Assembly: GCF_013201825.1 (NCBI RefSeq)
Contig: NZ_CP053836.1
Location: 372,001-436,000 of the forward strand
Direction of reading: 5' to 3'
Source of the DNA: Halarcobacter ebronensis
GTDB lineage: Bacteria; Campylobacterota; Campylobacteria; Campylobacterales; Arcobacteraceae
DNA: 64,000 nt
Every line of letters starts with the position of its first letter. Positions within the stretch are counted from its first letter, which is position 1. The notes under the pieces are model-generated. The model saw only the letters and a program-made list of their open reading frames with translations, did no database searches and had not been told where the DNA came from. Positions 1 through 64,000 of the stretch are shown in pieces. Both the position numbers and the translations under genes were made by a program.

Positions 1-991
1 AAAATGATTTTGGAGCATTTATATAAGTGAATTTTACTTTTAATAGTTCTGGTTTGATTCCAAACTCTTTACATTTATTATAGTCAAATATAAAATCATA
101 ATCTTCGTGGATTCTTGTAAAAGGAGTTTTTAGTTTTTTATTTAAGATATTTAAAATATCATCTCCTGCACTTTTACCTAAGCTATTAATATCTACTAAT
201 TTTCCTCCCACAGAACCTTTGTTTATAAAAAGAGTATCTGTTGAAAAAACAGGTATTTTACAATTATCTATCATAGTTGCAATCTCACTATTTTTGTATA
301 GCTCACCATATTTGTCATTGTAAAATCTGATAAAAAATATAGCTTCATTTTTTTTATAAACTGAAAATTTTTTTGTAAGATCATCTATCGTTGATTCTCT
401 TATATATTCTATTTTAATATCTTTATGCAAATTTTCTATGGCATTTGTTATAAAAGGATCACTGTCATCCCCATTTTTACTTCCATCATTTATTATATAT
501 AGTTTTTCTAATTTAGGTATCATTTTGTAAATATAAGTTGTCATCTCTTCTATAGCTCTTCTTTCAAGCAGACCTGAAACTTTATCTTCTAAATTATATT
601 TTTGAACCTCTTGTTTGGAATATTGTTCAATTCCAATAAAATATACAGGTTCAGTGGTAAATAGTTCTTTATAATTTTGTAATACAAATTCATAAGCAAA
701 TTTGTCAATAGCAACTACTAAATCATATTTTGATTTTTCTAATTGAACTAGATATAGTTCTTTTAATTCTTTATAATATTTTGTTGAGGCGATTCGTTTT
801 GAATCCATATATAAAACATTAGCATTTATTTTTGTACCATAAAAGACTTTTTCCATTCCATTTATGATTTTGTCACTCCATTCAAAACCTCTGTGGTAGG
901 AGTTTATAATAAGAATATTTGGATTTTTAGCAAATAGTGAGATATTTGTTAATAGTAAAAAGGTAAAAAGTAGGAAAAATTTTTTCTTCAT
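1..991 (-). CDS. Periplasmic substrate-binding/sensor-type protein, C-terminal part cut off by window edge
   Basis: I read this frame by reverse-complementing positions 991 to 1. It starts at ATG 991-989 and stays open to the edge (about 330 codons). The first 21 residues are a clear signal peptide (MKKKFFLLFTFLLLTNISLFA). The mature protein begins with an NILIINSYHRGFEWSDK segment followed by an alpha/beta periplasmic-binding-like fold. This 'NSYHxGxxWSD' start is typical of the extracytoplasmic domain in front of many Campylobacterota histidine kinases or GGDEF/PAS proteins, and also of free-standing ABC-type binding proteins. The part that would tell these apart lies outside the window. 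It is encoded just downstream of ansB on the same strand, behind a terminator-like hairpin. Confidence 0.7.
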   Translation of the reverse strand, partial: MKKKFFLLFTFLLLTNISLFAKNPNILIINSYHRGFEWSDKIINGMEKVFYGTKINANVLYMDSKRIASTKYYKELKELYLVQLEKSKYDLVVAIDKFAYEFVLQNYKELFTTEPVYFIGIEQYSKQEVQKYNLEDKVSGLLERRAIEEMTTYIYKMIPKLEKLYIINDGSKNGDDSDPFITNAIENLHKDIKIEYIRESTIDDLTKKFSVYKKNEAIFFIRFYNDKYGELYKNSEIATMIDNCKIPVFSTDTLFINKGSVGGKLVDINSLGKSAGDDILNILNKKLKTPFTRIHEDYDFIFDYNKCKEFGIKPELLKVKFTYINAPKSF

Positions 992-1034
992 TATATATCC
1001 CTTCGATAAAATTTTGTATTTTATCTAAATATAT

Positions 1035-1060
1035 AAAAGAGAGAAGTAAATCTCCCTTTT
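1035..1060 (-). terminator. Terminator-like hairpin after ansB
   Basis: Arms at 1035-1044 and 1051-1060 form a 10-bp stem with one A-C mismatch and a 6-nt loop. It lies immediately past the ansB stop. On the minus strand the 3' arm ends in TTTT and runs into an AT-rich tract. It would separate ansB from the sensor-type gene downstream. Confidence 0.5.
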
Positions 1061-1065
1061 ATTAA

Positions 1066-2175
<1,110 letters not shown>

Positions 2176-2190
2176 CTACAGATTCAAGTT

Positions 2191-3492
2191 TTATAAAATC
2201 ATTCCACCTAAAATAAATCCAAAAATTACACTTAATGTAATAGCTAAAACACCTGGAATCATAAATGGGTGATTAAATACAAGTTTACCAATTCTTGTTG
2301 AACCTGTATCATCCATCTCAACAGCCGCCAATAAAGTAGGGTATGTTGGTAGTACAAATAGTGCACTTACAGCTGCAAATGAAGCAATCGCTGTTACAGG
2401 ATCTACACCTAAAGCAAGAGCTGCAGGCATAAGAGCTTTTGTAGTTGCTCCTTGAGAATATAAAAGCATACTTGCAAAGAATAGTGCAACAGCTAACATC
2501 CATGGATATTGATTTAATAAAGTACTTGCTAAATCTTTGATTTCATTTAAGTGAGCACTAACAAAAGTTGTACCTAACCAAGCAACACCAAGTACACAAA
2601 TACAAGCACTCATACCAGATTTAAAAGTAGAAGCACTAATGATTTTTCCTGTATCAACTTTACAAAAAATAGCAATAAGAGTTGCACAAGCTAACATAAA
2701 TACCATGATTGCTTCATTTCTAGGAAGAGAAGGATCAACGATAATTCCTACTTTTTTACTAATTAAAGTTGCATAAGTAACAACTGAAAGAATAGTAACT
2801 ACAAAAATAGCAACAGATAATTTAGCGCCTTTTTTGATTTCAACTTTGTTTTCACCTCTTAATTTAACAAGACCTTTTTCAAGTCTATCTTGATAAACAG
2901 GATCATCTTTTAACTCTTTACCTAAAAAGTTACTAACAAAAGCAGTAATCATACAAGCAGCATAAGTAGTTGGAATACAAATTGCTAAGATATCAATATA
3001 ACCAACACCTAGAGGTTCTAAAATACCACTTAAGAAAACAAGAGCTGCAGAGATTGGTGAAGCAGTAATTGCGATTTGTGATGCAACAACTGCAATACCT
3101 AAAGGTCTTGAAGGTCTAATACCTTGCTCTTTTGCAACTTCTGCAATAACAGGAAGTGTTGAGTAAGCAGTGTGTCCAGTCCCTGCCAAAATTGTCATAA
3201 AATATGTAACTGTTGGAGCTAAATATGTAATATGTTTTGGGTTTTTTCTTAAAATATTCTCTGCAATTTTAACCATATAATCCAAACCACCAGCAACTTG
3301 CATTGCAGCAATTGCAGCAATAACTGACATAATGATTAGAATAACATCAATTGGAATACTACCTGGGGTTAGTCCGAAGAAGAGGCATAGGATTAATACT
3401 CCTAGCCCTCCCGCATAACCGATTCCAATACCACCCATACGAGCACCTAAAAAGATTGCGCCTAATACAACGATTATTTCTAAACCTAACAT
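2191..3492 (-). CDS. dcuA: Anaerobic C4-dicarboxylate transporter, DcuA type
   Basis: Inner-membrane carrier for uptake or exchange of aspartate, fumarate, malate and succinate. The 433-residue protein has the length of E. coli DcuA and shares its recognisable segments: an N-terminal FLGARMGGIGIGYAGGLGV block, AMQVAGGLDYMV near residue 65, LPVIAEVAKEQG, AITASPISAALV, and the C-terminal VFNHPFMIPG. Hydrophobic segments run through the whole chain. It lies between aspA (34 bp upstream) and ansB on the same strand, the usual aspA-dcu pairing, which supports aspartate uptake coupled to export of fumarate or succinate. DcuB is the alternative; similarity by eye is closer to DcuA. Confidence 0.92.
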   Translation of the reverse strand: MLGLEIIVVLGAIFLGARMGGIGIGYAGGLGVLILCLFFGLTPGSIPIDVILIIMSVIAAIAAMQVAGGLDYMVKIAENILRKNPKHITYLAPTVTYFMTILAGTGHTAYSTLPVIAEVAKEQGIRPSRPLGIAVVASQIAITASPISAALVFLSGILEPLGVGYIDILAICIPTTYAACMITAFVSNFLGKELKDDPVYQDRLEKGLVKLRGENKVEIKKGAKLSVAIFVVTILSVVTYATLISKKVGIIVDPSLPRNEAIMVFMLACATLIAIFCKVDTGKIISASTFKSGMSACICVLGVAWLGTTFVSAHLNEIKDLASTLLNQYPWMLAVALFFASMLLYSQGATTKALMPAALALGVDPVTAIASFAAVSALFVLPTYPTLLAAVEMDDTGSTRIGKLVFNHPFMIPGVLAITLSVIFGFILGGMIL

Positions 3493-3526
3493 CTTCTTCT
3501 CCTTTTATTTGGTTTTTTATTAAGAG

Positions 3527-4927
3527 TTATTTGATTAATCTTGGTTTAATCATATTCTCTGGTTTAATAATGTCTTCAAGTTCTTCTTGTGTTAAAAGAC
3601 CTCTTTTTAGAACAATGTCATAAACTGATTGTCCACTATCTAATGCCTCTTTTGCCACAGAAGTTGAATTTTCATAACCAATATGTGGGTTAAGCGCAGT
3701 TACTAATCCAATTGAATTAACAACTAAATTTTTACAATGTTCTTCATTTGCAGTAATTCCACAAATACATTTTTCTGCAAGTGTTTCAAATGCATTTTTC
3801 ATCATATTGATTGAATTAAATAAGTTGTAAGCAATTACTGGTTCAAATACATTAAGTTGTAGTTGACCACCTTCACTAGCAATAGTAATAGTTACATCTG
3901 TTCCAATTACTTGGAAAGCAACTTGATTTACAACTTCTGGAATAACTGGATTAACTTTACCTGGCATAATTGATGAACCTGGTTGCATTGCAGGAAGATT
4001 AATCTCATTTAATCCTGCTCTAGGACCACTACTTAAAAGTCTTAAGTCATTACAAATTTTTGAGATTTTTGTAGCGATTCTTTTTAAAACTCCTGAAATT
4101 TGAACATAAGCTCCAGTATCTTGTGTAGCTTCAACTAAATCTTTTGCAGTTTTAAATGGTCTTCCTGTTACATCTTGTAATTTTTGTTCAACTAAACGAG
4201 CATATTCTGGGTGAGAGTTAATACCTGTACCAATTGCAGTTGCCCCTAAGTTCATCTCTCTTACAAGTTGTTGACACTCAAATAATCTTTGAATATCTTC
4301 TTCAATCATTGTTGCAAATGAGTGAAACTCTTGCCCTAATGTCATTGGAACTGCATCTTGAAGTTGAGTTCTTCCCATTTTGATAATATCTTTAAACTCA
4401 TCAGATTTTTTACTGAAAGAGTTTTTAAGAATTGTCATTGAAGAAGCTAATTCGTATAGTTTTTCATATAAAGCAACTCTAAATGCAGTTGGATATGCAT
4501 CATTTGTTGATTGAGATTTATTTACATCATTGTTTGGATGTAAGAAAGCATACTCACCTTTATTGTGACCTAAAATCTCTAAGCTTCTATTAGCAATAAC
4601 TTCATTTGCATTCATATTAATAGAAGTTCCAGCTCCACCTTGAATCATATCAACAATAAATTGATCATGTAAAGCTCCAGCAATAATCTCATCACAAGCT
4701 TCGCAGATTGCATTTTTTTTGTTTTCTTCTAATAAACCTAATTCATTGTTTGCCAATGCACAAGCTTTTTTTACTTTAGCAATTGAAGTAATAAATGTAG
4801 GAAACTGAGAAAGTGTTACTCCTGTGATATTAAAGTTTTCTTTCGCTCTTAATGTTTGCACACCATAATAGACTTCATTTGGAATCTCTCTGTCTCCAAT
4901 TAAGTCGTGTTCCATTCTTACAGTCAT
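3527..4927 (-). CDS. aspA: Aspartate ammonia-lyase (aspartase)
   Basis: Cytoplasmic homotetramer that converts L-aspartate to fumarate and ammonia. The 466-residue chain has the superfamily signature GSSIMPGKVNP at 317-327, with the catalytic-loop Ser318, plus the conserved GGAGTSINMNANEV block near 98-110 and SQSTNDAYPTA near 138-148. Length matches bacterial AspA. The ATG follows an AAAAAGGA ribosome site. It is the first gene of the aspA-dcuA-ansB series. Its product fumarate is the substrate of the fumarate reductases encoded immediately upstream, so the neighbourhood reads as amino-acid-driven fumarate respiration. Fumarase class II is a relative, but the surrounding residues and the dcuA neighbour favour aspartase. 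Confidence 0.95.
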   Translation of the reverse strand: MTVRMEHDLIGDREIPNEVYYGVQTLRAKENFNITGVTLSQFPTFITSIAKVKKACALANNELGLLEENKKNAICEACDEIIAGALHDQFIVDMIQGGAGTSINMNANEVIANRSLEILGHNKGEYAFLHPNNDVNKSQSTNDAYPTAFRVALYEKLYELASSMTILKNSFSKKSDEFKDIIKMGRTQLQDAVPMTLGQEFHSFATMIEEDIQRLFECQQLVREMNLGATAIGTGINSHPEYARLVEQKLQDVTGRPFKTAKDLVEATQDTGAYVQISGVLKRIATKISKICNDLRLLSSGPRAGLNEINLPAMQPGSSIMPGKVNPVIPEVVNQVAFQVIGTDVTITIASEGGQLQLNVFEPVIAYNLFNSINMMKNAFETLAEKCICGITANEEHCKNLVVNSIGLVTALNPHIGYENSTSVAKEALDSGQSVYDIVLKRGLLTQEELEDIIKPENMIKPRLIK

Positions 4928-5262
4928 TTTATATCCTTTTTTAGTTTATTTAAATGAATCTTAAATATTTAAACTAAGATTTATTTTTTATTAAAAGAAT
5001 TTTAATCCTCTAAAATGAACTAAAAGTGATGTTTTTTATAAATTAATACTTTATATGAATAAATATTCAGTTTTTTGAAAAATTTTTGATTTTTAGAATA
5101 AAAAAAAGCCTTAGATTAAAATTCTAAGGCTTTTTTGGGGATAGTTAAATTTATTATAAGAAGCTAATTGTGTTTTTCTTTTTTCTTTTTTTAATCTCCT
5201 TTTCTAATTAGATTTGAATAAAATTAAAACTTTTTTCATTTAAGTTTCATTCACATATTTTC
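4928..5262. other. 335-bp intergenic stretch between aspA and frdB copy 1
   Basis: AT-rich, no credible gene. It contains the intrinsic terminator at 5107-5136. The part from about 4928 to 5100 lies upstream of aspA and must carry its promoter, but no single -10 stands out. The part 5137-5262 is the 3' flank of the first frdB and is dominated by A/T homopolymers. Confidence 0.6.
5107..5136 (-). terminator. Intrinsic (bidirectional) terminator downstream of frdB copy 1
   Basis: Perfect 8-bp stem GCCTTAGA (5108-5115) / TCTAAGGC (5123-5130), 7-nt loop, flanked by an A-run on one side and T6 on the other. It can therefore act on both strands. It ends the frd-fumarase-frd transcript on the minus strand and insulates aspA. 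Confidence 0.85.
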
Positions 5263-5997
5263 TTACGAACCTTTAACAGTAGCAAGTTTTCTTCTCATAT
5301 AAGCTATTTTGTTTTGTAAAGGTAAATGTTTAGGACAAGTATCTTCACAACCTAATAGTGTCATACAACCAAATATACCATTGTCATCACCAACTAACTC
5401 ATAATAATCATCAATCGTTCTTTCATCATGTGGATCACACTCAAATCTAGCAACTCTATTAAGTCCAACCGCACCAACGAAATCCTCTTTAATAAGTTTA
5501 GTACCACATCCAGCAACACAACATCCACACTCAATACATCTATCAAGTTCAAATACCGCATCCGCAACTTCAGGCTCAACAGGCTCCTCTATATTTGCAA
5601 TATCAATCTCTTTTGATGAATGGATCCAAGATTCAACTCTCTTACTCATAGCATCCATCCAAACACCAGTGTTTACAGATAAATCTTTAATAAGGTTAAA
5701 TGTAGGAAGAGGTAGTAAAATAATCTCATTTGGCAAATCTTTTGTTAGTGTTCTACAAGCTAACTTTGGTCTACCATTAATCATCATAGCACAACTACCA
5801 CAAATTCCTGCTCTACAAACAAAGTCAAAGCTAAGACCTGCATCTAGCGTTTCTCTAATTTGTGTAAGAGCAAGATAGATTGTCATACTATCTGCTTCTT
5901 TAATTTTATACTCTTGGAAATAGGCCTTTACTGAACCATTACTTTTTTGTTGTGGGTCGTATCTAAGTACTTTTATTGTTAATTCTCTAGCCATCAT
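5263..5997 (-). CDS. frdB: Fumarate reductase iron-sulfur subunit, copy 1
   Basis: Carries electrons from FrdC haem to the FAD in FrdA. The 244 residues hold all ligands of the Wolinella-type subunit: [2Fe-2S] Cys61, 66, 69, 81; [4Fe-4S] Cys154, 157, 160, 221; [3Fe-4S] Cys164, 211, 217. The start is ATG at 5997, overlapping the frdA stop by 4 nt (ATGA); a second ATG follows directly and could be used instead. The C-terminus reads TVKGS, against TVQGS in copy 2, the only amino-acid difference I see between the two operons. A strong terminator follows at 5107-5136. A succinate dehydrogenase role in vivo cannot be excluded from sequence. Confidence 0.95.
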
Positions 5998-7976
5998 TTA
6001 TCCCCTAATCTTATATTTACTCTTTTATATTCACTTTGCAATTCAAACGGCATTAATGCTTCTTGAATCTCATATCTATCTTTACCTTCTGATTCCATTT
6101 TTTCTCTAATCTCATCAACCTCTTGTTGTCTTATCGCACTTTGAGGATTCTCTATTAGGTTACCTTTTGCTCCATAACCTCTAAACCCTGGAGGAATCTC
6201 CATTTTCATAATATCTAATGGTTCATACTCAACAGTTGGCATTAAATCTCCCTCTTTCCAAGAAGTAAGAGTTCTTTTTAACCAATTTGCATCATCTCTT
6301 TTTGGATAATCTTCCCTTGTATGAGCTCCCCTTGATTCGGTTCTATCTAATGCCCCTTTAGCAACACAAAGTGCTACTTTTAACATCATTGGAACTCTAT
6401 ATGCCTCTTCTAATTCAGGATTCGCACTAAGTTGTTTATTTTTAACTGCTACATTTTTTGATTTAACATACAATTGTTCTAACTCAGAAACAGCTTTTTC
6501 TAAACCTTCACCATCTCTAAAGATACCAACATACTCTTGCATAATTCTTTTCATTCTGTTTTTAATTCTAAATACATCTTCACCTGTATCTTTTGAAACA
6601 AGCTCTTTCATATAAGCCTCTTTCTCAAATACAAATTTTTCTATAATTTCTGTTTTAATATCAATTTGATTTTCGATACAGAAATCTGCAAAGTAGTTAC
6701 CAACAATCATACCTGCAACAACTGTCTCAGATACTGAGTTACCACCAAGTCTATTGAATCCATGCATATCCCAACAAGCTGCTTCACCTGCACTAAATAA
6801 ACCTTTTAAAGTTGGAGATTCCCCTGTTGGTTTTGTTCTAATTCCACCCATTGAGTAGTGTTGCATTGGGTGAACTGGTGCCCAACCTTTTCTACCTTCA
6901 TCTGCTGGGTCAATCCCTGCAAAGTATTCACAAATCTCTTGTACATCTCTAAGGTTTTTCTCAATATGTTCTCTACCTAAAATAGAGATATCTAACCAAA
7001 GGTGAGTTCCATATGGTGACTCTACACCTTTCCCTTTTCTCATATGTTCCATCATTCTTCTTGAAACAACATCTCTACTTGCAAGGTCTTTTTTCTCTGG
7101 TTCATAATCTGGCATAAATCTATGACCATCTTTATCCCTTAGAACTCCACCATCTCCTCTACAACCTTCTGTTAATAAGATTCCTGATGGGAAAAGTGGA
7201 GTAGGGTGAAATTGTACAGCTTCCATATTTCCAAGTTTTGCAATACCTGTCTCTAAAGCAATAGCTGTACCAATACCTTCACAAATAACTGCATTTGTAG
7301 TGATTTCATAGATTCTTCCATAACCACCTGTTGCAATTAATGTCCCTTTTGAAACATATGCAGCTATCTCTCCTGTGATTAAATCTCTTACAATAGCTCC
7401 ATAACATCTATTCTCATGGTGAATTAATGCAATTGCCTCTTTTCTATCTTCAATATTTACATTTAATCTTAATGACTCATTTGCAACTGCAAATAACATT
7501 GTATGTCCTGTCGCATCTGAGGTATAACAGGTTCTCCATTTTTTTGTACCACCAAAGTCTCTTGAATTGATAAGTCCATGTTTATCATTATCTTCAAAGA
7601 TTGTTGTTCTTTTTGTATTGATAACTGCTTCGTGATTACCTCTTTTAATTCTTGTCCAAGGCACACCCCATGACGCTAACTCTCTAATCGCTTTTGGTGC
7701 AGTTGTAACAAACATTCTTGCAACCTCTTGGTCACATCCCCAGTCTGAACCTTTTACTGTATCTGTAAAGTGTACATCTTCGTTGTCACCTTCACTCATC
7801 TTTGCATTACCTAAAGAAGCTTGCATCCCACCTTGTGCAGCAGCACTATGAGATCTCTTAACTGGAACAAGGCTTAAAACTGTTGTACTTAAACCTTTTT
7901 GTGCAGCAGCAACAGCAGCTCTTAATCCTGCTAATCCTCCACCAATAACTAATGCATCACAATATTTAATTTTCAT
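5994..7976 (-). CDS. frdA: Fumarate reductase flavoprotein subunit, copy 1
   Basis: Catalytic subunit that reduces fumarate to succinate (or the reverse) on the cytoplasmic face of the membrane. The 660 residues show the dinucleotide fold GGGLAGLRA (12-20), the covalent-FAD histidine His43 in [10 protein letters not shown], and substrate-site residues His257 (VQFHPTP), Arg301 ([10 protein letters not shown]) and His369 ([12 protein letters not shown]), in the same positions as in the Wolinella succinogenes enzyme, plus Arg409 in GFNRLGGNS. It lies 10 bp downstream of frdC and overlaps frdB by 4 nt. The protein is identical to that of copy 2 as far as I can compare; base differences between the copies are silent. 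Confidence 0.96.
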
Positions 7977-7986
7977 AGTTACACCT

Positions 7987-8751
7987 TTACTTTGTTATTT
8001 CTATTGAATTATTTGGATTATATTTCATTGGAAGATGATCAGCTCTTTCAACACCAATTTTAACGTATGTAAGTAATGTCGCAACTCCTAAAGCTAAAAA
8101 GAAGATACTTACAAATTTTTTTGCTTTAATCATTTTTTGTCTAGTCTCTTTAGGATTCTTACCATCAAACCATCCCCATTTCATTGCAGCTCTGTATAGC
8201 CCAATTGACCCATGTAATTCAACACAGATAAGAAGAACCATATATAAAAGCCACATATTCTCACTTACTACTCTGTGTGAACTTGCATATGGCCCAATAT
8301 TTTCAGGTTGAGTAAACATAATATAAAGGTGAATCATAGCTATGAACATCATTATAAAACCACTAATCCATTGAAACATCCACATTGATGTATCTGAATG
8401 TTTCATCATTTTAGAGTGTTCTCTTATTTTTAAATAAGCTTTATATGAAGTTGGAAACTTTCTAACACCTAAAATTGCATGAACTATAAAGATTATAGTT
8501 ACTATTGCAACAAATACGCTTACTATAATAGGTAAGCCTCCATCAAAAATGAAATCCAATTCAAACATTTTTGTTACTGTGTACATTGTTTTTTCACCAA
8601 ATAATATTGTTGATACAAAAAACATATGTGCCATCATAAAAATCGCAAGTAGTACACCTGAAGCAGTTAATGCTTTATCTAATGTTGCTGGTGTTCTACT
8701 CTTCTTCCCTTCAGAGGTAACCCCTGTATAGGCTTCAATAATTTCTTCCAT
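7987..8751 (-). CDS. frdC: Fumarate reductase di-haem cytochrome b subunit, copy 1
   Basis: Membrane anchor and menaquinol oxidation site. The 254-residue, five-helix protein keeps the four haem ligands His42, His91, His141 and His180 and the acidic residues Glu64 and Glu178. These sit two positions before the Wolinella residues His44/93/143/182 and Glu66/180 that bind the haems and carry quinone-site and proton functions. This identifies a single-chain di-haem quinol:fumarate reductase rather than the E. coli FrdC/FrdD type. The ATG follows GGAG. It is the first gene of its operon, with a candidate -10 about 33 bp upstream. It appears base-for-base identical to copy 2. Confidence 0.95.
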
Positions 8752-8783
8752 CTATTCTCCTTCGTTAGAATTATTATTTGGGA

Positions 8784-8789
8784 AGTATA
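8784..8789 (-). promoter_or_regulatory. Candidate -10 box of frdC copy 1
   Basis: On the minus strand the sequence reads TATACT, 32 nt before the frdC ATG. The same box lies at 13935-13940 before copy 2. Upstream of it both copies carry related but no longer identical sequence (ATTAAAG followed by CAT and TTC), suggesting shared control elements. Confidence 0.4.
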
Positions 8790-8883
8790 TATGAGGAAAA
8801 TGACTTTAATGTGATTTTTTTGAATTTTTTTAATTAATTTTTAAATATAAAGATATATTTAGAATAGAGACTGTTTTTAATCC

Positions 8884-8900
8884 TAAGGGGAATCCCCTTA
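8884..8900 (-). other. GC-rich palindrome between the fumarase gene and frdC copy 1
   Basis: TAAGGGG (8884-8890) and CCCCTTA (8894-8900) form a perfect 7-bp stem with a 3-nt loop, 12 bp past the fumarase stop on the minus strand. Only a short, interrupted A/T tract follows, so it may be a weak terminator, a processing site or an mRNA 3'-end stabiliser separating fumarase from frdCAB copy 1. Confidence 0.45.
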
Positions 8901-8912
8901 AGACTAATTATT

Positions 8913-10403
8913 TTAGATAGTTCTCCATTTAGCTGGACCAGTAGTGTGAATAGAATTACCCTCAGTGTCAACAGCAACAGTAACAGGCATGTCTTTTACG
9001 TCAAACTCGTAAATAGCTTCCATACCAAGCTCTTCAAATGCTAATACTTTTGCATCTTTGATTGATTGTGAAATTAAATATGCTGCTCCACCAGTTGCAA
9101 TTAGGTACATTGATTTATACTCTTTGATTAAATCAATTGTTGGTTGCTTTCTCTCAGCCTTACCAATCATACCCATAATACCAATCTCCATCATATCTTT
9201 TGTAAATTTATCCATTCTTGTAGATGTTGTTGGTCCCGCTGGTCCAACTTTTTCATCTCTTACTGGATCAACTGGTCCAACATAATAGATAAATCTATCT
9301 TTTAGTTCAACCCCATTTGGCAATGGTTTATTAGCATTTTTATATTCAACTATTTTTTTATGGGCTGCATCTCTTGCAGTTAAGATTTTTCCACTTAATA
9401 ACAGAGTATCACCTGATTTAAACTCTTGAAGTTTCTCTTTTGTTAAATCCTCTATATTTACTCTTTTAATTGTATCCATAGGTAGTTCAATATCTGGCCA
9501 CAAATCTAAATCTGGTTTATTAAATTTAGCTGCTCCATTCCCATCTAATTCAAAGTGGATATGTCTTGTTGCAGCACAGTTTGGAATCATTGCAACTGGC
9601 AATGATGCTGCATGACATGGGTAATCTAAAATTTTAACATCTAATACAGTTGTAATACCACCAAGTCCTTGTGCTCCAATACCTATTTTATTAATATCTT
9701 CATATAGTTTAAGTCTTAACTCTTCTAAAGCATTTTGTGCACCTCTCTCTTTTAGTTCATGAATATCAACATGACCCATCAAAGACTCTTTTGCCATAAG
9801 CATTGCTTTTTCTGGATTACCACCAATACCAATTCCTAAGATTCCTGGAGGACACCATCCTGCTCCCATATTTCTTACATTTTCCATAACCCAATCATAA
9901 ATAGAGTCAGATGGATTTAACACAGCAAATTTAGATTTATTTTCACTTCCTCCACCTTTTGCTGCTACTGTAAACTCTATTTTATCTGAGTTATCAATAC
10001 TATAGTGAATTACTGCTGGTGTATTATTTTTTGTATTTTTTCTTTCACCTGCTGGATCACTTACTATTGAGTATCTTAAGGTATTATCTGGATGTGTATA
10101 TCCTTGAGCTACACCTGCATTTATAATATCTTCTAATTCATTTGTTATATCAAGCTCGGCTTTTGTTCCTATTTTTACAAATACATTTACACTCCCTGTA
10201 TCTTGACACAATGGTCTATGTCCCATTGCACACATTTTTGAGTTTATTAATATTTGTCCTATTGCATTTTTTGCAGCTTCACTCTTCTCTTTCTCATATG
10301 CTTCTACCATCCCTTTTACAAAATCCTCTGGGTGGTAGTACGAAATATATTGTACTGCATCTGCTATACTCTGTTTTATATCGTTTTGTGTAATTTTTCC
10401 CAT
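8913..10403 (-). CDS. Fumarate hydratase, class I (iron-sulfur)
   Basis: Interconverts fumarate and malate with an oxygen-sensitive [4Fe-4S] cluster. The single chain of 496 residues combines the alpha part (QDTGSVNVFVKIG, AKGGGSENKS, GAGWCPPGILGIGIGG) and the beta part (DRFIYYVGPVDPVRDEKVGPAGPTTSTRMD), as in FumA/FumB-type enzymes. I chose ATG 10403: its GGAG site overlaps the stop codon of frdB copy 2, whereas the longer frame would begin inside frdB and add 11 poorly conserved residues. It is 10 bp from frdB copy 2, so it is co-transcribed as frdCAB-fumarase. It is not the class II FumC enzyme common in relatives. Confidence 0.92.
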   Translation of the reverse strand: MGKITQNDIKQSIADAVQYISYYHPEDFVKGMVEAYEKEKSEAAKNAIGQILINSKMCAMGHRPLCQDTGSVNVFVKIGTKAELDITNELEDIINAGVAQGYTHPDNTLRYSIVSDPAGERKNTKNNTPAVIHYSIDNSDKIEFTVAAKGGGSENKSKFAVLNPSDSIYDWVMENVRNMGAGWCPPGILGIGIGGNPEKAMLMAKESLMGHVDIHELKERGAQNALEELRLKLYEDINKIGIGAQGLGGITTVLDVKILDYPCHAASLPVAMIPNCAATRHIHFELDGNGAAKFNKPDLDLWPDIELPMDTIKRVNIEDLTKEKLQEFKSGDTLLLSGKILTARDAAHKKIVEYKNANKPLPNGVELKDRFIYYVGPVDPVRDEKVGPAGPTTSTRMDKFTKDMMEIGIMGMIGKAERKQPTIDLIKEYKSMYLIATGGAAYLISQSIKDAKVLAFEELGMEAIYEFDVKDMPVTVAVDTEGNSIHTTGPAKWRTI

Positions 10404-10413
10404 TTTTTTCTCC

Positions 10414-11148
10414 TTACGAACCTTGCACAGTAGCAAGTTTTCTTCTCATATAAGCTATTTTGTTTTGTAAAGGTAAGTGTTTAGGACAAGTATCTTCACA
10501 ACCTAATAGTGTCATACAACCAAATATACCATTGTCATCACCAACTAACTCATAATAATCATCAATCGTTCTTTCATCATGTGGATCACACTCAAATCTA
10601 GCAACTCTATTAAGTCCAACCGCACCAACGAAATCCTCTTTAATAAGTTTAGTACCACATCCAGCAACACAACATCCACACTCAATACATCTATCAAGTT
10701 CAAATACCGCATCCGCAACTTCAGGCTCAACAGGCTCCTCTATATTTGCAATATCAATCTCTTTTGATGAATGGATCCAAGATTCAACTCTCTTACTCAT
10801 AGCATCCATCCAAACACCAGTGTTTACAGATAAATCTTTAATAAGGTTAAATGTAGGAAGAGGTAGTAAAATAATCTCATTTGGCAAATCTTTTGTTAGT
10901 GTTCTACAAGCTAACTTTGGTCTACCATTAATCATCATAGCACAACTACCACAAATTCCTGCTCTACAAACAAAGTCAAAGCTAAGACCTGCATCTAGCG
11001 TTTCTCTAATTTGTGTAAGAGCAAGATAGATTGTCATACTATCTGCTTCTTTAATTTTATACTCTTGGAAATAGGCCTTTACTGAACCATTACTTTTTTG
11101 TTGTGGGTCGTATCTAAGTACTTTTATTGTTAATTCTCTAGCCATCAT
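10414..11148 (-). CDS. frdB: Fumarate reductase iron-sulfur subunit, copy 2
   Basis: Same 244-residue protein as copy 1 with all eleven cluster cysteines (Cys61/66/69/81, 154/157/160/221, 164/211/217). The sole visible difference is Gln instead of Lys three residues from the C-terminus (TVQGS). The start overlaps the frdA copy 2 stop by ATGA. Unlike copy 1, it is followed after 10 bp by the fumarase gene, whose ribosome site overlaps this stop codon, so translation of the two is probably coupled. Confidence 0.95.
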
Positions 11149-13127
11149 TTATCCCCTAATCTTATATTTACTCTTTTATATTCACTTTGTAATTCAAACG
11201 GCATTAATGCTTCTTGAATCTCATATCTATCTTTACCTTCTGATTCCATTTTTTCTCTAATCTCATCAACCTCTTGTTGTCTTATCGCACTTTGAGGATT
11301 CTCTATTAGGTTACCTTTTGCTCCATAACCTCTAAACCCTGGAGGGATCTCCATTTTCATAATATCTAATGGTTCATACTCAACAGTTGGCATTAAATCT
11401 CCCTCTTTCCAAGAAGTAAGAGTTCTTTTTAACCAATTTGCATCATCTCTTTTTGGATAATCTTCCCTTGTATGAGCTCCCCTTGATTCAGTTCTATCTA
11501 ATGCCCCTTTAGCAACACAAAGTGCTACTTTTAACATCATTGGAACTCTATATGCCTCTTCTAATTCAGGATTCGCACTAAGTTGTTTATTTTTAACTGC
11601 TACATTTTTTGATTTAACATACAATTGTTCTAACTCAGAAACAGCTTTTTCTAAACCTTCACCATCTCTAAAAATACCAACATACTCTTGCATAATTCTT
11701 TTCATTCTGTTTTTAATTCTAAATACATCTTCACCTGTATCTTTTGAAACAAGCTCTTTCATATAAGCCTCTTTCTCAAATACAAATTTTTCTATAATTT
11801 CTGTTTTAATATCAATTTGATTTTCGATACAGAAATCTGCAAAGTAGTTACCAACAATCATACCTGCAACAACTGTCTCAGATACTGAGTTACCACCAAG
11901 TCTATTGAATCCATGCATATCCCAACAAGCTGCTTCACCTGCACTAAATAAACCTTTTAATGTTGGAGATTCCCCTGTTGGTTTTGTTCTAATTCCACCC
12001 ATTGAGTAGTGTTGCATTGGGTGAACTGGTGCCCAACCTTTTCTACCTTCATCTGCTGGGTCAATCCCTGCAAAGTATTCACAAATCTCTTGTACATCTC
12101 TTAGGTTTTTCTCAATATGTTCTCTACCTAAAATAGAGATATCTAACCAAAGGTGAGTTCCATATGGTGACTCTACACCTTTCCCTTTTCTCATATGTTC
12201 CATCATTCTTCTTGAAACAACATCTCTACTTGCAAGGTCTTTTTTCTCTGGTTCATAATCTGGCATAAATCTATGACCATCTTTATCCCTTAGAACTCCA
12301 CCATCTCCTCTACAACCTTCTGTTAATAAGATTCCTGATGGGAAAAGTGGAGTAGGGTGAAATTGTACAGCTTCCATATTTCCAAGTTTTGCAATACCTG
12401 TCTCTAAAGCAATAGCTGTACCAATACCTTCACAAATTACTGCATTTGTAGTGATTTCATAGATTCTTCCATAACCACCTGTTGCAATTAATGTCCCTTT
12501 TGAAACATATGCAGCTATCTCTCCTGTGATTAAATCTCTTACAATAGCTCCATAACATCTATTCTCATGGTGAATTAATGCAATTGCCTCTTTTCTATCT
12601 TCTATATTTACATTTAATCTTAATGACTCATTTGCAACTGCAAATAACATTGTATGTCCTGTTGCATCTGAGGTATAACAGGTTCTCCATTTTTTTGTAC
12701 CACCAAAGTCTCTTGAATTGATAAGTCCATGTTTATCATTATCTTCAAAGATTGTTGTTCTTTTTGTATTGATAACCGCTTCATGATTACCTCTTTTAAT
12801 TCTTGTCCAAGGCACACCCCATGACGCTAACTCTCTAATCGCTTTTGGTGCAGTTGTAACAAACATTCTTGCAACCTCTTGGTCACATCCCCAGTCTGAA
12901 CCTTTTACTGTATCTGTAAAGTGTACATCTTCGTTGTCACCTTCACTCATCTTTGCATTACCTAAAGAAGCTTGCATCCCACCTTGTGCAGCAGCACTAT
13001 GAGATCTCTTAACTGGAACAAGGCTTAAAACTGTTGTACTTAAACCTTTTTGTGCAGCAGCAACAGCAGCTCTTAATCCTGCTAATCCTCCACCAATAAC
13101 TAATGCATCACAATATTTAATTTTCAT
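11145..13127 (-). CDS. frdA: Fumarate reductase flavoprotein subunit, copy 2
   Basis: 660 residues, same sequence as copy 1, including FAD-attaching His43 and active-site His257, Arg301 and His369. The nucleotide sequence differs at scattered third-codon positions, for example near 11340, 11490, 11960, 12437 and 12665, all silent. This silent divergence shows that the two copies are real loci and not a duplicated read segment. It lies between frdC (10 bp gap) and frdB (4-nt overlap). Confidence 0.96.
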
Positions 13128-13137
13128 AGTTACACCT

Positions 13138-13902
13138 TTACTTTGTTATTTCTATTGAATTATTTGGATTATATTTCATTGGAAGATGATCAGCTCTTTC
13201 AACACCAATTTTAACGTATGTAAGTAATGTCGCAACTCCTAAAGCTAAAAAGAAGATACTTACAAATTTTTTTGCTTTAATCATTTTTTGTCTAGTCTCT
13301 TTAGGATTCTTACCATCAAACCATCCCCATTTCATTGCAGCTCTGTATAGCCCAATTGACCCATGTAATTCAACACAGATAAGAAGAACCATATATAAAA
13401 GCCACATATTCTCACTTACTACTCTGTGTGAACTTGCATATGGCCCAATATTTTCAGGTTGAGTAAACATAATATAAAGGTGAATCATAGCTATGAACAT
13501 CATTATAAAACCACTAATCCATTGAAACATCCACATTGATGTATCTGAATGTTTCATCATTTTAGAGTGTTCTCTTATTTTTAAATAAGCTTTATATGAA
13601 GTTGGAAACTTTCTAACACCTAAAATTGCATGAACTATAAAGATTATAGTTACTATTGCAACAAATACGCTTACTATAATAGGTAAGCCTCCATCAAAAA
13701 TGAAATCCAATTCAAACATTTTTGTTACTGTGTACATTGTTTTTTCACCAAATAATATTGTTGATACAAAAAACATATGTGCCATCATAAAAATCGCAAG
13801 TAGTACACCTGAAGCAGTTAATGCTTTATCTAATGTTGCTGGTGTTCTACTCTTCTTCCCTTCAGAGGTAACCCCTGTATAGGCTTCAATAATTTCTTCC
13901 AT
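13138..13902 (-). CDS. frdC: Fumarate reductase di-haem cytochrome b subunit, copy 2
   Basis: Identical 254-residue di-haem membrane anchor with His42, His91, His141 and His180 as haem ligands and Glu64 and Glu178 conserved. It opens the operon frdCAB-fumarase. Identity with copy 1 continues about 40 bp upstream of the ATG, through the ribosome site and a TATACT box, then breaks down, so the two operons may respond differently to upstream regulators. Confidence 0.95.
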
Positions 13903-13934
13903 CTATTCTCCTTCGTTAGAATTATTATTTGGGA

Positions 13935-13940
13935 AGTATA
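13935..13940 (-). promoter_or_regulatory. Candidate -10 box of frdC copy 2
   Basis: TATACT on the minus strand, at the exact counterpart of 8784-8789. Upstream, the ATTAAAG..CAT..TTC pattern is shared with copy 1 but has several substitutions. Confidence 0.4.
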
Positions 13941-14000
13941 TAGGGAGAATATGTCTTTAATATGGCATTAAAAAAAATTTTTAAATTTTAATTTATTTCT

Positions 14001-14022
14001 AGTACAAGCAGAAGCTTGTACT
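14001..14022. other. Perfect hairpin overlapping the symporter stop codon
   Basis: AGTACAAGC (14001-14009) and GCTTGTACT (14014-14022) form a 9-bp stem with a 4-nt loop, and the 3' arm includes the stop codon of the symporter gene. A T-rich run follows on the plus strand only, so its role as a minus-strand terminator is doubtful. Confidence 0.45.
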
Positions 14023-15343
14023 ATTTTTTGAAGTATCTGTTAGTTTCTTCAGTTATAACTTTAGAAAGTAGAAGGAGAGCTATTAAGTTAGGAATTGCCA
14101 TTAAACCATTAGCTAGGTCTGAAAAATTCCATACAAGTTTAAGTTCAGTCATTGCTCCAACAACAATAAAACTAACAAAAATAATTCTGTAAAGTTTTAT
14201 TGATTTTGAACCGAAAATATATTCGAAGGCTCTCTCTCCATAATAAGACCAACCAAGAATTGTTGAATATCCAAATAATATTGTTGCTATTACTATAATA
14301 ATTGAACCAAAATCACCTAAAAAGAAGTGAAAACTTTTTAATGTTAATTCTCCAGCATTACCACCAGTAGTCCAAATTGGAGCCATAAGAATAATAACTG
14401 CTGTCATTGTACATACAAGTAATGTGTCAATAAATGTTTGAGTCATAGAAACTAAAGCTTGTTTTACAGGGTCATCGGTTTTGGCTGCTGCTGCTGCAAT
14501 AGGAGCAGAACCAAGACCTGATTCATTTGAAAATACACCCCTTGCAATACCATATCTAATTGCTGCTGCAACTGCTGCTCCTGCAAAACCACCACCCGCT
14601 GCAATTGGATTAAAAGCATGATAAAAAATCAAATAGAATGCATTACCAACTTTGTCAAAGTTAGTAACAATTATTGCAAAAGAAGTAAGAAGATATATAA
14701 TAATCATAAATGGGATTAAAAAAGATGTTGTTTTCCCAATTGATTTAATACCACCAATAACAACAAAAGATGTAATTGTAAGTAAAACTATACCTGTAAC
14801 CCAAGTTGGTATGTCAAATTGTGAATATAGTGCATTTGCGACTGCATTTGATTGAGTCATATTACCAATTCCAAAAGATGCAATAACTGTAAATAGTGCA
14901 AAGGCAAAAGCTAATTTGTGCATTTTTAATCCATTTGCCAAGTAATACATAGGTCCACCTTTATACCCATGTTTACCTTTTTCTCTATATTTAACAGCTA
15001 AAATTGCTTCAGAATATTTTGTGGCCATACCAACAAGCCCTGTAACCCACATCCAAAATACTGCACCAGGTCCACCAAATGTGATAGCAGTAGCTACACC
15101 AACAATATTACCTATTCCAACTGTTGCTGCAAGTGCTGTCATAAGAGCTTGAAAATGTGATATATCACCTTTTGCACTTTTTTCATCTTTGAATATTAGT
15201 TTTACAGCATGACCTAATGCCCAAAACTGCATACCTTTTAATCTTATTGTTAAATATAATCCCGTTCCAACTAATAGTATAAGCATAGGAACACCCCATA
15301 CAAAACTAGAAGCTGAAGATATAAAATTATCTAGTAGTTCCAT
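14021..15343 (-). CDS. Alanine/glycine:cation symporter (AGCS family)
   Basis: Sodium- or proton-coupled importer of alanine or glycine in the inner membrane. The 440 residues carry about ten or more hydrophobic segments and the family blocks ALAATVGIGNIVGVATAI (about 70-87), GGPGAVFWMWVTGLVGMATKYSE, and ARGVFSNESGLGSAPIAAAA. Length is normal for the family. Substrate specificity cannot be read from the sequence. The ATG follows AAAGG at a suitable distance. It lies directly upstream of the frdC copy 2 region on the same strand and is probably a separate unit. Confidence 0.9.
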   Translation of the reverse strand: MELLDNFISSASSFVWGVPMLILLVGTGLYLTIRLKGMQFWALGHAVKLIFKDEKSAKGDISHFQALMTALAATVGIGNIVGVATAITFGGPGAVFWMWVTGLVGMATKYSEAILAVKYREKGKHGYKGGPMYYLANGLKMHKLAFAFALFTVIASFGIGNMTQSNAVANALYSQFDIPTWVTGIVLLTITSFVVIGGIKSIGKTTSFLIPFMIIIYLLTSFAIIVTNFDKVGNAFYLIFYHAFNPIAAGGGFAGAAVAAAIRYGIARGVFSNESGLGSAPIAAAAAKTDDPVKQALVSMTQTFIDTLLVCTMTAVIILMAPIWTTGGNAGELTLKSFHFFLGDFGSIIIVIATILFGYSTILGWSYYGERAFEYIFGSKSIKLYRIIFVSFIVVGAMTELKLVWNFSDLANGLMAIPNLIALLLLSKVITEETNRYFKK

Positions 15344-15602
15344 TATAAAGCCTTTATTTAAAAGTCTATATAATACCTTAAAGTAAGTTAATAAAATATC
15401 AATAAAATTTAATCAAAGTTAATCTTTAGAAGAAATGTAGTTTAATACGATAAAAATTACTAAAGGAAAAATATTTTCCATAATTGATTAACCAAATACT
15501 TAATATTATTTTAGTATTATTATGCCCTTATATTAAATAAGTGCATAATAGGGTTTTATGGATTATGTTTTTATTTGGTATAAACAGAAAAGGATGTATT
15601 CA
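15344..15602. promoter_or_regulatory. Divergent control region between the symporter and trxB
   Basis: 259 bp, AT-rich, no gene. Candidate trxB -10 boxes are TATATT (15529-15534) and CATAAT (15544-15549). A 6-bp inverted repeat (AATACT 15495-15500, AGTATT 15513-15518) lies just upstream and could be an operator or chance. Confidence 0.35.
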
Positions 15603-16532
15603 ATGTTAGATTTAGCTATTATTGGTGGAGGTCCAGCTGGGCTTACTGCTGGGTTATATGCAACAAGAGGTGGTTTAAAAAACGTAACTATGTTCGAGAT
15701 GGGTATGACAGGTGGACAAATCACAGGTAGTTCAGAGATAGAGAACTATCCAGGACAAGGTGCAATTGTATCAGGTATGGATTTAATGCAAAGTTGGCCA
15801 GAGCAGTGCCAAAGATTTGGTTTAAAACATGAGATGAATCAAGTTTCTAAAGTTACAAAAAGTGGTGATGTTTTTACTGTAACAACTGCAGATGGGAAAA
15901 CTCAAGAAGCAAAATCGGTTCTATTAGCAACTGGTTCAGTTCCTAGACGTGCTGGATTTAAAGGTGAGAAAGAGTTTTTTGGTAGAGGAATTTCTACTTG
16001 TGCAACTTGTGATGGATTTTTTTATAAAGGTAAAGAAGTAGCACTAATTGGTGGTGGAGACTCTGCTTTAGAAGAGGCTGTTTATCTTTCAAAAATTTGT
16101 TCAAAAGTATATTTAGTACATAGAAGAGATACATATAGAGCAGCTCCAAGTACAATTGAACATATGAAAGCTTGTGAAAATATTGAAGAAGTAACAAATG
16201 TAATGGTTGAAGAAGTTTATGGTGATGCATCAGGTGTTACAGGATTAAAAGTAAAAAATAGAGACAGAGGGGAAATTAGAGATTTAGCAGTACCTGGTGT
16301 TTTTGTTTTTGTAGGTAGAGATGTATTAAATGAACCATTAAAACAAGATGATGGTACATTCCTTTGTGATGTAAATGACCAAGGTGAAGTTATTGTTGAC
16401 TTAAGAATGAGAACTTCTGTTCCTGGCCTTTATGCAGCAGGTGATGTTAGAATTGAAGCTGCAAAACAAGTTGTTTGTGCAGCAGGTGATGGTGCGACAG
16501 CAGCAGTAAACATAATTGAATATTTAGGATAA
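15603..16532 (+). CDS. trxB: Thioredoxin reductase
   Basis: NADPH-dependent flavoenzyme that keeps thioredoxin reduced. From ATG 15603 it has 309 residues: FAD-binding GGGPAG (8-13), redox-active CATC (Cys133, Cys136 in [10 protein letters not shown]), NADPH-binding [10 protein letters not shown], and the C-terminal FAD motif AAGDVR. The open frame extends 15 codons upstream, but the AAAGGA at 15588-15593 is well spaced only for 15603, and the protein then begins right at the flavin fold as in other TrxB. It is first in a plus-strand series with dapB (13 bp away) and purF. Confidence 0.95.
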
Positions 16533-16545
16533 AAGGTAAAATTAG

Positions 16546-17316
16546 ATGGTAAATGTAGGTATTGTAGGAAGTACAGGTAGAGTTGGTACACTTTTAATTG
16601 ATGATTTAGCTTTGGATCAAGAGGCTAAACTTTCAGCTTGTCATGTATTTGATAAACTTACAAAAAGTGTGCCAGAGGGTACAGTTGTAACAAATAGTAT
16701 GAAAGAGTTACTTAATTCTTGTGATGTTGTAATTGACTTTTCTGCCCCTACTGCTACACAAAGCCTACTAGAAGAGGTAATTGAAAATGGTGGAAAGCCA
16801 TTGGTAATTGCTACAACAGGATTTAATAAGCATCAACAAAATTTGCTTATTGAAGCTTCTAAAATAGTACCTATTTTATATGCTACAAATATGAGCTTGG
16901 GAGTTGCAGTACTAAATAAATTAGTTGCACTTGCAAGTAAAGCCTTAAGAGAGTTTGATTGTGAGATTGTTGAACAACACCATAGATATAAAGTTGACTC
17001 TCCATCTGGAACAGCACTAACTTTAGCAGAAAATGCTGCAAAAGCAAGAGATTTAGATCTTGATGCAGTGAGAGTTTCTGGAAGAGACGGTGAAATTGGT
17101 GCAAGAACTAAAGATGAAATTGGTGTAATGAGTTTAAGAGGTGGTGATATTGTTGGAAGACATACAGTTGGTCTTTATAATGATGGTGAATTTATTGAAT
17201 TAAATCATACAGCAACATCAAGAAATACATTCTCTAAAGGAGCTATAAAAGCTTCAAAATGGCTTGTTAACCAAGAGCCAGGATTATACTCAATTAATGA
17301 CTGTTTGGGTCTTTAA
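16546..17316 (+). CDS. dapB: 4-hydroxy-tetrahydrodipicolinate reductase
   Basis: Second dedicated step of diaminopimelate and lysine synthesis, reducing the dihydrodipicolinate precursor with NAD(P)H. The 256-residue protein has the N-terminal Rossmann motif GIVGSTGRVG (4-13) and the family signature EQHHRYKVDSPSGTAL near 144-159 with the catalytic His and Lys. It ends normally. It lies between trxB and purF with gaps of 13 and 22 bp and is likely co-transcribed. The combination is metabolic housekeeping without an obvious pathway link. Confidence 0.95.
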   Translation: MVNVGIVGSTGRVGTLLIDDLALDQEAKLSACHVFDKLTKSVPEGTVVTNSMKELLNSCDVVIDFSAPTATQSLLEEVIENGGKPLVIATTGFNKHQQNLLIEASKIVPILYATNMSLGVAVLNKLVALASKALREFDCEIVEQHHRYKVDSPSGTALTLAENAAKARDLDLDAVRVSGRDGEIGARTKDEIGVMSLRGGDIVGRHTVGLYNDGEFIELNHTATSRNTFSKGAIKASKWLVNQEPGLYSINDCLGL

Positions 17317-17338
17317 TAATAAGGTAAAGGTTTTATAA

Positions 17339-18688
17339 ATGTGTGCAATAGTTGGTATTTATGGTAATGAAAATGCAGCAAGATTAGCCTCTTTGGCTCT
17401 TTTCTCTATGCAACATAGGGGACAAGAAGCTACAGGTATATCTTCTTCATGTGATGGAAAAATCTATACAAAAAAAGATAGAGGATTGGTTTCAGAGGTT
17501 TTTACCGATGAAGCATTAAAATATTTAAAAGGTGATATGGCAATAGGTCATAATAGATACTCTACAGCAGGTGGAGACTCTATTTTAGATGCCCAGCCAG
17601 TTTTTGCAAAGTATAAGTTAGGTGAAATTTCGATAGTTCATAACGGAAACTTAATAAATAAAGATGAAGTAAGAAGAGAGCTTATAGATAACGGTGCAAT
17701 TTTCCAAACAGGAATGGACACAGAGAATCTTATCCATCTAATAGCAAAGAATTCAAAAGATAGATTAAGAGATAGAATTGAAGAGGCACTGCAAAAGACT
17801 ATAGGTGCTTACTGCTTTATTATTCAATCAAGAAATAAACAATTTGTTATTAGAGATAGATATGGAATTAGACCACTATCTTTAGGTAAATTAAAATCTG
17901 GGGGATACATAGTTGCAAGTGAAACTTGTGCATTTGAGCTTGTAGATGCGAAGTTTATTAGAGATATTAGACCAGGTGAGATGTTAATATTCTCTAAAAA
18001 GAGTGATGAACCAGAATCAATTCAACTATTTGAACCTGAATTTAGACCTTGTGCATTTGAGTATGTATATTTTGCAAGACCTGACTCTGAAATAGATGGT
18101 AAAAATGTATATAATACAAGAGAAAATATGGGGAAAACACTGGCAAAAAATGATAAAGGAAATGGAATTCATGTTGATATGGTGATTCCTGTTCCAGACT
18201 CTGGTGTTCCAGCAGCTCTTGGATATGCTTCTGAGAGTAAAATACCTTTTAAATATGGGATTATTAGAAATCATTATGTGGGACGAACTTTTATTGAACC
18301 AACTCAAGAGATGAGAAATATGAAAGTTAAAATGAAACTCTCTCCTATGAGATCACTTATCGAAGGGAAATCTCTTCTTGTAATTGATGACTCTATTGTA
18401 AGGGGTACCACTTCAAAAAGAATTGTTAGAATGCTTAAAGAAGCAGGAGCAAAAGAGGTTCACTTTAGAGTAGCAAGTCCAGAGATAAAATATCCTTGTT
18501 TTTATGGAATAGATACTCCGTCAAAAGAGGAGTTAATCTCTCATAGAATGACAAAAGAAGAAATTTGTGAGTATATTGAAGCGGACACTTTAGAGTATCT
18601 ATCAATAGAGGATTTGGTTAACTCTATAGGAAATGACAGACATTATGCCCTAGAAAGTTTTGATGGTGACTATTTCGTTACAAAATAA
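17339..18688 (+). CDS. purF: Amidophosphoribosyltransferase
   Basis: First committed step of purine synthesis: PRPP plus glutamine to phosphoribosylamine. The 449 residues start MCAIVGIYG, leaving the catalytic Cys2 at the mature N-terminus after Met removal, with no propeptide. The class II glutaminase domain covers about 1-230, including GHNRYSTAG. The phosphoribosyltransferase domain follows, with the PRPP loop SLLVIDDSIVRGTTSKR near 342-358. Its 3' end overlaps the radical SAM gene by 26 nt in another frame. Confidence 0.95.
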   Translation: MCAIVGIYGNENAARLASLALFSMQHRGQEATGISSSCDGKIYTKKDRGLVSEVFTDEALKYLKGDMAIGHNRYSTAGGDSILDAQPVFAKYKLGEISIVHNGNLINKDEVRRELIDNGAIFQTGMDTENLIHLIAKNSKDRLRDRIEEALQKTIGAYCFIIQSRNKQFVIRDRYGIRPLSLGKLKSGGYIVASETCAFELVDAKFIRDIRPGEMLIFSKKSDEPESIQLFEPEFRPCAFEYVYFARPDSEIDGKNVYNTRENMGKTLAKNDKGNGIHVDMVIPVPDSGVPAALGYASESKIPFKYGIIRNHYVGRTFIEPTQEMRNMKVKMKLSPMRSLIEGKSLLVIDDSIVRGTTSKRIVRMLKEAGAKEVHFRVASPEIKYPCFYGIDTPSKEELISHRMTKEEICEYIEADTLEYLSIEDLVNSIGNDRHYALESFDGDYFVTK

Positions 18689-19664
18689 AAAAACTTCGAC
18701 AAAAAACAGAGCAAAAGAAGTACTTACTATTGGTAGGTACTTCAAAAAAAAGTTTAAAGAAAAGATTTACAAAGTACCTATCTCTATCTCAGGTTTTACT
18801 TGTCCAAATATTGATGGAACAGTAGCGCGTGGAGGATGTAGTTTTTGTGAAAATGACTCTTTTTCTCCAAATTTACAAGAGAGAAAACCTGCTTTTAAAC
18901 TTAATCCAAGAGTAGAAAAAAATCCATTTTTAGAAAGACAATTAGCACAACTTGAACTACAGTTTAATGCAACAAAAAGTAGACTTGAAAACAAGTTTGG
19001 GACAAAAAAATTTATTGTATATTTTCAATCTTTTACAAACACTTATGCTCCTTTGGAAACGCTAAAAGCTTTATACACAAAAGCTCTAAGTTTTGAGAAT
19101 GTTATTGGATTATCTATTGGTACAAGAACTGATTGTATGACCGATGAGATACTTGATTTTTTAGAAGAGTTATCAAAAGATAAAGAGATTTGGGTGGAGT
19201 ATGGAATACAATCTTTTTATGATGAGACTTTGGAAAAGATAAATAGAGGTGACGACTCTGCAAATATGCTTAAGTGGATTAAAAAGACTAAACAAAGAGA
19301 TTTGAAAGTGTGTGGTCATTTAATTTATGGACTTCCTGATGAGACTCAAGAGATGATGTTGGAGACTTTGAAAAAAACTATTGAATTAAAAGTTGATTCA
19401 ATAAAGTTTCACCCTCTGTATGTGGTTAAAAATACTCTTCTTACAAAAGAGTTTAAAAAAGGATTATTTACTCCAATATCAGAAGAGTTATATATAGATA
19501 CAGTTGTAAAGTCTATAAAAATGTTACCCGATAATATATCAGTTCAAAGAGTGACTGCTGGAATTGATAATAGTACACTTCTTTCACCTTCATGGTGCAA
19601 AAATAAACATCAACAAATAAAAAATATTAGGGAAGCTTTATTAAAAGAGGGATTAAAATACTAA
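18663..19664 (+). CDS. Radical SAM protein, TIGR01212/YhcC family
   Basis: Function of the family is not firmly known. The 333-residue protein has the family pattern FTCPNIDGTVARGGCSFC, whose cysteines bind the [4Fe-4S] cluster near the N-terminus, followed by a TIM-barrel-like core (YFQSFTNTYAPLETLK, GLSIGTRTDC, EYGIQSFYDETL, HLIYGLPDET) that resembles the ELP3/MiaB-type radical SAM fold. The frame opens at a TTG at 18660, but ATG 18663 is the better start; both lie within the end of purF, giving a 26-nt overlap and probable translational coupling. A hairpin follows the stop. Confidence 0.88.
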   Translation: MVTISLQNKKTSTKNRAKEVLTIGRYFKKKFKEKIYKVPISISGFTCPNIDGTVARGGCSFCENDSFSPNLQERKPAFKLNPRVEKNPFLERQLAQLELQFNATKSRLENKFGTKKFIVYFQSFTNTYAPLETLKALYTKALSFENVIGLSIGTRTDCMTDEILDFLEELSKDKEIWVEYGIQSFYDETLEKINRGDDSANMLKWIKKTKQRDLKVCGHLIYGLPDETQEMMLETLKKTIELKVDSIKFHPLYVVKNTLLTKEFKKGLFTPISEELYIDTVVKSIKMLPDNISVQRVTAGIDNSTLLSPSWCKNKHQQIKNIREALLKEGLKY

Positions 19665-19679
19665 GAGTTTTTCTCTTAG
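19661..19679 (+). terminator. Terminator-like hairpin between convergent genes
   Basis: CTAAGAG (19661-19667) and CTCTTAG (19673-19679), 5-nt T loop, overlapping the radical SAM stop and followed on the plus strand by a T-rich stretch. It lies between convergent ends and may serve both strands. Confidence 0.5.
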
Positions 19680-19681
19680 TA

Positions 19682-20578
19682 CTATTTAATTTTTAATAAA
19701 TAATCAACTACATTTTCAATAAATGCGTCGTGTTTTCTATCTTTTCTATAAGCAATATATAGTTTTCTAGACATTTTATGATTACCAATTCTTGACTCAT
19801 ATAAAGCACCAGCTTTAAGTAAAGACTCAATTGCATTTCTTGATACAATTGAAACAGTTGGTCTATCATTTTTATCTGAGTGTAAAACAGTTTGCACAAT
19901 TGTTGTTGCACTTGTTACTTCACTTGTTACATCAAATGTATCACAATCTGGATAGTTTGCTTTCTCAAGTGATTCTTTAAAAATTAATCTTGTATGTGAA
20001 TCAGGATTTCTACATACCCATTTATAAGATACAAGATCAGCAGCTTTTGCTTTTGCAGGTAACTCTTGGTTAGAGAAGATTACAATCTCATCATCCATCC
20101 ATTCTCTGTAGATAATCTCATCATCAGGAATATAGTTTTCAACAAGCGCCATATCAATTTTCTTATCTAATAAGTCTTCAATAGCTTTATGTGAAACTGA
20201 AACATTAATTGAAACATCATTGTTGATGTTCTCTTTCAAGTTATTTAAAAATCTTGGAAGGATATAGTTACCAATAATAAACGATGCACCAAATACAAAA
20301 GTTACATCCTTATTCATTATTTTAAGAAGTTCTTTTTCTGCGTTGTTTACACATCGTTCAATTTTTTGTGCAATTGCATAAAGCATCTGTCCTTCTTTGG
20401 TTAACCTAATACCATTTTTCTTTCTATCAACAACTTGTACATCAAGATAGTCTTCAATAAATTTCATCTGTTGAGTTACAGCAGGTTGTGAAATACCTAA
20501 TTTAGCTGAAGCTTTAGAAAAAGATTTTTCTCTAACTACTGTTAAGAAAGTCTCTAATTTTGCAAAATCTGTTAACAT
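19682..20578 (-). CDS. LysR-family transcriptional regulator
   Basis: 298 residues with the LysR winged helix-turn-helix at the N-terminus (FAKLETFLTVVREKSFSKAS then KLGISQPAVTQQMKFIEDYL) and a C-terminal two-lobed effector domain. The inducer is not recognisable. It is transcribed divergently from the helicase gene with a 118-bp spacer and convergently with the radical SAM gene, so position gives no clear target. Length is normal. LysR proteins usually regulate a divergent neighbour, but a DNA repair helicase would be an unusual target. Confidence 0.9.
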   Translation of the reverse strand: MLTDFAKLETFLTVVREKSFSKASAKLGISQPAVTQQMKFIEDYLDVQVVDRKKNGIRLTKEGQMLYAIAQKIERCVNNAEKELLKIMNKDVTFVFGASFIIGNYILPRFLNNLKENINNDVSINVSVSHKAIEDLLDKKIDMALVENYIPDDEIIYREWMDDEIVIFSNQELPAKAKAADLVSYKWVCRNPDSHTRLIFKESLEKANYPDCDTFDVTSEVTSATTIVQTVLHSDKNDRPTVSIVSRNAIESLLKAGALYESRIGNHKMSRKLYIAYRKDRKHDAFIENVVDYLLKIK

Positions 20579-20669
20579 TCTTGAATACCTTTTATAATTT
20601 GTAATGATAATAATAACATTTGTTTATAGATAAAAATATTAAAGAAGAGTTAATTTATAGAAAATATGA

Positions 20670-20675
20670 TATAAT
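20670..20675 (+). promoter_or_regulatory. Candidate -10 of the helicase operon
   Basis: A perfect TATAAT, 21 nt before the helicase ATG, preceded by a T/A-rich stretch as usual for Campylobacterota sigma-70 promoters that lack a clear -35. Confidence 0.5.
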
Positions 20676-20696
20676 TTATATATAAATGGAGAAGAA

Positions 20697-22751
20697 ATGT
20701 CGGAAAATTTTTTAAATTCACTTAATGAATCGCAGAAAATAGCTGCTCAACATATCGATGGCTCTTTATTAATTTTAGCAGGAGCTGGGTCTGGTAAAAC
20801 TAAAACAATTACTACTAGACTTGCATATTTAATCTCTATTGGAATTGATCCAAGCTCTATTTTAACGCTGACTTTTACTAATAAAGCGGCAACTGAGATG
20901 AGAGAAAGAGCTTATGCTATGATAGATTCTTCTTCTGTAAACACTCCACCACTTCTTTGTACTTTTCACAAATTTGGATTACTTTTTTTAAAATTTCATA
21001 TGAGTGAATTAAATAGAAAGAACTCATTTATTATTATTGATAATGACGATAAAAAAAGAATTTTAAAAACAATTGATAAAGAAATAACGACATCATTATT
21101 GGTTTCAGAGATCTCAAAATATAAGAATACATTATTAACTCCAAGTGAAGCAAAAATAGCAGCACAACTTAAACTTTACCAACAAATTGCTGATATTTAT
21201 GAAAAATATGAAGCTTACCTTTTAAAAAACAATCTAGTTGACTTTGATGATTTATTACTTCTTCCTTATCTTATTTTGGAAAAAAATGAGGAGTTAGCCA
21301 AGCAAACCAGCCAAAGATATCAGTTTATAATGGTAGATGAGTATCAAGATACAAATGAATTACAATATAAACTACTAAGAAAACTTTGTACTACACACAA
21401 CAACCTTTGTGTTGTTGGTGATGATGACCAATCTATTTATGGTTGGAGAGGTGCAACAATTAAAAATATTCTAAATTTTGCAGATAATTTTAAAGATACA
21501 AAAATTGTTAAGTTAGAAGAGAACTATAGATCTACTGATACAATCTTAGAACACGCTAATCAATTAATAGAACACAATAGAGACAGACTTGGTAAAAAGC
21601 TTATTGGAACCAGAGAAAAGGGTGAGAGTGTAAAAGTTTATGAATCAAGTGACGAAAATGAAGAGACAAGAAAAATAATTGATGATATAACTAAACTTGT
21701 AGCAAGGGGTGAATCTGCAAGAAATATTGCAATTTTATTTAGGGTAAATGCACTTTCAAGATCTTTGGAAGAGGGGTTTAATAGAGCTGGAATAAACTAT
21801 AGACTTATTGGTGGAATGAAGTTCTATGAAAGAGCAGAGATTAAAGATTTAATTGCATACTTTAGACTTTTAACAAATTCTACTGATAATTTTTCACTAA
21901 AAAGAGTGGCTAACAAACCAAAAAGAGGGATAGGAAAAACAACACTCGATAAACTAGATGATTTATCAAATGAGACAAAAAAACCTATTTTTAATATTTT
22001 AGAAGAGTATTCTCCTGAGGAGTTATCAACCATTGTTGGAAAGAAAAACTCAAGAACTTTAAAAGTTTTTATAGCTTCTATTATGGATTTAAGAGATATG
22101 TTAGAGGAATCAAAGATGAGATTTCTTGACTCATTTGAAGAGACTTTTGATTATAGAGCCTCTTTTGATAATGTTCCTGATGGTTTTGATAGACAAGGGA
22201 ATATTGATGAGTTTTATGGATATATTAGAGATTTTTTTATTCAAAATCCACACTTAAATTTAGAAGATTTTTTAAATGAAATTGCTTTAGAGTCTGAACA
22301 AAGCGAGTTAACAGATCAAGCTGTATCAATGATGAGTATTCACTCTTCAAAAGGTTTAGAGTATAAACATCTATTTGTAATTGGACTTGAAGAAGGATTT
22401 TTCCCTATAATTGGTGATGGAAGTGACATAGAAGAGGAGAGAAGATTGGGATATGTTGCCCTAACAAGAGCTATGGATACTTTAACTCTCTCATTTGTTC
22501 ATTCTAGATTTTACAAAGGTAAAAGAGCTACTTTATTAAAGAGTAGATTTTTAAGTGAATCAGGCCTTATAAAAGGAAGCCTTACAATAGAAAAACAATC
22601 TTCATATAAAAAAGGGGATTTAGTTCAACACAAAATCTTTGGTATGGGACGAGTTCAAAAAGCAGAAAAGGCTGGCAAAGATTTTAAACTAACCATAAAC
22701 TTTGGTGGGCAAAGAAGGGATATTCTTTCATCATTTGTTGAAAAAATCTAA
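20697..22751 (+). CDS. UvrD/PcrA/Rep-family ATP-dependent DNA helicase
   Basis: Superfamily 1A 3'-5' helicase for DNA repair or replication restart. The 684 residues begin LNESQKIAAQHIDGSLLILAGAGSGKT (Q motif and Walker A), with Walker B VDEYQDTN, motif III DDDQSIYGWRGA, motif IV region LEENYRSTDTIL, and motifs V/VI SIHSSKGLEYKHLFVIGLEEG and EERRLGYVALTRA. The C-terminus has the PcrA/UvrD-type extension KKGDLVQHKIFGMGRVQK, which in PcrA contacts RNA polymerase. I cannot separate UvrD, PcrA and Rep by eye. ATG follows GGAGAAG. truB follows after 7 bp. Confidence 0.92.
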   Translation: MSENFLNSLNESQKIAAQHIDGSLLILAGAGSGKTKTITTRLAYLISIGIDPSSILTLTFTNKAATEMRERAYAMIDSSSVNTPPLLCTFHKFGLLFLKFHMSELNRKNSFIIIDNDDKKRILKTIDKEITTSLLVSEISKYKNTLLTPSEAKIAAQLKLYQQIADIYEKYEAYLLKNNLVDFDDLLLLPYLILEKNEELAKQTSQRYQFIMVDEYQDTNELQYKLLRKLCTTHNNLCVVGDDDQSIYGWRGATIKNILNFADNFKDTKIVKLEENYRSTDTILEHANQLIEHNRDRLGKKLIGTREKGESVKVYESSDENEETRKIIDDITKLVARGESARNIAILFRVNALSRSLEEGFNRAGINYRLIGGMKFYERAEIKDLIAYFRLLTNSTDNFSLKRVANKPKRGIGKTTLDKLDDLSNETKKPIFNILEEYSPEELSTIVGKKNSRTLKVFIASIMDLRDMLEESKMRFLDSFEETFDYRASFDNVPDGFDRQGNIDEFYGYIRDFFIQNPHLNLEDFLNEIALESEQSELTDQAVSMMSIHSSKGLEYKHLFVIGLEEGFFPIIGDGSDIEEERRLGYVALTRAMDTLTLSFVHSRFYKGKRATLLKSRFLSESGLIKGSLTIEKQSSYKKGDLVQHKIFGMGRVQKAEKAGKDFKLTINFGGQRRDILSSFVEKI

Positions 22752-22758
22752 ATAATTT

Positions 22759-23613
22759 ATGCAAAAAAGATTATACGATAATACTCAATTAAATAAATTA
22801 ATTGTAGTAAATAAACCAATATTTAAAAGTTCAAACTCATATTTAAATGAGATAAAAAGAAAATATAGAAATAAAAAAGCTGGGTTTAGTGGAACTTTAG
22901 ATCCCTTTGCTTGCGGCTGTTTAATTGTTGCTTTTGGACAATATTCTAAGCTTTTCCAATATCTTAAAAAAACACCCAAAACTTATAGAGCAGTTGTTTG
23001 GTTAGGTGCAACTTCTGAATCTTTAGATATTGAGAATATTATTGAAATAAAAGAAGAAAAAAGAATAAATATTGAAATTTTAAATAAAGAGATTCAAAAC
23101 TTAGTAGGAGAACATAAATACTATCCTCCAAAATTTTCAGCAAAAAAAATTGATGGGAAAAGAGCATATGACTTGGCAAGAAGTGGTCAAGAAGTTGATA
23201 TGAAACTCTCAACAATGCAAGTTATAGATACTAAATTTATCTCATATAAACACCCTTTTGTAACCTTTGAAGCAACTGTAAGTGAAGGCTCATATATAAG
23301 AAGTTTAGCTCAGATTTTATTGGAAAAATTAGAGGTAAAAGGTACACTAAGTTTTTTAAATAGATTAAATGAGGGTGCATTTAAATTTGAAGATGAAAAA
23401 GAGCTAAATCCTTTAGATTATCTAGATTTAAAAGAGAATATCTATATGGGAGACAAAAGCTATTTTGAAAATGGCAAAAAGATACAAAAGGGATATTTTA
23501 AGTTTCAAGAAAATGGGGAGTATCTTATAAAATTTGATGATTTTTTTAGTATAATCCAAATTCAAAATGATGAAGTTAAATATCTATTAAATAAGGTTCA
23601 AGTAAGTGGTTAG
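22759..23613 (+). CDS. truB: tRNA pseudouridine(55) synthase
   Basis: Makes pseudouridine 55 in the T-loop of tRNAs. The 284 residues contain the catalytic block AGFSGTLDPFACGCLI (catalytic Asp48), the KPPKFSAKK-type block near residue 118 (YYPPKFSAKKIDGKRAY), and the conserved GSYIRSLAQIL near 180. The usual N-terminal KPxGxTS motif is degenerate here (NKPIFKSSNS), as in some relatives. It overlaps ispE by 8 nt, so translation is probably coupled. Confidence 0.92.
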   Translation: MQKRLYDNTQLNKLIVVNKPIFKSSNSYLNEIKRKYRNKKAGFSGTLDPFACGCLIVAFGQYSKLFQYLKKTPKTYRAVVWLGATSESLDIENIIEIKEEKRINIEILNKEIQNLVGEHKYYPPKFSAKKIDGKRAYDLARSGQEVDMKLSTMQVIDTKFISYKHPFVTFEATVSEGSYIRSLAQILLEKLEVKGTLSFLNRLNEGAFKFEDEKELNPLDYLDLKENIYMGDKSYFENGKKIQKGYFKFQENGEYLIKFDDFFSIIQIQNDEVKYLLNKVQVSG

Positions 23614-24370
23614 AAGATCTTTTGCAAAAGTTAACATCTTTTTAAAAATTGCAGGCAAAAGAGGAGATTATCATGAGATAGTCTCTAGGTTTGCCATTGT
23701 ACCTTCATTATATGACATAATAAGTTTTGACGAAGGAATTTTCAGTGACTTTACACTTGTTGGGAATTTTGGATGTGAAACTAAAAAAAATACAATATAT
23801 AAAGCTTATTTGAAACTAAAAGAACTTTCATCTGAAGTTGAAGAATATTTTAAAAAACATTGTGTAATTGTAGATAAAACTATTCCAGAGTTTGCAGGAC
23901 TTGGAGGTGGAAGTTCAAATGCTGCAATATTTATGTTAATGGTAAATGAAGTTTGTTCTTTAAATCTTTCAAAAGATGAACTGGCAAAAATAGGTGTTCA
24001 AATTGGTGCAGATGTACCTTTTTTTATATATGAGTACAATAGTGCAAATGTAACGGGTATTGGAGAGATTGTTGAAAAATTTGATGAAGAACCTTTAGAC
24101 TTTGAAGTAATTACACCTAAAATAGAGTGTAATACTGGAAAAATATTTACATCTTTTAGAAAAAATCATTATAAAGAGCTTGATAATAAATTAAAAGAGA
24201 AGTTATTAAATATGAAATCAAAAGATATTTTGTTAAACTACAATATATATGAAGCAAATGACCTCTTTGAATCTTCACTTGATTCTTATCCAGAATTGAA
24301 TGAATACAATAAAAAAGATTGGTTTTTTAGTGGAAGTGGAAGTTCTTTTTTTAAGGTAATAGATGAGTAA
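23606..24370 (+). CDS. ispE: 4-diphosphocytidyl-2-C-methyl-D-erythritol kinase
   Basis: ATP-dependent kinase of the non-mevalonate isoprenoid pathway. The 254-residue GHMP kinase shows [11 protein letters not shown] (N-terminal catalytic Lys), the ATP-binding glycine loop [14 protein letters not shown] near 92-105, and GADVPFF with the catalytic Asp. The start is GTG 23606, overlapping the truB stop by 8 nt; no ATG fits. The last 8 nt overlap smpB. IspH of the same pathway is encoded in this window at 53.9 kb. Confidence 0.92.
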
Positions 24371-24833
24371 AAAAGAGATTAAAAAAAACTTAGTTTTTAA
24401 AAATAGAAAAGCATTTCATGATTATGAGATTTTAGATACATTAGAAGTGGGTGTTGTACTTGAAGGAAGTGAAGTAAAAGCTGCTAGAGAAGGTAGGGTA
24501 AATCTAAAAGATACCCATGTGAGAATTATTAAAAATGAAGTATTTGTCTTAAATATGCATATAACTCATCTAAGCACAACTCATTCAACTTATAGACCAG
24601 ATGAAAGAAGAGCTAGAAAACTTTTATTACATAGAAAAGAGATAGACAAACTTTATTCAAAGGTAACAAAAGATGGAATAACATTAGTGCCATTAAAATT
24701 ATATTTTAATTCAAAAAATATGATAAAAATGCAAATTGCAACAGCTCGTGGTAAGAAATTGCATGACAAAAGGGAAGATTTGAAGCAAAAAACTATGCAG
24801 AGGGATGCACAGCAGGCACTAAAAAACCACTAA
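24363..24833 (+). CDS. smpB: SsrA-binding protein
   Basis: Partner of tmRNA in rescuing stalled ribosomes. The 156-residue protein has the expected core ([20 protein letters not shown] then [20 protein letters not shown]), an OB-fold, and the basic C-terminal tail ([20 protein letters not shown]) that enters the decoding centre. Length is normal. It is the last of the helicase-truB-ispE-smpB series, each overlapping or nearly abutting. The tmRNA gene itself is not in the window. Confidence 0.95.
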
Positions 24834-24929
24834 AATAGATAATATTAAGAGTTATAGATATCTTCAAACAATCACAATTAATTAATCTAAACTTAAAAAA
24901 AAATATTTATTAGATTGATTAAAAAAAGT

Positions 24930-24968
24930 GTTAATTTTTTGTTAATTTTAAGTTTTCCTTCGATATGA
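24930..24968 (+). promoter_or_regulatory. ccoN promoter region with paired 9-mers
   Basis: A candidate -10 TATGAT lies at 24963-24968. Two perfect copies of GTTAATTTT start at 24930 and 24941, 11 bp apart, one helical turn, just upstream. A second close repeat, AGTGAC, occurs twice between the -10 and the ribosome site. The A/T periodicity could be the usual T-rich -35 region or a regulator site. Confidence 0.35.
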
Positions 24969-25024
24969 TTAGTTCGATAAGTGACAGTAAAGTGACTTGT
25001 AAAAAAATTAGTAGGAGGAGATTG

Positions 25025-26491
25025 ATGCAAGACGGTGCTAGAATCGAGTATGATTACTCAATTGCAAAGCTATTCACATTTGCAACAATTCTGTTTGGTA
25101 TCATTGGTTTAACGTTAGGTGTAGTCTTAGCGTTTCAACTAGCATTTCCTGAGTTAAATCATTTAGCTGGGGAGTATGGTACTTTCAGTAGACTAAGACC
25201 ATTACACACTAATGGTGTTGCGTTTGGTTTTACTCTAAGTGGTATTTTTGCTACATGGTATTATGTAGGTCAAAGGGTATTAAAAGTATCTCTAAAAGAG
25301 TCTCCATTTCTTTTAGCAATAGGTAAACTACATTTTATAGTTTATTTTATTACTATTCTTTTAGCTGTTGTAACGCTATTTGCTGGGATTACAACTTCAA
25401 AAGAGTATGCTGAATTAGAATGGCCTTTAGATATTCTTATTGTTGTTTTCTGGGTACTATGGGGTATTGGAATTTTCGGACTTATTGGGATTAGAAGAGA
25501 AAGAACACTTTATATCTCTATTTGGTATTATATTGCATGTTTCATAGCTGTTGCAATGTTACACCTATTCAATAGTTTAGAAGTTCCAACAATGTTAGTA
25601 TCTGGATATGGTTCATGGATTCACTCTGTATCAATGTATGCAGGGTCAAATGATGCATTAGTTCAATGGTGGTATGGGCACAATGCAGTTGCATTCGTAT
25701 TTACTACACCAATTATTGCTATGATTTATTATTTCTTACCAAAAGAGTCTGGACAAAATGTATACTCTTATAAGTTATCAATCTTAGCATTCTGGGGATT
25801 AATGTTTGTATATCTATGGGCAGGTGGACACCACTTAGTTTACTCTACTGTTCCAGACTGGATGCAAACTATGGGTTCTGTAATGTCAGTTGTACTTATT
25901 CTTCCATCTTGGGGTTCTGCAATTAATATGCTTTTAACAATGAAAGGTGAGTGGCAACAGTTACAAACTAATACACTTATTAAATTTATGGTATTAGCTT
26001 CAACTTTCTATATGTTATCAACAATTGAAGGACCAATTCAATCTATTAAATCTGTTAATGCAATTGCGCACTTTACAGATTGGATTCCAGGTCACGTACA
26101 TGATGGTGTATTAGGATGGGTTGTATTCATGATTATGGCTGCACTTTTCCATATGGCACCAAGAATGTATGGTAGAGAAATTTACTCTAAATCATTACTA
26201 GACACTCAATTCTGGTTACAAACAACTGGTATTGTTTTATATTTTACATCAATGTGGATTGCAGGTATTACACAAGGTATGATGTGGAGAGCATATGATG
26301 AATATGGTTCATTAGTTTACTCTTTCATTGATACTGTAACTGTATTACATCCATATTATACAATTAGAGCTGTTGGTGGGTTATTATACCTAATTGGATT
26401 CTTTATGTTTGCATACAATATGTACAAAACTGCAACTGCAGGTAGAGTGCTTGATAAAGAGCCAGTAAATGCTTCGCCAGTAGCAGCATAA
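25025..26491 (+). CDS. ccoN: cbb3-type cytochrome c oxidase subunit I
   Basis: Catalytic haem-copper subunit of the high-affinity terminal oxidase in the inner membrane. From ATG 25025 it has 488 residues with about 12 membrane helices and conserved histidines: His61 in PLHTNGVAFGF, the CuB/cross-link region WWYGHNAVAFVFTTP, AGGHHLVYSTVPDWMQ, and the haem ligands in DWIPGHVHDGVLG. The frame is open 20 codons further upstream, but a strong AGGAGGAG at 25013-25020 fixes the start at 25025. It is first of ccoNOQP, with a 14-bp gap to ccoO. Confidence 0.95.
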   Translation: MQDGARIEYDYSIAKLFTFATILFGIIGLTLGVVLAFQLAFPELNHLAGEYGTFSRLRPLHTNGVAFGFTLSGIFATWYYVGQRVLKVSLKESPFLLAIGKLHFIVYFITILLAVVTLFAGITTSKEYAELEWPLDILIVVFWVLWGIGIFGLIGIRRERTLYISIWYYIACFIAVAMLHLFNSLEVPTMLVSGYGSWIHSVSMYAGSNDALVQWWYGHNAVAFVFTTPIIAMIYYFLPKESGQNVYSYKLSILAFWGLMFVYLWAGGHHLVYSTVPDWMQTMGSVMSVVLILPSWGSAINMLLTMKGEWQQLQTNTLIKFMVLASTFYMLSTIEGPIQSIKSVNAIAHFTDWIPGHVHDGVLGWVVFMIMAALFHMAPRMYGREIYSKSLLDTQFWLQTTGIVLYFTSMWIAGITQGMMWRAYDEYGSLVYSFIDTVTVLHPYYTIRAVGGLLYLIGFFMFAYNMYKTATAGRVLDKEPVNASPVAA

Positions 26492-26505
26492 GAAGGAGGT
26501 TTATT

Positions 26506-27189
26506 ATGTTTCATTGGTTTGAACAAAGACCGTTTTTCTTTTCGGTACTGTTATTTATTTTCGTTGCATTTGCAGGTATTGTGGAAGTAATTCCTGATTT
26601 TGCAAAACAATCAAGACCTACTGTTGGTACAAAACCATACTCTCTATTAGAGTTAGCAGGTAGACATGTTTATATTAAAGATTCTTGTAATGCTTGCCAC
26701 TCTCAGTTAATTAGACCATTTAAGTCTGAAACTGACAGATATGGTATGTATTCTTTATCTGGTGAGTATGCTTATGATAGACCATTCTTATGGGGATCAA
26801 AAAGAACTGGTCCAGACTTAATGAGAGTTGGTAACTACAGAACTACAGACTGGCATGAAAACCATATGTTAGAGCCTGCATCAGTTGTTCCAGGTTCAAT
26901 TATGCCAGCTTACCCACATATGTTTACAAATATGGCAGATTTAGATACTGCATATGCGGAAGCATTTACTGTTAAAACAGTATTTAATACACCATATGAT
27001 ATTGATTTAGATGGTGATGGTAAAGTTGATGTTGAGTTAGGTGATTATGAGACAGCTATTGCAAAAGCTAAAGAAGAAGCAAAAGCGATTGCTGCTGATA
27101 TGAAAAATCAAGCTGTAAAAGATGCCGTGGCTAACGGTCAAGTTCCTCAAATTGTTGCATTAATTGCATATTTAAATTCTTTAAAATAG
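26506..27189 (+). CDS. ccoO: cbb3-type cytochrome c oxidase subunit II (mono-haem)
   Basis: Membrane-anchored cytochrome c subunit passing electrons to CcoN. The 227 residues have an N-terminal anchor (about 10-28), a haem c site CNACH (Cys61, Cys64, His65), and the likely axial Met in GSIMPAYPHM. A strong AAGGAGG precedes the ATG. The C-terminal third carries a DLDGDGKVDVELGDYE stretch that looks like an acidic, EF-hand-like loop, then a charged helix; this insertion is not part of the minimal family. Confidence 0.95.
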   Translation: MFHWFEQRPFFFSVLLFIFVAFAGIVEVIPDFAKQSRPTVGTKPYSLLELAGRHVYIKDSCNACHSQLIRPFKSETDRYGMYSLSGEYAYDRPFLWGSKRTGPDLMRVGNYRTTDWHENHMLEPASVVPGSIMPAYPHMFTNMADLDTAYAEAFTVKTVFNTPYDIDLDGDGKVDVELGDYETAIAKAKEEAKAIAADMKNQAVKDAVANGQVPQIVALIAYLNSLK

Positions 27190-27197
27190 AGGTTAAA

Positions 27198-27422
27198 ATG
27201 GATCAAGAAGCAATACTTACATTTCAAGGCTATGCGAAGTTTTTTCTAGTCTTGGCTGTATTCATCATATTTTACTCTTATGCATATTCTATCTATAAAA
27301 GAGATAAAAAGGGTGAGAGAGATTTCGAAAAGTACTCAAAATTAGTACTTGATGATGGAGCTTCTATTGATCCTCTCGAAGATAGAAAAGAAAAAAAAGA
27401 GAATAAAGAGAAGGAGAAATAA
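27198..27422 (+). CDS. ccoQ: cbb3 oxidase small subunit CcoQ/FixQ type
   Basis: 74-residue protein with one membrane helix (about 11-30) and a very charged C-terminal tail rich in Lys and Glu. Its place between ccoO (8 bp) and ccoP (1 bp) and the small size identify the fourth subunit, thought to stabilise the complex. The tail is longer and more charged than in the minimal FixQ. Confidence 0.85.
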   Translation: MDQEAILTFQGYAKFFLVLAVFIIFYSYAYSIYKRDKKGERDFEKYSKLVLDDGASIDPLEDRKEKKENKEKEK

Positions 27423-27423
27423 G

Positions 27424-28314
27424 ATGAAGTCTATGGTTATAGGTGGAATTATTCTTATTATCGCTTTAATGGCAGGAACTTACTTCGTAGCAGGTGATGC
27501 TTTTGATAGCGATGATTATATTAATAGTTTAACTATGTTAGGTGCTGTAGCAATTATTACTATTACAGTATTTGTTGCACTTAAATATGTAAATCAAATT
27601 AAAAATGATACAGCTAGTGGTGAATTAGCTAATGAAAAATGGGATGGTATAGGTGAATATAAAAACCCTATTCCTACTGGTTGGGGATTAGCATTCGTTG
27701 GAACAATGGTTTGGTTATTATGGTACTGGACAGTTGGTTATCCAACAAATGGATTCTCACAAATTGGTCAATGGAATGAAGAAGTAAATGATTATAATGC
27801 AAAATTTGCTTCAAAATGGGAAAACCCATCTGAAGATACTTTAGTATCAATGGGTCAATCAGTATTTTTAGTACAATGTGCTCCTTGTCACGGTGTTGAT
27901 GCTGAAGGTATCAATGGTAAAGCACAAAACTTAACTCACAGAATTTCTAAAGAATCTGTAGAGTATACTATTAAAAATGGTTCAAATAACCTTCAAACTG
28001 CTTTCCCAGGTGGAATGCCTCCAATGATGTTAACTGAACAAGCTGATATTGATGCAGTTTCTTCTTATGTTGCTGGTGGTTTCAAGGGTGAACAACCTGC
28101 TGCATTTGGAGTTTGTGCTGGATGTCACGGAGCAGACGGTAAAGGTATCGCATTTGTTGGTCCAAATATTGCTGAGTATGATGATACTTTAGTAATGGCT
28201 GTATTAACAAATGGTAAAAAAGGACATATTGGTACAATGCCTAATTTCAAAGGTAGATTAAACCCTACACAAGAGAAAGCATTGGCTACTTATATTAGAA
28301 GTATAGGAGAGTAA
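27424..28314 (+). CDS. ccoP: cbb3-type cytochrome c oxidase di-haem subunit III
   Basis: Entry point for electrons. 296 residues from ATG 27424, chosen because AAGGAG lies just upstream; the longer open frame would begin inside ccoQ. Hydrophobic segments at about 4-24, 36-56 and 88-104, the conserved GIGEYKNPIPTGW block, then two haem c sites: CAPCH (Cys152-His156) and CAGCH (Cys231-His235). A one-base gap to the following DUF4006 gene implies tight coupling. Confidence 0.95.
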   Translation: MKSMVIGGIILIIALMAGTYFVAGDAFDSDDYINSLTMLGAVAIITITVFVALKYVNQIKNDTASGELANEKWDGIGEYKNPIPTGWGLAFVGTMVWLLWYWTVGYPTNGFSQIGQWNEEVNDYNAKFASKWENPSEDTLVSMGQSVFLVQCAPCHGVDAEGINGKAQNLTHRISKESVEYTIKNGSNNLQTAFPGGMPPMMLTEQADIDAVSSYVAGGFKGEQPAAFGVCAGCHGADGKGIAFVGPNIAEYDDTLVMAVLTNGKKGHIGTMPNFKGRLNPTQEKALATYIRSIGE

Positions 28315-28315
28315 G

Positions 28316-28555
28316 ATGGCTGATAATTCACAAATGAATGATAATGAAAGAGGATTGTTTTCTCTTGTTCATGGTATCACAGGAATGTTAATTGCAGTTG
28401 TTTTACTTTTAACAATTTTGGTTGTTTTAGGTTTTAATGCAATTATTGTACAACAAAAAGAAGCACAAAACTTCTATAAAATTAATCAAGACCTTAATGC
28501 TTTAAAAGCTAATAGTCCTGATAACCATAAATACTACGACCTCGTTGGTAAATAA
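28316..28555 (+). CDS. DUF4006-family small membrane protein
   Basis: 79 residues with a short polar N-terminus, one membrane helix (about 20-45) and a polar C-terminus. Its position 1 bp after ccoP is where Campylobacterota typically carry a DUF4006 gene. No function is established; context suggests an accessory or assembly factor of the cbb3 oxidase. Confidence 0.85.
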   Translation: MADNSQMNDNERGLFSLVHGITGMLIAVVLLLTILVVLGFNAIIVQQKEAQNFYKINQDLNALKANSPDNHKYYDLVGK

Positions 28556-28565
28556 GGAGTAAATG

Positions 28566-28658
28566 ATGGATAAAATTATTTGGCTTTTAATGGGAGTTAT
28601 GGCAGTGGTTTCTGTTTATTTAGGTTTTATTGATTCTACAAGAGTATTTGTTGGTTAA
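28566..28658 (+). CDS. Very small membrane protein in the cbb3 operon
   Basis: I found this 30-codon frame in the gap after the DUF4006 gene. It has AAGGAG at 28554-28559, two adjacent ATGs (28563 and 28566; the second is better spaced), and reads MDKIIWLLMGVMAVVSVYLG then FIDSTRVFVG, ending TAA at 28656-28658. Residues 4-21 form one membrane helix. The stop overlaps the next ATG by one base (TAATG). The good ribosome site and coupling to both neighbours argue that it is translated. Its size and place suggest a CcoM/CcoH-like accessory subunit, but I see no family signature. Confidence 0.6.
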   Translation: MDKIIWLLMGVMAVVSVYLGFIDSTRVFVG

Positions 28659-29284
28659 TGAAAAACTCTAATTCCTTCAAAGTAGCAGTGATTTCACTGC
28701 TACTTTTTTTATCTACAAATATCTATGCAAGCAAATTCGTTTTAAGTGATGATGGATTAATTGACCAAAGGGCAGTTGAAAAAATTGAACAAATTGGTTT
28801 AGAATCTCAAAATAAACTTGGTGTAAATATCTATATATATGCAAAAAAATCTTTAGGTCTTGATGAAAATATATCAACAAAAGATAAAATTAAATATATA
28901 AAAGAGTACGAATCAAATATTACAAATGGTTTAGCAAAACCATATGTTCTTCTAACAATGTATGTAGAAGATACTCATGTAAATTTAATTATGTCTTCAC
29001 AGTTAGAAACTGTGCTAAATAAAAATGAAGTTTTAAACGACTATGTTGTACCATTACTTGCTTCAAAAGATAAAAATTCACTATTTGCAAAAGCTAGTGC
29101 ATCAATGCTAAATGGTTATGCTGCAATTGCAGATATCATTGCTGAATCAAAAAATATTAAACTAGAAAGCAGTATTGGAAGTTCTGGAAAAGTTGCAGGA
29201 ACTATCTGGAAAGTATTTATGTATACATTGGTTATAGTAGGAATTCTATTATACACTTTTGCAATACTTAAAAGAAAAAAATAG
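28658..29284 (+). CDS. TPM-domain-like exported protein with C-terminal anchor
   Basis: 208 residues: signal peptide (cleavage after about residue 24, NIYA-S), a globular part that resembles TPM (TLP18.3/Psb32/MOLO-1) proteins in its LSDDGLIDQRAVEKIEQIG start and alternating helices and strands, and one membrane helix at about 181-203 followed by a KRKK tail. This puts the domain in the periplasm. The family match is my reading and not certain. Codons 8-16 coincide with a strong intrinsic terminator (28679-28710). Position suggests a role linked to the cbb3 oxidase or the following FixH-like protein. Confidence 0.6.
   Translation: MKNSNSFKVAVISLLLFLSTNIYASKFVLSDDGLIDQRAVEKIEQIGLESQNKLGVNIYIYAKKSLGLDENISTKDKIKYIKEYESNITNGLAKPYVLLTMYVEDTHVNLIMSSQLETVLNKNEVLNDYVVPLLASKDKNSLFAKASASMLNGYAAIADIIAESKNIKLESSIGSSGKVAGTIWKVFMYTLVIVGILLYTFAILKRKK
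28679..28710 (+). terminator. Intrinsic terminator inside the start of the TPM-like gene
   Basis: AAAGTAGCAGTG (28679-28690) and CACTGCTACTTT (28695-28706) form a perfect 12-bp stem with a 4-nt loop, continuing into a T-run that ends at 28710. It has every hallmark of a Rho-independent terminator, 21 nt after the stop of the small membrane protein. It also encodes part of the signal peptide of the next gene. It would end most ccoNOQP transcripts and leave reduced read-through into the downstream genes. Confidence 0.8.
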
Positions 29285-29296
29285 GATGTTTAAATT

Positions 29297-29857
29297 ATGA
29301 AAAGAAATTATTGGCCTCTATTTTTCATTGGGATATTTTCATTTGTTTTCTCAATGATTGTATGGACCATTCACTCTGCATTAAAGGTTCCTGTACATAA
29401 AGATGAAAGTTTTTTAAGTACTTATCATGATGTTGACAGAGACTATAATAAGATGGTTTCATCAAATATTGATTTTGAAAAAAAATATGATTTTAAAATA
29501 TATATAAATAATAAAGAGTTTGGATTAGATTTTAAAGATATGTTTTTAGCGCAAAGAGCTATTGAAGAGAAATCAAATCATAAAGATATATTTAGAACAA
29601 CACAAAATATTATAAAAGTAGTTGCATTAGATAAAAATAATGGTGAAGTTATAAAAAACCTTGATATTCAACTTCAAATAACTGTACCTACAAATGATAG
29701 TCATATTATTAATTTGACTTCAAAAGAGTTCTCTTTTGATAAAGGTGAGTATATAGCTAATTTTCCACTACCATACAAAGGAAATTGGAATATTACAGGT
29801 AAATTCTTAATTGACCAAAATATAGGTTATTTTTATATAAAATCAAATGCAATCTAG
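29297..29857 (+). CDS. FixH-like membrane protein
   Basis: 186 residues: one N-terminal membrane helix (about 7-27), then a periplasmic domain predicted to be beta-rich, ending with the pattern FPLPYKGNWNITGKFLID that resembles the end of FixH/CcoH proteins (Gly-x-Trp). FixH/CcoH acts in assembly of cbb3 oxidase, and the gene lies in that cluster. Similarity is weak by eye, so the call rests on architecture plus context. It overlaps the next gene by 11 nt. Confidence 0.6.
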   Translation: MKRNYWPLFFIGIFSFVFSMIVWTIHSALKVPVHKDESFLSTYHDVDRDYNKMVSSNIDFEKKYDFKIYINNKEFGLDFKDMFLAQRAIEEKSNHKDIFRTTQNIIKVVALDKNNGEVIKNLDIQLQITVPTNDSHIINLTSKEFSFDKGEYIANFPLPYKGNWNITGKFLIDQNIGYFYIKSNAI

Positions 29858-32201
29858 AAAAAAACTTTTAGTTTTTCCAACTTCTAGATCTATAAGGGAG
29901 TATGTAAACTCTAAAAAAGAGTTTAATACTCTTCTCCCTTCCATAATTACAATTGATGAGTTTTTTAAAAAATCACTACTTTTTAATAATAGAAAATATT
30001 TGGATGAGGATGAAAGAGTTCTTTATTTAAAAGAGGCAGTAAAAAATGTTAATTTAGCTGCATTGGGAATAAACTCATCTTTTAACCATTTTATTAAACA
30101 AAGTGATTATATATATAGATTTTTTATTGAGTTAGCAAGTGAAAATGTTGATATAAATTCTATTGAGTCTGTTGATACTTACGATTTTTATAGTGAACAT
30201 TTAAATATATTAAAAGAGATACAAGCTAACTACTTAAAAATCTTAGATGAAAAGAGTTTTGTTGATAGGGTTAACTTTTCTAAATTCTACTCAATAAATA
30301 TAGATTTTATAAAAAGATATGAAACAATAGAATTATATTTTGAAGGTTATTTTACAAATTTTGAATTTGAACTAATAAAAGAGATATCAAAACTATCAAA
30401 ACTAATAATTGAGTTTTATTATTATGAATATAATGAAAAATCAATTGAAAAGTTTATAAATATAGGGATTGAGTTAGAAGTAGGTTATAGATACAAAATT
30501 GATTTTTCAAATAGAAAAGTTATTGAAAAAGAGAAAATAGAACAAAATACCAAAACTATTAATATTAAAGGTTTTAGCTCACAAATAAACCAAATTGCAT
30601 TTATAAAGAAATCAATTGTTGATTTGGTTAATAATGGCGTAGAACCTTCTAAAATAGCTTTAATACTTCCAAATGAATCATTTGCATCAACAATAAAGAT
30701 TTTTGACAATGAGGGCTATTTTAATTACGCTATGGGCTTAGATATCTATACTAGTAATCTTTTTAGAATTATTGATGGAATATATGCCTATATGAATGAA
30801 GATGAAATAAAAAATATAAAGAATCTTGAGTTTATTGAGTGTGATATAACATTTATAGATAATTTATTTAAAAAAAATTGGAACAATGCAATAAGTGAAC
30901 ATCTTTTTGAAGATATGATTGGTTATTTTATTACAAAGGAGAGTAATAAAGAGCTTCTAGAAAAGTTTAAAGAGTTAGTCTATAAACTATATAAGATTAT
31001 CTTTTCTTTTGGTGAAAAAATACGGTTAAAAGACGCATATAAAATTTTTTATCAGAAAGTATCACAACTTACTTTAGATGATATAAACTCAGGAAAAATA
31101 ACAGTAATGGGTCTTTTAGAGAGTAGAAGATTAGAGTTTGATGCTATTATAATATGTGATTTTAATGAGAGTCTGATACCAAAGAGAAGTAAAAAAGATA
31201 AGTTTTTATCAACAAGGGTAAAAAACAGTGCAAAATTACCAACCTCTTTTGATAGGGAAAATTTACAAAAATATTATTACAAAAGAGTTGTTGACAGTAC
31301 TAAAACAATAATAATCTCCTATGTAAAAAATGATAATGAACAAATAAGTAGATTTGCAAATGATCTTTTTAAAAATAGTATTGAGAGTAAAGTTTTTGAC
31401 AATAACTATAAACATATTTTATATAAAAATAAAAGCCTAACTCACTTTGATAAAGAGATTATATTAGATATTGATTTGTCAAAAATTACTTGGAGTGCAA
31501 GCTCATTAAAAGAGTTCTTAGAGTGCAAGAGAAAATATTATCTAAATCATATATTAAAAATAAAAGAGCATGATATCTCTTTAAAACCAAAAGGGTATGA
31601 ACTTGGAAGTATAGTTCATAGTATACTTGAAGAGTTTTATAAACAAAAAGAGTACAACACTAAAAAGGTTGCAGAACTGTTTGATAAATATAGAAGTACA
31701 AATAGTTTTTTAAATCTAGATTTAGAACTTTGGAAGAAAAGAGTAGAAGAGTTTATAGTTCTTGATTTAAAGAGAGTAAAAGAGAATAATATAACAATAA
31801 TAAAACTTGAAAAACCATTTTTGATTGAGTTTAATAATATTAAACTAAGAGGAACAATTGATAGAGTTGAAAAGCAAGCTGGGAATAGTTTTAATGTAAT
31901 TGATTATAAAACAAGCAGTACTTTAAAAGTAGATACTCTTAAGAATTTTGATAAATCTATAGACTTCCAGCTAGAGTTTTATTATTTAGCTTTAAATGAA
32001 TTATATAAAAATGACAACATAAGATGTTTTTATTATGATTTATATGAACTTGAACTAAAAGAAGAGATTGCAATAGATGAAAAAATAAAAAGATTAGAAG
32101 AGATTCTTTTAAACTTATCAACTACAAGTGTAAACTTTGAAAAATGTGAGAGCTTATCTTCTTGTCAGTTTTGCATCTATAAAGATTTATGTAATAGATA
32201 A
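29847..32201 (+). CDS. addB: AddB-like helicase-nuclease subunit with PD-(D/E)XK domain
   Basis: 784 residues. The C-terminal 230 hold a RecB-type nuclease: SASSLKEFLECKRKYYL, GSIVHSILEEFY, GTIDRVEK and VIDYKTS (catalytic Asp and Lys), and a final CQFCIYKDLC cysteine group which, with the earlier ECKRK cysteine, would hold a [4Fe-4S] cluster as in AddB. The N-terminal part is a degenerate helicase-like region without a clear Walker A. Campylobacterota AddB proteins look like this. The start overlaps the FixH-like gene by 11 nt. The partner addA is not adjacent. Confidence 0.78.
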   Translation: MQSRKKLLVFPTSRSIREYVNSKKEFNTLLPSIITIDEFFKKSLLFNNRKYLDEDERVLYLKEAVKNVNLAALGINSSFNHFIKQSDYIYRFFIELASENVDINSIESVDTYDFYSEHLNILKEIQANYLKILDEKSFVDRVNFSKFYSINIDFIKRYETIELYFEGYFTNFEFELIKEISKLSKLIIEFYYYEYNEKSIEKFINIGIELEVGYRYKIDFSNRKVIEKEKIEQNTKTINIKGFSSQINQIAFIKKSIVDLVNNGVEPSKIALILPNESFASTIKIFDNEGYFNYAMGLDIYTSNLFRIIDGIYAYMNEDEIKNIKNLEFIECDITFIDNLFKKNWNNAISEHLFEDMIGYFITKESNKELLEKFKELVYKLYKIIFSFGEKIRLKDAYKIFYQKVSQLTLDDINSGKITVMGLLESRRLEFDAIIICDFNESLIPKRSKKDKFLSTRVKNSAKLPTSFDRENLQKYYYKRVVDSTKTIIISYVKNDNEQISRFANDLFKNSIESKVFDNNYKHILYKNKSLTHFDKEIILDIDLSKITWSASSLKEFLECKRKYYLNHILKIKEHDISLKPKGYELGSIVHSILEEFYKQKEYNTKKVAELFDKYRSTNSFLNLDLELWKKRVEEFIVLDLKRVKENNITIIKLEKPFLIEFNNIKLRGTIDRVEKQAGNSFNVIDYKTSSTLKVDTLKNFDKSIDFQLEFYYLALNELYKNDNIRCFYYDLYELELKEEIAIDEKIKRLEEILLNLSTTSVNFEKCESLSSCQFCIYKDLCNR

Positions 32202-32202
32202 T

Positions 32203-32236
32203 AAAAAAGGGGCTATTTTACAATAACCCCTTTAGG
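32203..32236. terminator. Bidirectional terminator between addB and porin 1
   Basis: An A-run plus GGGG (32203-32212) pairs with CCCC plus T-run (32227-32233), extended by TATT/AATA inside around a small loop. Symmetric A/T flanks allow it to serve both convergent genes. Confidence 0.75.
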
Positions 32237-32256
32237 AAATTGTATAATATCTTTTA

Positions 32257-33405
32257 TTAGAAAGTATATTGTACGTTAAGTCTTCCCATACTTCCATCAG
32301 CATCTGAACCATCAACACTATATTCACCGAATTGAACATATGTTTCAAAGTTTTTAGACATTTGGTAAGAAACTTTTCCATAAATTTCATCAACATCATT
32401 TGCAGTTTTATAATCTGCTTCAGAGTAGTATAGACCTACATTGATTTTATCTGTAACTTGTGCAGTTGCATGAACATATAAATAATCAGTATCCGCAGAA
32501 CCATCTGCAGTTACTCTCCAGTGGTAATCCATATTTGTAGCAGCACCTGAATCAATATATACTAATCCACCATTGCTTCCTGATTCACCATATGCAACGA
32601 AACCTTCAAAAATACCCATAGTAGCAGTTAATCCTAATTGCCATAATTTTTGATCTTCAGTTGTACCAAGTGCAGTAGCAGCTGCACCTTCAGGGTCTAA
32701 TTGAGAATATCTAGCAAATGGAGCTAAATTTACTGCACCTAAATCAAAAGAACCATTTACTCCAATTGTATATGCATCAAAGTTATCATCTAAATCAGCA
32801 TAAAATCCATCAAGAGTTATACCAGCAAAAGTTGCCATTGCACCTAAAACATAAATATCTTTAGAACCACTTAATCCTGTTTCTGCAGAATTAAAGTTTG
32901 TTTGGTTGAAGTATGCACCAACTAAAGTAGCAGGTCCAAAGCTATAAACTGCAACAACACCAGTACCAGTTTGTTCGTCACCCATTGAATCTCTTGCAAC
33001 AGTCCATGGAGTAGCTATACCTTGTTTACCAACAGTAACTGATAAACCTTGAACACCTGTATATGTAAAGTTAACTTCTGAAAGTTGTACATTTACACTT
33101 GCATCACCATCAGTAGATGTTCCTAAACCAACAGCATCAGTAGTACCATCTTTACCCATAATAAATCTAGTATTTGCAGTAATATCATCATTTACTTTTG
33201 AGCTTACATTTACAGCCATTTTGTAGTTGTTTGTAGCATTATTGTTTGTAGCAGCTTTTGACTCATAGTCATTATATCTGTAAACTACTGTTCCTGATAC
33301 GTCAACGTTTTTAATAGCTTCTTCTAATGGTTGTGCAAAAGAAGTTGTAGATAATCCAGTAACTGCAACTGCAGCAACAAGACTCATTTTTACGAATTTT
33401 GTCAT
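32257..33405 (-). CDS. Outer-membrane porin, Campylobacter MOMP type (porin 1)
   Basis: 382 residues from ATG 33405. This start has a well-placed AAGGAA; the longer frame adds 11 residues before the signal peptide. The signal peptide ends at about residue 24 (SFA-QP). The mature protein starts QPLEEAIKNVDVSGTVVYRY, the typical start of Campylobacter major outer-membrane proteins, continues with alternating beta-strand patterns, and ends in GRLNVQYTF with the terminal Phe needed for BAM insertion. It is paralogous to porin 2 at 35.4 kb. A convergent terminator with addB follows. Confidence 0.9.
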   Translation of the reverse strand: MTKFVKMSLVAAVAVTGLSTTSFAQPLEEAIKNVDVSGTVVYRYNDYESKAATNNNATNNYKMAVNVSSKVNDDITANTRFIMGKDGTTDAVGLGTSTDGDASVNVQLSEVNFTYTGVQGLSVTVGKQGIATPWTVARDSMGDEQTGTGVVAVYSFGPATLVGAYFNQTNFNSAETGLSGSKDIYVLGAMATFAGITLDGFYADLDDNFDAYTIGVNGSFDLGAVNLAPFARYSQLDPEGAAATALGTTEDQKLWQLGLTATMGIFEGFVAYGESGSNGGLVYIDSGAATNMDYHWRVTADGSADTDYLYVHATAQVTDKINVGLYYSEADYKTANDVDEIYGKVSYQMSKNFETYVQFGEYSVDGSDADGSMGRLNVQYTF

Positions 33406-33439
33406 TTTGTTTCCTTTTGAAAATTTGAATCGCAACATA

Positions 33440-33445
33440 ATTATA
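33440..33445 (-). promoter_or_regulatory. -10 box of porin 1
   Basis: TATAAT on the minus strand 35 nt before the porin 1 ATG, preceded by T/A-rich sequence. It predicts a short leader of about 28 nt, without the structured element found before porin 2. Confidence 0.5.
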
Positions 33446-33515
33446 TTAATTTTTTTTTTAAATCTGATTAAAATGTTGTTTATTTTTTAAACTATTGAGA
33501 AAAATTTCATTATTA

Positions 33516-34616
33516 TTAAACTTTTTTTGATGTAGCAATCAATACATCCTCAATTATTCTTGTAATATCACCATCTAAAATAGCCGATACATTTGAATAA
33601 CCAATATTACTTCTAGTATCTTTTACTTGTTGATAGGGTTGTAAAACATAAGATCTTATTTGATGTCCCCAACCAATTTCGCTTTTTTCAATACCGTCAG
33701 CTTGTGCCTTTTGTTTCTCAAGTTCAAATTCATATAGTCTTGATTTAAGCATCTTCATTGCACTTGCTTTATTTTTATGTTGAGATCTATCATTTTGACA
33801 TTGAACTACAATACCTGTTGGAATATGTGTAATCCTAATAGCAGATTCAGTTTTATTTACGTGTTGTCCACCGGCACCACTTGATCTATAAGTATCAATT
33901 CTAATATCTTTATCTTCTATTTCAATATCAATATTATCATCAACTTCAGGGCTTACCATAACAGAAGCAAAAGAGGTATGTCTTTTTGCATTTGAGTCAA
34001 AAGGAGAGATTCTAACAAGTCTATGAATACCATTTTCAGCTTTTAAATAACCATATGCGTTTTCGCCTTTAATTATAAAAGAGACATCCTTTATACCTGC
34101 TTCTTCCCCATCTTGATAATCAAGTAGTTCAACTTTATAATCTTCTCTTTCTGCCCATCTTAGATACATTCTATAAAGAATACTTGCCCAATCCTGTGAT
34201 TCAGTTCCTCCTGCACCTGGATGAATAGAAACAATTGCATTTAGTGTATCATCTGGATTACTTAACATAACAGAGATTTCTGTAGCTTTAATTAACTGTT
34301 CTAAATCTTCTGCTTCATCATAAAGCATCTCTATAGTTTCATCATCTTTTTCATCAACTGCAAGTTCATAAAGTTCATTGGCATTTTCTAAAGCTTGATT
34401 GGCTTTATTAAATTTTGAGAGTTTACCTAAAATTCTATTTTTCTCAATACCAATATTTGTTGCAGCAGCAATATCGCTCCAAAAATTTGCATCTGATTCT
34501 AACTCTTCAATCTCTTTTAACCTAGTGTTAAGTTCACTAGGTTTTAGTATGTTTTTAATATTTGTAAGTTTTTTATTTAATAGTTTAAGAAGTTCTGTAT
34601 ACTCGTATGCATCCAT
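33516..34616 (-). CDS. prfB: Peptide chain release factor 2
   Basis: Terminates translation at UGA and UAA. The 366 residues show the tripeptide anticodon SPF (204-206, in [18 protein letters not shown]), which marks RF2 rather than RF1, and the peptidyl-hydrolysis motif GGQ (249-251, in [11 protein letters not shown]). The frame is continuous from the first codon: the +1 programmed frameshift used to autoregulate RF2 in many bacteria is absent. The ATG overlaps the stop of the cytochrome gene by one base (TAATG), so it is translationally coupled to it. Confidence 0.95.
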
Positions 34617-35251
34617 TATTTTTTAGCTTCTTCTTTCTCATTTATACTTTTTAAATATACATATACATTTTTAATATCATTACTATCCATTGAAAGAGCA
34701 TAAGGTCTCATAACCATAGCTAATCCTCTATCATAAGTTCCTAGATTATAATCTCTAATAGATAATGTAAAGTCATCTAAATTCAAGCTATTAATAGGTC
34801 TTGATACACCTTTTGCTTTTAATTCACCTTTTTCACCATGACATGTAACACATTTATTTTTAAAAAGTTTTTCTCCAGATTTACTTTTTTGAGCATAAAT
34901 TTGTTGTTTTTTTATCTCAATTTCCTCTTTTTTTCTATCTTCTAATTTTTGTAAGATTTTTTGTTCTAAGGCAGCTTCATCAATAGAAGAAGTAGGTTTT
35001 TCATCTTTTTTTAGAATATAGATATAATTTTTACCATCATTTGTAGGTGTAATATTTATATCAGCAACTTCCCATCCCTCTTTTTTCATTTGAGTTAAAG
35101 ATTTTGTTCCATTACACTCTCCACCATTAAGATTTGTATTCTCAATTGTTGACATATCTTTGTGGTTCTCTTTAAAACACATAGTTGTTTGTGCAGTAGC
35201 AATGCTTAAAGTAAAGATTGAAGCTAAAGTAATTGTCGAAAGTAGTCTCAT
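34616..35251 (-). CDS. Exported mono-haem c-type cytochrome
   Basis: 211 residues: signal peptide (1-20, IATA-Q), a small N-terminal domain with two further cysteines (about 25 and 46), a Lys/Glu-rich, probably coiled segment (about 92-120), and a C-terminal cytochrome c domain with CVTCH (Cys134, Cys137, His138) and a plausible Met ligand in MRPYALSMD. The electron partner is unknown. The stop codon overlaps the prfB start by one base. The composite architecture is not one I can assign to a named family. Confidence 0.8.
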
Positions 35252-35310
35252 TATTATCCTTATTAATAAATTAAGGATATTTTAGCATAAATTAGTTAAA
35301 TAAAATTGAG

Positions 35311-35343
35311 TAAAAAAAAAGGTTAGAGGAAAATCCTCTAACC
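35311..35343 (-). terminator. Intrinsic terminator of porin 2
   Basis: Perfect 10-bp stem (GGTTAGAGGA 35321-35330, TCCTCTAACC 35334-35343), 3-nt loop, then on the minus strand a run of nine T (complement of the A-run 35312-35320). Confidence 0.88.
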
Positions 35344-35373
35344 TAAATGAATTTAGTAGATTAAACTTTCAAA

Positions 35374-36561
35374 TTAGAAAGTGTATTCAACTTGAAGTCT
35401 TCCTCTTGTTCCATCAACAACTTCTACACCAGTGTTGTCATCTTTAGTATATTGACCATATCTGATATATCCACCAAAGTTTTTAGACATTTTATATTTA
35501 AATTGTGCATATAACTCTTCTTGCTCTGCATTTTCTTCATATTCCATATGAGAGTAATTAGCTGAAACATGAAGTGAAGGTAATGCTTGAACACCAAGTA
35601 CTACGTTCCAGAAATCTGCATCTTTTTCCCCATTTGGAGTTACATTCCAAGTATTAAATACTGTTTCAGCATCATTATCAAGTGCAACTAAACCACCCTC
35701 TTTATCAGTACCAGCGTATTTAATAGAAGCATCAAAGATACCATATTGAGCACTTAATGCAAGTTTCCATAATTCATTATCTGCATTAAAATCATCTGTA
35801 TCTAATGAAGTATATCTAGCTTCAATCCCTAATTTAAGTGCATCAAGATCAAATTTAGCTTTTGCACCTAAAGTAAATGTATCAAAAAGCTCATCCATAT
35901 CTAAGTACCAAGCATCTAAAGCAACTGGTCCAATATTTCCCATAATTGCAACTGTCCAAATATCAGTTGCACCTACATTAACTCCAGCAGCAGTTCCAAG
36001 ATTTCCAAGAGTAGTAGTATCATCACCAGAAACATTTAAGTTAGTTTGGTTAAAGTATGCCGCAGCTAAAGTAACAGGTCCAACATTTGTTAATGCTAAG
36101 ATACCAGTACCAGTTTGCTCATTTGAATCTGAATCAACAGCTACAGTCCAAGGAGTAGTTAACCCTTGTTTACCAACATTAATTGTAGTATTAGCTAATC
36201 CAGTATATGAAAAATAAACATTTGATAATTCTACATCAACACTTGCATCTCCAGAAGTACCAGTATCTAAACTAGCAAGACCTAAGTCATTTGTAGTTGG
36301 ATTACCAATGATAAATCTAGTAACAGCAGTTACATCATCATTAACTTTAGCTTTAGCAGTTAAACCGATTTTGTAGTTGTTACTTGTTTTATTTGTAGTA
36401 GCACCATTGTAATCATCTTGATAATCATTATATCTGTAAACTACAGATCCAGATACGTCAACGTTTTTGATTGCTTCTTCTAGTGGTTTAGCTGAAGCAG
36501 CAGATGTGAAACCAGCAACTGCAACAGCAGCTACTAAACTCATTTTTGCGAATTTTTTCAT
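35374..36561 (-). CDS. Outer-membrane porin, Campylobacter MOMP type (porin 2)
   Basis: 395 residues from ATG 36561, preceded by TAGGAG; the longer frame adds only 7 residues. Signal peptide to about residue 24 (ASA-KP). The mature start KPLEEAIKNVDVSGSVVYRY is nearly the same as in porin 1, after which the two diverge, mainly in what should be surface loops. It ends GRLQVEYTF with terminal Phe. It carries a strong terminator and a structured-looking leader, both features of a highly expressed, regulated gene. The two porins probably arose by duplication and may have different selectivity. Confidence 0.9.
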   Translation of the reverse strand: MKKFAKMSLVAAVAVAGFTSAASAKPLEEAIKNVDVSGSVVYRYNDYQDDYNGATTNKTSNNYKIGLTAKAKVNDDVTAVTRFIIGNPTTNDLGLASLDTGTSGDASVDVELSNVYFSYTGLANTTINVGKQGLTTPWTVAVDSDSNEQTGTGILALTNVGPVTLAAAYFNQTNLNVSGDDTTTLGNLGTAAGVNVGATDIWTVAIMGNIGPVALDAWYLDMDELFDTFTLGAKAKFDLDALKLGIEARYTSLDTDDFNADNELWKLALSAQYGIFDASIKYAGTDKEGGLVALDNDAETVFNTWNVTPNGEKDADFWNVVLGVQALPSLHVSANYSHMEYEENAEQEELYAQFKYKMSKNFGGYIRYGQYTKDDNTGVEVVDGTRGRLQVEYTF

Positions 36562-36588
36562 TTGTTCTCCTAATTTTAACAAAATTTG

Positions 36589-36656
36589 TAAGCAGTTAAC
36601 CGGACGCGCGAACTACCTAGAAAGGCTCTAGATACTTTTCCGGATTACCGTTGGTT
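36589..36656 (-). ncRNA. Candidate structured 5' leader of porin 2
   Basis: In the 5' region of porin 2 this stretch is about 47% GC, far above its surroundings. On the minus strand it can fold into an 8-bp hairpin (36627-36634 with 36614-36621, loop of 5) enclosed by an A plus CCGG / CCGG plus U helix (36639-36643 with 36600-36604), with AACC/GGUU as an alternative outer pair. It begins right after a candidate -10 and ends about 30 nt before the ribosome site. I do not recognise a known riboswitch consensus in it. Confidence 0.35.
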
Positions 36657-36658
36657 AA

Positions 36659-36664
36659 ATTTTA
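36659..36664 (-). promoter_or_regulatory. Candidate extended -10 of porin 2
   Basis: On the minus strand TGTG precedes TAAAAT, giving an extended -10-like element. The predicted start falls at the first bases of the GC-richer leader. Confidence 0.4.
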
Positions 36665-36753
36665 CACAACTAAAAATAAAAGTTATCTTAAATTATTGTA
36701 AAATAAAAGAGATGCTAGGTGGTTTAAGTTTATTTTAATATCTAAAAATAAAA

Positions 36754-37071
36754 TTAACTATTATTTATAGAGACTCTACAATTTGGTAAAATATTTGGCT
36801 TTGAGATCTTGATTTTCACCTTTTTTATACTATATTTTTCTTTTAAAAATTTATCTAAATAGATAATTGCTTCTTCTATTAGTTTAAATCTTTTTTCTTT
36901 CATAATAGCTTCAATATCAGCAGTTACAGATGAATAATCAATAAAATTTGAAGAGTTATTATAATTATATTTAAAGCTTATATCTAATATAACTTTTTGT
37001 TCTTTTTCTCTTTCAAAATCAAGGATTCCTATAATGCAATAAAAAGTTAGATTTTCTATAGATATTTTCAT
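36754..37071 (-). CDS. folB: Dihydroneopterin aldolase family protein
   Basis: 105 residues matching the FolB fold: IENLTFYCIIGILDFEREKEQ at the N-terminus (typical 'GV(L/F)xxER' block), then DYSSVTADIEAIMKEKRFKLIEEA with the catalytic-type Glu, and a C-terminal strand KVKIKISKPN. It cleaves 7,8-dihydroneopterin in folate synthesis, or performs the related epimerase reaction. It is slightly short for the family. It lies 32 bp downstream of plsY on the minus strand. Confidence 0.82.
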   Translation of the reverse strand: MKISIENLTFYCIIGILDFEREKEQKVILDISFKYNYNNSSNFIDYSSVTADIEAIMKEKRFKLIEEAIIYLDKFLKEKYSIKKVKIKISKPNILPNCRVSINNS

Positions 37072-37081
37072 CTGTTTTTCT

Positions 37082-37103
37082 AAGTTACAAAAAAGTTACA
37101 AAA
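37082..37103. repeat. Tandem 11-mer in the plsY-folB spacer
   Basis: AAGTTACAAAA occurs twice back to back (37082-37092 and 37093-37103), directly after the plsY stop. Two units only; it may be replication slippage. Confidence 0.6.
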
Positions 37104-37727
37104 TTAAATAACTCTTTTTTCTTCACCTTTTATAAGTCTAATAATATTTGGTAAATGTTTATAATATACAATAAATGCAATTATATACATAGGAGCATTG
37201 CTATTAACCCCAAGACCATTATTAATAAAAAGTGCAGAGATAATTACAGCAGTTAATCCTAACAATGAAGATAGAGATGAAATTTTTAATACTTTACCAC
37301 ATACAACCCATACAATAGCACCAATAATAGTTGGAATTGGAATTAAAACTAAAAATATCCCAAGTCCTGTTGCAACCCCTTTCCCACCTTCAAGGCTTAA
37401 GAAGATTGAGTAACAGTGACCAAGAACTGCTAAAACTCCAATTCCCCAAAGAGTTGATTGGCTAGCTCCTAGAGCAATTGCTATTAATAAAACAATTGTA
37501 CCTTTAAGTGCATCTAAAACTACAGTTGCAATACTAAGTTTTTTTGCTAATTTAGGATTAGTCTGTTTTACAACTCTTAAAACATTTGTTGCCCCAATTG
37601 ATTTGCTCCCTTGCTCTTTTATATTTACATTTGCAAATATTTTTGCTAATAAAAGTCCAAAAGGGATAGACCCTGCTAAGTATGCAAGAAGAAAAAATAG
37701 GATATTAAAATTGAAAAGAAAATCCAT
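37104..37727 (-). CDS. plsY: Glycerol-3-phosphate acyltransferase PlsY
   Basis: Integral membrane enzyme that transfers an acyl group from acyl phosphate to glycerol-3-phosphate, the first step of phospholipid synthesis. The 207 residues have about five membrane helices and the three conserved loops: GSIPFGLLLAK (20-30), GSKSIGATNVLRVVK (about 40-54, the GxNxGATN motif) and LEGGKGVATGLG (about 112-123). Length is normal. A TATAAT box (minus, 37769-37774) lies upstream, in the divergent spacer with nadA. Confidence 0.93.
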   Translation of the reverse strand: MDFLFNFNILFFLLAYLAGSIPFGLLLAKIFANVNIKEQGSKSIGATNVLRVVKQTNPKLAKKLSIATVVLDALKGTIVLLIAIALGASQSTLWGIGVLAVLGHCYSIFLSLEGGKGVATGLGIFLVLIPIPTIIGAIVWVVCGKVLKISSLSSLLGLTAVIISALFINNGLGVNSNAPMYIIAFIVYYKHLPNIIRLIKGEEKRVI

Positions 37728-37768
37728 ATATTACCTTTAGTAATTAATATTTAATTTTAGTAAAGTGG

Positions 37769-37793
37769 ATTATAACTAAAAATTTGTTATATT
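37769..37793. promoter_or_regulatory. Divergent promoters of plsY and nadA
   Basis: TATAAT on the minus strand at 37769-37774 points towards plsY; TATATT on the plus strand at 37788-37793 points towards nadA. The two boxes are 14 bp apart, so the polymerases may compete. Confidence 0.45.
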
Positions 37794-37833
37794 CCCACTT
37801 AAACTACAAGTATGAAACTTTTAAAGGTTTAAA

Positions 37834-38823
37834 TTGAATTTAAAAGAAGAGATTATTAGATTAAAAAATGAGCTAGATGTAACACTTGTGGCTCACTTCT
37901 ATCAAAGAGATGAAGTCTTTGAATTAGCAGATATTACAGGGGACTCATTAGAATTAGCAAAAAAAGCAAAAGAGACAGACTCAAAATATGTGGTATTTTG
38001 CGGAGTTGGTTTTATGGGTGAGAGTGTTAAGGTTTTAAGTCCAGAAAAAACTGTACTTATGCCAAAAATTGCCTGTTGTGCAATGGCAAGAATGATTGAT
38101 GAAGGCTATTATGAACAAAATTTAAAAGTGATAAATGAAGCTGGAATTCCAAATGAAAATATTCTTCCTATTACATATATAAACTCAAGTGCAGCTGTAA
38201 AAGCAAAAGTTGGACAAATGGGTGGAATGGTTTGTACCTCTTCAAATGCCTATAAAATAATAGAAAAAGGTCTAGAATCGGGCAAAAAGATATTTTTTGT
38301 TCCAGATAGATGTTTAGGACAAAATTTTGCAAAATCATTAAATCTTAAATCAGCAGTTGTTGGAGATGGAAGCAATTTAAAAGAGGCTGATATTATCTGT
38401 TATAATGGTTTTTGTTCAGTTCACCAGCTTTTTACAGTAGAAGATGTAGAGTTTTATAGGGAAAAATATCCAGATATCTTAATTGCTGTTCATCCAGAGT
38501 GTGATCCAAAAGTTTGTGATATAGCAGATTTTGTTGGTTCAACTTCACAACTTATAAAATATATAAAAGAGTTGCCTGTTGAACAAAAAGTTGCAGTTGG
38601 AACAGAGTTTAATATGGTAAATAGATTAAGACAAAAAAATACATATATATTAAGTTCAACAAAACCTGAGTGTCCAACTATGAATGAAACTACATTGGAA
38701 GATGTATATAGAACTTTAAAATCAATAGAAGATGATAATATAAGTGAAGAGACTTTAATAAAAGTTAATGATGATGTAATAAAATGGGCAAGGGTTGCAC
38801 TAGAGAGGATGCTAGAGATATGA
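37834..38823 (+). CDS. nadA: Quinolinate synthase
   Basis: [4Fe-4S] enzyme condensing iminoaspartate with dihydroxyacetone phosphate in de novo NAD synthesis. The 329 residues show VAHFYQRDEVFELAD at the N-terminus, candidate cluster cysteines in MPKIACCAMARM (81/82), NGFCSVHQLF (194) and STKPECPTMNE (280), and substrate-site residues in PDRCLGQNFA. The start is TTG 37834, preceded by AAAGG; no ATG is available in frame upstream. It overlaps nadC by 4 nt. No nadB (aspartate oxidase) is adjacent. Confidence 0.94.
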   Translation: MNLKEEIIRLKNELDVTLVAHFYQRDEVFELADITGDSLELAKKAKETDSKYVVFCGVGFMGESVKVLSPEKTVLMPKIACCAMARMIDEGYYEQNLKVINEAGIPNENILPITYINSSAAVKAKVGQMGGMVCTSSNAYKIIEKGLESGKKIFFVPDRCLGQNFAKSLNLKSAVVGDGSNLKEADIICYNGFCSVHQLFTVEDVEFYREKYPDILIAVHPECDPKVCDIADFVGSTSQLIKYIKELPVEQKVAVGTEFNMVNRLRQKNTYILSSTKPECPTMNETTLEDVYRTLKSIEDDNISEETLIKVNDDVIKWARVALERMLEI

Positions 38824-39641
38824 TAAATATTAAAAAATTTGTTAAAAATGCCATTATAGAAGATAATGGTAGAGGCGATCTATTTTTTGATGTTGCTCCA
38901 AAGGGAAAATTTAAAGCAAAAGTGATTGCAAAAGATGAGGGTGTTTTAGCTGGGGAAACATATGCTAAAGCTTTGGCAAAAACTGAAAAGTTTGATTGCA
39001 AATTTTTAAAACATGATGGTGAAAAACTTAAAAAAGGTGACGTGATAGCTGTACTTGAAGGTAAAGCTTCAATTCTTTTATCGAGTGAAAGAACTTTTTT
39101 AAATATGCTCCAACATGCAAGTGGAATAGCAACAATGGCAAATAAGTTTGCTTCAAAAATTGAGGATTTAAATGTCTCTTTATTAGATACAAGAAAAACA
39201 AGACCTCAATTAAGAGATTTTGAAAAGTATGCAAGTAGAGTAGGTGGAGCAATAAATCATAGGCTTGGACTTGATGATTGTTTAATGTTAAAAGACACTC
39301 ACTTAAGAACAATTACAGATTTAAAAGGCTTTATTAAAAATGCTAGAAGAAGAATCTCTTGGGTTACAAAAATTGAGATAGAGTGTGAAACTTTTACTCA
39401 AGTAAAAGAGGCAATGGAAGCTGGAGCTGATATAATAATGTGTGACAATATGACAACTGCACAGATAAAAGAGGTAGTTGAATATAGAAACAAAGTTCAT
39501 CCTCATATTTTATTGGAAGCTTCTGGAAATATATCAATAGATACAGTAAGAGAATTTGCTCTAACAGGTGTAGATGCAATTAGTAGTGGAAGTATAATTC
39601 ACCAAGCAACTTGGCTAGATTTTTCAATGAAGTTTGATTAA
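38820..39641 (+). CDS. nadC: Nicotinate-nucleotide pyrophosphorylase (carboxylating)
   Basis: Converts quinolinate and PRPP to nicotinate mononucleotide. 273 residues from ATG 38820, which overlaps the nadA stop (ATGA); the longer frame begins inside nadA and adds 12 unrelated residues. Conserved blocks: EDNGRGDLFFD, LNMLQHASGIATMA, LLDTRKTRPQLRDFEKYA, GGAINHRLGLDDCLMLKDTH and the C-terminal LEASGNISIDTVREFALTGVDAI (each as seen in the family). It works directly after NadA. Confidence 0.95.
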   Translation: MINIKKFVKNAIIEDNGRGDLFFDVAPKGKFKAKVIAKDEGVLAGETYAKALAKTEKFDCKFLKHDGEKLKKGDVIAVLEGKASILLSSERTFLNMLQHASGIATMANKFASKIEDLNVSLLDTRKTRPQLRDFEKYASRVGGAINHRLGLDDCLMLKDTHLRTITDLKGFIKNARRRISWVTKIEIECETFTQVKEAMEAGADIIMCDNMTTAQIKEVVEYRNKVHPHILLEASGNISIDTVREFALTGVDAISSGSIIHQATWLDFSMKFD

Positions 39642-39679
39642 TTTACGATTGGTTAATAAAACTAAGGCATACTGAAGGA

Positions 39680-40666
39680 ATGAAAAAAGACTTTATCTTA
39701 AATAATAAAATAAATACTACAGATTACGCAAAAGCATTACAGCTTATTGAGAAGAGTAGATATATCTTGATTATTACCCATGTAAATCCAGATCCAGACT
39801 CTATCTCTTCGGCTTTAGCTTTGTCAAATTTATTTTATGAAAATAAGATTAAACATAAGGTTTTTAATATAAGTTCTGATTTACCAAAAAGTTTAGATTT
39901 TATAAATAGATATGACAAAATTACAGACCAACTGCCAAAATTTTATGATTTGGTTATCTCTTGCGATTGTGCCTCTAAAAAAAGATTTGGTTTTGAAGTT
40001 GATGAGACAATACCAATTATAAATTTTGACCACCATGATTCAAATGATTTTTTTGGCAATATAAATTTAGTTGATCCTATGAAGAGTTCAACTGCTGAGA
40101 TAATCTATGACTTTTTTAAATTCAATGGATTGTATATAACAAAAAATAGTGCTACCTCTTTATATGTTGGAATATATGATGACTCTTTGGCATTCTCTTT
40201 AAATAGATGTGATGAGTTAACTTTTGATAAAGTAAATCATCTTGTTGAGTTTGGAGCTAGTCCTTCTGAAATTGCAGATAAGTTGAAAAGAAGAGACTCC
40301 CTAGCAAAATATAGAATTATTCCAAAAGTTTTAGAAAGTCTTGAACTTCACAATGAAGGTAAAATTGCAACTATATATGCAAAAGAGGAGTGGTTTAAAG
40401 AGACTGGTGCACATAATAGAGACTGTGATGAAGTTCTAAATATGATAATGAAGATGCATATAGTTAAAGTTGCTCTTTTTGTAAGAGTTGTAAATAGTTC
40501 TTGTAGAATAAGCTTGCGTTCAAAGCAGAAGATTAATGTTGCGAAAATAGCTTCTAAATATGGAGGTGGAGGACACCTTAACGCGTCAGGTTTTTCTATG
40601 GAAAGTACAGATATAAATAGTGTAAAAAACGAGATTTTAAAGGAAATACTTGAGACGACAAAATAG
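39680..40666 (+). CDS. DHH-family phosphoesterase (NrnA-like)
   Basis: 328 residues with the DHH motifs ITHVNPDPDSISSALAL (about 33-49), ISCDCAS, FDHHDSNDFFG and, in the C-terminal DHHA1 domain, YGGGGHLNASGF. This is the arrangement of NrnA-type oligoribonuclease/pAp phosphatases, so it probably degrades short RNA or pAp with Mn2+. It starts with a 38-bp gap after nadC and overlaps the M23 gene by 17 nt. Substrate is inferred from the family, not shown. Confidence 0.85.
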   Translation: MKKDFILNNKINTTDYAKALQLIEKSRYILIITHVNPDPDSISSALALSNLFYENKIKHKVFNISSDLPKSLDFINRYDKITDQLPKFYDLVISCDCASKKRFGFEVDETIPIINFDHHDSNDFFGNINLVDPMKSSTAEIIYDFFKFNGLYITKNSATSLYVGIYDDSLAFSLNRCDELTFDKVNHLVEFGASPSEIADKLKRRDSLAKYRIIPKVLESLELHNEGKIATIYAKEEWFKETGAHNRDCDEVLNMIMKMHIVKVALFVRVVNSSCRISLRSKQKINVAKIASKYGGGGHLNASGFSMESTDINSVKNEILKEILETTK

Positions 40667-42026
40667 TAATATAAGCAAATTTTTATTTTTTATTTTTATT
40701 ATAATAGTTATTATAATTGGAGGATTTGTATATTTTTCTCCACTTTTTGAAAAAACTGCACCTAAAATAACTATTAACAACAATGGTTATTGGAATGTAA
40801 AAGATGATATTAAAGTTTCACTTTTTGATGATAGTGGAATTAAATCTTTCAAAGTTTTTTATGAAGCAGGTGATAAAACTGAAGTTATTTTAGATAATAA
40901 TAATTTACCAAAAGGAAAGAGTATAGGGTTTAATATTAAAGCACTTACTTTAACTCCTGATATAAAAGAGATAAAATTGGTAATTGAAGCTTATGATAAT
41001 TCAATGTGGAATCTTTTTAAAGGTAATAGAGCTTATGAAGAGTATAACTTAAAGATTGACAAAAAAAGACCAATAGCTAGAGTTATAACAAATTCATATA
41101 ATATAAGAAGAGGTGGAAGTGCAGCTGTTGTAGTTGAAGTAAGTGATGAGAATTTAGAAGATAAATATATTACTTTTAATAACGACACTAGATTTGAACT
41201 AATCCCTTATATGAAAGAGGGATTTTACACAGCAATAATAGCTTGGCCTATTGATATAGAGTTTGATTCTTTTGAAAGGGTTAATTTAGTAGCAGTTGAT
41301 AAAGCAAATAATAAAACCATAACAAAAATACCTCTTTATATAAAAGATTTAGCTATTAAAAGAGATAAATTAACAATTTCAGACAATTTTGTAAACAGAG
41401 TCTCTATTCCTGTTCTTCAAAAAAGTGGTTATGATGTTCCAACAACAAATGTTGAAATTTTTGTAAAACAGAATGAAGAGTTAAGAGCAAACAATGTTAA
41501 AACAATTAAAAAGGTTTCTCTTGATAATATGTCTAAAGAGTTAGAAACAAGTTTTGATATTAAACCTTTTAAAAGATTGCAAAATTCAAAAAGATTTGCA
41601 GGTTTTGCAGAAAGAAGATCTTATTATTATGATGGGGAAAAGATTGATGAAGCTTGGCATTTAGGTATGGATTGGGCAAGTATAAAACATGCGCCAATTG
41701 AGATTTCAAATAAAGGGAAAGTGATTTTTAGTGATTATTTAGGAATATATGGAAATACTTTGATTGTAGATCATGGATTTGGAATTCAATCCCTTTATGC
41801 ACATACAAGTAGATTTAATGTTAATAAAGATCAAGAGCTAAAAATTGGTCAAGAGATAGCAAATACTGGAAGCACAGGGGCAGTATTTGGAGATCACTTA
41901 CATTTTGGTGTTTTGATTCAAGGAATAGAGGTAAATCCTTTAGAGTGGATGGATGCCAATTGGATTAAAACAAGGGTAACAAATATTTTAGAAGAAGCTA
42001 ATCAAGAGATAAGAAGTAGCAAATGA
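40650..42026 (+). CDS. M23-family metallopeptidase, membrane-anchored
   Basis: 458 residues: an N-terminal membrane helix (about 9-30), a long periplasmic beta-rich region with Ig-like repeats, and a C-terminal LytM domain. Zinc and catalytic motifs are HLGMDWAS (HxxxD), NTLIVDHGFGIQSLYAHTS (HxHGx-type region) and GDHLHFG (HxH). It probably cuts peptidoglycan cross-links and affects cell shape. The start is TTG 40650, with AAGGAAA correctly spaced, 17 nt inside the DHH gene. It overlaps lpxC by 4 nt. Confidence 0.88.
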   Translation: MRRQNSNISKFLFFIFIIIVIIIGGFVYFSPLFEKTAPKITINNNGYWNVKDDIKVSLFDDSGIKSFKVFYEAGDKTEVILDNNNLPKGKSIGFNIKALTLTPDIKEIKLVIEAYDNSMWNLFKGNRAYEEYNLKIDKKRPIARVITNSYNIRRGGSAAVVVEVSDENLEDKYITFNNDTRFELIPYMKEGFYTAIIAWPIDIEFDSFERVNLVAVDKANNKTITKIPLYIKDLAIKRDKLTISDNFVNRVSIPVLQKSGYDVPTTNVEIFVKQNEELRANNVKTIKKVSLDNMSKELETSFDIKPFKRLQNSKRFAGFAERRSYYYDGEKIDEAWHLGMDWASIKHAPIEISNKGKVIFSDYLGIYGNTLIVDHGFGIQSLYAHTSRFNVNKDQELKIGQEIANTGSTGAVFGDHLHFGVLIQGIEVNPLEWMDANWIKTRVTNILEEANQEIRSSK

Positions 42027-42928
42027 GACAAAGAACAATAGAAAAAAGTGTCGAAATAGTTGGAATTGGACTTCATAAAGGAGTTCCTGTAAAGATGAGA
42101 CTTGAACCACTAGACTCAGATATGGGAATAGTGTTTTATAGAGTTGATGCAGGAGTTACAATTCCTTTGAAAATTGAAAATGTTGTAGATACAAAAATGG
42201 CAACAGTAATTGGAAAAGATGGAGTTGTTGTCTCTACTATTGAACACCTATTATCTGCTGTTTATGCTTATGGTATTGATAATCTAAGAGTTGTTATTGA
42301 TAATGATGAGGTTCCAGTTCTTGATGGAAGTTCTTCTGGATATTGTATGCTTATAGATGAGGCTGGAATAAAAGAGCTTGAAAAATCAAAAAGAGCAATA
42401 AAAATAAAAAAAGATGTTGAAGTAACAACGGAAGATGGTAAAAAAGTTGCATTAAAACCTTCAAACCACATTATCTATGATTTTTCTATTAATTTTGAGC
42501 ACCCTGTTATTGGAGAACAACAGTTCCATTTTGACTACTCAATTGCTGAATATAAAGAGAATATAAGTAGAGCAAGAACTTTTGGGTTTTTGCATGAAGT
42601 TCAATATTTAAGAAGTATTGGTTTAGCACAAGGGGGAAGTATGGAAAATGCTATTGTACTAGATCATTCAAAAGTTTTAAACCCTGAAGGTTTAAGATAT
42701 GAAGATGAATTTGTAAGACATAAAATTCTTGATGCCATAGGAGATATGGCACTGCTTGGATATACTCTTGTGGGAGAGTATAATGCCCATGCAGGAAGCC
42801 ATCACTTAAATCATTTACTTACAAAAAAGCTATATGAAGATGAAGCAAATTATGAAATAATAAATTTAGAAGAGGCGCAAGAAGAGGCTGAAGTATTTGA
42901 GCTTGCTTACTCAAAGGCAGTTGTATAA
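42023..42928 (+). CDS. lpxC: UDP-3-O-acyl-N-acetylglucosamine deacetylase
   Basis: Zinc enzyme for the committed step of lipid A synthesis. The 301 residues contain the metal ligands in STIEHLLSAV (His75) and RHKILDAIGDMALLG (His and Asp), the conserved DGSSSGY, and the catalytic C-terminal HAGSHHLNHLL. The start overlaps the peptidase stop as ATGA. A 3-bp gap separates it from the next gene. Confidence 0.95.
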   Translation: MRQRTIEKSVEIVGIGLHKGVPVKMRLEPLDSDMGIVFYRVDAGVTIPLKIENVVDTKMATVIGKDGVVVSTIEHLLSAVYAYGIDNLRVVIDNDEVPVLDGSSSGYCMLIDEAGIKELEKSKRAIKIKKDVEVTTEDGKKVALKPSNHIIYDFSINFEHPVIGEQQFHFDYSIAEYKENISRARTFGFLHEVQYLRSIGLAQGGSMENAIVLDHSKVLNPEGLRYEDEFVRHKILDAIGDMALLGYTLVGEYNAHAGSHHLNHLLTKKLYEDEANYEIINLEEAQEEAEVFELAYSKAVV

Positions 42929-42931
42929 TAT

Positions 42932-43384
42932 ATGATTGAAGTTTTAGTAATAAGTATTTCTACACCACTTTTAGTTGGTATCTATAAAGATAAACAACTT
43001 ATAAAAACTTATGAAAAAGAGGGAATGACTTCTGATATTCTCCCTTCACTTTTTAAAGAGATTCTAACAGATTTTAAAATAGTTAAAATTTATTATGTAA
43101 ATACGCCTGGATCTTATATGGCAATAAAAGTTGCCTATATCTTTTTAAAATCAATCTCTATTGTTAAAAACATAAGCTTAGAGGCTTGTTGCGGGTTTGA
43201 ATTTAATGAAAATTCACCTATTAAAGCAATAGGAAAAAAATATTTTATAAATAGTAAAGATGGTATTAAAGTTGACTTTTTAGAAAATAACTGTAAAATG
43301 TCAGCCTTTAAATTGCCAGAGAGTTTAAAAAATATTAAATCAAATATTGATACTCTGCCAATTTACAATTTACCTGCTGTTTAA
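42932..43384 (+). CDS. Short TsaB-like protein
   Basis: 150 residues. The N-terminal strand [20 protein letters not shown] corresponds to the first ASKHA strand of TsaB (usually AIDTST), and [20 protein letters not shown] matches the TsaB motif GPGSYTGxR with changes (Thr for Gly, Lys for Arg). TsaB with TsaD and TsaE makes t6A37 on tRNA. The protein lacks the C-terminal half of a standard TsaB (about 220 residues). Between lpxC and thrB, C. jejuni has, as I recall, a similarly short gene. Confidence 0.6.
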
Positions 43385-43395
43385 AAGGAAAAAGT

Positions 43396-44277
43396 TTGAG
43401 AATATGTGTTCCTGCAACAAGTGCAAATTTGGGACCGGGGTTTGATACTCTAGGTTTGGCTATTTCACTTCACAATCAAGTGAGTATCAAACCATCAAAA
43501 TTTCATAGTGTTTCTTTAAAAGGTGAGGGTGCTAATAACCCAGTGCTAAAAGATAACAATATGTTTATTGCAATTTTTAATGATTTTTATCAAAATTTGT
43601 CAAACAAAAAAAGACATTTTAGATTTGAATTTGCCAATGATATTCCACTTTCAAGAGGGCTTGGAAGTTCTTCTGCTGTTATTGTTTCAGCAATTGCAAG
43701 TGCTTATGCAATTGAGGGTATTGAAATTGATAAAGACAAATTACTCAATCTAGCTTTAGCTTATGAGAGTCATCCTGATAATATTACTCCAGCAGTTATG
43801 GGTGGATTTAATGTGGCAACTGTACAAGATAATGAAGTAAAATATATTAGAAAAAATATGCCAAAAACTTTAAAAGCAGTTGTTGTAATACCAAATAGAC
43901 CTATATCAACTCAACTTGCAAGAAAAGCTTTACCTTTTAAATACTCTAAAGAGGATGCAGTTTTTAATATTTCTCACTCATCTTTATTGACTGCTGCTTT
44001 TATGAGTGAAGATTGGGATACACTAAAATTGGCTTCTCAAGATAAAATACATCAAAAATATAGAATGAAACAGATGCCAGAACTCTTTGATGTGCAAAAA
44101 ACTGCACTTAAATGTGGTGCTTTGATGAGTACACTTTCAGGTTCAGGTTCAACACTATTTACAATTTGTCTTAATGAAGATGCTCAAAGAGTTGAAAAAG
44201 AGTTAAAAAATAAATTTCCACATTTTAAAGTGTTAACAAGAGACTTTGATAATGATGGTGTAACTGTTGAATATTAA
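43396..44277 (+). CDS. thrB: Homoserine kinase
   Basis: GHMP kinase making O-phosphohomoserine for threonine. The 293 residues start [19 protein letters not shown] and have the ATP loop [17 protein letters not shown] near 87-103, plus the C-terminal [10 protein letters not shown]. Start is TTG 43396 with AAAAGGAAAAAG upstream; no ATG fits. It is followed by a 36-bp gap to ylxR. Confidence 0.94.
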
Positions 44278-44306
44278 AAAAACTATAAGATTAAGTAAAA
44301 ATTAGG

Positions 44307-44312
44307 TATAAT
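44307..44312 (+). promoter_or_regulatory. TATAAT box immediately before the ylxR start
   Basis: A perfect -10 hexamer ending one base before the TTG assigned to ylxR. If used, transcription would begin a few bases inside ylxR and serve infB rather than full-length YlxR. Confidence 0.35.
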
Positions 44313-44313
44313 A

Positions 44314-44592
44314 TTGACTATTTTAAAAAGCCCTATACGAACTTGTGTCATTTGTAGAGGAAAATTTCCTCAAAATGAGCTACTTCGTTTAAAATGTGAA
44401 GATAAGAAACTTGTACCATTTGATAACAATGGCAGAAGTTTTTATATCTGTAGTGATTGTCTTTCTATTTTTGAAAATTCACAAAACAATCAAAAAGATT
44501 TGAAAAGATTTGAAAAAACACTATGCAGATTGTGTAAAAACAAAGATGACTATTTAGGACAACTTAAGGAGATAATAACGCATGTCAGATAA
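44314..44592 (+). CDS. YlxR/DUF448-family RNA-binding protein
   Basis: 92 residues. The family core is SPIRTCVICRGKFPQNELLRLK and GRSFYICSDC, with a C-terminal pair CRLC. Three CxxC pairs (two in the core) could bind zinc, whereas many YlxR proteins keep only part of them. YlxR members lie before infB and have been linked to RNA or RNase P binding. The start is TTG 44314 with TAGG at 44303-44306, but a TATAAT at 44307-44312 overlaps this region, so the start is less certain. It overlaps infB by 11 nt. Confidence 0.8.
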   Translation: MTILKSPIRTCVICRGKFPQNELLRLKCEDKKLVPFDNNGRSFYICSDCLSIFENSQNNQKDLKRFEKTLCRLCKNKDDYLGQLKEIITHVR

Positions 44593-47221
44593 TGTAAGAG
44601 TTTATGAGATAGCAGAAGAGGCAGGAGCAAGTAGTAACGATGTTATTGCAAAAGCTAAGGATTTAGGAATTGATCTTAAATCTCCTCAAAGTGCAGTTTC
44701 ATTCGAAGATGCTGAAGAGATAGCAAATTATATAATGACTGGTAAAAGTACTAGATTAAAGAAAAAACCAGTAAAAGCTAAAAAAGTTGTTGTAAAAAAA
44801 GAGACAACGCCAGAGAAGACTGAAGAGAAAAAAGTAGAGGCTTTACCTGAAACTAAAAAAGTAGAAACTAAAAAAGATAGTTTAGAAGTAGAAAGTGAAG
44901 AACCTAAAAAAGAAAAAGCTTTAAAGAGCGTAACTCCTAATAAGATTGTTCCAAAAAGAAGAGGTCTTAAAATCATTAAGAAGAAAAAAGATACTGATTT
45001 TGAACCTGAAATAAAAAAAGAGAATAACTCATCAACAACAGAAGAGGTTCAAGCAAAAAAACCAATGAAATCATTAAGTGAGATTTTAGGTGGAAATGAT
45101 GAACCTGTGGAAGAAAAGCCTTCTTTAGCACAACAACAAAAAATTGCAGCAAAGAAAAAAGAGAAAAAGAAACAACCTGCAAGATCTCATGATCATGGAA
45201 AAGTAATTGAATTCTCTGGTTTAGAAGTTGCTGATGAAGAGTTCTCTCGTAGTGATGAATCTCTATTAGGGGAAGAGGTTGTTCTTCTTGATATGGGTTT
45301 AACAGATACTTCAAAAATTTTTGATGATCCAAAACCAAATGATAATAATAAAAATCAATCAAGAGCTTCAAAACCTGCAGCATTTGGAAATAGACCTCAA
45401 GGTTTAAAAAGAGGGAAAAGAAAGAAAAGAATTAAGCAAGTTAGAGAAGATGTTGAAATAACTGAAATTACTATTCCAGAAGATATTAGAGTTTATGAAT
45501 TTGCAGAAGCTTGTGGAAAATCTCCTGCTGAAGTAATTACTGTACTTTTTGGTCTTGGAATGATGGTTACAAAAAATGACTTTTTAAAACAAGATGAATT
45601 GGAAATCCTTGGTGAAGAGTTTGGAATTGAAGTAACAGTAAAAGATGCTCTAGAAGATGTAAACTATGTTGAAGATTACCAAGAAGAAGTTGATATTTCT
45701 CACTTTGTAACTAGACCACCAGTTGTAACAATTATGGGACACGTTGACCATGGTAAAACATCACTTTTAGATAAAATTAGAAGCTCAAAAGTTGCTTCTG
45801 GTGAGGCTGGAGGGATTACTCAACATATTTCAGCTTACACAATTGAACAAAGTGGTCAAAAAATCACATTTGTAGATACTCCAGGTCACGCCGCTTTCTC
45901 AGCAATGAGAGCAAGAGGTGCGGATGTTACTGATATTGTTATTATTGTTGTTGCAGCAGATGATGGAGTTATGCCACAAACTGAAGAGGTAATCTCTCAT
46001 GCAAAAGCTTCAGGATGTCCAATTATAGTTGCAGTTAACAAAATGGATAAAGAGACTGCAAATATGGATATGGTAAAAGCTCAAATGGCAGAAAGAGAGA
46101 TGACTCCTGTTGATTGGGGTGGAGATGTTGAGTTTATTGGAGTTTCAGCACATACTGGAATGGGAATTGATGATTTACTAGAAAACATTCTCCTTCAAGC
46201 AGAAATTTTAGAGTTAAAAGCAGATCCAAAAGCAAAAGTAAAAGCTGCTGTTGTTGAGGCTTCCCTTGAAAAAGGTAGAGGTCCAGTTGCTACAGTTATT
46301 GTTCAAAATGGTATATTAAGATTGGGTGATAATATTGTTTGTGATACAACATACGGAAGAGTAAAAGCTATTACTAATGATTTAGGAAAACCAGTAAAAG
46401 AGTTGGGACTTTCAGAAACAGGTACAGTTCTTGGATTAAATGAAGTTCCTGCTGCAGGTGCAATCATGGTTGGTCAAGACTCTGATAAAGAAGCAAGAGA
46501 TATTGCAACAAAAAGAGCTGAACACGCAAGAGCAAAAGAACTCTCAAAATCTACTAAAGTATCTTTAGAAGAGATGAGTGGTCTTATAGCAGAAGGAAAA
46601 ATCAAACAACTTCCAGTTATTATCAAAACTGATGTTGCAGGTTCACTTGAAGCTATCAAAGGAAGCTTAGAAAAAATCCAAAACGATGAAGTAAAAGTAA
46701 AAGTAGTTCATGCTGGTGTTGGTGGAATTACTGAATCGGATTTAGTATTAGCAAGTGCTAGTGAGGGTTGTATTATCCTTGGATTTAATGTAAGACCTAC
46801 AGGTTCAGTTAAAAATAAAGCAAAAGCTGATGGTGTTACAATTAATACTTACTCAATTATTTATGATTTAATAGATGATGTTAAAGATGCATTATCTGGT
46901 ATGATGAGTGCAATAATTAGAGAAGAAAACACTGGTCAAGCAGAGGTTAGAGATACATTCGTTGTACCAAAAGTTGGAACTGTAGCAGGATGTTTAGTAA
47001 CTGATGGTAAAGTTATCAGAGGTGGACTAGCAAGAATCATCAGAGATGGTGTTGTAACATATACAGGAAAAATTTCATCATTAAAAAGATTTAAAGATGA
47101 TGTTAAAGAGGTTGCAAACGGTTATGAGTGTGGTATTATGTTTGATAAATTCAATGATATTAAAGTTGGAGATTTTATTGAAACATTTATCCAAATTGAA
47201 GAAAAAGTTCATATTGACTAA
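44582..47221 (+). CDS. infB: Translation initiation factor IF-2
   Basis: GTPase that places initiator tRNA on the 30S subunit. 879 residues: an N-terminal IF2-N motif (VRVYEIAEEAGASSNDVIAK), a Lys/Glu-rich linker (about 55-290), a second IF2-N domain (about 300-360), the G domain with GHVDHGKTSLLD, DTPGHAAFS and NKMD, then domains II-IV ending VGDFIETFIQIEEKVHID. An AAGGAG precedes the ATG. The order infB-rbfA-rimP is the widespread translation cluster with rimP placed last, as in Campylobacterota. Confidence 0.96.
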   Translation: MSDNVRVYEIAEEAGASSNDVIAKAKDLGIDLKSPQSAVSFEDAEEIANYIMTGKSTRLKKKPVKAKKVVVKKETTPEKTEEKKVEALPETKKVETKKDSLEVESEEPKKEKALKSVTPNKIVPKRRGLKIIKKKKDTDFEPEIKKENNSSTTEEVQAKKPMKSLSEILGGNDEPVEEKPSLAQQQKIAAKKKEKKKQPARSHDHGKVIEFSGLEVADEEFSRSDESLLGEEVVLLDMGLTDTSKIFDDPKPNDNNKNQSRASKPAAFGNRPQGLKRGKRKKRIKQVREDVEITEITIPEDIRVYEFAEACGKSPAEVITVLFGLGMMVTKNDFLKQDELEILGEEFGIEVTVKDALEDVNYVEDYQEEVDISHFVTRPPVVTIMGHVDHGKTSLLDKIRSSKVASGEAGGITQHISAYTIEQSGQKITFVDTPGHAAFSAMRARGADVTDIVIIVVAADDGVMPQTEEVISHAKASGCPIIVAVNKMDKETANMDMVKAQMAEREMTPVDWGGDVEFIGVSAHTGMGIDDLLENILLQAEILELKADPKAKVKAAVVEASLEKGRGPVATVIVQNGILRLGDNIVCDTTYGRVKAITNDLGKPVKELGLSETGTVLGLNEVPAAGAIMVGQDSDKEARDIATKRAEHARAKELSKSTKVSLEEMSGLIAEGKIKQLPVIIKTDVAGSLEAIKGSLEKIQNDEVKVKVVHAGVGGITESDLVLASASEGCIILGFNVRPTGSVKNKAKADGVTINTYSIIYDLIDDVKDALSGMMSAIIREENTGQAEVRDTFVVPKVGTVAGCLVTDGKVIRGGLARIIRDGVVTYTGKISSLKRFKDDVKEVANGYECGIMFDKFNDIKVGDFIETFIQIEEKVHID

Positions 47222-47232
47222 AGAGAGTTAGT

Positions 47233-47589
47233 TTGAAAAGTATTAATTTACAAAGAACAGAATCACTTTTAATGGAGTTGATACCTGAAGCATTATCAAC
47301 TCTAAATGATGAGAGAATTTGTTCACTACCAATTACTAGCGTTAACTGCAAAAATGGAAAGTATGATGCAACTGTATATTTTGATGGTAGTGATTTTAAT
47401 GAAAAAGAGATTCCCGGTGTAATTTCAGCTTTAACAAAAGCAAATGGAAGACTAAAAACTTATGTATTGAGTGCAACAGGTTGGTATAAATGTCCAACAT
47501 TTAAGTTTGTAAATGACAACTCATTAGAGTCTTCAAAACATATTGAAGATCTTTTTAAACAAATAGAAAAGAAAAAGAGCAAAGAATGA
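47233..47589 (+). CDS. rbfA: 30S ribosome-binding factor A
   Basis: 118 residues, KH-like fold: [20 protein letters not shown] at the N-terminus, [16 protein letters not shown]-type strand, then [34 protein letters not shown] (family pattern, abbreviated). Needed for late 16S rRNA maturation and cold adaptation. The start is TTG 47233, with AAGAGAG upstream. It overlaps rimP by 4 nt (ATGA). Confidence 0.85.
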
Positions 47590-48014
47590 ATTTAGAAGAG
47601 TCAATACAAATCGCAGTTAAGGGTTGCGGTGCTGAAGTTTATGATATTGTTACTCTAAAAGAGAATGATAGCAATATTTATAGAGTTTATATAACTTCAA
47701 AAGATGGAGTATCTTTAGATAAATGTGCAGAAATCTCTAGATTAATATCTCCAATATTAGACATTGAAGAGCCTATGCAAGGAAAATACAACCTTGAAGT
47801 AAGCTCTCCAGGGATTGAAAGAAAATTAAAAAAACCTTTGCATTTTATTGCTTCAATTGGTGAAAAAGTAAAACTTAAAGATTTTGATAAAAATGTTCTC
47901 AAAGGGGAGTTAATCTCTGCTGATGAGAATGAGATAAAATTAAAAACTGAGCATGGTGAAGAGACAATTACATATGATCAAATCTCTAGTGCTTCAACAT
48001 ATTTTGAGTGGTAA
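47586..48014 (+). CDS. rimP: Ribosome maturation factor RimP
   Basis: 142 residues. The N-terminal domain contains [33 protein letters not shown] and the signature [20 protein letters not shown]. The C-terminal SH3-like domain follows. It assists assembly of the 30S subunit. The ATG overlaps the rbfA stop. Confidence 0.92.
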
Positions 48015-48028
48015 TATAGGCTTTTAAA

Positions 48029-48655
48029 ATGAGTTTTGAAAGCTCTTTAACATTTTTTCTAGCAATATTAATATTTGGAATAACACCAGGTCCAGGTGTA
48101 TTTGCTCTTCTTGCAAGAGGTATGACACTTGGTGCAAAACAATGTATTCCTTTAGCTCTCGGTATGACAATAAGTGATGTAATTTATCTAATATTTGCAT
48201 GTTTAGGATTAGCTACAATTGCGCATAATTATGCTTTTTTATTTGAAGCAATTAGAATTTTAGGTGCGGTTTATCTATTTTATCTTGGATATAAAATGTT
48301 TACTGCACCAATAGAGTTAGAAAAGACACAGAAAAAAGAGAAACTAAAAAAAGATTTCCTTTTAACTTTTATTCAAGGATTCCTTATCTCGGCTTCTAAT
48401 CCTAAAGTAATATTATTTTATATTGCATTTTTACCAACATTTTTGGATATAAAATCATTAAATACTAATGATATAATTTGGGTATCTTTCTTAACAATTG
48501 TTGCTTTAATGATAGGATTAATGTTTGTATCAATTTTGGCAAATAAAGCTAAACAACTATTAAAATCAAAAAAATCACTAAAAAGATTAAATTACACTGC
48601 TGGTTCAATTATGATTGCAGCTGGAAGTTTTCTTTTATTCAATAAGCAGGCATAA
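48029..48655 (+). CDS. LysE-family amino-acid exporter
   Basis: 208 residues with about six membrane helices and the family start LAILIFGITPGPGVFALLARG (about 11-31), then a central charged loop and a typical FLISASNPKVILFYIAFLPTF-type block. Members export basic amino acids, threonine or homoserine lactones; the substrate is not visible. It starts 14 bp after rimP and overlaps ribD by one base. Confidence 0.88.
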   Translation: MSFESSLTFFLAILIFGITPGPGVFALLARGMTLGAKQCIPLALGMTISDVIYLIFACLGLATIAHNYAFLFEAIRILGAVYLFYLGYKMFTAPIELEKTQKKEKLKKDFLLTFIQGFLISASNPKVILFYIAFLPTFLDIKSLNTNDIIWVSFLTIVALMIGLMFVSILANKAKQLLKSKKSLKRLNYTAGSIMIAAGSFLLFNKQA

Positions 48656-49659
48656 TGAAAATTGATGATAATTTTTATATGAAGTTGGCTATTGATGAAG
48701 CTTGGAAATACCAACTCTTAACATATCCAAATCCAGCTGTTGGTTGTACTGTTGTTAAAAATGGTGAAATTTTAGCTATTGAAGCTCACCATGAAGCTGG
48801 AGAAGCACATGCTGAAGTTAATGCTTTAAAAGCTGCATATATTAAAAAAAATCCAAATAATTTATTAAAAATGAAAAATAGTAGTCACGAGATACATGAT
48901 TATTTAATAAAAAATCATAATGGGTTTTTCCATGACTGTGAAGTATTTGTTACATTAGAACCTTGTAATCACATAGGGAAAACTCCTGCATGTGCTAATC
49001 TTTTAAAAGAGATAAAACCAAAAAGAGTAATTATTGCGCATAAAGATATAAATAAAGAAGCAAGCGGTGGCTGTGAGAGCTTAAATGAAGCAGGAATAGA
49101 GATAAGCTTAGGCTGTATGGAAAAAGTAGCTTATAATCTTTTATATCCTTTTATTAAATGGAGAAGTGGAACTTTTATCTTTTTTAAAATGGCTATGACT
49201 CTAAATGGTTCTATTGATGGAAATATATCTTCAAATCAAACCTTGGCTTTAACCCATACATTAAGAGATAAAATTGATTTGATGTTAATAGGTGGAAATA
49301 CAGTTAGAAGTGATAAACCAACTTTAGATGCAAGATATATAGTTGGACGTGCCCCAAATGTAATGATATACTCTAAAAATAAGGTTTTTGATAATAGTAT
49401 TCCTTTATTTAAAGTGCCAAATAGGGAAGTTATTATTAGTGATGATTTGTTTAAACTGTTAGATTATAAGTTTGTTATGGTTGAAGGAACTTATAGTTTA
49501 ATGGAAATTCTAAAAGAGAGAATAGATTTTGTTGTTCTATTAGTTAGTCCAAAGATTAGAAAAGGACTAAATGCTTTAAATGATATAGACCAAGACTTTG
49601 AGATTATCCATGAGAATATGATAGGGAAAGAGAAAATTATCTATCTAAAACGTAAATAG
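48655..49659 (+). CDS. ribD: Bifunctional riboflavin deaminase/reductase
   Basis: Second and third steps of riboflavin synthesis. The 334 residues have an N-terminal deaminase domain with the zinc motifs HAEVNAL and VTLEPCNHIGKTPAC (His and two Cys; Glu in HAE is catalytic) and a C-terminal NADPH reductase domain from about residue 165 (KMAMTLNGSIDGN, GGNTVRSDKPTLDAR). An insert of about 20 residues (KNPNNLLKMKNSSHEIHDYL) separates the two zinc motifs, longer than usual. No other rib genes adjoin it. Confidence 0.93.
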   Translation: MKIDDNFYMKLAIDEAWKYQLLTYPNPAVGCTVVKNGEILAIEAHHEAGEAHAEVNALKAAYIKKNPNNLLKMKNSSHEIHDYLIKNHNGFFHDCEVFVTLEPCNHIGKTPACANLLKEIKPKRVIIAHKDINKEASGGCESLNEAGIEISLGCMEKVAYNLLYPFIKWRSGTFIFFKMAMTLNGSIDGNISSNQTLALTHTLRDKIDLMLIGGNTVRSDKPTLDARYIVGRAPNVMIYSKNKVFDNSIPLFKVPNREVIISDDLFKLLDYKFVMVEGTYSLMEILKERIDFVVLLVSPKIRKGLNALNDIDQDFEIIHENMIGKEKIIYLKRK

Positions 49660-49710
49660 TATTAAAAGCCATCTTTTTAGCAATCTCTTCGTCAAATAAG
49701 GAAATTCAAT

Positions 49711-49738
49711 CAGTCATTTACTTAAGTAAACTCCCTCA
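49711..49738 (-). repeat. Hairpin element A (inverted partner of element B)
   Basis: Read on the minus strand: GAGGGAG, then the hairpin TTTAC-TTAA-GTAAA, then TGACTGA. The same layout, GAGGGAG + CTTAC-AAGT-GTAAG + TGACTGA, occurs on the plus strand in element B. Differences lie in the outer hairpin pair (compensatory T-A versus C-G) and in the loop. Confidence 0.5.
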
Positions 49739-49931
49739 TAAATTTCTTTCTTTTCCTTCTAGTTACTTAAAAATATGACTTTTAAATCTAATAAGTTTAT
49801 ATCTATTTTTAAGATAATAATTTTACTAAGAAAAATACTTATTATTATATTGGATAGTTTTTCTCTTAATACATAACTACTTTTGAAAACTATAAATATT
49901 TATTGTTAGAAACAAGAGAGGGGTTTATTTG

Positions 49932-49960
49932 AGGAGGGAGCTTACAAGTGTAAGTGACTG
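49932..49960 (+). repeat. Hairpin element B (inverted partner of element A)
   Basis: GAGGGAG, hairpin CTTAC-AAGT-GTAAG, TGACTGA. With element A it forms an imperfect inverted pair. A short GGAG-type foot next to a hairpin is reminiscent of REP/IS200-IS605-type ends, but no transposase is present. Confidence 0.5.
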
Positions 49961-49967
49961 AGGAAAA

Positions 49968-50003
49968 TAAATCTTTATCGCCGTTTATAGCAATAAAGAT
50001 TTA
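49968..50003 (-). terminator. Terminator-like hairpin after efp
   Basis: TAAATCTTTAT (49968-49978) and ATAAAGATTTA (49993-50003) make an 11-bp stem with a 14-nt loop, just past the efp stop on the minus strand and followed there by TTTTCC. The stem is AT-rich and hence weak. Confidence 0.5.
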
Positions 50004-50008
50004 TAGTT

Positions 50009-50572
50009 TTATTTTACTTTTTCGATATACTCACCAGTTCTAGTGTCACATCTAATAACATCACCTTCTAGAATATGAAAAGGTATTTGCACAACTGCAC
50101 CAGACTCTAATGTAGCAGGTTTTTTACCACCTTGAGAATCACCTTTAAAGTTAGGTGGTGTATCAACAATTTTAAGTTCAACAATCATTGGTGGCTCAAC
50201 AGTAATTGCATTACCATTAAAGAACATCATATCAACGCTCATTCCATCAATAATCCAATCAAATGCTTCACCTACTTGATCATATGTTAAACCAATTTGT
50301 TCATATGTAACATTGTCCATAAATTGTAGTAATTCACCATCATCATATAAAAACTGCATAGTTTTTTGCTGTAAATCAGGAGTAGTACATTTATCTCCAG
50401 CATGGAAAGTTTTTTCGATAACTTTACCATTTAAAAATGACTTAATTTTACATCTAACAAAAGCTGCACCCTTTCCAGGTTTTACGTGTTGATATTCAAC
50501 GATTTTGTAAGGTACTCCATCAAGTTCGATTTTAAGACCTTTTTTTAATTCACTCATTGAAATATTAGCCAT
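50009..50572 (-). CDS. efp: Elongation factor P
   Basis: Relieves ribosome stalling at proline runs. 187 residues, three beta-barrel domains; the tip of domain I has PGKG with Lys34, the position that EpmA beta-lysylates in other bacteria ([16 protein letters not shown]). The C-terminal domain is typical ([16 protein letters not shown]). The modification genes epmA and epmB are not in the window. It lies 12 bp downstream of serA. Confidence 0.95.
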
Positions 50573-50584
50573 TTAATGTTCTCC

Positions 50585-52171
50585 TTAGATTTCTGCATAT
50601 GAAACTGCAATTGCAGCTTCGATGTTACTAATTTCTTCTAAAATTTTATTATTAATTGATTCATCAACTAATATAATAGCAAGAGCATCATTATTTTTGC
50701 CACGTGCTAGTCTAAAGTCAGAGATATTTATATTTCTATCTCCTAATAGTTTTCCAACAGTTCCAATTACACCTGGTACATCGTTGTTTCTCATTAAGAT
50801 CATTTTACCTTTAGGTTCAATGTCAAAATCAAATCCATCAAGTCCTACAACTCTTTGCACATTATCATCAAATACTGTTCCAGAGATTGTATTTACTCTT
50901 TTTTCTGTTGTTATTTTAACAGTTACTTTATTGCTGTAGCCACTTTTATGAGTAACTTCGCAAGTATCAAATGTGATACCTTTCTCTTGTGCTAAAAAGT
51001 TTGCATTTACATAGTTAACATCACTTCCAGCAGATACACTTAGTGCTCCAACTGTTGCAAATGTCACTAATGGCTCTAAATACTCTTTTATTTCACCTTG
51101 AGCGCAAACAGAGATAGATCTAATTGGAGATTTATCTAATTGTGCTGAAAGGAAAGCAATTTTTTGTGTTAATTCAATATATGGTTTTACAAAAGAAGGA
51201 ATTTTTGTTTCATCTATTGGTAAGTTAAGTGCATTTGGATATGAGACTCCTCTTGCTGATTCAATTGCATTTTCTGCTGCTTGTATTGCTATTTTCTTTT
51301 GAGACTCTTTTGTATTAGCTCCTAAGTGAGCTGTTACAGTTAGATTTGGAAGGTCTAAAAGTTTGTTATCTGTTGCTGGTTCTTTTTTAAATACATCAAT
51401 TCCAGCCATTGCGATTTTACCTGATTTAAGGTTGTTATATAGGGCATCTTCATTATATAAACCACCTCTTGCACAGTTAATAAGGATAACACCATCTTTC
51501 ATTTTAGCAATCTCTTCTTCACCAATCATATCGATTGTTTCTTTATTTTTTGGTGTATGAATAGTGATAATGTCACATGCTAATATATCTTGGAAATTTG
51601 TTGTATATTTTATTCCTAAATCTGTAGCTTTTGTTGATGGAATATATGGGTCATACGTTACAACATCCATCTCAAAACTTTTTGCTCTAAGTCCAACTCT
51701 ATGTCCAATATTACCAAAACCGATAATACCTAGTTTTTTCCCAAAAAGTTCATTTCCATACCAATCTTCTCTTTTCCAGATTCTATCATTTTTAAGTTGA
51801 TTGTGTGCGTATGGAAATTTTCTCATACAAGATAACATATGTGCCATAGTTAATTCAACTGCAGCAATAGTATTTGCAGTAGGAACGTTCATAGCAATGA
51901 TTCCTCTTTTGCTACAACCTTCCATATCAACATTATCATAACCAACACCAGCTCTGATAATTGCTTTTAAATTTTTTCCTGCTTCTAAAAATTTCTCATC
52001 TACGTCTGTTGAAGATCTTGTAATTGCAACATCTGCATCTTTGATTATATCAAGTAATTTAACTTTATCTATATCTGCTGCATATACATAATTTACATCT
52101 TCAGTATTTTTTAATATATTTAATCCATCTTCATGAATATGGTCACAAACAACAATGGTGTGTTTACTCAT
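50585..52171 (-). CDS. serA: D-3-phosphoglycerate dehydrogenase
   Basis: First step of serine synthesis. 528 residues, long form: N-terminal substrate domain, NAD-binding domain with GFGNIGHRVG (about 150-159) and catalytic Arg/Glu/His (NCARGGLYNEDAL and TAHLGANTKESQ), the intervening allosteric domain, and a C-terminal ACT domain (about 455-528, starting MILMRNNDVPGVIGTVGKLL) that binds serine for feedback control. It is between rpsA (18 bp) and efp. Confidence 0.95.
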   Translation of the reverse strand: MSKHTIVVCDHIHEDGLNILKNTEDVNYVYAADIDKVKLLDIIKDADVAITRSSTDVDEKFLEAGKNLKAIIRAGVGYDNVDMEGCSKRGIIAMNVPTANTIAAVELTMAHMLSCMRKFPYAHNQLKNDRIWKREDWYGNELFGKKLGIIGFGNIGHRVGLRAKSFEMDVVTYDPYIPSTKATDLGIKYTTNFQDILACDIITIHTPKNKETIDMIGEEEIAKMKDGVILINCARGGLYNEDALYNNLKSGKIAMAGIDVFKKEPATDNKLLDLPNLTVTAHLGANTKESQKKIAIQAAENAIESARGVSYPNALNLPIDETKIPSFVKPYIELTQKIAFLSAQLDKSPIRSISVCAQGEIKEYLEPLVTFATVGALSVSAGSDVNYVNANFLAQEKGITFDTCEVTHKSGYSNKVTVKITTEKRVNTISGTVFDDNVQRVVGLDGFDFDIEPKGKMILMRNNDVPGVIGTVGKLLGDRNINISDFRLARGKNNDALAIILVDESINNKILEEISNIEAAIAVSYAEI

Positions 52172-52189
52172 TTTTTTTGATTCCTTAAA

Positions 52190-53842
52190 CTATTTAATTT
52201 GGTCTTTTAATAGATCACCTAAAGTCATTGAACTGTCATCATTAACTGCTTTTAGAACTTCTCTCTCTTGTTGTTGCTCTAATCTTTTAATAGATAATCT
52301 AACTCTATTTTTTTTAGTATCAATGTTGATTACTACTGCTTCTAACTCATCACCAATATTTACTTCATCAGCATTTAAAGGACCAAAATCTTCATTTCTA
52401 ATTAGACCATCTAAATTGTCATCTAATTTAATAAAAATTCCAAAATCTTTTTTATCTTTAACAGGTCCTTTTACAATATCTCCCATTTTATGTTCATTTT
52501 GGAAGCTTTTTGCAGGAGAGTCAGCAATCTCTTTAACTGACAATGAAATATTTTCTTTTTCTTTATCAACTTTGATGATTTTTACTTCTACTTCGTCACC
52601 TTTTTTATAAAGTGATTTACATTTTGCATTAGATTCCCAAGCAGCCTCTTCATTGTGAAGTAATCCATCAACTTCTCCAAGTGTAACGAATGCTCCAAAA
52701 TCAGTTAATGTAGCAATTTTACCTTTTAATACATCACCAACTTTATGCTCTTTTAGGAATTTTGTAAAAGGTTTCTCTTGTAAATTTTTAAGAGATACTC
52801 TTAATCTTTTTTTAGCAACATCAAGCTCAATTACTTCAACATTAATCTCTTCACCCAAAGTTAAAACATCTTTTGGATTTTTTAAATTTTTATTCCAAGA
52901 GATTTCAGAGATATGTAATAGTCCCTCAATATCATTTCCTAAATCAACAAATGCACCATAAGATTCAAAGTTAGATACAGTTACAGTGATTGTATCACCA
53001 ACTTCTAATTCATCTTTAATCTCTTCCCAAGGGTTTGGAAGAGCAGCTTTAATTGATAGAGACAAGTGTTGTTTTGCTTTGTCATAAGATAAAACAATAA
53101 CAGATACTTCATCACCTTCACTATAATAATTTGCAGGATTAACTGGACCTTTATAAGATATTTCATTGTAATTAACAAGTCCATCAATTCCACCTAAATC
53201 AATAAACATTCCATAAGAAGTGATTTTTTTAACGATACCAGTGATTGGTTCATTTTTTTCTAAAATTTCATTTACTTTTGAATCTTTTTGAAGTTTTGAT
53301 TCTTCAATAAGTTTTTTTCTAGAAACTATAATTGAGTTTTGTGCAGTGTTTACTTTTAAAACTTTTGCTTTAACTTTTTTACCAATAGCACCTTGTGTTT
53401 TTAAGTAAGATTGAGCCATAGGCATGAAATATTCTAATCCTGTATCATCCTCTAAAATAAAACCACCTTTATTTTTTACAGATACAATTTTAGCTTCGAT
53501 AGTTACATCTTCTACATCTTCACCATGCTCTTTTACAAAAGCATCAAATTTTTCTTTTTGAAGAACTTTTTTGTATGAGATAGATGGTCTTTCACCTTTA
53601 TTCCCCATTAACATAACAGGAATAGTATCTCCAGCTTTAAATTGAACCTCTCCATTTATTGTTATTTCAGAGATATTCAGTTTACCTTCGATTTTTTGAC
53701 CTACATCTACAAGTACACTATCATCAGTAATTTCAACAATTACACCATCAACTACAGAGTTATTCTCAGCATTCTCAAAAGACTCTTCTAACATTTGCGC
53801 GAAATCAAAGTCTTCACCTAATTCTATATCTTCGATACCCAT
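52190..53842 (-). CDS. rpsA: 30S ribosomal protein S1
   Basis: Binds mRNA at the ribosome. 550 residues with six S1 repeats; the clearest are around ITSYGMFIDLGGIDGLVNYN, FESYGAFVDLGNDIEGLLHI, LTDFGAFVTLGEVDGLLHNE and KKDFGIFIKLDDNLDGLIRN, the first two being degenerate as in other S1 proteins. Length is close to E. coli S1 (557). The usual serA/ispH neighbourhood matches the order I recall from C. jejuni. Confidence 0.95.
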   Translation of the reverse strand: MGIEDIELGEDFDFAQMLEESFENAENNSVVDGVIVEITDDSVLVDVGQKIEGKLNISEITINGEVQFKAGDTIPVMLMGNKGERPSISYKKVLQKEKFDAFVKEHGEDVEDVTIEAKIVSVKNKGGFILEDDTGLEYFMPMAQSYLKTQGAIGKKVKAKVLKVNTAQNSIIVSRKKLIEESKLQKDSKVNEILEKNEPITGIVKKITSYGMFIDLGGIDGLVNYNEISYKGPVNPANYYSEGDEVSVIVLSYDKAKQHLSLSIKAALPNPWEEIKDELEVGDTITVTVSNFESYGAFVDLGNDIEGLLHISEISWNKNLKNPKDVLTLGEEINVEVIELDVAKKRLRVSLKNLQEKPFTKFLKEHKVGDVLKGKIATLTDFGAFVTLGEVDGLLHNEEAAWESNAKCKSLYKKGDEVEVKIIKVDKEKENISLSVKEIADSPAKSFQNEHKMGDIVKGPVKDKKDFGIFIKLDDNLDGLIRNEDFGPLNADEVNIGDELEAVVINIDTKKNRVRLSIKRLEQQQEREVLKAVNDDSSMTLGDLLKDQIK

Positions 53843-53916
53843 TTTATTCCTTCGTATTAACCGTTTTTTATTAAATGGGTTTGATTATATCTAAAGTTTA
53901 CTTAAAATAGTTAGAT

Positions 53917-54750
53917 TTACACATTTTCAATTTTTGTAACAACTTGTTGGATAATCCAATCAGGAGTCGATGCACCCGCCGTTATACCGCAAAGAGTTTT
54001 ATTTTTTAGCCAAGAAATATCTAACTCTTCAATATTTTCAATTAAAAAAGAGTCTTCACAATTCTCAAGACAGATTGAATGAAGTTGTTTCGTATTTGAT
54101 GAGTTTTTACCTCCAATTACAATCATTACATCAACCTCTTTTGAGAGTTCTCTTGCTGCATCTTGATTCTCAAAAGTCGCATCACATATTGTATTAAATA
54201 CTCTAACTTCTTTGTTTTTCAAAATTAGTGCATTAACTATCTCTAAGTAGATCTCTTTTTTTCTTGTAGTTTGTGCAACTGTTGCAATTTTGTCATATTT
54301 GAAATTTATTTTTTCAAGGTCATCTTTACATAAAACAACATGAACATCATCTGTATCTTTGCCATACGATTTTACACCTTGAACTTCTGGATGATTTTCA
54401 TCTCCAAATATAAGAATTGAGTAGTTCTCTTCAGACATTTTTTTTACTATTTGTTGAGGAGTTGTAACGAAAGGGCAAGTCGCATTTATAACTTTTGCAT
54501 CTTTTTGTCTTAACTCTTTTAAATCATTTTTTGGAATACCATGGGTTCTAATTATTACAGTATCTTTAGGTTTTACATCACTTAAGCTGTTGTATAAACC
54601 TACATTATAATCATTTTTTAATCTATCAATCTCATTTTGATTGTGAATAAGTGGTCCCATAGTTGAAGAATTATGATACCCTTCAGCTATTTTTATTGCT
54701 CTTTTTACACCAAAGCAGAAACCATAACTTGAAGCTAGTTTTACTCTCAT
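53917..54750 (-). CDS. ispH: 4-hydroxy-3-methylbut-2-enyl diphosphate reductase
   Basis: Last step of the non-mevalonate pathway, making IPP and DMAPP. 277 residues with the three cluster cysteines Cys12 (YGFCFGVKRA), Cys92 (NATCPFVTT) and Cys189 (NTICDATFENQ), plus conserved GGKNSSNT and ITAGASTPDWII. It lies in the minus-strand run aroA-ispH-rpsA. Confidence 0.95.
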   Translation of the reverse strand: MRVKLASSYGFCFGVKRAIKIAEGYHNSSTMGPLIHNQNEIDRLKNDYNVGLYNSLSDVKPKDTVIIRTHGIPKNDLKELRQKDAKVINATCPFVTTPQQIVKKMSEENYSILIFGDENHPEVQGVKSYGKDTDDVHVVLCKDDLEKINFKYDKIATVAQTTRKKEIYLEIVNALILKNKEVRVFNTICDATFENQDAARELSKEVDVMIVIGGKNSSNTKQLHSICLENCEDSFLIENIEELDISWLKNKTLCGITAGASTPDWIIQQVVTKIENV

Positions 54751-54856
54751 CTTTATCCTTAAAGCATTCTCTTTTTGGAGAAGTTTATATTTTACTTTTT
54801 AAAAAATCGATTTTATTTAAAGAACTGAATTCTAAAATAAATAATATATATTACTT

Positions 54857-56137
54857 TTAATCTCTAAGTGAGTCTAGTATCTCTTTAAAATTTGGAAAAG
54901 AGGTTAAGATACAATCAACATCTTCTATATCCATATCGCAAACCAATCCTGCAATAGAAAAACTCATTGCAATTCTATGATCTCCATGTGAGTTAATGCA
55001 TGCTTTATTTAAGCTTCCTCCAATAATTTCATAACCATCTTCAAATTCAGTATAAGAAACCCCACACTTTTCTAAGTTTGTTACTACTGATTTTATTCTA
55101 TCAGATTCTTTAACTCTAAGTTCAGCGGCATTTTTAACTAAAGATTTCCCTTTTGCTAAACTCATAGCAATTGATAGTGCAGGAAGTTCATCAATAAGCC
55201 AAGAGATATTATCTTCAACAACAACACCATTTAACTCTTTGTGTTTTACTTCAATATCACCAATTGGTTCATAAATATTCTCTTTTTGAATATAGTTAAT
55301 CTCTACACCCATTCTTTTTAAAATTTCATAGGCTCCAATTCTTGTTGGATTTAAAGTTACATTTTTTATTAAAACTCTACTATTTGGAGTAATTGCAGCG
55401 GCAAGAGCAAAAAAGAAAGCAGAGCTTGGATCTGTTGGAACTGTAATATTAAGTGGTTTTAGATGACCTTGTAGAGGATAAATATTTATAAAACCTTCAT
55501 TATCTGTCTCTATTTTTGCTCCCATACCTTTTAACATTCTTTCTGTATGATCACGGGTGAGTTCATTCTCTTTATATTTTGATACACCTGTAGCTCTAAG
55601 AGCTGCAAGAATCATAGCTGATTTTACTTGTGCAGAATCAACTGGTGAATGATAAGTAAAGGGTTTTAACTCTTTAACCCCACGTATGAAAAGTGGAGCT
55701 TTGTTACCATTTTCTCTACCATCAATATTAGCTCCAATACTTCTTAATGGATCAGCAACTCTTTTCATAGGTCTATTTCTTAGATATTTATCTCCACTTA
55801 AAACAAAACTTCCATCAACAGAAGCCAAAAGACCACAAAAAAGTCTCATTGCAGTTCCAGAGTTCCCACAATCTAAAACATCACTTGGTTCTGTTAAATT
55901 ACTAGTTGGAGTTATCTCAACATAAGAGCCATCTCTTTTTATTTTTGCTCCTAATTGTTCTACAATAGCTAAAGAGTTTAGAGTATCTTCAGCTGTTAAA
56001 AAGTTTCTAATAATAGAGGTTTCATTAGAAAAAATAGAAAACATTGCACATCTATGTGAAATTGATTTATCACTTGCAATTGAGTCAATTTCAATATCAA
56101 AAGCCTTAGACAATTTTTTTATGCTAAAGTTTTCCAT
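54857..56137 (-). CDS. aroA: 3-phosphoshikimate 1-carboxyvinyltransferase (EPSP synthase)
   Basis: Sixth step of the shikimate pathway. 426 residues of two pseudo-symmetric domains: [14 protein letters not shown] (PEP and shikimate-3-phosphate site), [33 protein letters not shown], and the C-terminal [10 protein letters not shown] and [13 protein letters not shown]. It lies 9 bp after pheT, joining aromatic amino-acid supply with Phe-tRNA synthesis. Confidence 0.95.
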
Positions 56138-56146
56138 TTTTACCTC

Positions 56147-58474
56147 TTAGTCTCTTAATGTAAGGTTTAATTTCTCTTTTAAAGAGTCTAATATTTTACC
56201 CATTGTTGAGCTAATATCTTCTTCTTCAAGAGTTTTTTGATTGTTTTGTAAAATAAATCTAATTGTTAAACTCTCATTATTTCCAAGTTTTTCATCACTA
56301 TAGATATCTATTAAGTTAAATTGTTTAATGTTTTCATCTTCAATTGAACTTATTACATCTTTGATTTTCTTATAATCCATTGTTTTTGGAACAACTATAC
56401 TTAAATCTTTTCTTGATGATTGAAATTTAGAGTAGCTTTGAACTTTTGTCAAATCATTTTTAATTGCATCAAATTCAATCTCAGCTATAAAAGTATCACT
56501 TAAGTCATAATCAGCTGCAACGCTTGGATGTAGCTTTGAGATAAATCCAATCTCTTTTCCATCTACTAAAACAGCACCATTTTGGTATGGATGAACTAAA
56601 TCATTTGGAACTTTTTTTAATGGAGCTAAATCAAATTTACCTATTGTATTTAAAATCTTTTTTGCAAAATCAAAGAACTCAATATTTTGAGGTTTTCCTG
56701 CATTTGAAACTGATTCACTCTCTTTTTGTCCACTAAAAACAAAAGAGATAACACTTTTTTCAGCTCTATTATTATCAAAAATTTTTCCTATTTCAAAGAA
56801 TGCAGCAGATCTAAAACCAAGTTTCATATTATTTGCACAGGCTTCAATTAAATTTAAAGAGATTGTTGTTCTAAATGTATCAAGCTCTTTTACAATAGGA
56901 TTTAAGATATCAAGTGAAGTTTTTACTGTAGGTATAGAGTATTTTTTCAACTTCTCTTTATCTGAAAATACATAAGTAATTGTTTCATAAAATCCATTTT
57001 CAATAGCTTTAAATCTTAATCTATTTCTTTTTATCAAATTAAGAGAAGTTTGATTTATTCTATTTACTTCATCAATTGCAAGGGGTTTTGCTTTTATATT
57101 ATCAATTCCAATAATTCTTACAATCTCTTCCGTTACATCTGCTATATTTTTTATATCATGTCTATATAGTGGAATTTGTAGAGATAAAACCTCTTTAGCA
57201 ACATCTTTTACTGTAAATCCCAAAGAACTTAATATTTTTTCAATAGTCGCTTTTTCTATATTTTGACCAATAATAGAGTTGATTTTATCAATATTTACAT
57301 CAAGTGTATGTTTTTCATTATAATCATTAAATGATTCATTTCCATTATATAGTTTAGCTCCTGCTCTTGAAGCCAAACAACAAAATGAATCAATTCCGAA
57401 CTCTAAATAAGGTTCACTCCCCCTAGAAGATCTATAATAAATCTCTCCAGTTTTTCTTTTTGTTTCAAAAACTTTTTTTGATAAAAGTTCTGGGTCCATA
57501 TAACTTGCTTCAATTATATATTCACCTCTTTTATCAATATTTATCTCCCCATGCTCAATACACATAGTGCTTAGTTTATCTTTCCCTGAAACTACATCAA
57601 AACCTTGTTTATCTTTTTTTATCTCTAAAACAGCAATATCAGATTTATTTGTTTTAAAATCATTTCTTGCATAGGCATTAAGAATTACACCCGTTGAATG
57701 GCTAACATAGGTAATAATATCTCTTATATCACACTCTTTGAATTTTTCTAAAATACCTATTCTTAGTTTGTATAATACAGGCATTTTAAAATCTTTCATA
57801 TCAGTTGCTTTATAGATATATTTGCTATCTATATTATTAGAACTTTCTACTTCTAATATCTGTCCAATACCTAAATCATTTGGCTCAACTGTGAAATCTT
57901 GTTCAATAAGTCTTAAATTATAAAATGCAGCAAGTTCTCTAGCAACACCATGAATACTAAGACAGTCTCCTCTATTTGCAGTCAAGTCTATCTCAATGAT
58001 ATCATCATTCATTAAAGGGTAATCCTTTAACTCTTTTCCAAGAGTTAATTTACCAATTGATTCATCTAACTCTAAAATACCATCATTTAGTTTTGGAAGT
58101 CCAATCTCTGTTGAAGAGCAAATCATACCATTTGATTCTACTCCTCTTAACTTAGCTTTTTTGATTTTAAAATCATTTCCTAAATCACATCCAACAACAG
58201 CAACGGGTACAAATTGACCTGCATCTACATTTTTTGCACCACATACAATTTGAACAACTTCATTCCCCAAATCTACTTGACAAATGTTAAGTTTGTCTGC
58301 ATCTGGATGTTTCTCTTTTTCTAAAACCTTACCAACAACAACTTTTGAAGGTATTCTATGTACATTTAAACTATCAACTTCAAGTCCAATTGAGTTTAAT
58401 GTTTTACAAATCTCATCAGTTGAAATATCTGATATATTAACATACTCTTGTAACCAATTTCTAGTAACTATCAT
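56147..58474 (-). CDS. pheT: Phenylalanine-tRNA ligase beta subunit
   Basis: 775 residues: N-terminal tRNA-binding OB domain (about 40-150, [20 protein letters not shown] and the following strand), B3/B4 editing domain, B5 domain, core, and the C-terminal ferredoxin-fold anticodon-binding domain (from about 680, [16 protein letters not shown]). Full length. The ATG overlaps the pheS stop by 4 nt, as expected for equimolar subunits. Confidence 0.95.
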
Positions 58475-59463
58475 TTAAACTGTCCTAATAATCTTAAATC
58501 GCTTTCAAATAGAGATCTTAAATCTCCAATATTGTGTATTAACATTGCAAATCTTTCAACTCCCAAACCAAAAGCGTATCCTGATTTGTTTTTATATCCA
58601 ACTGAATCAAATACGTTTTGATCAACAACACCACAACCTAATACTTCTAACCAACCTGTTTGAGAACATACTCTACAACCTTTTCCTTTACAGAAAACAC
58701 ATGAGATATCAACCTCTGCACTAGGTTCTGTAAATGGGAAGAATGATGGTCTAAATCTAACATCAACTTCACCAAACATATGGTGTAAGAATTCAACTAA
58801 AACGTGTTTTAGATTTGCAAATGAGATTTTATCTGCTTCATCAACAACCAAAGCTTCAATTTGGTGAAACATTGGTGTATGCGTTAAATCGAAATCTCTT
58901 CTAAATACAGTTCCTGGAGCTATCATTCTAATAGGTGTTTTTTGGCTTAACATAGTTCTAATTTGTACAGGAGATGTATGCGTTCTTAATAGAGTATAAT
59001 CTTTGTTATAAAATGTATCTTGCATATCTCTTGCTGGATGATATTTTGGAAGGTTTAATGCTTCAAAGTTATGGAAATCATCTTCTACTAATGGTCCCTC
59101 TTCAACCGCAAAATTTAGATTTTGAAAATATTGTACAATTCTATCCATTGTAAATGAAACAGGGTGAACTGAACCAGTTGAAAGTTCATTGTTAAACTTT
59201 GTTACATCAATTTTTTCTTCTTTTAGTTTTGCTTCTAAAGCCACTTTCTCTAAAATGATTTTTTTTGCTTCTAAAGCCTCAGTAATTTCAGCTTTTTGTC
59301 TGTTTAAATTCTCTGCAAAAGCTTTTTTATCTGGACCTGGAATATCCTTCATTTTTGCAAATTCTAGTGTAAGAACACCTTTTTTCCCTAACGTTTCAAC
59401 CCTTAAAGTCTCTAAACTTTCTAAAGAGTTCGCACTATTTATTTTTTCTAGCCATTGTGTCAC
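58471..59463 (-). CDS. pheS: Phenylalanine-tRNA ligase alpha subunit
   Basis: 330 residues: an N-terminal coiled coil, then the class II catalytic core with motif 2 ([21 protein letters not shown]) and motif 3 ([14 protein letters not shown]). [20 protein letters not shown] block carries cysteines, as in several bacterial PheS. The start codon is GTG 59463, with GAGGAG upstream. It opens the minus-strand series pheS-pheT-aroA-ispH-rpsA-serA-efp. I saw no T-box or leader peptide upstream. Confidence 0.95.
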
Positions 59464-59514
59464 TATTAAATTCTCCTCATTATTGAGTCTTCTAACTGTA
59501 TTTAATTTTTGGGG

Positions 59515-59550
59515 ATTATACTTTAAATTTTATTAGAGTTTGGTTATAAT
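59515..59550. promoter_or_regulatory. Divergent -10 boxes of pheS and the HIT gene
   Basis: TATAAT on the minus strand (59515-59520) faces pheS; TATAAT on the plus strand (59545-59550) faces the HIT gene. Both are perfect hexamers. Confidence 0.55.
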
Positions 59551-59578
59551 TTTTTTTAAACTAGAGAAAGGAAAGTTG

Positions 59579-59908
59579 ATGTGTATCTTTTGTAAGATTG
59601 TAAAGGGTGAGATTCCAAATCAAACTGTTTTAGAGGATGAAAATTTTCTAGCATTTAATGACATAAACCCTGCAAGAAAAATCCATGTGCTTGTAATTCC
59701 AAAGCAACATTATGACTCTTTTGATGTTATACCACCAAAAGTAATGGCTTCAATGACTGAGTTTATACATAAAGTTGTATCAAAACTTGAGATAAAAGAG
59801 AGTGGATATAGAATGATTACAAATATTGGAAGTGATGGAGGGCAAGAAGTTCCTCATCTGCATTTTCATATTTTAGGTGGTGAACCTGTAGGTAGGTTAG
59901 TTAGATAA
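59579..59908 (+). CDS. HIT-family (HINT-like) nucleotide hydrolase
   Basis: 109 residues from ATG 59579, which has GAAAGGAAA upstream; the longer frame adds 13 residues before the conserved MCIFCKIVKGEIPNQ. Histidine triad HLHFHILGG near the C-terminus. Two N-terminal cysteines and His residues may bind zinc, as in HINT proteins, which hydrolyse AMP-lysine and similar phosphoramidates. It is the only plus-strand gene among minus-strand neighbours and has its own promoter and terminator. Confidence 0.92.
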   Translation: MCIFCKIVKGEIPNQTVLEDENFLAFNDINPARKIHVLVIPKQHYDSFDVIPPKVMASMTEFIHKVVSKLEIKESGYRMITNIGSDGGQEVPHLHFHILGGEPVGRLVR

Positions 59909-59937
59909 AGTTTGTAGATAAACTACAAACTTTTTAT
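59907..59937 (+). terminator. Intrinsic terminator of the HIT gene
   Basis: AAAGTTTGTAG (59907-59917) and CTACAAACTTT (59923-59933), 11-bp perfect stem with a 5-nt loop, followed by TT and T-rich sequence. It overlaps the HIT stop codon and lies against the convergent accA end. Confidence 0.8.
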
Positions 59938-59938
59938 C

Positions 59939-60877
59939 TTAATCCTCTTGGAATTTCCCTAAACTCATAAGTTTTTCATACTTCATTTGAAGTCTTTGTT
60001 CTGGTGTTAATTTTTTTAACTCAGCTAGAGTATTTAAAAAATAATCACCTAAAGCTTTAATAGCTTCCTCTTTTTTTCTATGAGCACCAATTAAAGGTTC
60101 GTTAATTACATCATCAACTAGTTCTAAATCTTTTAGAGCTTCAGCAGTAATTTTAAGTGCATTTGCAGCTGTCTCAACTTTTGCAGGATCATTCCATAAA
60201 ATAGCACTACATCCTTCAGGTGAAATAACAGCATAAACAGAGTATCTCATCATTGCCAATTTATCAGCAACTGAAATAGCTAATGCTCCTCCTGAACCAC
60301 CCTCTCCAATTACAACAGAGATTGTTGGTGTAGTTAAATCAGAGAACTCATATAAGTTTTTTGCAATTGCTTCACTTTGATTTCTCTCTTCAGCTCCAAG
60401 TCCTGGGTATGCACCCGGGGTGTCAACTAACATCAAAATTGGAATACCAAATTTATCGGCCATTTTAGCAGCTCTTAATGCTTTTCTATAACCTTCTGGA
60501 TTTGGCATACCAAAATTTCTTTTTAGTTTGTTTTTTGTTCCTCGACCCTTTTGCTCACCAATAAGCATAACTTTTTCTTTGCCAATATAGCCAAGAAAAC
60601 AAACTATTGCATTGTCATCATTGTAATGTCTATCACCATGAATCTCATAATAGTTTGTCATTAGGCCTCTTACATAATCTAATGCATAAGGTCTGTCTGG
60701 ATGACGTGCTAGTTGAAGTTTTTGATAATCATTTAAATTTTTAAATGTTTTCTCAACCTCTTTTTCTAGTTTTTTTTCTAATATATCAATTGCATAATCA
60801 TCTGACTTGGTTTTAGCAATGATTATATCTTCTTCTATTTTTTTGATTTTATCTTCAAAATCTAAATATGTTGCCAA
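59939..60877 (-). CDS. accA: Acetyl-CoA carboxylase carboxyltransferase subunit alpha
   Basis: Transfers CO2 from carboxybiotin to acetyl-CoA for malonyl-CoA with AccD. The 312 residues carry [59 protein letters not shown] and the oxyanion region [11 protein letters not shown]. The start is TTG 60877 with AAGGAA upstream. It lies 30 bp downstream of fabF, a fatty-acid cluster; accD, B and C are elsewhere. Confidence 0.94.
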
Positions 60878-60907
60878 AATATAATTCCTTAAGAGTGTAA
60901 ATCTACT

Positions 60908-62167
60908 CTACTTATCAAACTTTTTGAAAATTACAGATGCATTTGTTCCACCAAACCCAAAGTTATTACTCATAACAATGTTTAGTTCAGCTTTTCTAGC
61001 TACATCTGGAACATAGTCTAGTTGACACTCTTCATCTTGATTTTTAATATTTATTGTTGGAGGAATAATCCCCTCATTTAATGCCTTAATTGCAAAAATT
61101 GCCTCAATCGCTCCTGCTGCACCTAAACAGTGACCAACTTGTCCTTTTGTTGATGTAACAGGAGGACAATTTTCTACACCATTAAACAGTTCAACAATAG
61201 CCTTAGACTCATTTAGATCTCCAACTGGAGTTGAAGTTCCGTGAGTATTTATATAATCAATTTTTATTTTTCCACCAGCTGTTGCTTCAGCCATTGAAAT
61301 TGCAGCTTTCATAGCTCTTAGTGGTCCATCCATAACAGGAGCAGTAATATGGTTAGCATCAGCACTCTCTCCAATACCAATCACTTCACAATAGATTTTT
61401 GCACCTCTTTCAAGAGCAGAGTCTAAATCTTCAAGTACAAGTGCTCCTGCACCTTCTCCCATTACAAAACCATCTCTATCTTTATCAAATGGTCTTGAAG
61501 CAGTTTTAGGATCGTCATTTCTAGTAGATAATGCTTTCATTGCAGCAAATCCACCAACACCTGCACCACAAATTGCACTTTCAGCACCCACAACTAATAC
61601 TCTATCTGCTCCATTTAAAACAATTGTTTTAAATGCGTCAGCTAATGCATGAGTTGATGCTGCACAAGCTGTAACATGTGAAAGTGATGGACCTTTTAAT
61701 CCATGCTCAATTGAGATAAATCCACCTAACATATTTACTAAAGATGAAGGGATGAAAAATGGCGAAATTTTTCTTGGACCTCTGTTTTCACAAACAACTG
61801 AGTTTCTTTCAATTGTTGATAATCCACCAATACCAGATGCTGAGATAATACCAAATCTAGAGGCAATAGATTCATCAACTCTTTTATTCTCTTCTGTTGC
61901 AAAACCAGAATCACACATAGCTTCTAAAGCGGCTTTAATACCAAGTTGTATAAATCTATCAGCTTTTTTAACCTCTTTTTTATCCATTACCGTTGTTGGA
62001 TCAAAATCTTTAACTTCAGCTGCAATTTGAACAGGATAGTCACTTGCATCAAAAAGTGAAATGGTGTCAATACCACATTCCCCCGCAACGACTGCTTTAA
62101 ACGAATCTTCTACACAGTGTCCTATAGAATTAATAGTACCTAAACCAGTTATTACAACTCTTTTCAT
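60908..62167 (-). CDS. fabF: 3-oxoacyl-ACP synthase II
   Basis: Condensing enzyme of fatty-acid elongation. 419 residues from ATG 62167 (GGAG upstream; the longer frame adds 12 unrelated residues). It has VVITGLGTINSIG at the start, the active-site Cys in HVTACAASTHALADAF, and the two histidines in YINTHGTSTPVGD and GQVGHCLGAAG. It follows acpP, separated by a terminator and about 130 bp, and is followed by accA. Confidence 0.95.
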   Translation of the reverse strand: MKRVVITGLGTINSIGHCVEDSFKAVVAGECGIDTISLFDASDYPVQIAAEVKDFDPTTVMDKKEVKKADRFIQLGIKAALEAMCDSGFATEENKRVDESIASRFGIISASGIGGLSTIERNSVVCENRGPRKISPFFIPSSLVNMLGGFISIEHGLKGPSLSHVTACAASTHALADAFKTIVLNGADRVLVVGAESAICGAGVGGFAAMKALSTRNDDPKTASRPFDKDRDGFVMGEGAGALVLEDLDSALERGAKIYCEVIGIGESADANHITAPVMDGPLRAMKAAISMAEATAGGKIKIDYINTHGTSTPVGDLNESKAIVELFNGVENCPPVTSTKGQVGHCLGAAGAIEAIFAIKALNEGIIPPTINIKNQDEECQLDYVPDVARKAELNIVMSNNFGFGGTNASVIFKKFDK

Positions 62168-62241
62168 TAAATAAGCTCCAATTAAAATATTTATATAATT
62201 CAATCTTTAAAAAAAACTCAACAATATAAATAATTTTTAGA

Positions 62242-62272
62242 TAGAAAAAAAGCCAGTAAGAAGTACTGGCTT
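62242..62272 (-). terminator. Intrinsic terminator between acpP and fabF
   Basis: AAGCCAGTA (62250-62258) and TACTGGCTT (62264-62272), 9-bp perfect stem, 5-nt loop, then on the minus strand seven or more T. It would make acpP mostly monocistronic, fitting its need for much higher expression than fabF. Confidence 0.85.
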
Positions 62273-62296
62273 AAACGTATTTATAAAGCGTTTAAA

Positions 62297-62527
62297 TTAC
62301 GCGTTATCTTCGATGTATTTAATAGCATCAGCTACAGTTAAAATCTTTTCTGCATCTTCATCAGGGATTTCGATATCGAATTTTTCTTCTAACGCCATAA
62401 CTAATTCAACAACGTCTAAAGAGTCAGCACCTAAGTCCTCGATGAATTTAGATTCTTCTTTAACTTCAGCCGGATCACAATCAAGTTGCTCAACTACTAC
62501 TTCTTTCACATCATCTAATAATGCCAT
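62297..62527 (-). CDS. acpP: Acyl carrier protein
   Basis: 76-residue acidic protein with the phosphopantetheine Ser36 in [19 protein letters not shown], followed by [10 protein letters not shown]. Carries the growing acyl chain in fatty-acid synthesis. A perfect TATAAT promoter lies upstream and a strong terminator downstream, so it can be expressed alone. fabG is encoded just upstream. Confidence 0.97.
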
Positions 62528-62557
62528 ATTTTTTTCCTTTTATAAAATTATCGCCAA

Positions 62558-62563
62558 ATTATA
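62558..62563 (-). promoter_or_regulatory. -10 box of acpP
   Basis: Minus strand reads TGTGG then TATAAT, 31 nt before the acpP ATG, in the 61-bp fabG-acpP spacer. Confidence 0.55.
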
Positions 62564-62588
62564 CCACAAAAAAATTTAATAAATCTTT

Positions 62589-63332
62589 TTATACGTATAA
62601 TCCACCATTTACTTTCAAAATTTCACCTGTAATATATGAAGAGTGATCACTTAAAAGAAACGCCACAGCTTCGGCAATCTCTTTTGGTTGACCAAATCTA
62701 CTTAGAGGAATATTTTTTTCATATTCTGCTTTAACTTCATCTTTTAACTCATTTGTCATATCTGTTTGAATAAACCCTGGAGTTACTGCGTTGTATCTAA
62801 GATTTCTTGCAGCTGCCTCTTTTGCAAATGATTTTGTCATTGCATTTAAACCACCTTTAGAAGCTGAATAGTTAGTTTGTCCTGGATTTCCCATCTCTCC
62901 AACAATTGAAGAGATATTAACAATAGAACCAAATCTTTTTTTACCCATAACTTTTAAAGCAGCTTTACATCCAATAAACGCAGAAGTTAAGTTTGCATTA
63001 ATTACATCTGTGAAATCTTCAACTGACATTCTTAGAGCTAATTTATCCCTTGTAATACCTGCATTGTTTACAAGATATGATAGCTCTCCATCTGCATCTA
63101 CAATTGTTTTAATTGCATCATTGAACTCATCTTCATTTGTAACATCAGCTTTTATAATTGCAGCTTTTCCGCCATTTGATTCAATCTCTTCTTTAATTGC
63201 CTCAGCAGCCTCTGCTCCACTTCTGTAGTTAATCCATACTTTTAGACCAAAACCACCTAAAGTTTTTGCAATCTCAGCTCCAATTCCTCTGCTTGCACCT
63301 GTTACTAATACATTTGTTCCACTAAATTTCAT
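62589..63332 (-). CDS. fabG: 3-oxoacyl-ACP reductase
   Basis: NADPH-dependent short-chain dehydrogenase for the first reduction of the elongation cycle. The 247 residues show the TGASRGIGAEIA cofactor loop (about 11-22), NNAG (about 89), and the catalytic Ser-Tyr-Lys in NISSIVGEMGNPGQTNYSASK. The C-terminal SSYITGEILKVNGGLYV is typical of FabG. The ATG follows AAGGA. It is first of fabG-acpP-fabF-accA. Confidence 0.95.
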   Translation of the reverse strand: MKFSGTNVLVTGASRGIGAEIAKTLGGFGLKVWINYRSGAEAAEAIKEEIESNGGKAAIIKADVTNEDEFNDAIKTIVDADGELSYLVNNAGITRDKLALRMSVEDFTDVINANLTSAFIGCKAALKVMGKKRFGSIVNISSIVGEMGNPGQTNYSASKGGLNAMTKSFAKEAAARNLRYNAVTPGFIQTDMTNELKDEVKAEYEKNIPLSRFGQPKEIAEAVAFLLSDHSSYITGEILKVNGGLYV

Positions 63333-63341
63333 TTAAATCCT

Positions 63342-63378
63342 TTTGTAAATTGTACAAATTAAAGGCTACATTATAGCC
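63342..63378 (-). promoter_or_regulatory. fabG control region: -10 within one inverted repeat, a second inverted repeat at the start
   Basis: Minus strand TATAAT (63370-63375) lies within GGCTA-CATTA-TAGCC (63364-63378), which can also serve as the terminator stem of queE (followed by TTTAATTT). A second inverted repeat, TTTGTA (63342-63347) and TACAAA (63353-63358), lies between the -10 and the ribosome site, a position suited to an operator. Confidence 0.4.
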
Positions 63379-63386
63379 ACAATTAG

Positions 63387-64000
63387 CTAAACACCTCTTT
63401 TATTGTCCCAAACCCTTATATGAAGGCGGTCACAATATTTAAAACCTTTTTTAATTGCCATATTAATTACAGCCTCACTATTTTGATTTATCTCTTCTGC
63501 TGTATCACCCATTGGCATTAAATAGACTTCAACTTCTGGAATCTCTTTTAAGATCTCTTCTATCTCTTTTGCTGCTTGTGCAATAAATTTTTTATCAACA
63601 ACAAACTTAAGATAAGACTCTTTTGTACCATTTATAATTGTTGTTAAAGTGGCAATATTAACTCTTTTTTTAAGAGGTTCCAAAGAGTTTGAGAGTTTTA
63701 CACTCATAGAGAATAGAATCTTCTTTTGATACTCTTGTTGTAAATCTATATTTAAAGAGGCATTTGTCTCAATGGTAACTTTATAAGCATTTGTTACATA
63801 ATATTTTAAAAGTTCTTGAAACTCTTCATTAAACCAATATAAAAGAGGTTCTCCTCCAGTAATTACAATATCCACATTATAATCTGGTTTTAGTTCATTG
63901 ACTTTTTCTATAATCTCTTTTGAACTTAATTGTTGCCATTGATCTTTGAAAGCTGGGTCAACGGCGTAATAAGTATCACAAGAACACTTTTTAACTCCAC
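63387..64000 (-). CDS. queE: 7-carboxy-7-deazaguanine synthase, C-terminal part (N-terminus beyond right edge)
   Basis: Radical SAM enzyme of queuosine precursor synthesis. The frame runs from the window edge to the stop at 63387 (about 204 codons) and continues upstream of the internal GTG at 63875. At the edge it reads CSCDTYYAVD, the end of the cluster motif and the substrate Asp of QueE. Then come VDIVITGGEPLLYW, a KVTIETNAS strand, FVVDKKF, YLMPMG and the C-terminal CDRLHIRVWDNKRGV, typical of QueE. The first part, including the other cluster cysteine, is missing. fabG follows after 54 bp. Confidence 0.85.
   Translation of the reverse strand, partial: GVKKCSCDTYYAVDPAFKDQWQQLSSKEIIEKVNELKPDYNVDIVITGGEPLLYWFNEEFQELLKYYVTNAYKVTIETNASLNIDLQQEYQKKILFSMSVKLSNSLEPLKKRVNIATLTTIINGTKESYLKFVVDKKFIAQAAKEIEEILKEIPEVEVYLMPMGDTAEEINQNSEAVINMAIKKGFKYCDRLHIRVWDNKRGV

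Follow-up and report, generated by a model that had tools for sequence, protein, structure and literature searches.

A conserved terminator-type hairpin in the signal-peptide codons of ccoZ, behind the cbb3 oxidase genes of Campylobacterales

Genes are usually assumed to exclude transcription terminators from their coding sequence. In Clostridia the proportions between the genes of an operon are set by leaky terminators inside it (PMC9045158), and a terminator can be functional even when it lies within 100 bp of the start of a gene (PMC4824070). In E. coli constructs carrying the terminator tR2, termination efficiency lies between 0.12 and 0.8 when the terminator stands 17-18 nt behind a stop codon, where trailing ribosomes partly repress it, and reaches its maximum beyond about 30 nt from the stop codon (PMC4824070). 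The genes considered here are known from Campylobacter jejuni, for which PMC8267372 gives the order ccoNOQP-ccoX-ccoY-ccoZ-ccoH-cj1482c, describes ccoX and ccoH as essential and ccoY and ccoZ as important for oxidase activity, and reports that CcoZ co-migrates with a putative Qcr-oxidase complex.

The present locus, in which a terminator-type hairpin lies in the first codons of ccoZ, has the C. jejuni genes in the C. jejuni order, from ccoNOQP through ccoX, ccoY and ccoZ to ccoH, although the available part of that paper describes no terminator in ccoZ (PMC8267372). It resembles the ABC-transporter operons of Clostridia in that a seemingly leaky hairpin stands behind a highly expressed 5' gene and the downstream genes would be reached by read-through only; the terminators of cellulolytic Clostridia are intergenic, however, whereas that of ccoZ lies in a coding start and constrains amino acids (PMC9045158). 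With the tR2 constructs, and with the pyrBI attenuator cited alongside them, it shares a stop-to-stem distance of about 20 nt, at which coupled ribosomes modulate termination, but those systems are engineered or depend on a leader peptide, while the ccoZ element is natural, lies in the middle of a gene run and is followed by a gene that starts at the stop codon itself (PMC4824070). Term-seq in E. coli likewise found RNA 3' ends within genes, both ORF-internal and in 5' UTRs, but the available part of that study describes no covarying coding-embedded terminator conserved across families (PMC7815308). Our literature search, which left most subscription journals outside its reach, found no description of a ccoZ-embedded terminator. 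The leaky intra-operonic terminator is thus already known as a type; what is new is one that is embedded in signal-peptide codons, constrains them and is conserved across an order.

We analysed a stretch of 64,000 nucleotides (the window) from Halarcobacter ebronensis, a member of the Arcobacteraceae with a genome of 3.17 Mb on a single contig. The features of the gene run are as follows.

24965-26491, forward strand: ccoN (cbb3 oxidase subunit I), an ORF matching Pfam COX1 (E 5e-107)
26506-27189, forward strand: ccoO, matching Pfam FixO (E 6e-82)
27198-27422, forward strand: ccoQ, matching Pfam FixQ (E 1e-8)
27424-28314, forward strand: ccoP, matching Pfam FixP_N and Cytochrome_CBB3; start inferred from sequence
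28316-28555, forward strand: ccoX (DUF4006), matching Pfam DUF4006 (E 2e-26); named after C. jejuni cj1486c as in PMC8267372
28563-28658, forward strand: ccoY, an ORF of 31 codons with one transmembrane helix; Cj1485 homologue by order, size and ending
28658-28729, forward strand: ccoZ signal-peptide codons holding the putative terminator; cleavage between NIYA and SKF placed by eye
28658-29284, forward strand: ccoZ, TPM-type, homologue of C. jejuni Cj1484; TPM assignment from PMC8267372
28679-28706, forward strand: putative terminator hairpin, arms 28679-28690 and 28695-28706, loop 28691-28694; conserved and covarying
28704-28710, forward strand: T-run (U-tract) of the putative terminator, encoded by signal-peptide Leu-Phe-Leu codons
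29297-29857, forward strand: ccoH (FixH/YtkA-like), with weak Pfam FixH/YtkA matches and the gene order of cj1483c
29847-32201, forward strand: addB-like nuclease gene, last of the run, matching Pfam PDDEXK_1 (E 4e-35)

The ccoZ protein has no Pfam match of its own and found none in a profile search of PDB sequences, and it is conserved in 133 of the 150 genomes. Its N-terminus, MKNSNSFKVAVISLLLFLSTNIYA followed by SKF, is a typical signal peptide. The ATG of ccoZ (28658) overlaps the TAA of ccoY on the same strand (TAATG), ccoY being close in size to its counterpart Cj1485 (33 residues), and no other ccoZ start is possible: the frame holds no in-frame start 3' of the stem, and a start there, which would also cost the signal peptide, is ruled out. 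The hairpin consists of the arms AAAGTAGCAGTG (28679-28690) and CACTGCTACTTT (28695-28706) around the loop ATTT (28691-28694), and its stem begins at +21 from the ATG, inside the signal peptide. All 12 pairs, 5 of them G-C, are free of mismatches and of G-T pairs, the stem with its loop of 4 comes to -16.8 kcal/mol, and 7 T follow directly at 28704-28710, so that a stable stem with a short loop and a U-tract directly behind it, the marks of an intrinsic terminator, are all present between 28679 and 28710. The initial annotation had described a perfect 12-bp stem with a 4-nt loop and a T-run ending at 28710, which is exact, and had read the same bases as signal-peptide codons of the gene starting at 28658, which agrees with a real reading frame and a conserved protein; its naming of the downstream genes as TPM-like, FixH-like and AddB fits the families, with a small correction to ccoZ (TPM family), ccoH and addB-like.

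When folded as a whole, positions 28640-28725 reach -22.5 kcal/mol (z = -4.2), a stability equalled by none of 200 shuffles. Weak terminator-like matches are common: 19 kb of sequence holds 6, where 5.9 would be expected. Hairpins with a T-tail that lie inside an ORF and reach -12 kcal/mol number only 5 in 864 kb of the host genome (813 ORFs), and that of ccoZ is the only one of them that has 7 T and no G-U pairs. Rfam returned no match for the hairpin to any known RNA family, and membership of such a family is ruled out on that result.

To see how the element is distributed, we took homologous ccoZ genes from the 150 genomes and compared the gene starts, calling a terminator where a hairpin with a T-rich tail had a dG of -8 or below, and a locus compact where ccoP ended less than 410 nt upstream of ccoZ. 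Of 69 compact loci in Arcobacteraceae, in which ccoZ lies directly behind ccoNOQP-ccoX-ccoY, 64 have a terminator of this definition where ccoZ begins, and 61 of these terminators reach -13 or below, whereas among 313 control starts in the same loci (ccoP, ccoX, ccoH and addB) only 6 reach -8 and 1 reaches -13. A T-rich tail follows the Arcobacteraceae hairpins nearly always, and three further loci cut by a contig end also carry the terminator at the ccoZ start. Five compact loci are without a strong stem. The stem is lost where the gene context is lost: the ccoZ-start terminator is found in 0 of 8 loci with ccoZ further downstream and in 0 of 5 without ccoP upstream (one of these, L074, ends at a contig end). 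Between ccoY and ccoZ, the terminator is conserved as a unit. As a separate observation, a metagenome bin titled Desulfosporosinus sp. (L241, DYPS01000012.1) has an Arcobacteraceae ccoZ, and the record looks mislabelled.

The pairing has been kept while its letters changed. Since a MAFFT alignment of whole hairpins put unequal loops out of register, we anchored the arms by codon and re-aligned them. Across 27 distinct stems, 98.5% of the cells are then standard pairs (the sequences are related, and the statistics ignore kinship), compared with 36-71% in every one of the slid controls, and changes on both sides occur in 8 of the 12 pairs, amounting to 36 cells where shuffling gives 12.0 (0 of 500 shuffles; kinship again ignored). 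The compensatory changes that the initial annotation had named as a test, which keep the stem while altering codons, are thus strongly in evidence. Between L001 (GTAGCAGTG/CACTGCTAC) and L017 (ATAGGAGTG/CACTCCTAT), for instance, Ile has replaced Val and Gly has replaced Ala in the 5' arm, matched in the 3' arm by Phe in place of Leu and by a synonymous Leu codon, while L058 (AAGAAGAGAGTT/AACTCTCTTCTT) and L087 (AGAGGGTGGC/GCCACTCT) build their stems in another register or of unrelated bases. Synonymous recoding of the host ccoZ peptide reached the observed hairpin in 0 of 1000 trials, as it did in each of 12 Arcobacteraceae representatives with strong stems; the figure is mostly 0-8 of 1000 in other families and 47 of 1000 in L088, a divergent Arcobacteraceae locus. 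On these comparisons of sequence, the element at the ccoZ start is of terminator type and under selection.

Eight Arcobacteraceae loci, in which ccoZ starts 100-375 nt behind ccoY, hold a terminator in the spacer between the two genes instead, as in L069 (GGAGATAC GAAA GTATCTCC TTTTTTTT), and these are of textbook form with T-runs. The embedded stems lie a median of 21 nt behind the ccoY stop (IQR 20-21, n = 62) and the free ones a median of 23 nt (18-31, n = 8); the fixed distance is that to the ccoY stop, not that to the ccoZ start. The placement in the spacer, together with this near-constant distance, argues that the oxidase unit ends with this element and that ccoZ overlaps it, and, because the eight spaced loci hold it outside ccoZ, it is kept with no need of ccoZ translation. 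A Shine-Dalgarno-like 4-mer precedes embedded ccoZ starts in only 7 of 67 loci, whereas ccoX has one in all 67 and ccoY in 60 of 65, so that embedded ccoZ is probably translated by ribosomes arriving from ccoY. The spaced copies mostly have a Shine-Dalgarno sequence behind the terminator, and some have TATAAT boxes there; in L073, L076 and L081 the start picked by our script hides the Shine-Dalgarno sequence.

Across the order, start-embedded ccoZ terminators occur in 15 of the 20 Campylobacterales families sampled. Outside Arcobacteraceae they are found in 55 of 90 compact loci, and a hairpin of -8 or below in 85 of 103 loci against 18 of 211 control starts. Judged from sequence, a stop signal is kept by matched mutations across much of Campylobacterales. 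Its exact form is not universal, since the hairpin is absent from L150-L159 (a genus taken as the H. pylori group) and from L184-L188 (one Campylobacteraceae genus) and stands without a direct U-tract in L093, L105, L117, L118, L128, L135, L145 and L181, which belong to several families. Campylobacteraceae loci L173-L179 have stems of the AAGATGGC..GCCATCTT type, and the C. jejuni deletion primers printed in PMC8267372 cover such a hairpin from its first arm through its loop, their letters matching the beginning of an L178-like hairpin, with 8 T as in L178. A pattern search for the C. jejuni form with 7 T gave no match, the primer having 8, so the link to C. jejuni comes from a comparison of letters by eye. 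RNA-seq lists cj1485c but not cj1484c among down-regulated C. jejuni genes, which is too thin to place a boundary (PMC7099621). In L084 and L086, from one family, the ccoZ start codon lies within the hairpin (CTTCTGCGG ATG ... CCGCAGAAG), which would hide it, possibly a translational variant.

The hairpin probably serves the ccoNOQPXY transcript as a leaky intrinsic terminator at its 3' end, overlapped by ccoZ and for that reason written in ccoZ signal-peptide codons. The comparative sequence evidence supports this terminator reading well, and from it we infer that termination takes place, how strong it is, what the ribosome contributes and what purpose it serves. The U-tract is supplied by Leu and Phe codons of the h-region and the arms by Lys-Val-Ala-Val and Ser-Leu-Leu-Leu codons. 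Most polymerases would stop near 28710 and leave an abundant oxidase mRNA with a stable 3' hairpin, and the remaining ones would read through into ccoZ-ccoH-addB at a lower level. A ribosome ending ccoY could re-initiate at the ccoZ ATG and enter the 5' arm before the hairpin closes, probably raising read-through, and the hairpin would close where re-initiation is not immediate; transcription of ccoZ-ccoH-addB would then depend in part on ccoZ translation. One could also speculate that the missing Shine-Dalgarno sequence limits initiation on terminated, stop-less messages. In the simplest function, assembly factors and nuclease would be made at a constant level below that of the structural subunits, probably so that oxidase is abundant and the helper proteins from the genes behind it are fewer. 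Because ccoH is essential for oxidase activity in C. jejuni (PMC8267372), a very strong terminator would come at a cost.

The initial annotation had suggested a possible attenuation switch, in which translation of the signal peptide, coupled to the 30-residue protein through TAATG, decides between stop and read-through. In a regulated form of such a switch, ccoZ translation or re-initiation from ccoY to ccoZ would be sensed, and stress or assembly state would alter read-through and with it the output of ccoZ-ccoH-addB. The coupling part of this proposal fits the sequence, given the overlap of stop and start, the lack of a Shine-Dalgarno sequence at embedded ccoZ and a stem about 20 nt behind the stop, in the zone where ribosome position governs termination (PMC4824070). 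The regulated part is unlikely: the single fold made gave no antiterminator, and at ccoY-ccoZ we found no leader peptide with biased composition, no exclusive antiterminator fold, no known ligand motif or site and no Rfam match, ccoY being a conserved membrane protein. Moreover, where the spaced loci hold the terminator outside any gene, ccoZ translation cannot gate it. A leaky terminator of fixed ratio, tied to the ccoY stop, is favoured by these data and needs fewer parts to explain them.

It is rather improbable that the hairpin acts without any termination, solely shielding the 3' end that cleavage or an exonuclease leaves on the ccoNOQPXY mRNA. Its retention without a direct U-tract in many loci outside Arcobacteraceae speaks for such a part and suggests that termination may not be the sole role, but the nearly constant T-rich tail in Arcobacteraceae and the textbook form of the spaced versions speak against it as the whole explanation. 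Stabilization is compatible with termination, both roles can coexist, and a part in mRNA 3'-end stability may be shared among families. Much less credible is a hairpin that slows ccoZ initiation or early elongation, or pauses the ribosome for signal-peptide targeting; the stem does begin just past an initiating ribosome, but it is from the ccoY stop that the distance is constant, and where ccoZ does not adjoin ccoY the signal peptide persists and the hairpin does not (0 of 13), a loss that rules out the targeting pause. That chance alone made the stem from a Leu- and Phe-rich signal peptide in an AT-rich genome is next to inconceivable, for although such codons give a U-tract for free and weak matches abound, covariation, the synonymous null, genome background and context dependence all contradict it, refuting a chance match and bearing out the initial view that the stem is hard to ascribe to chance.

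If the element is a leaky terminator, it predicts transcript levels of the cbb3-oxidase assembly genes in Campylobacter and Arcobacter, and deletion or marker constructs through ccoZ may change the 3' end of the oxidase operon. Terminator and signal peptide share bases over evolution as wide as the order, to the point that, between L001 and L017, an Ala to Gly change is compensated by a synonymous change in the paired codon, and the embedded, spaced and lost loci form a clean natural system for the sharing of RNA between ribosome and terminator.

Elsewhere in the host genome, a scan of 2.06 Mb (1959 ORFs) found a strong hairpin close to the start of 23 ORFs, and conserved terminators of the same kind, as recognised from sequence, are present in other operons. 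A di-haem oxidoreductase gene (PF06537) behind an imelysin-like gene (G000:C1:788904-790301, strand -; L205:8904-10301) has the terminator gccttatagcaaCACttgctatagggcTTTTTGCC within the codons of its signal peptide; 20 of 25 relatives (L243-L267) retain a terminator there in other letters, and 0-1 of 1000 synonymous recodings reach it. An ABC permease gene (PF00528; G000:C1:2634253-2635215, strand -; L324:14253-15215) has agttagggcaTCTTATtgctctaactTTTTACCT in its first codons, kept (dG of -8 or below) in 16 of 20 relatives (L330-L349), with a synonymous null of 0-3 of 1000; this case is like the leaky ABC-operon terminators of Clostridia, but inside the gene (PMC9045158). Together with ccoZ, these two could tentatively be seen as a Campylobacterales operon device, in which a conserved terminator occupying the initial codons of a downstream gene for a secreted or membrane protein would be passed only by polymerases with a re-initiating ribosome, forcing pairs of signal-peptide residues to coevolve. 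An esterase gene (G000:C1:2130087-2131700, strand -; L299) also shows a signal-peptide-embedded hairpin with a T-rich tail, and in the only relative found (L329) the stem at that position is a different one. A CbiM-family gene (G000:C1:2519164-2519763, strand -; L318:19164-19763) has a strong hairpin with a T-run about 100 nt into the ORF.
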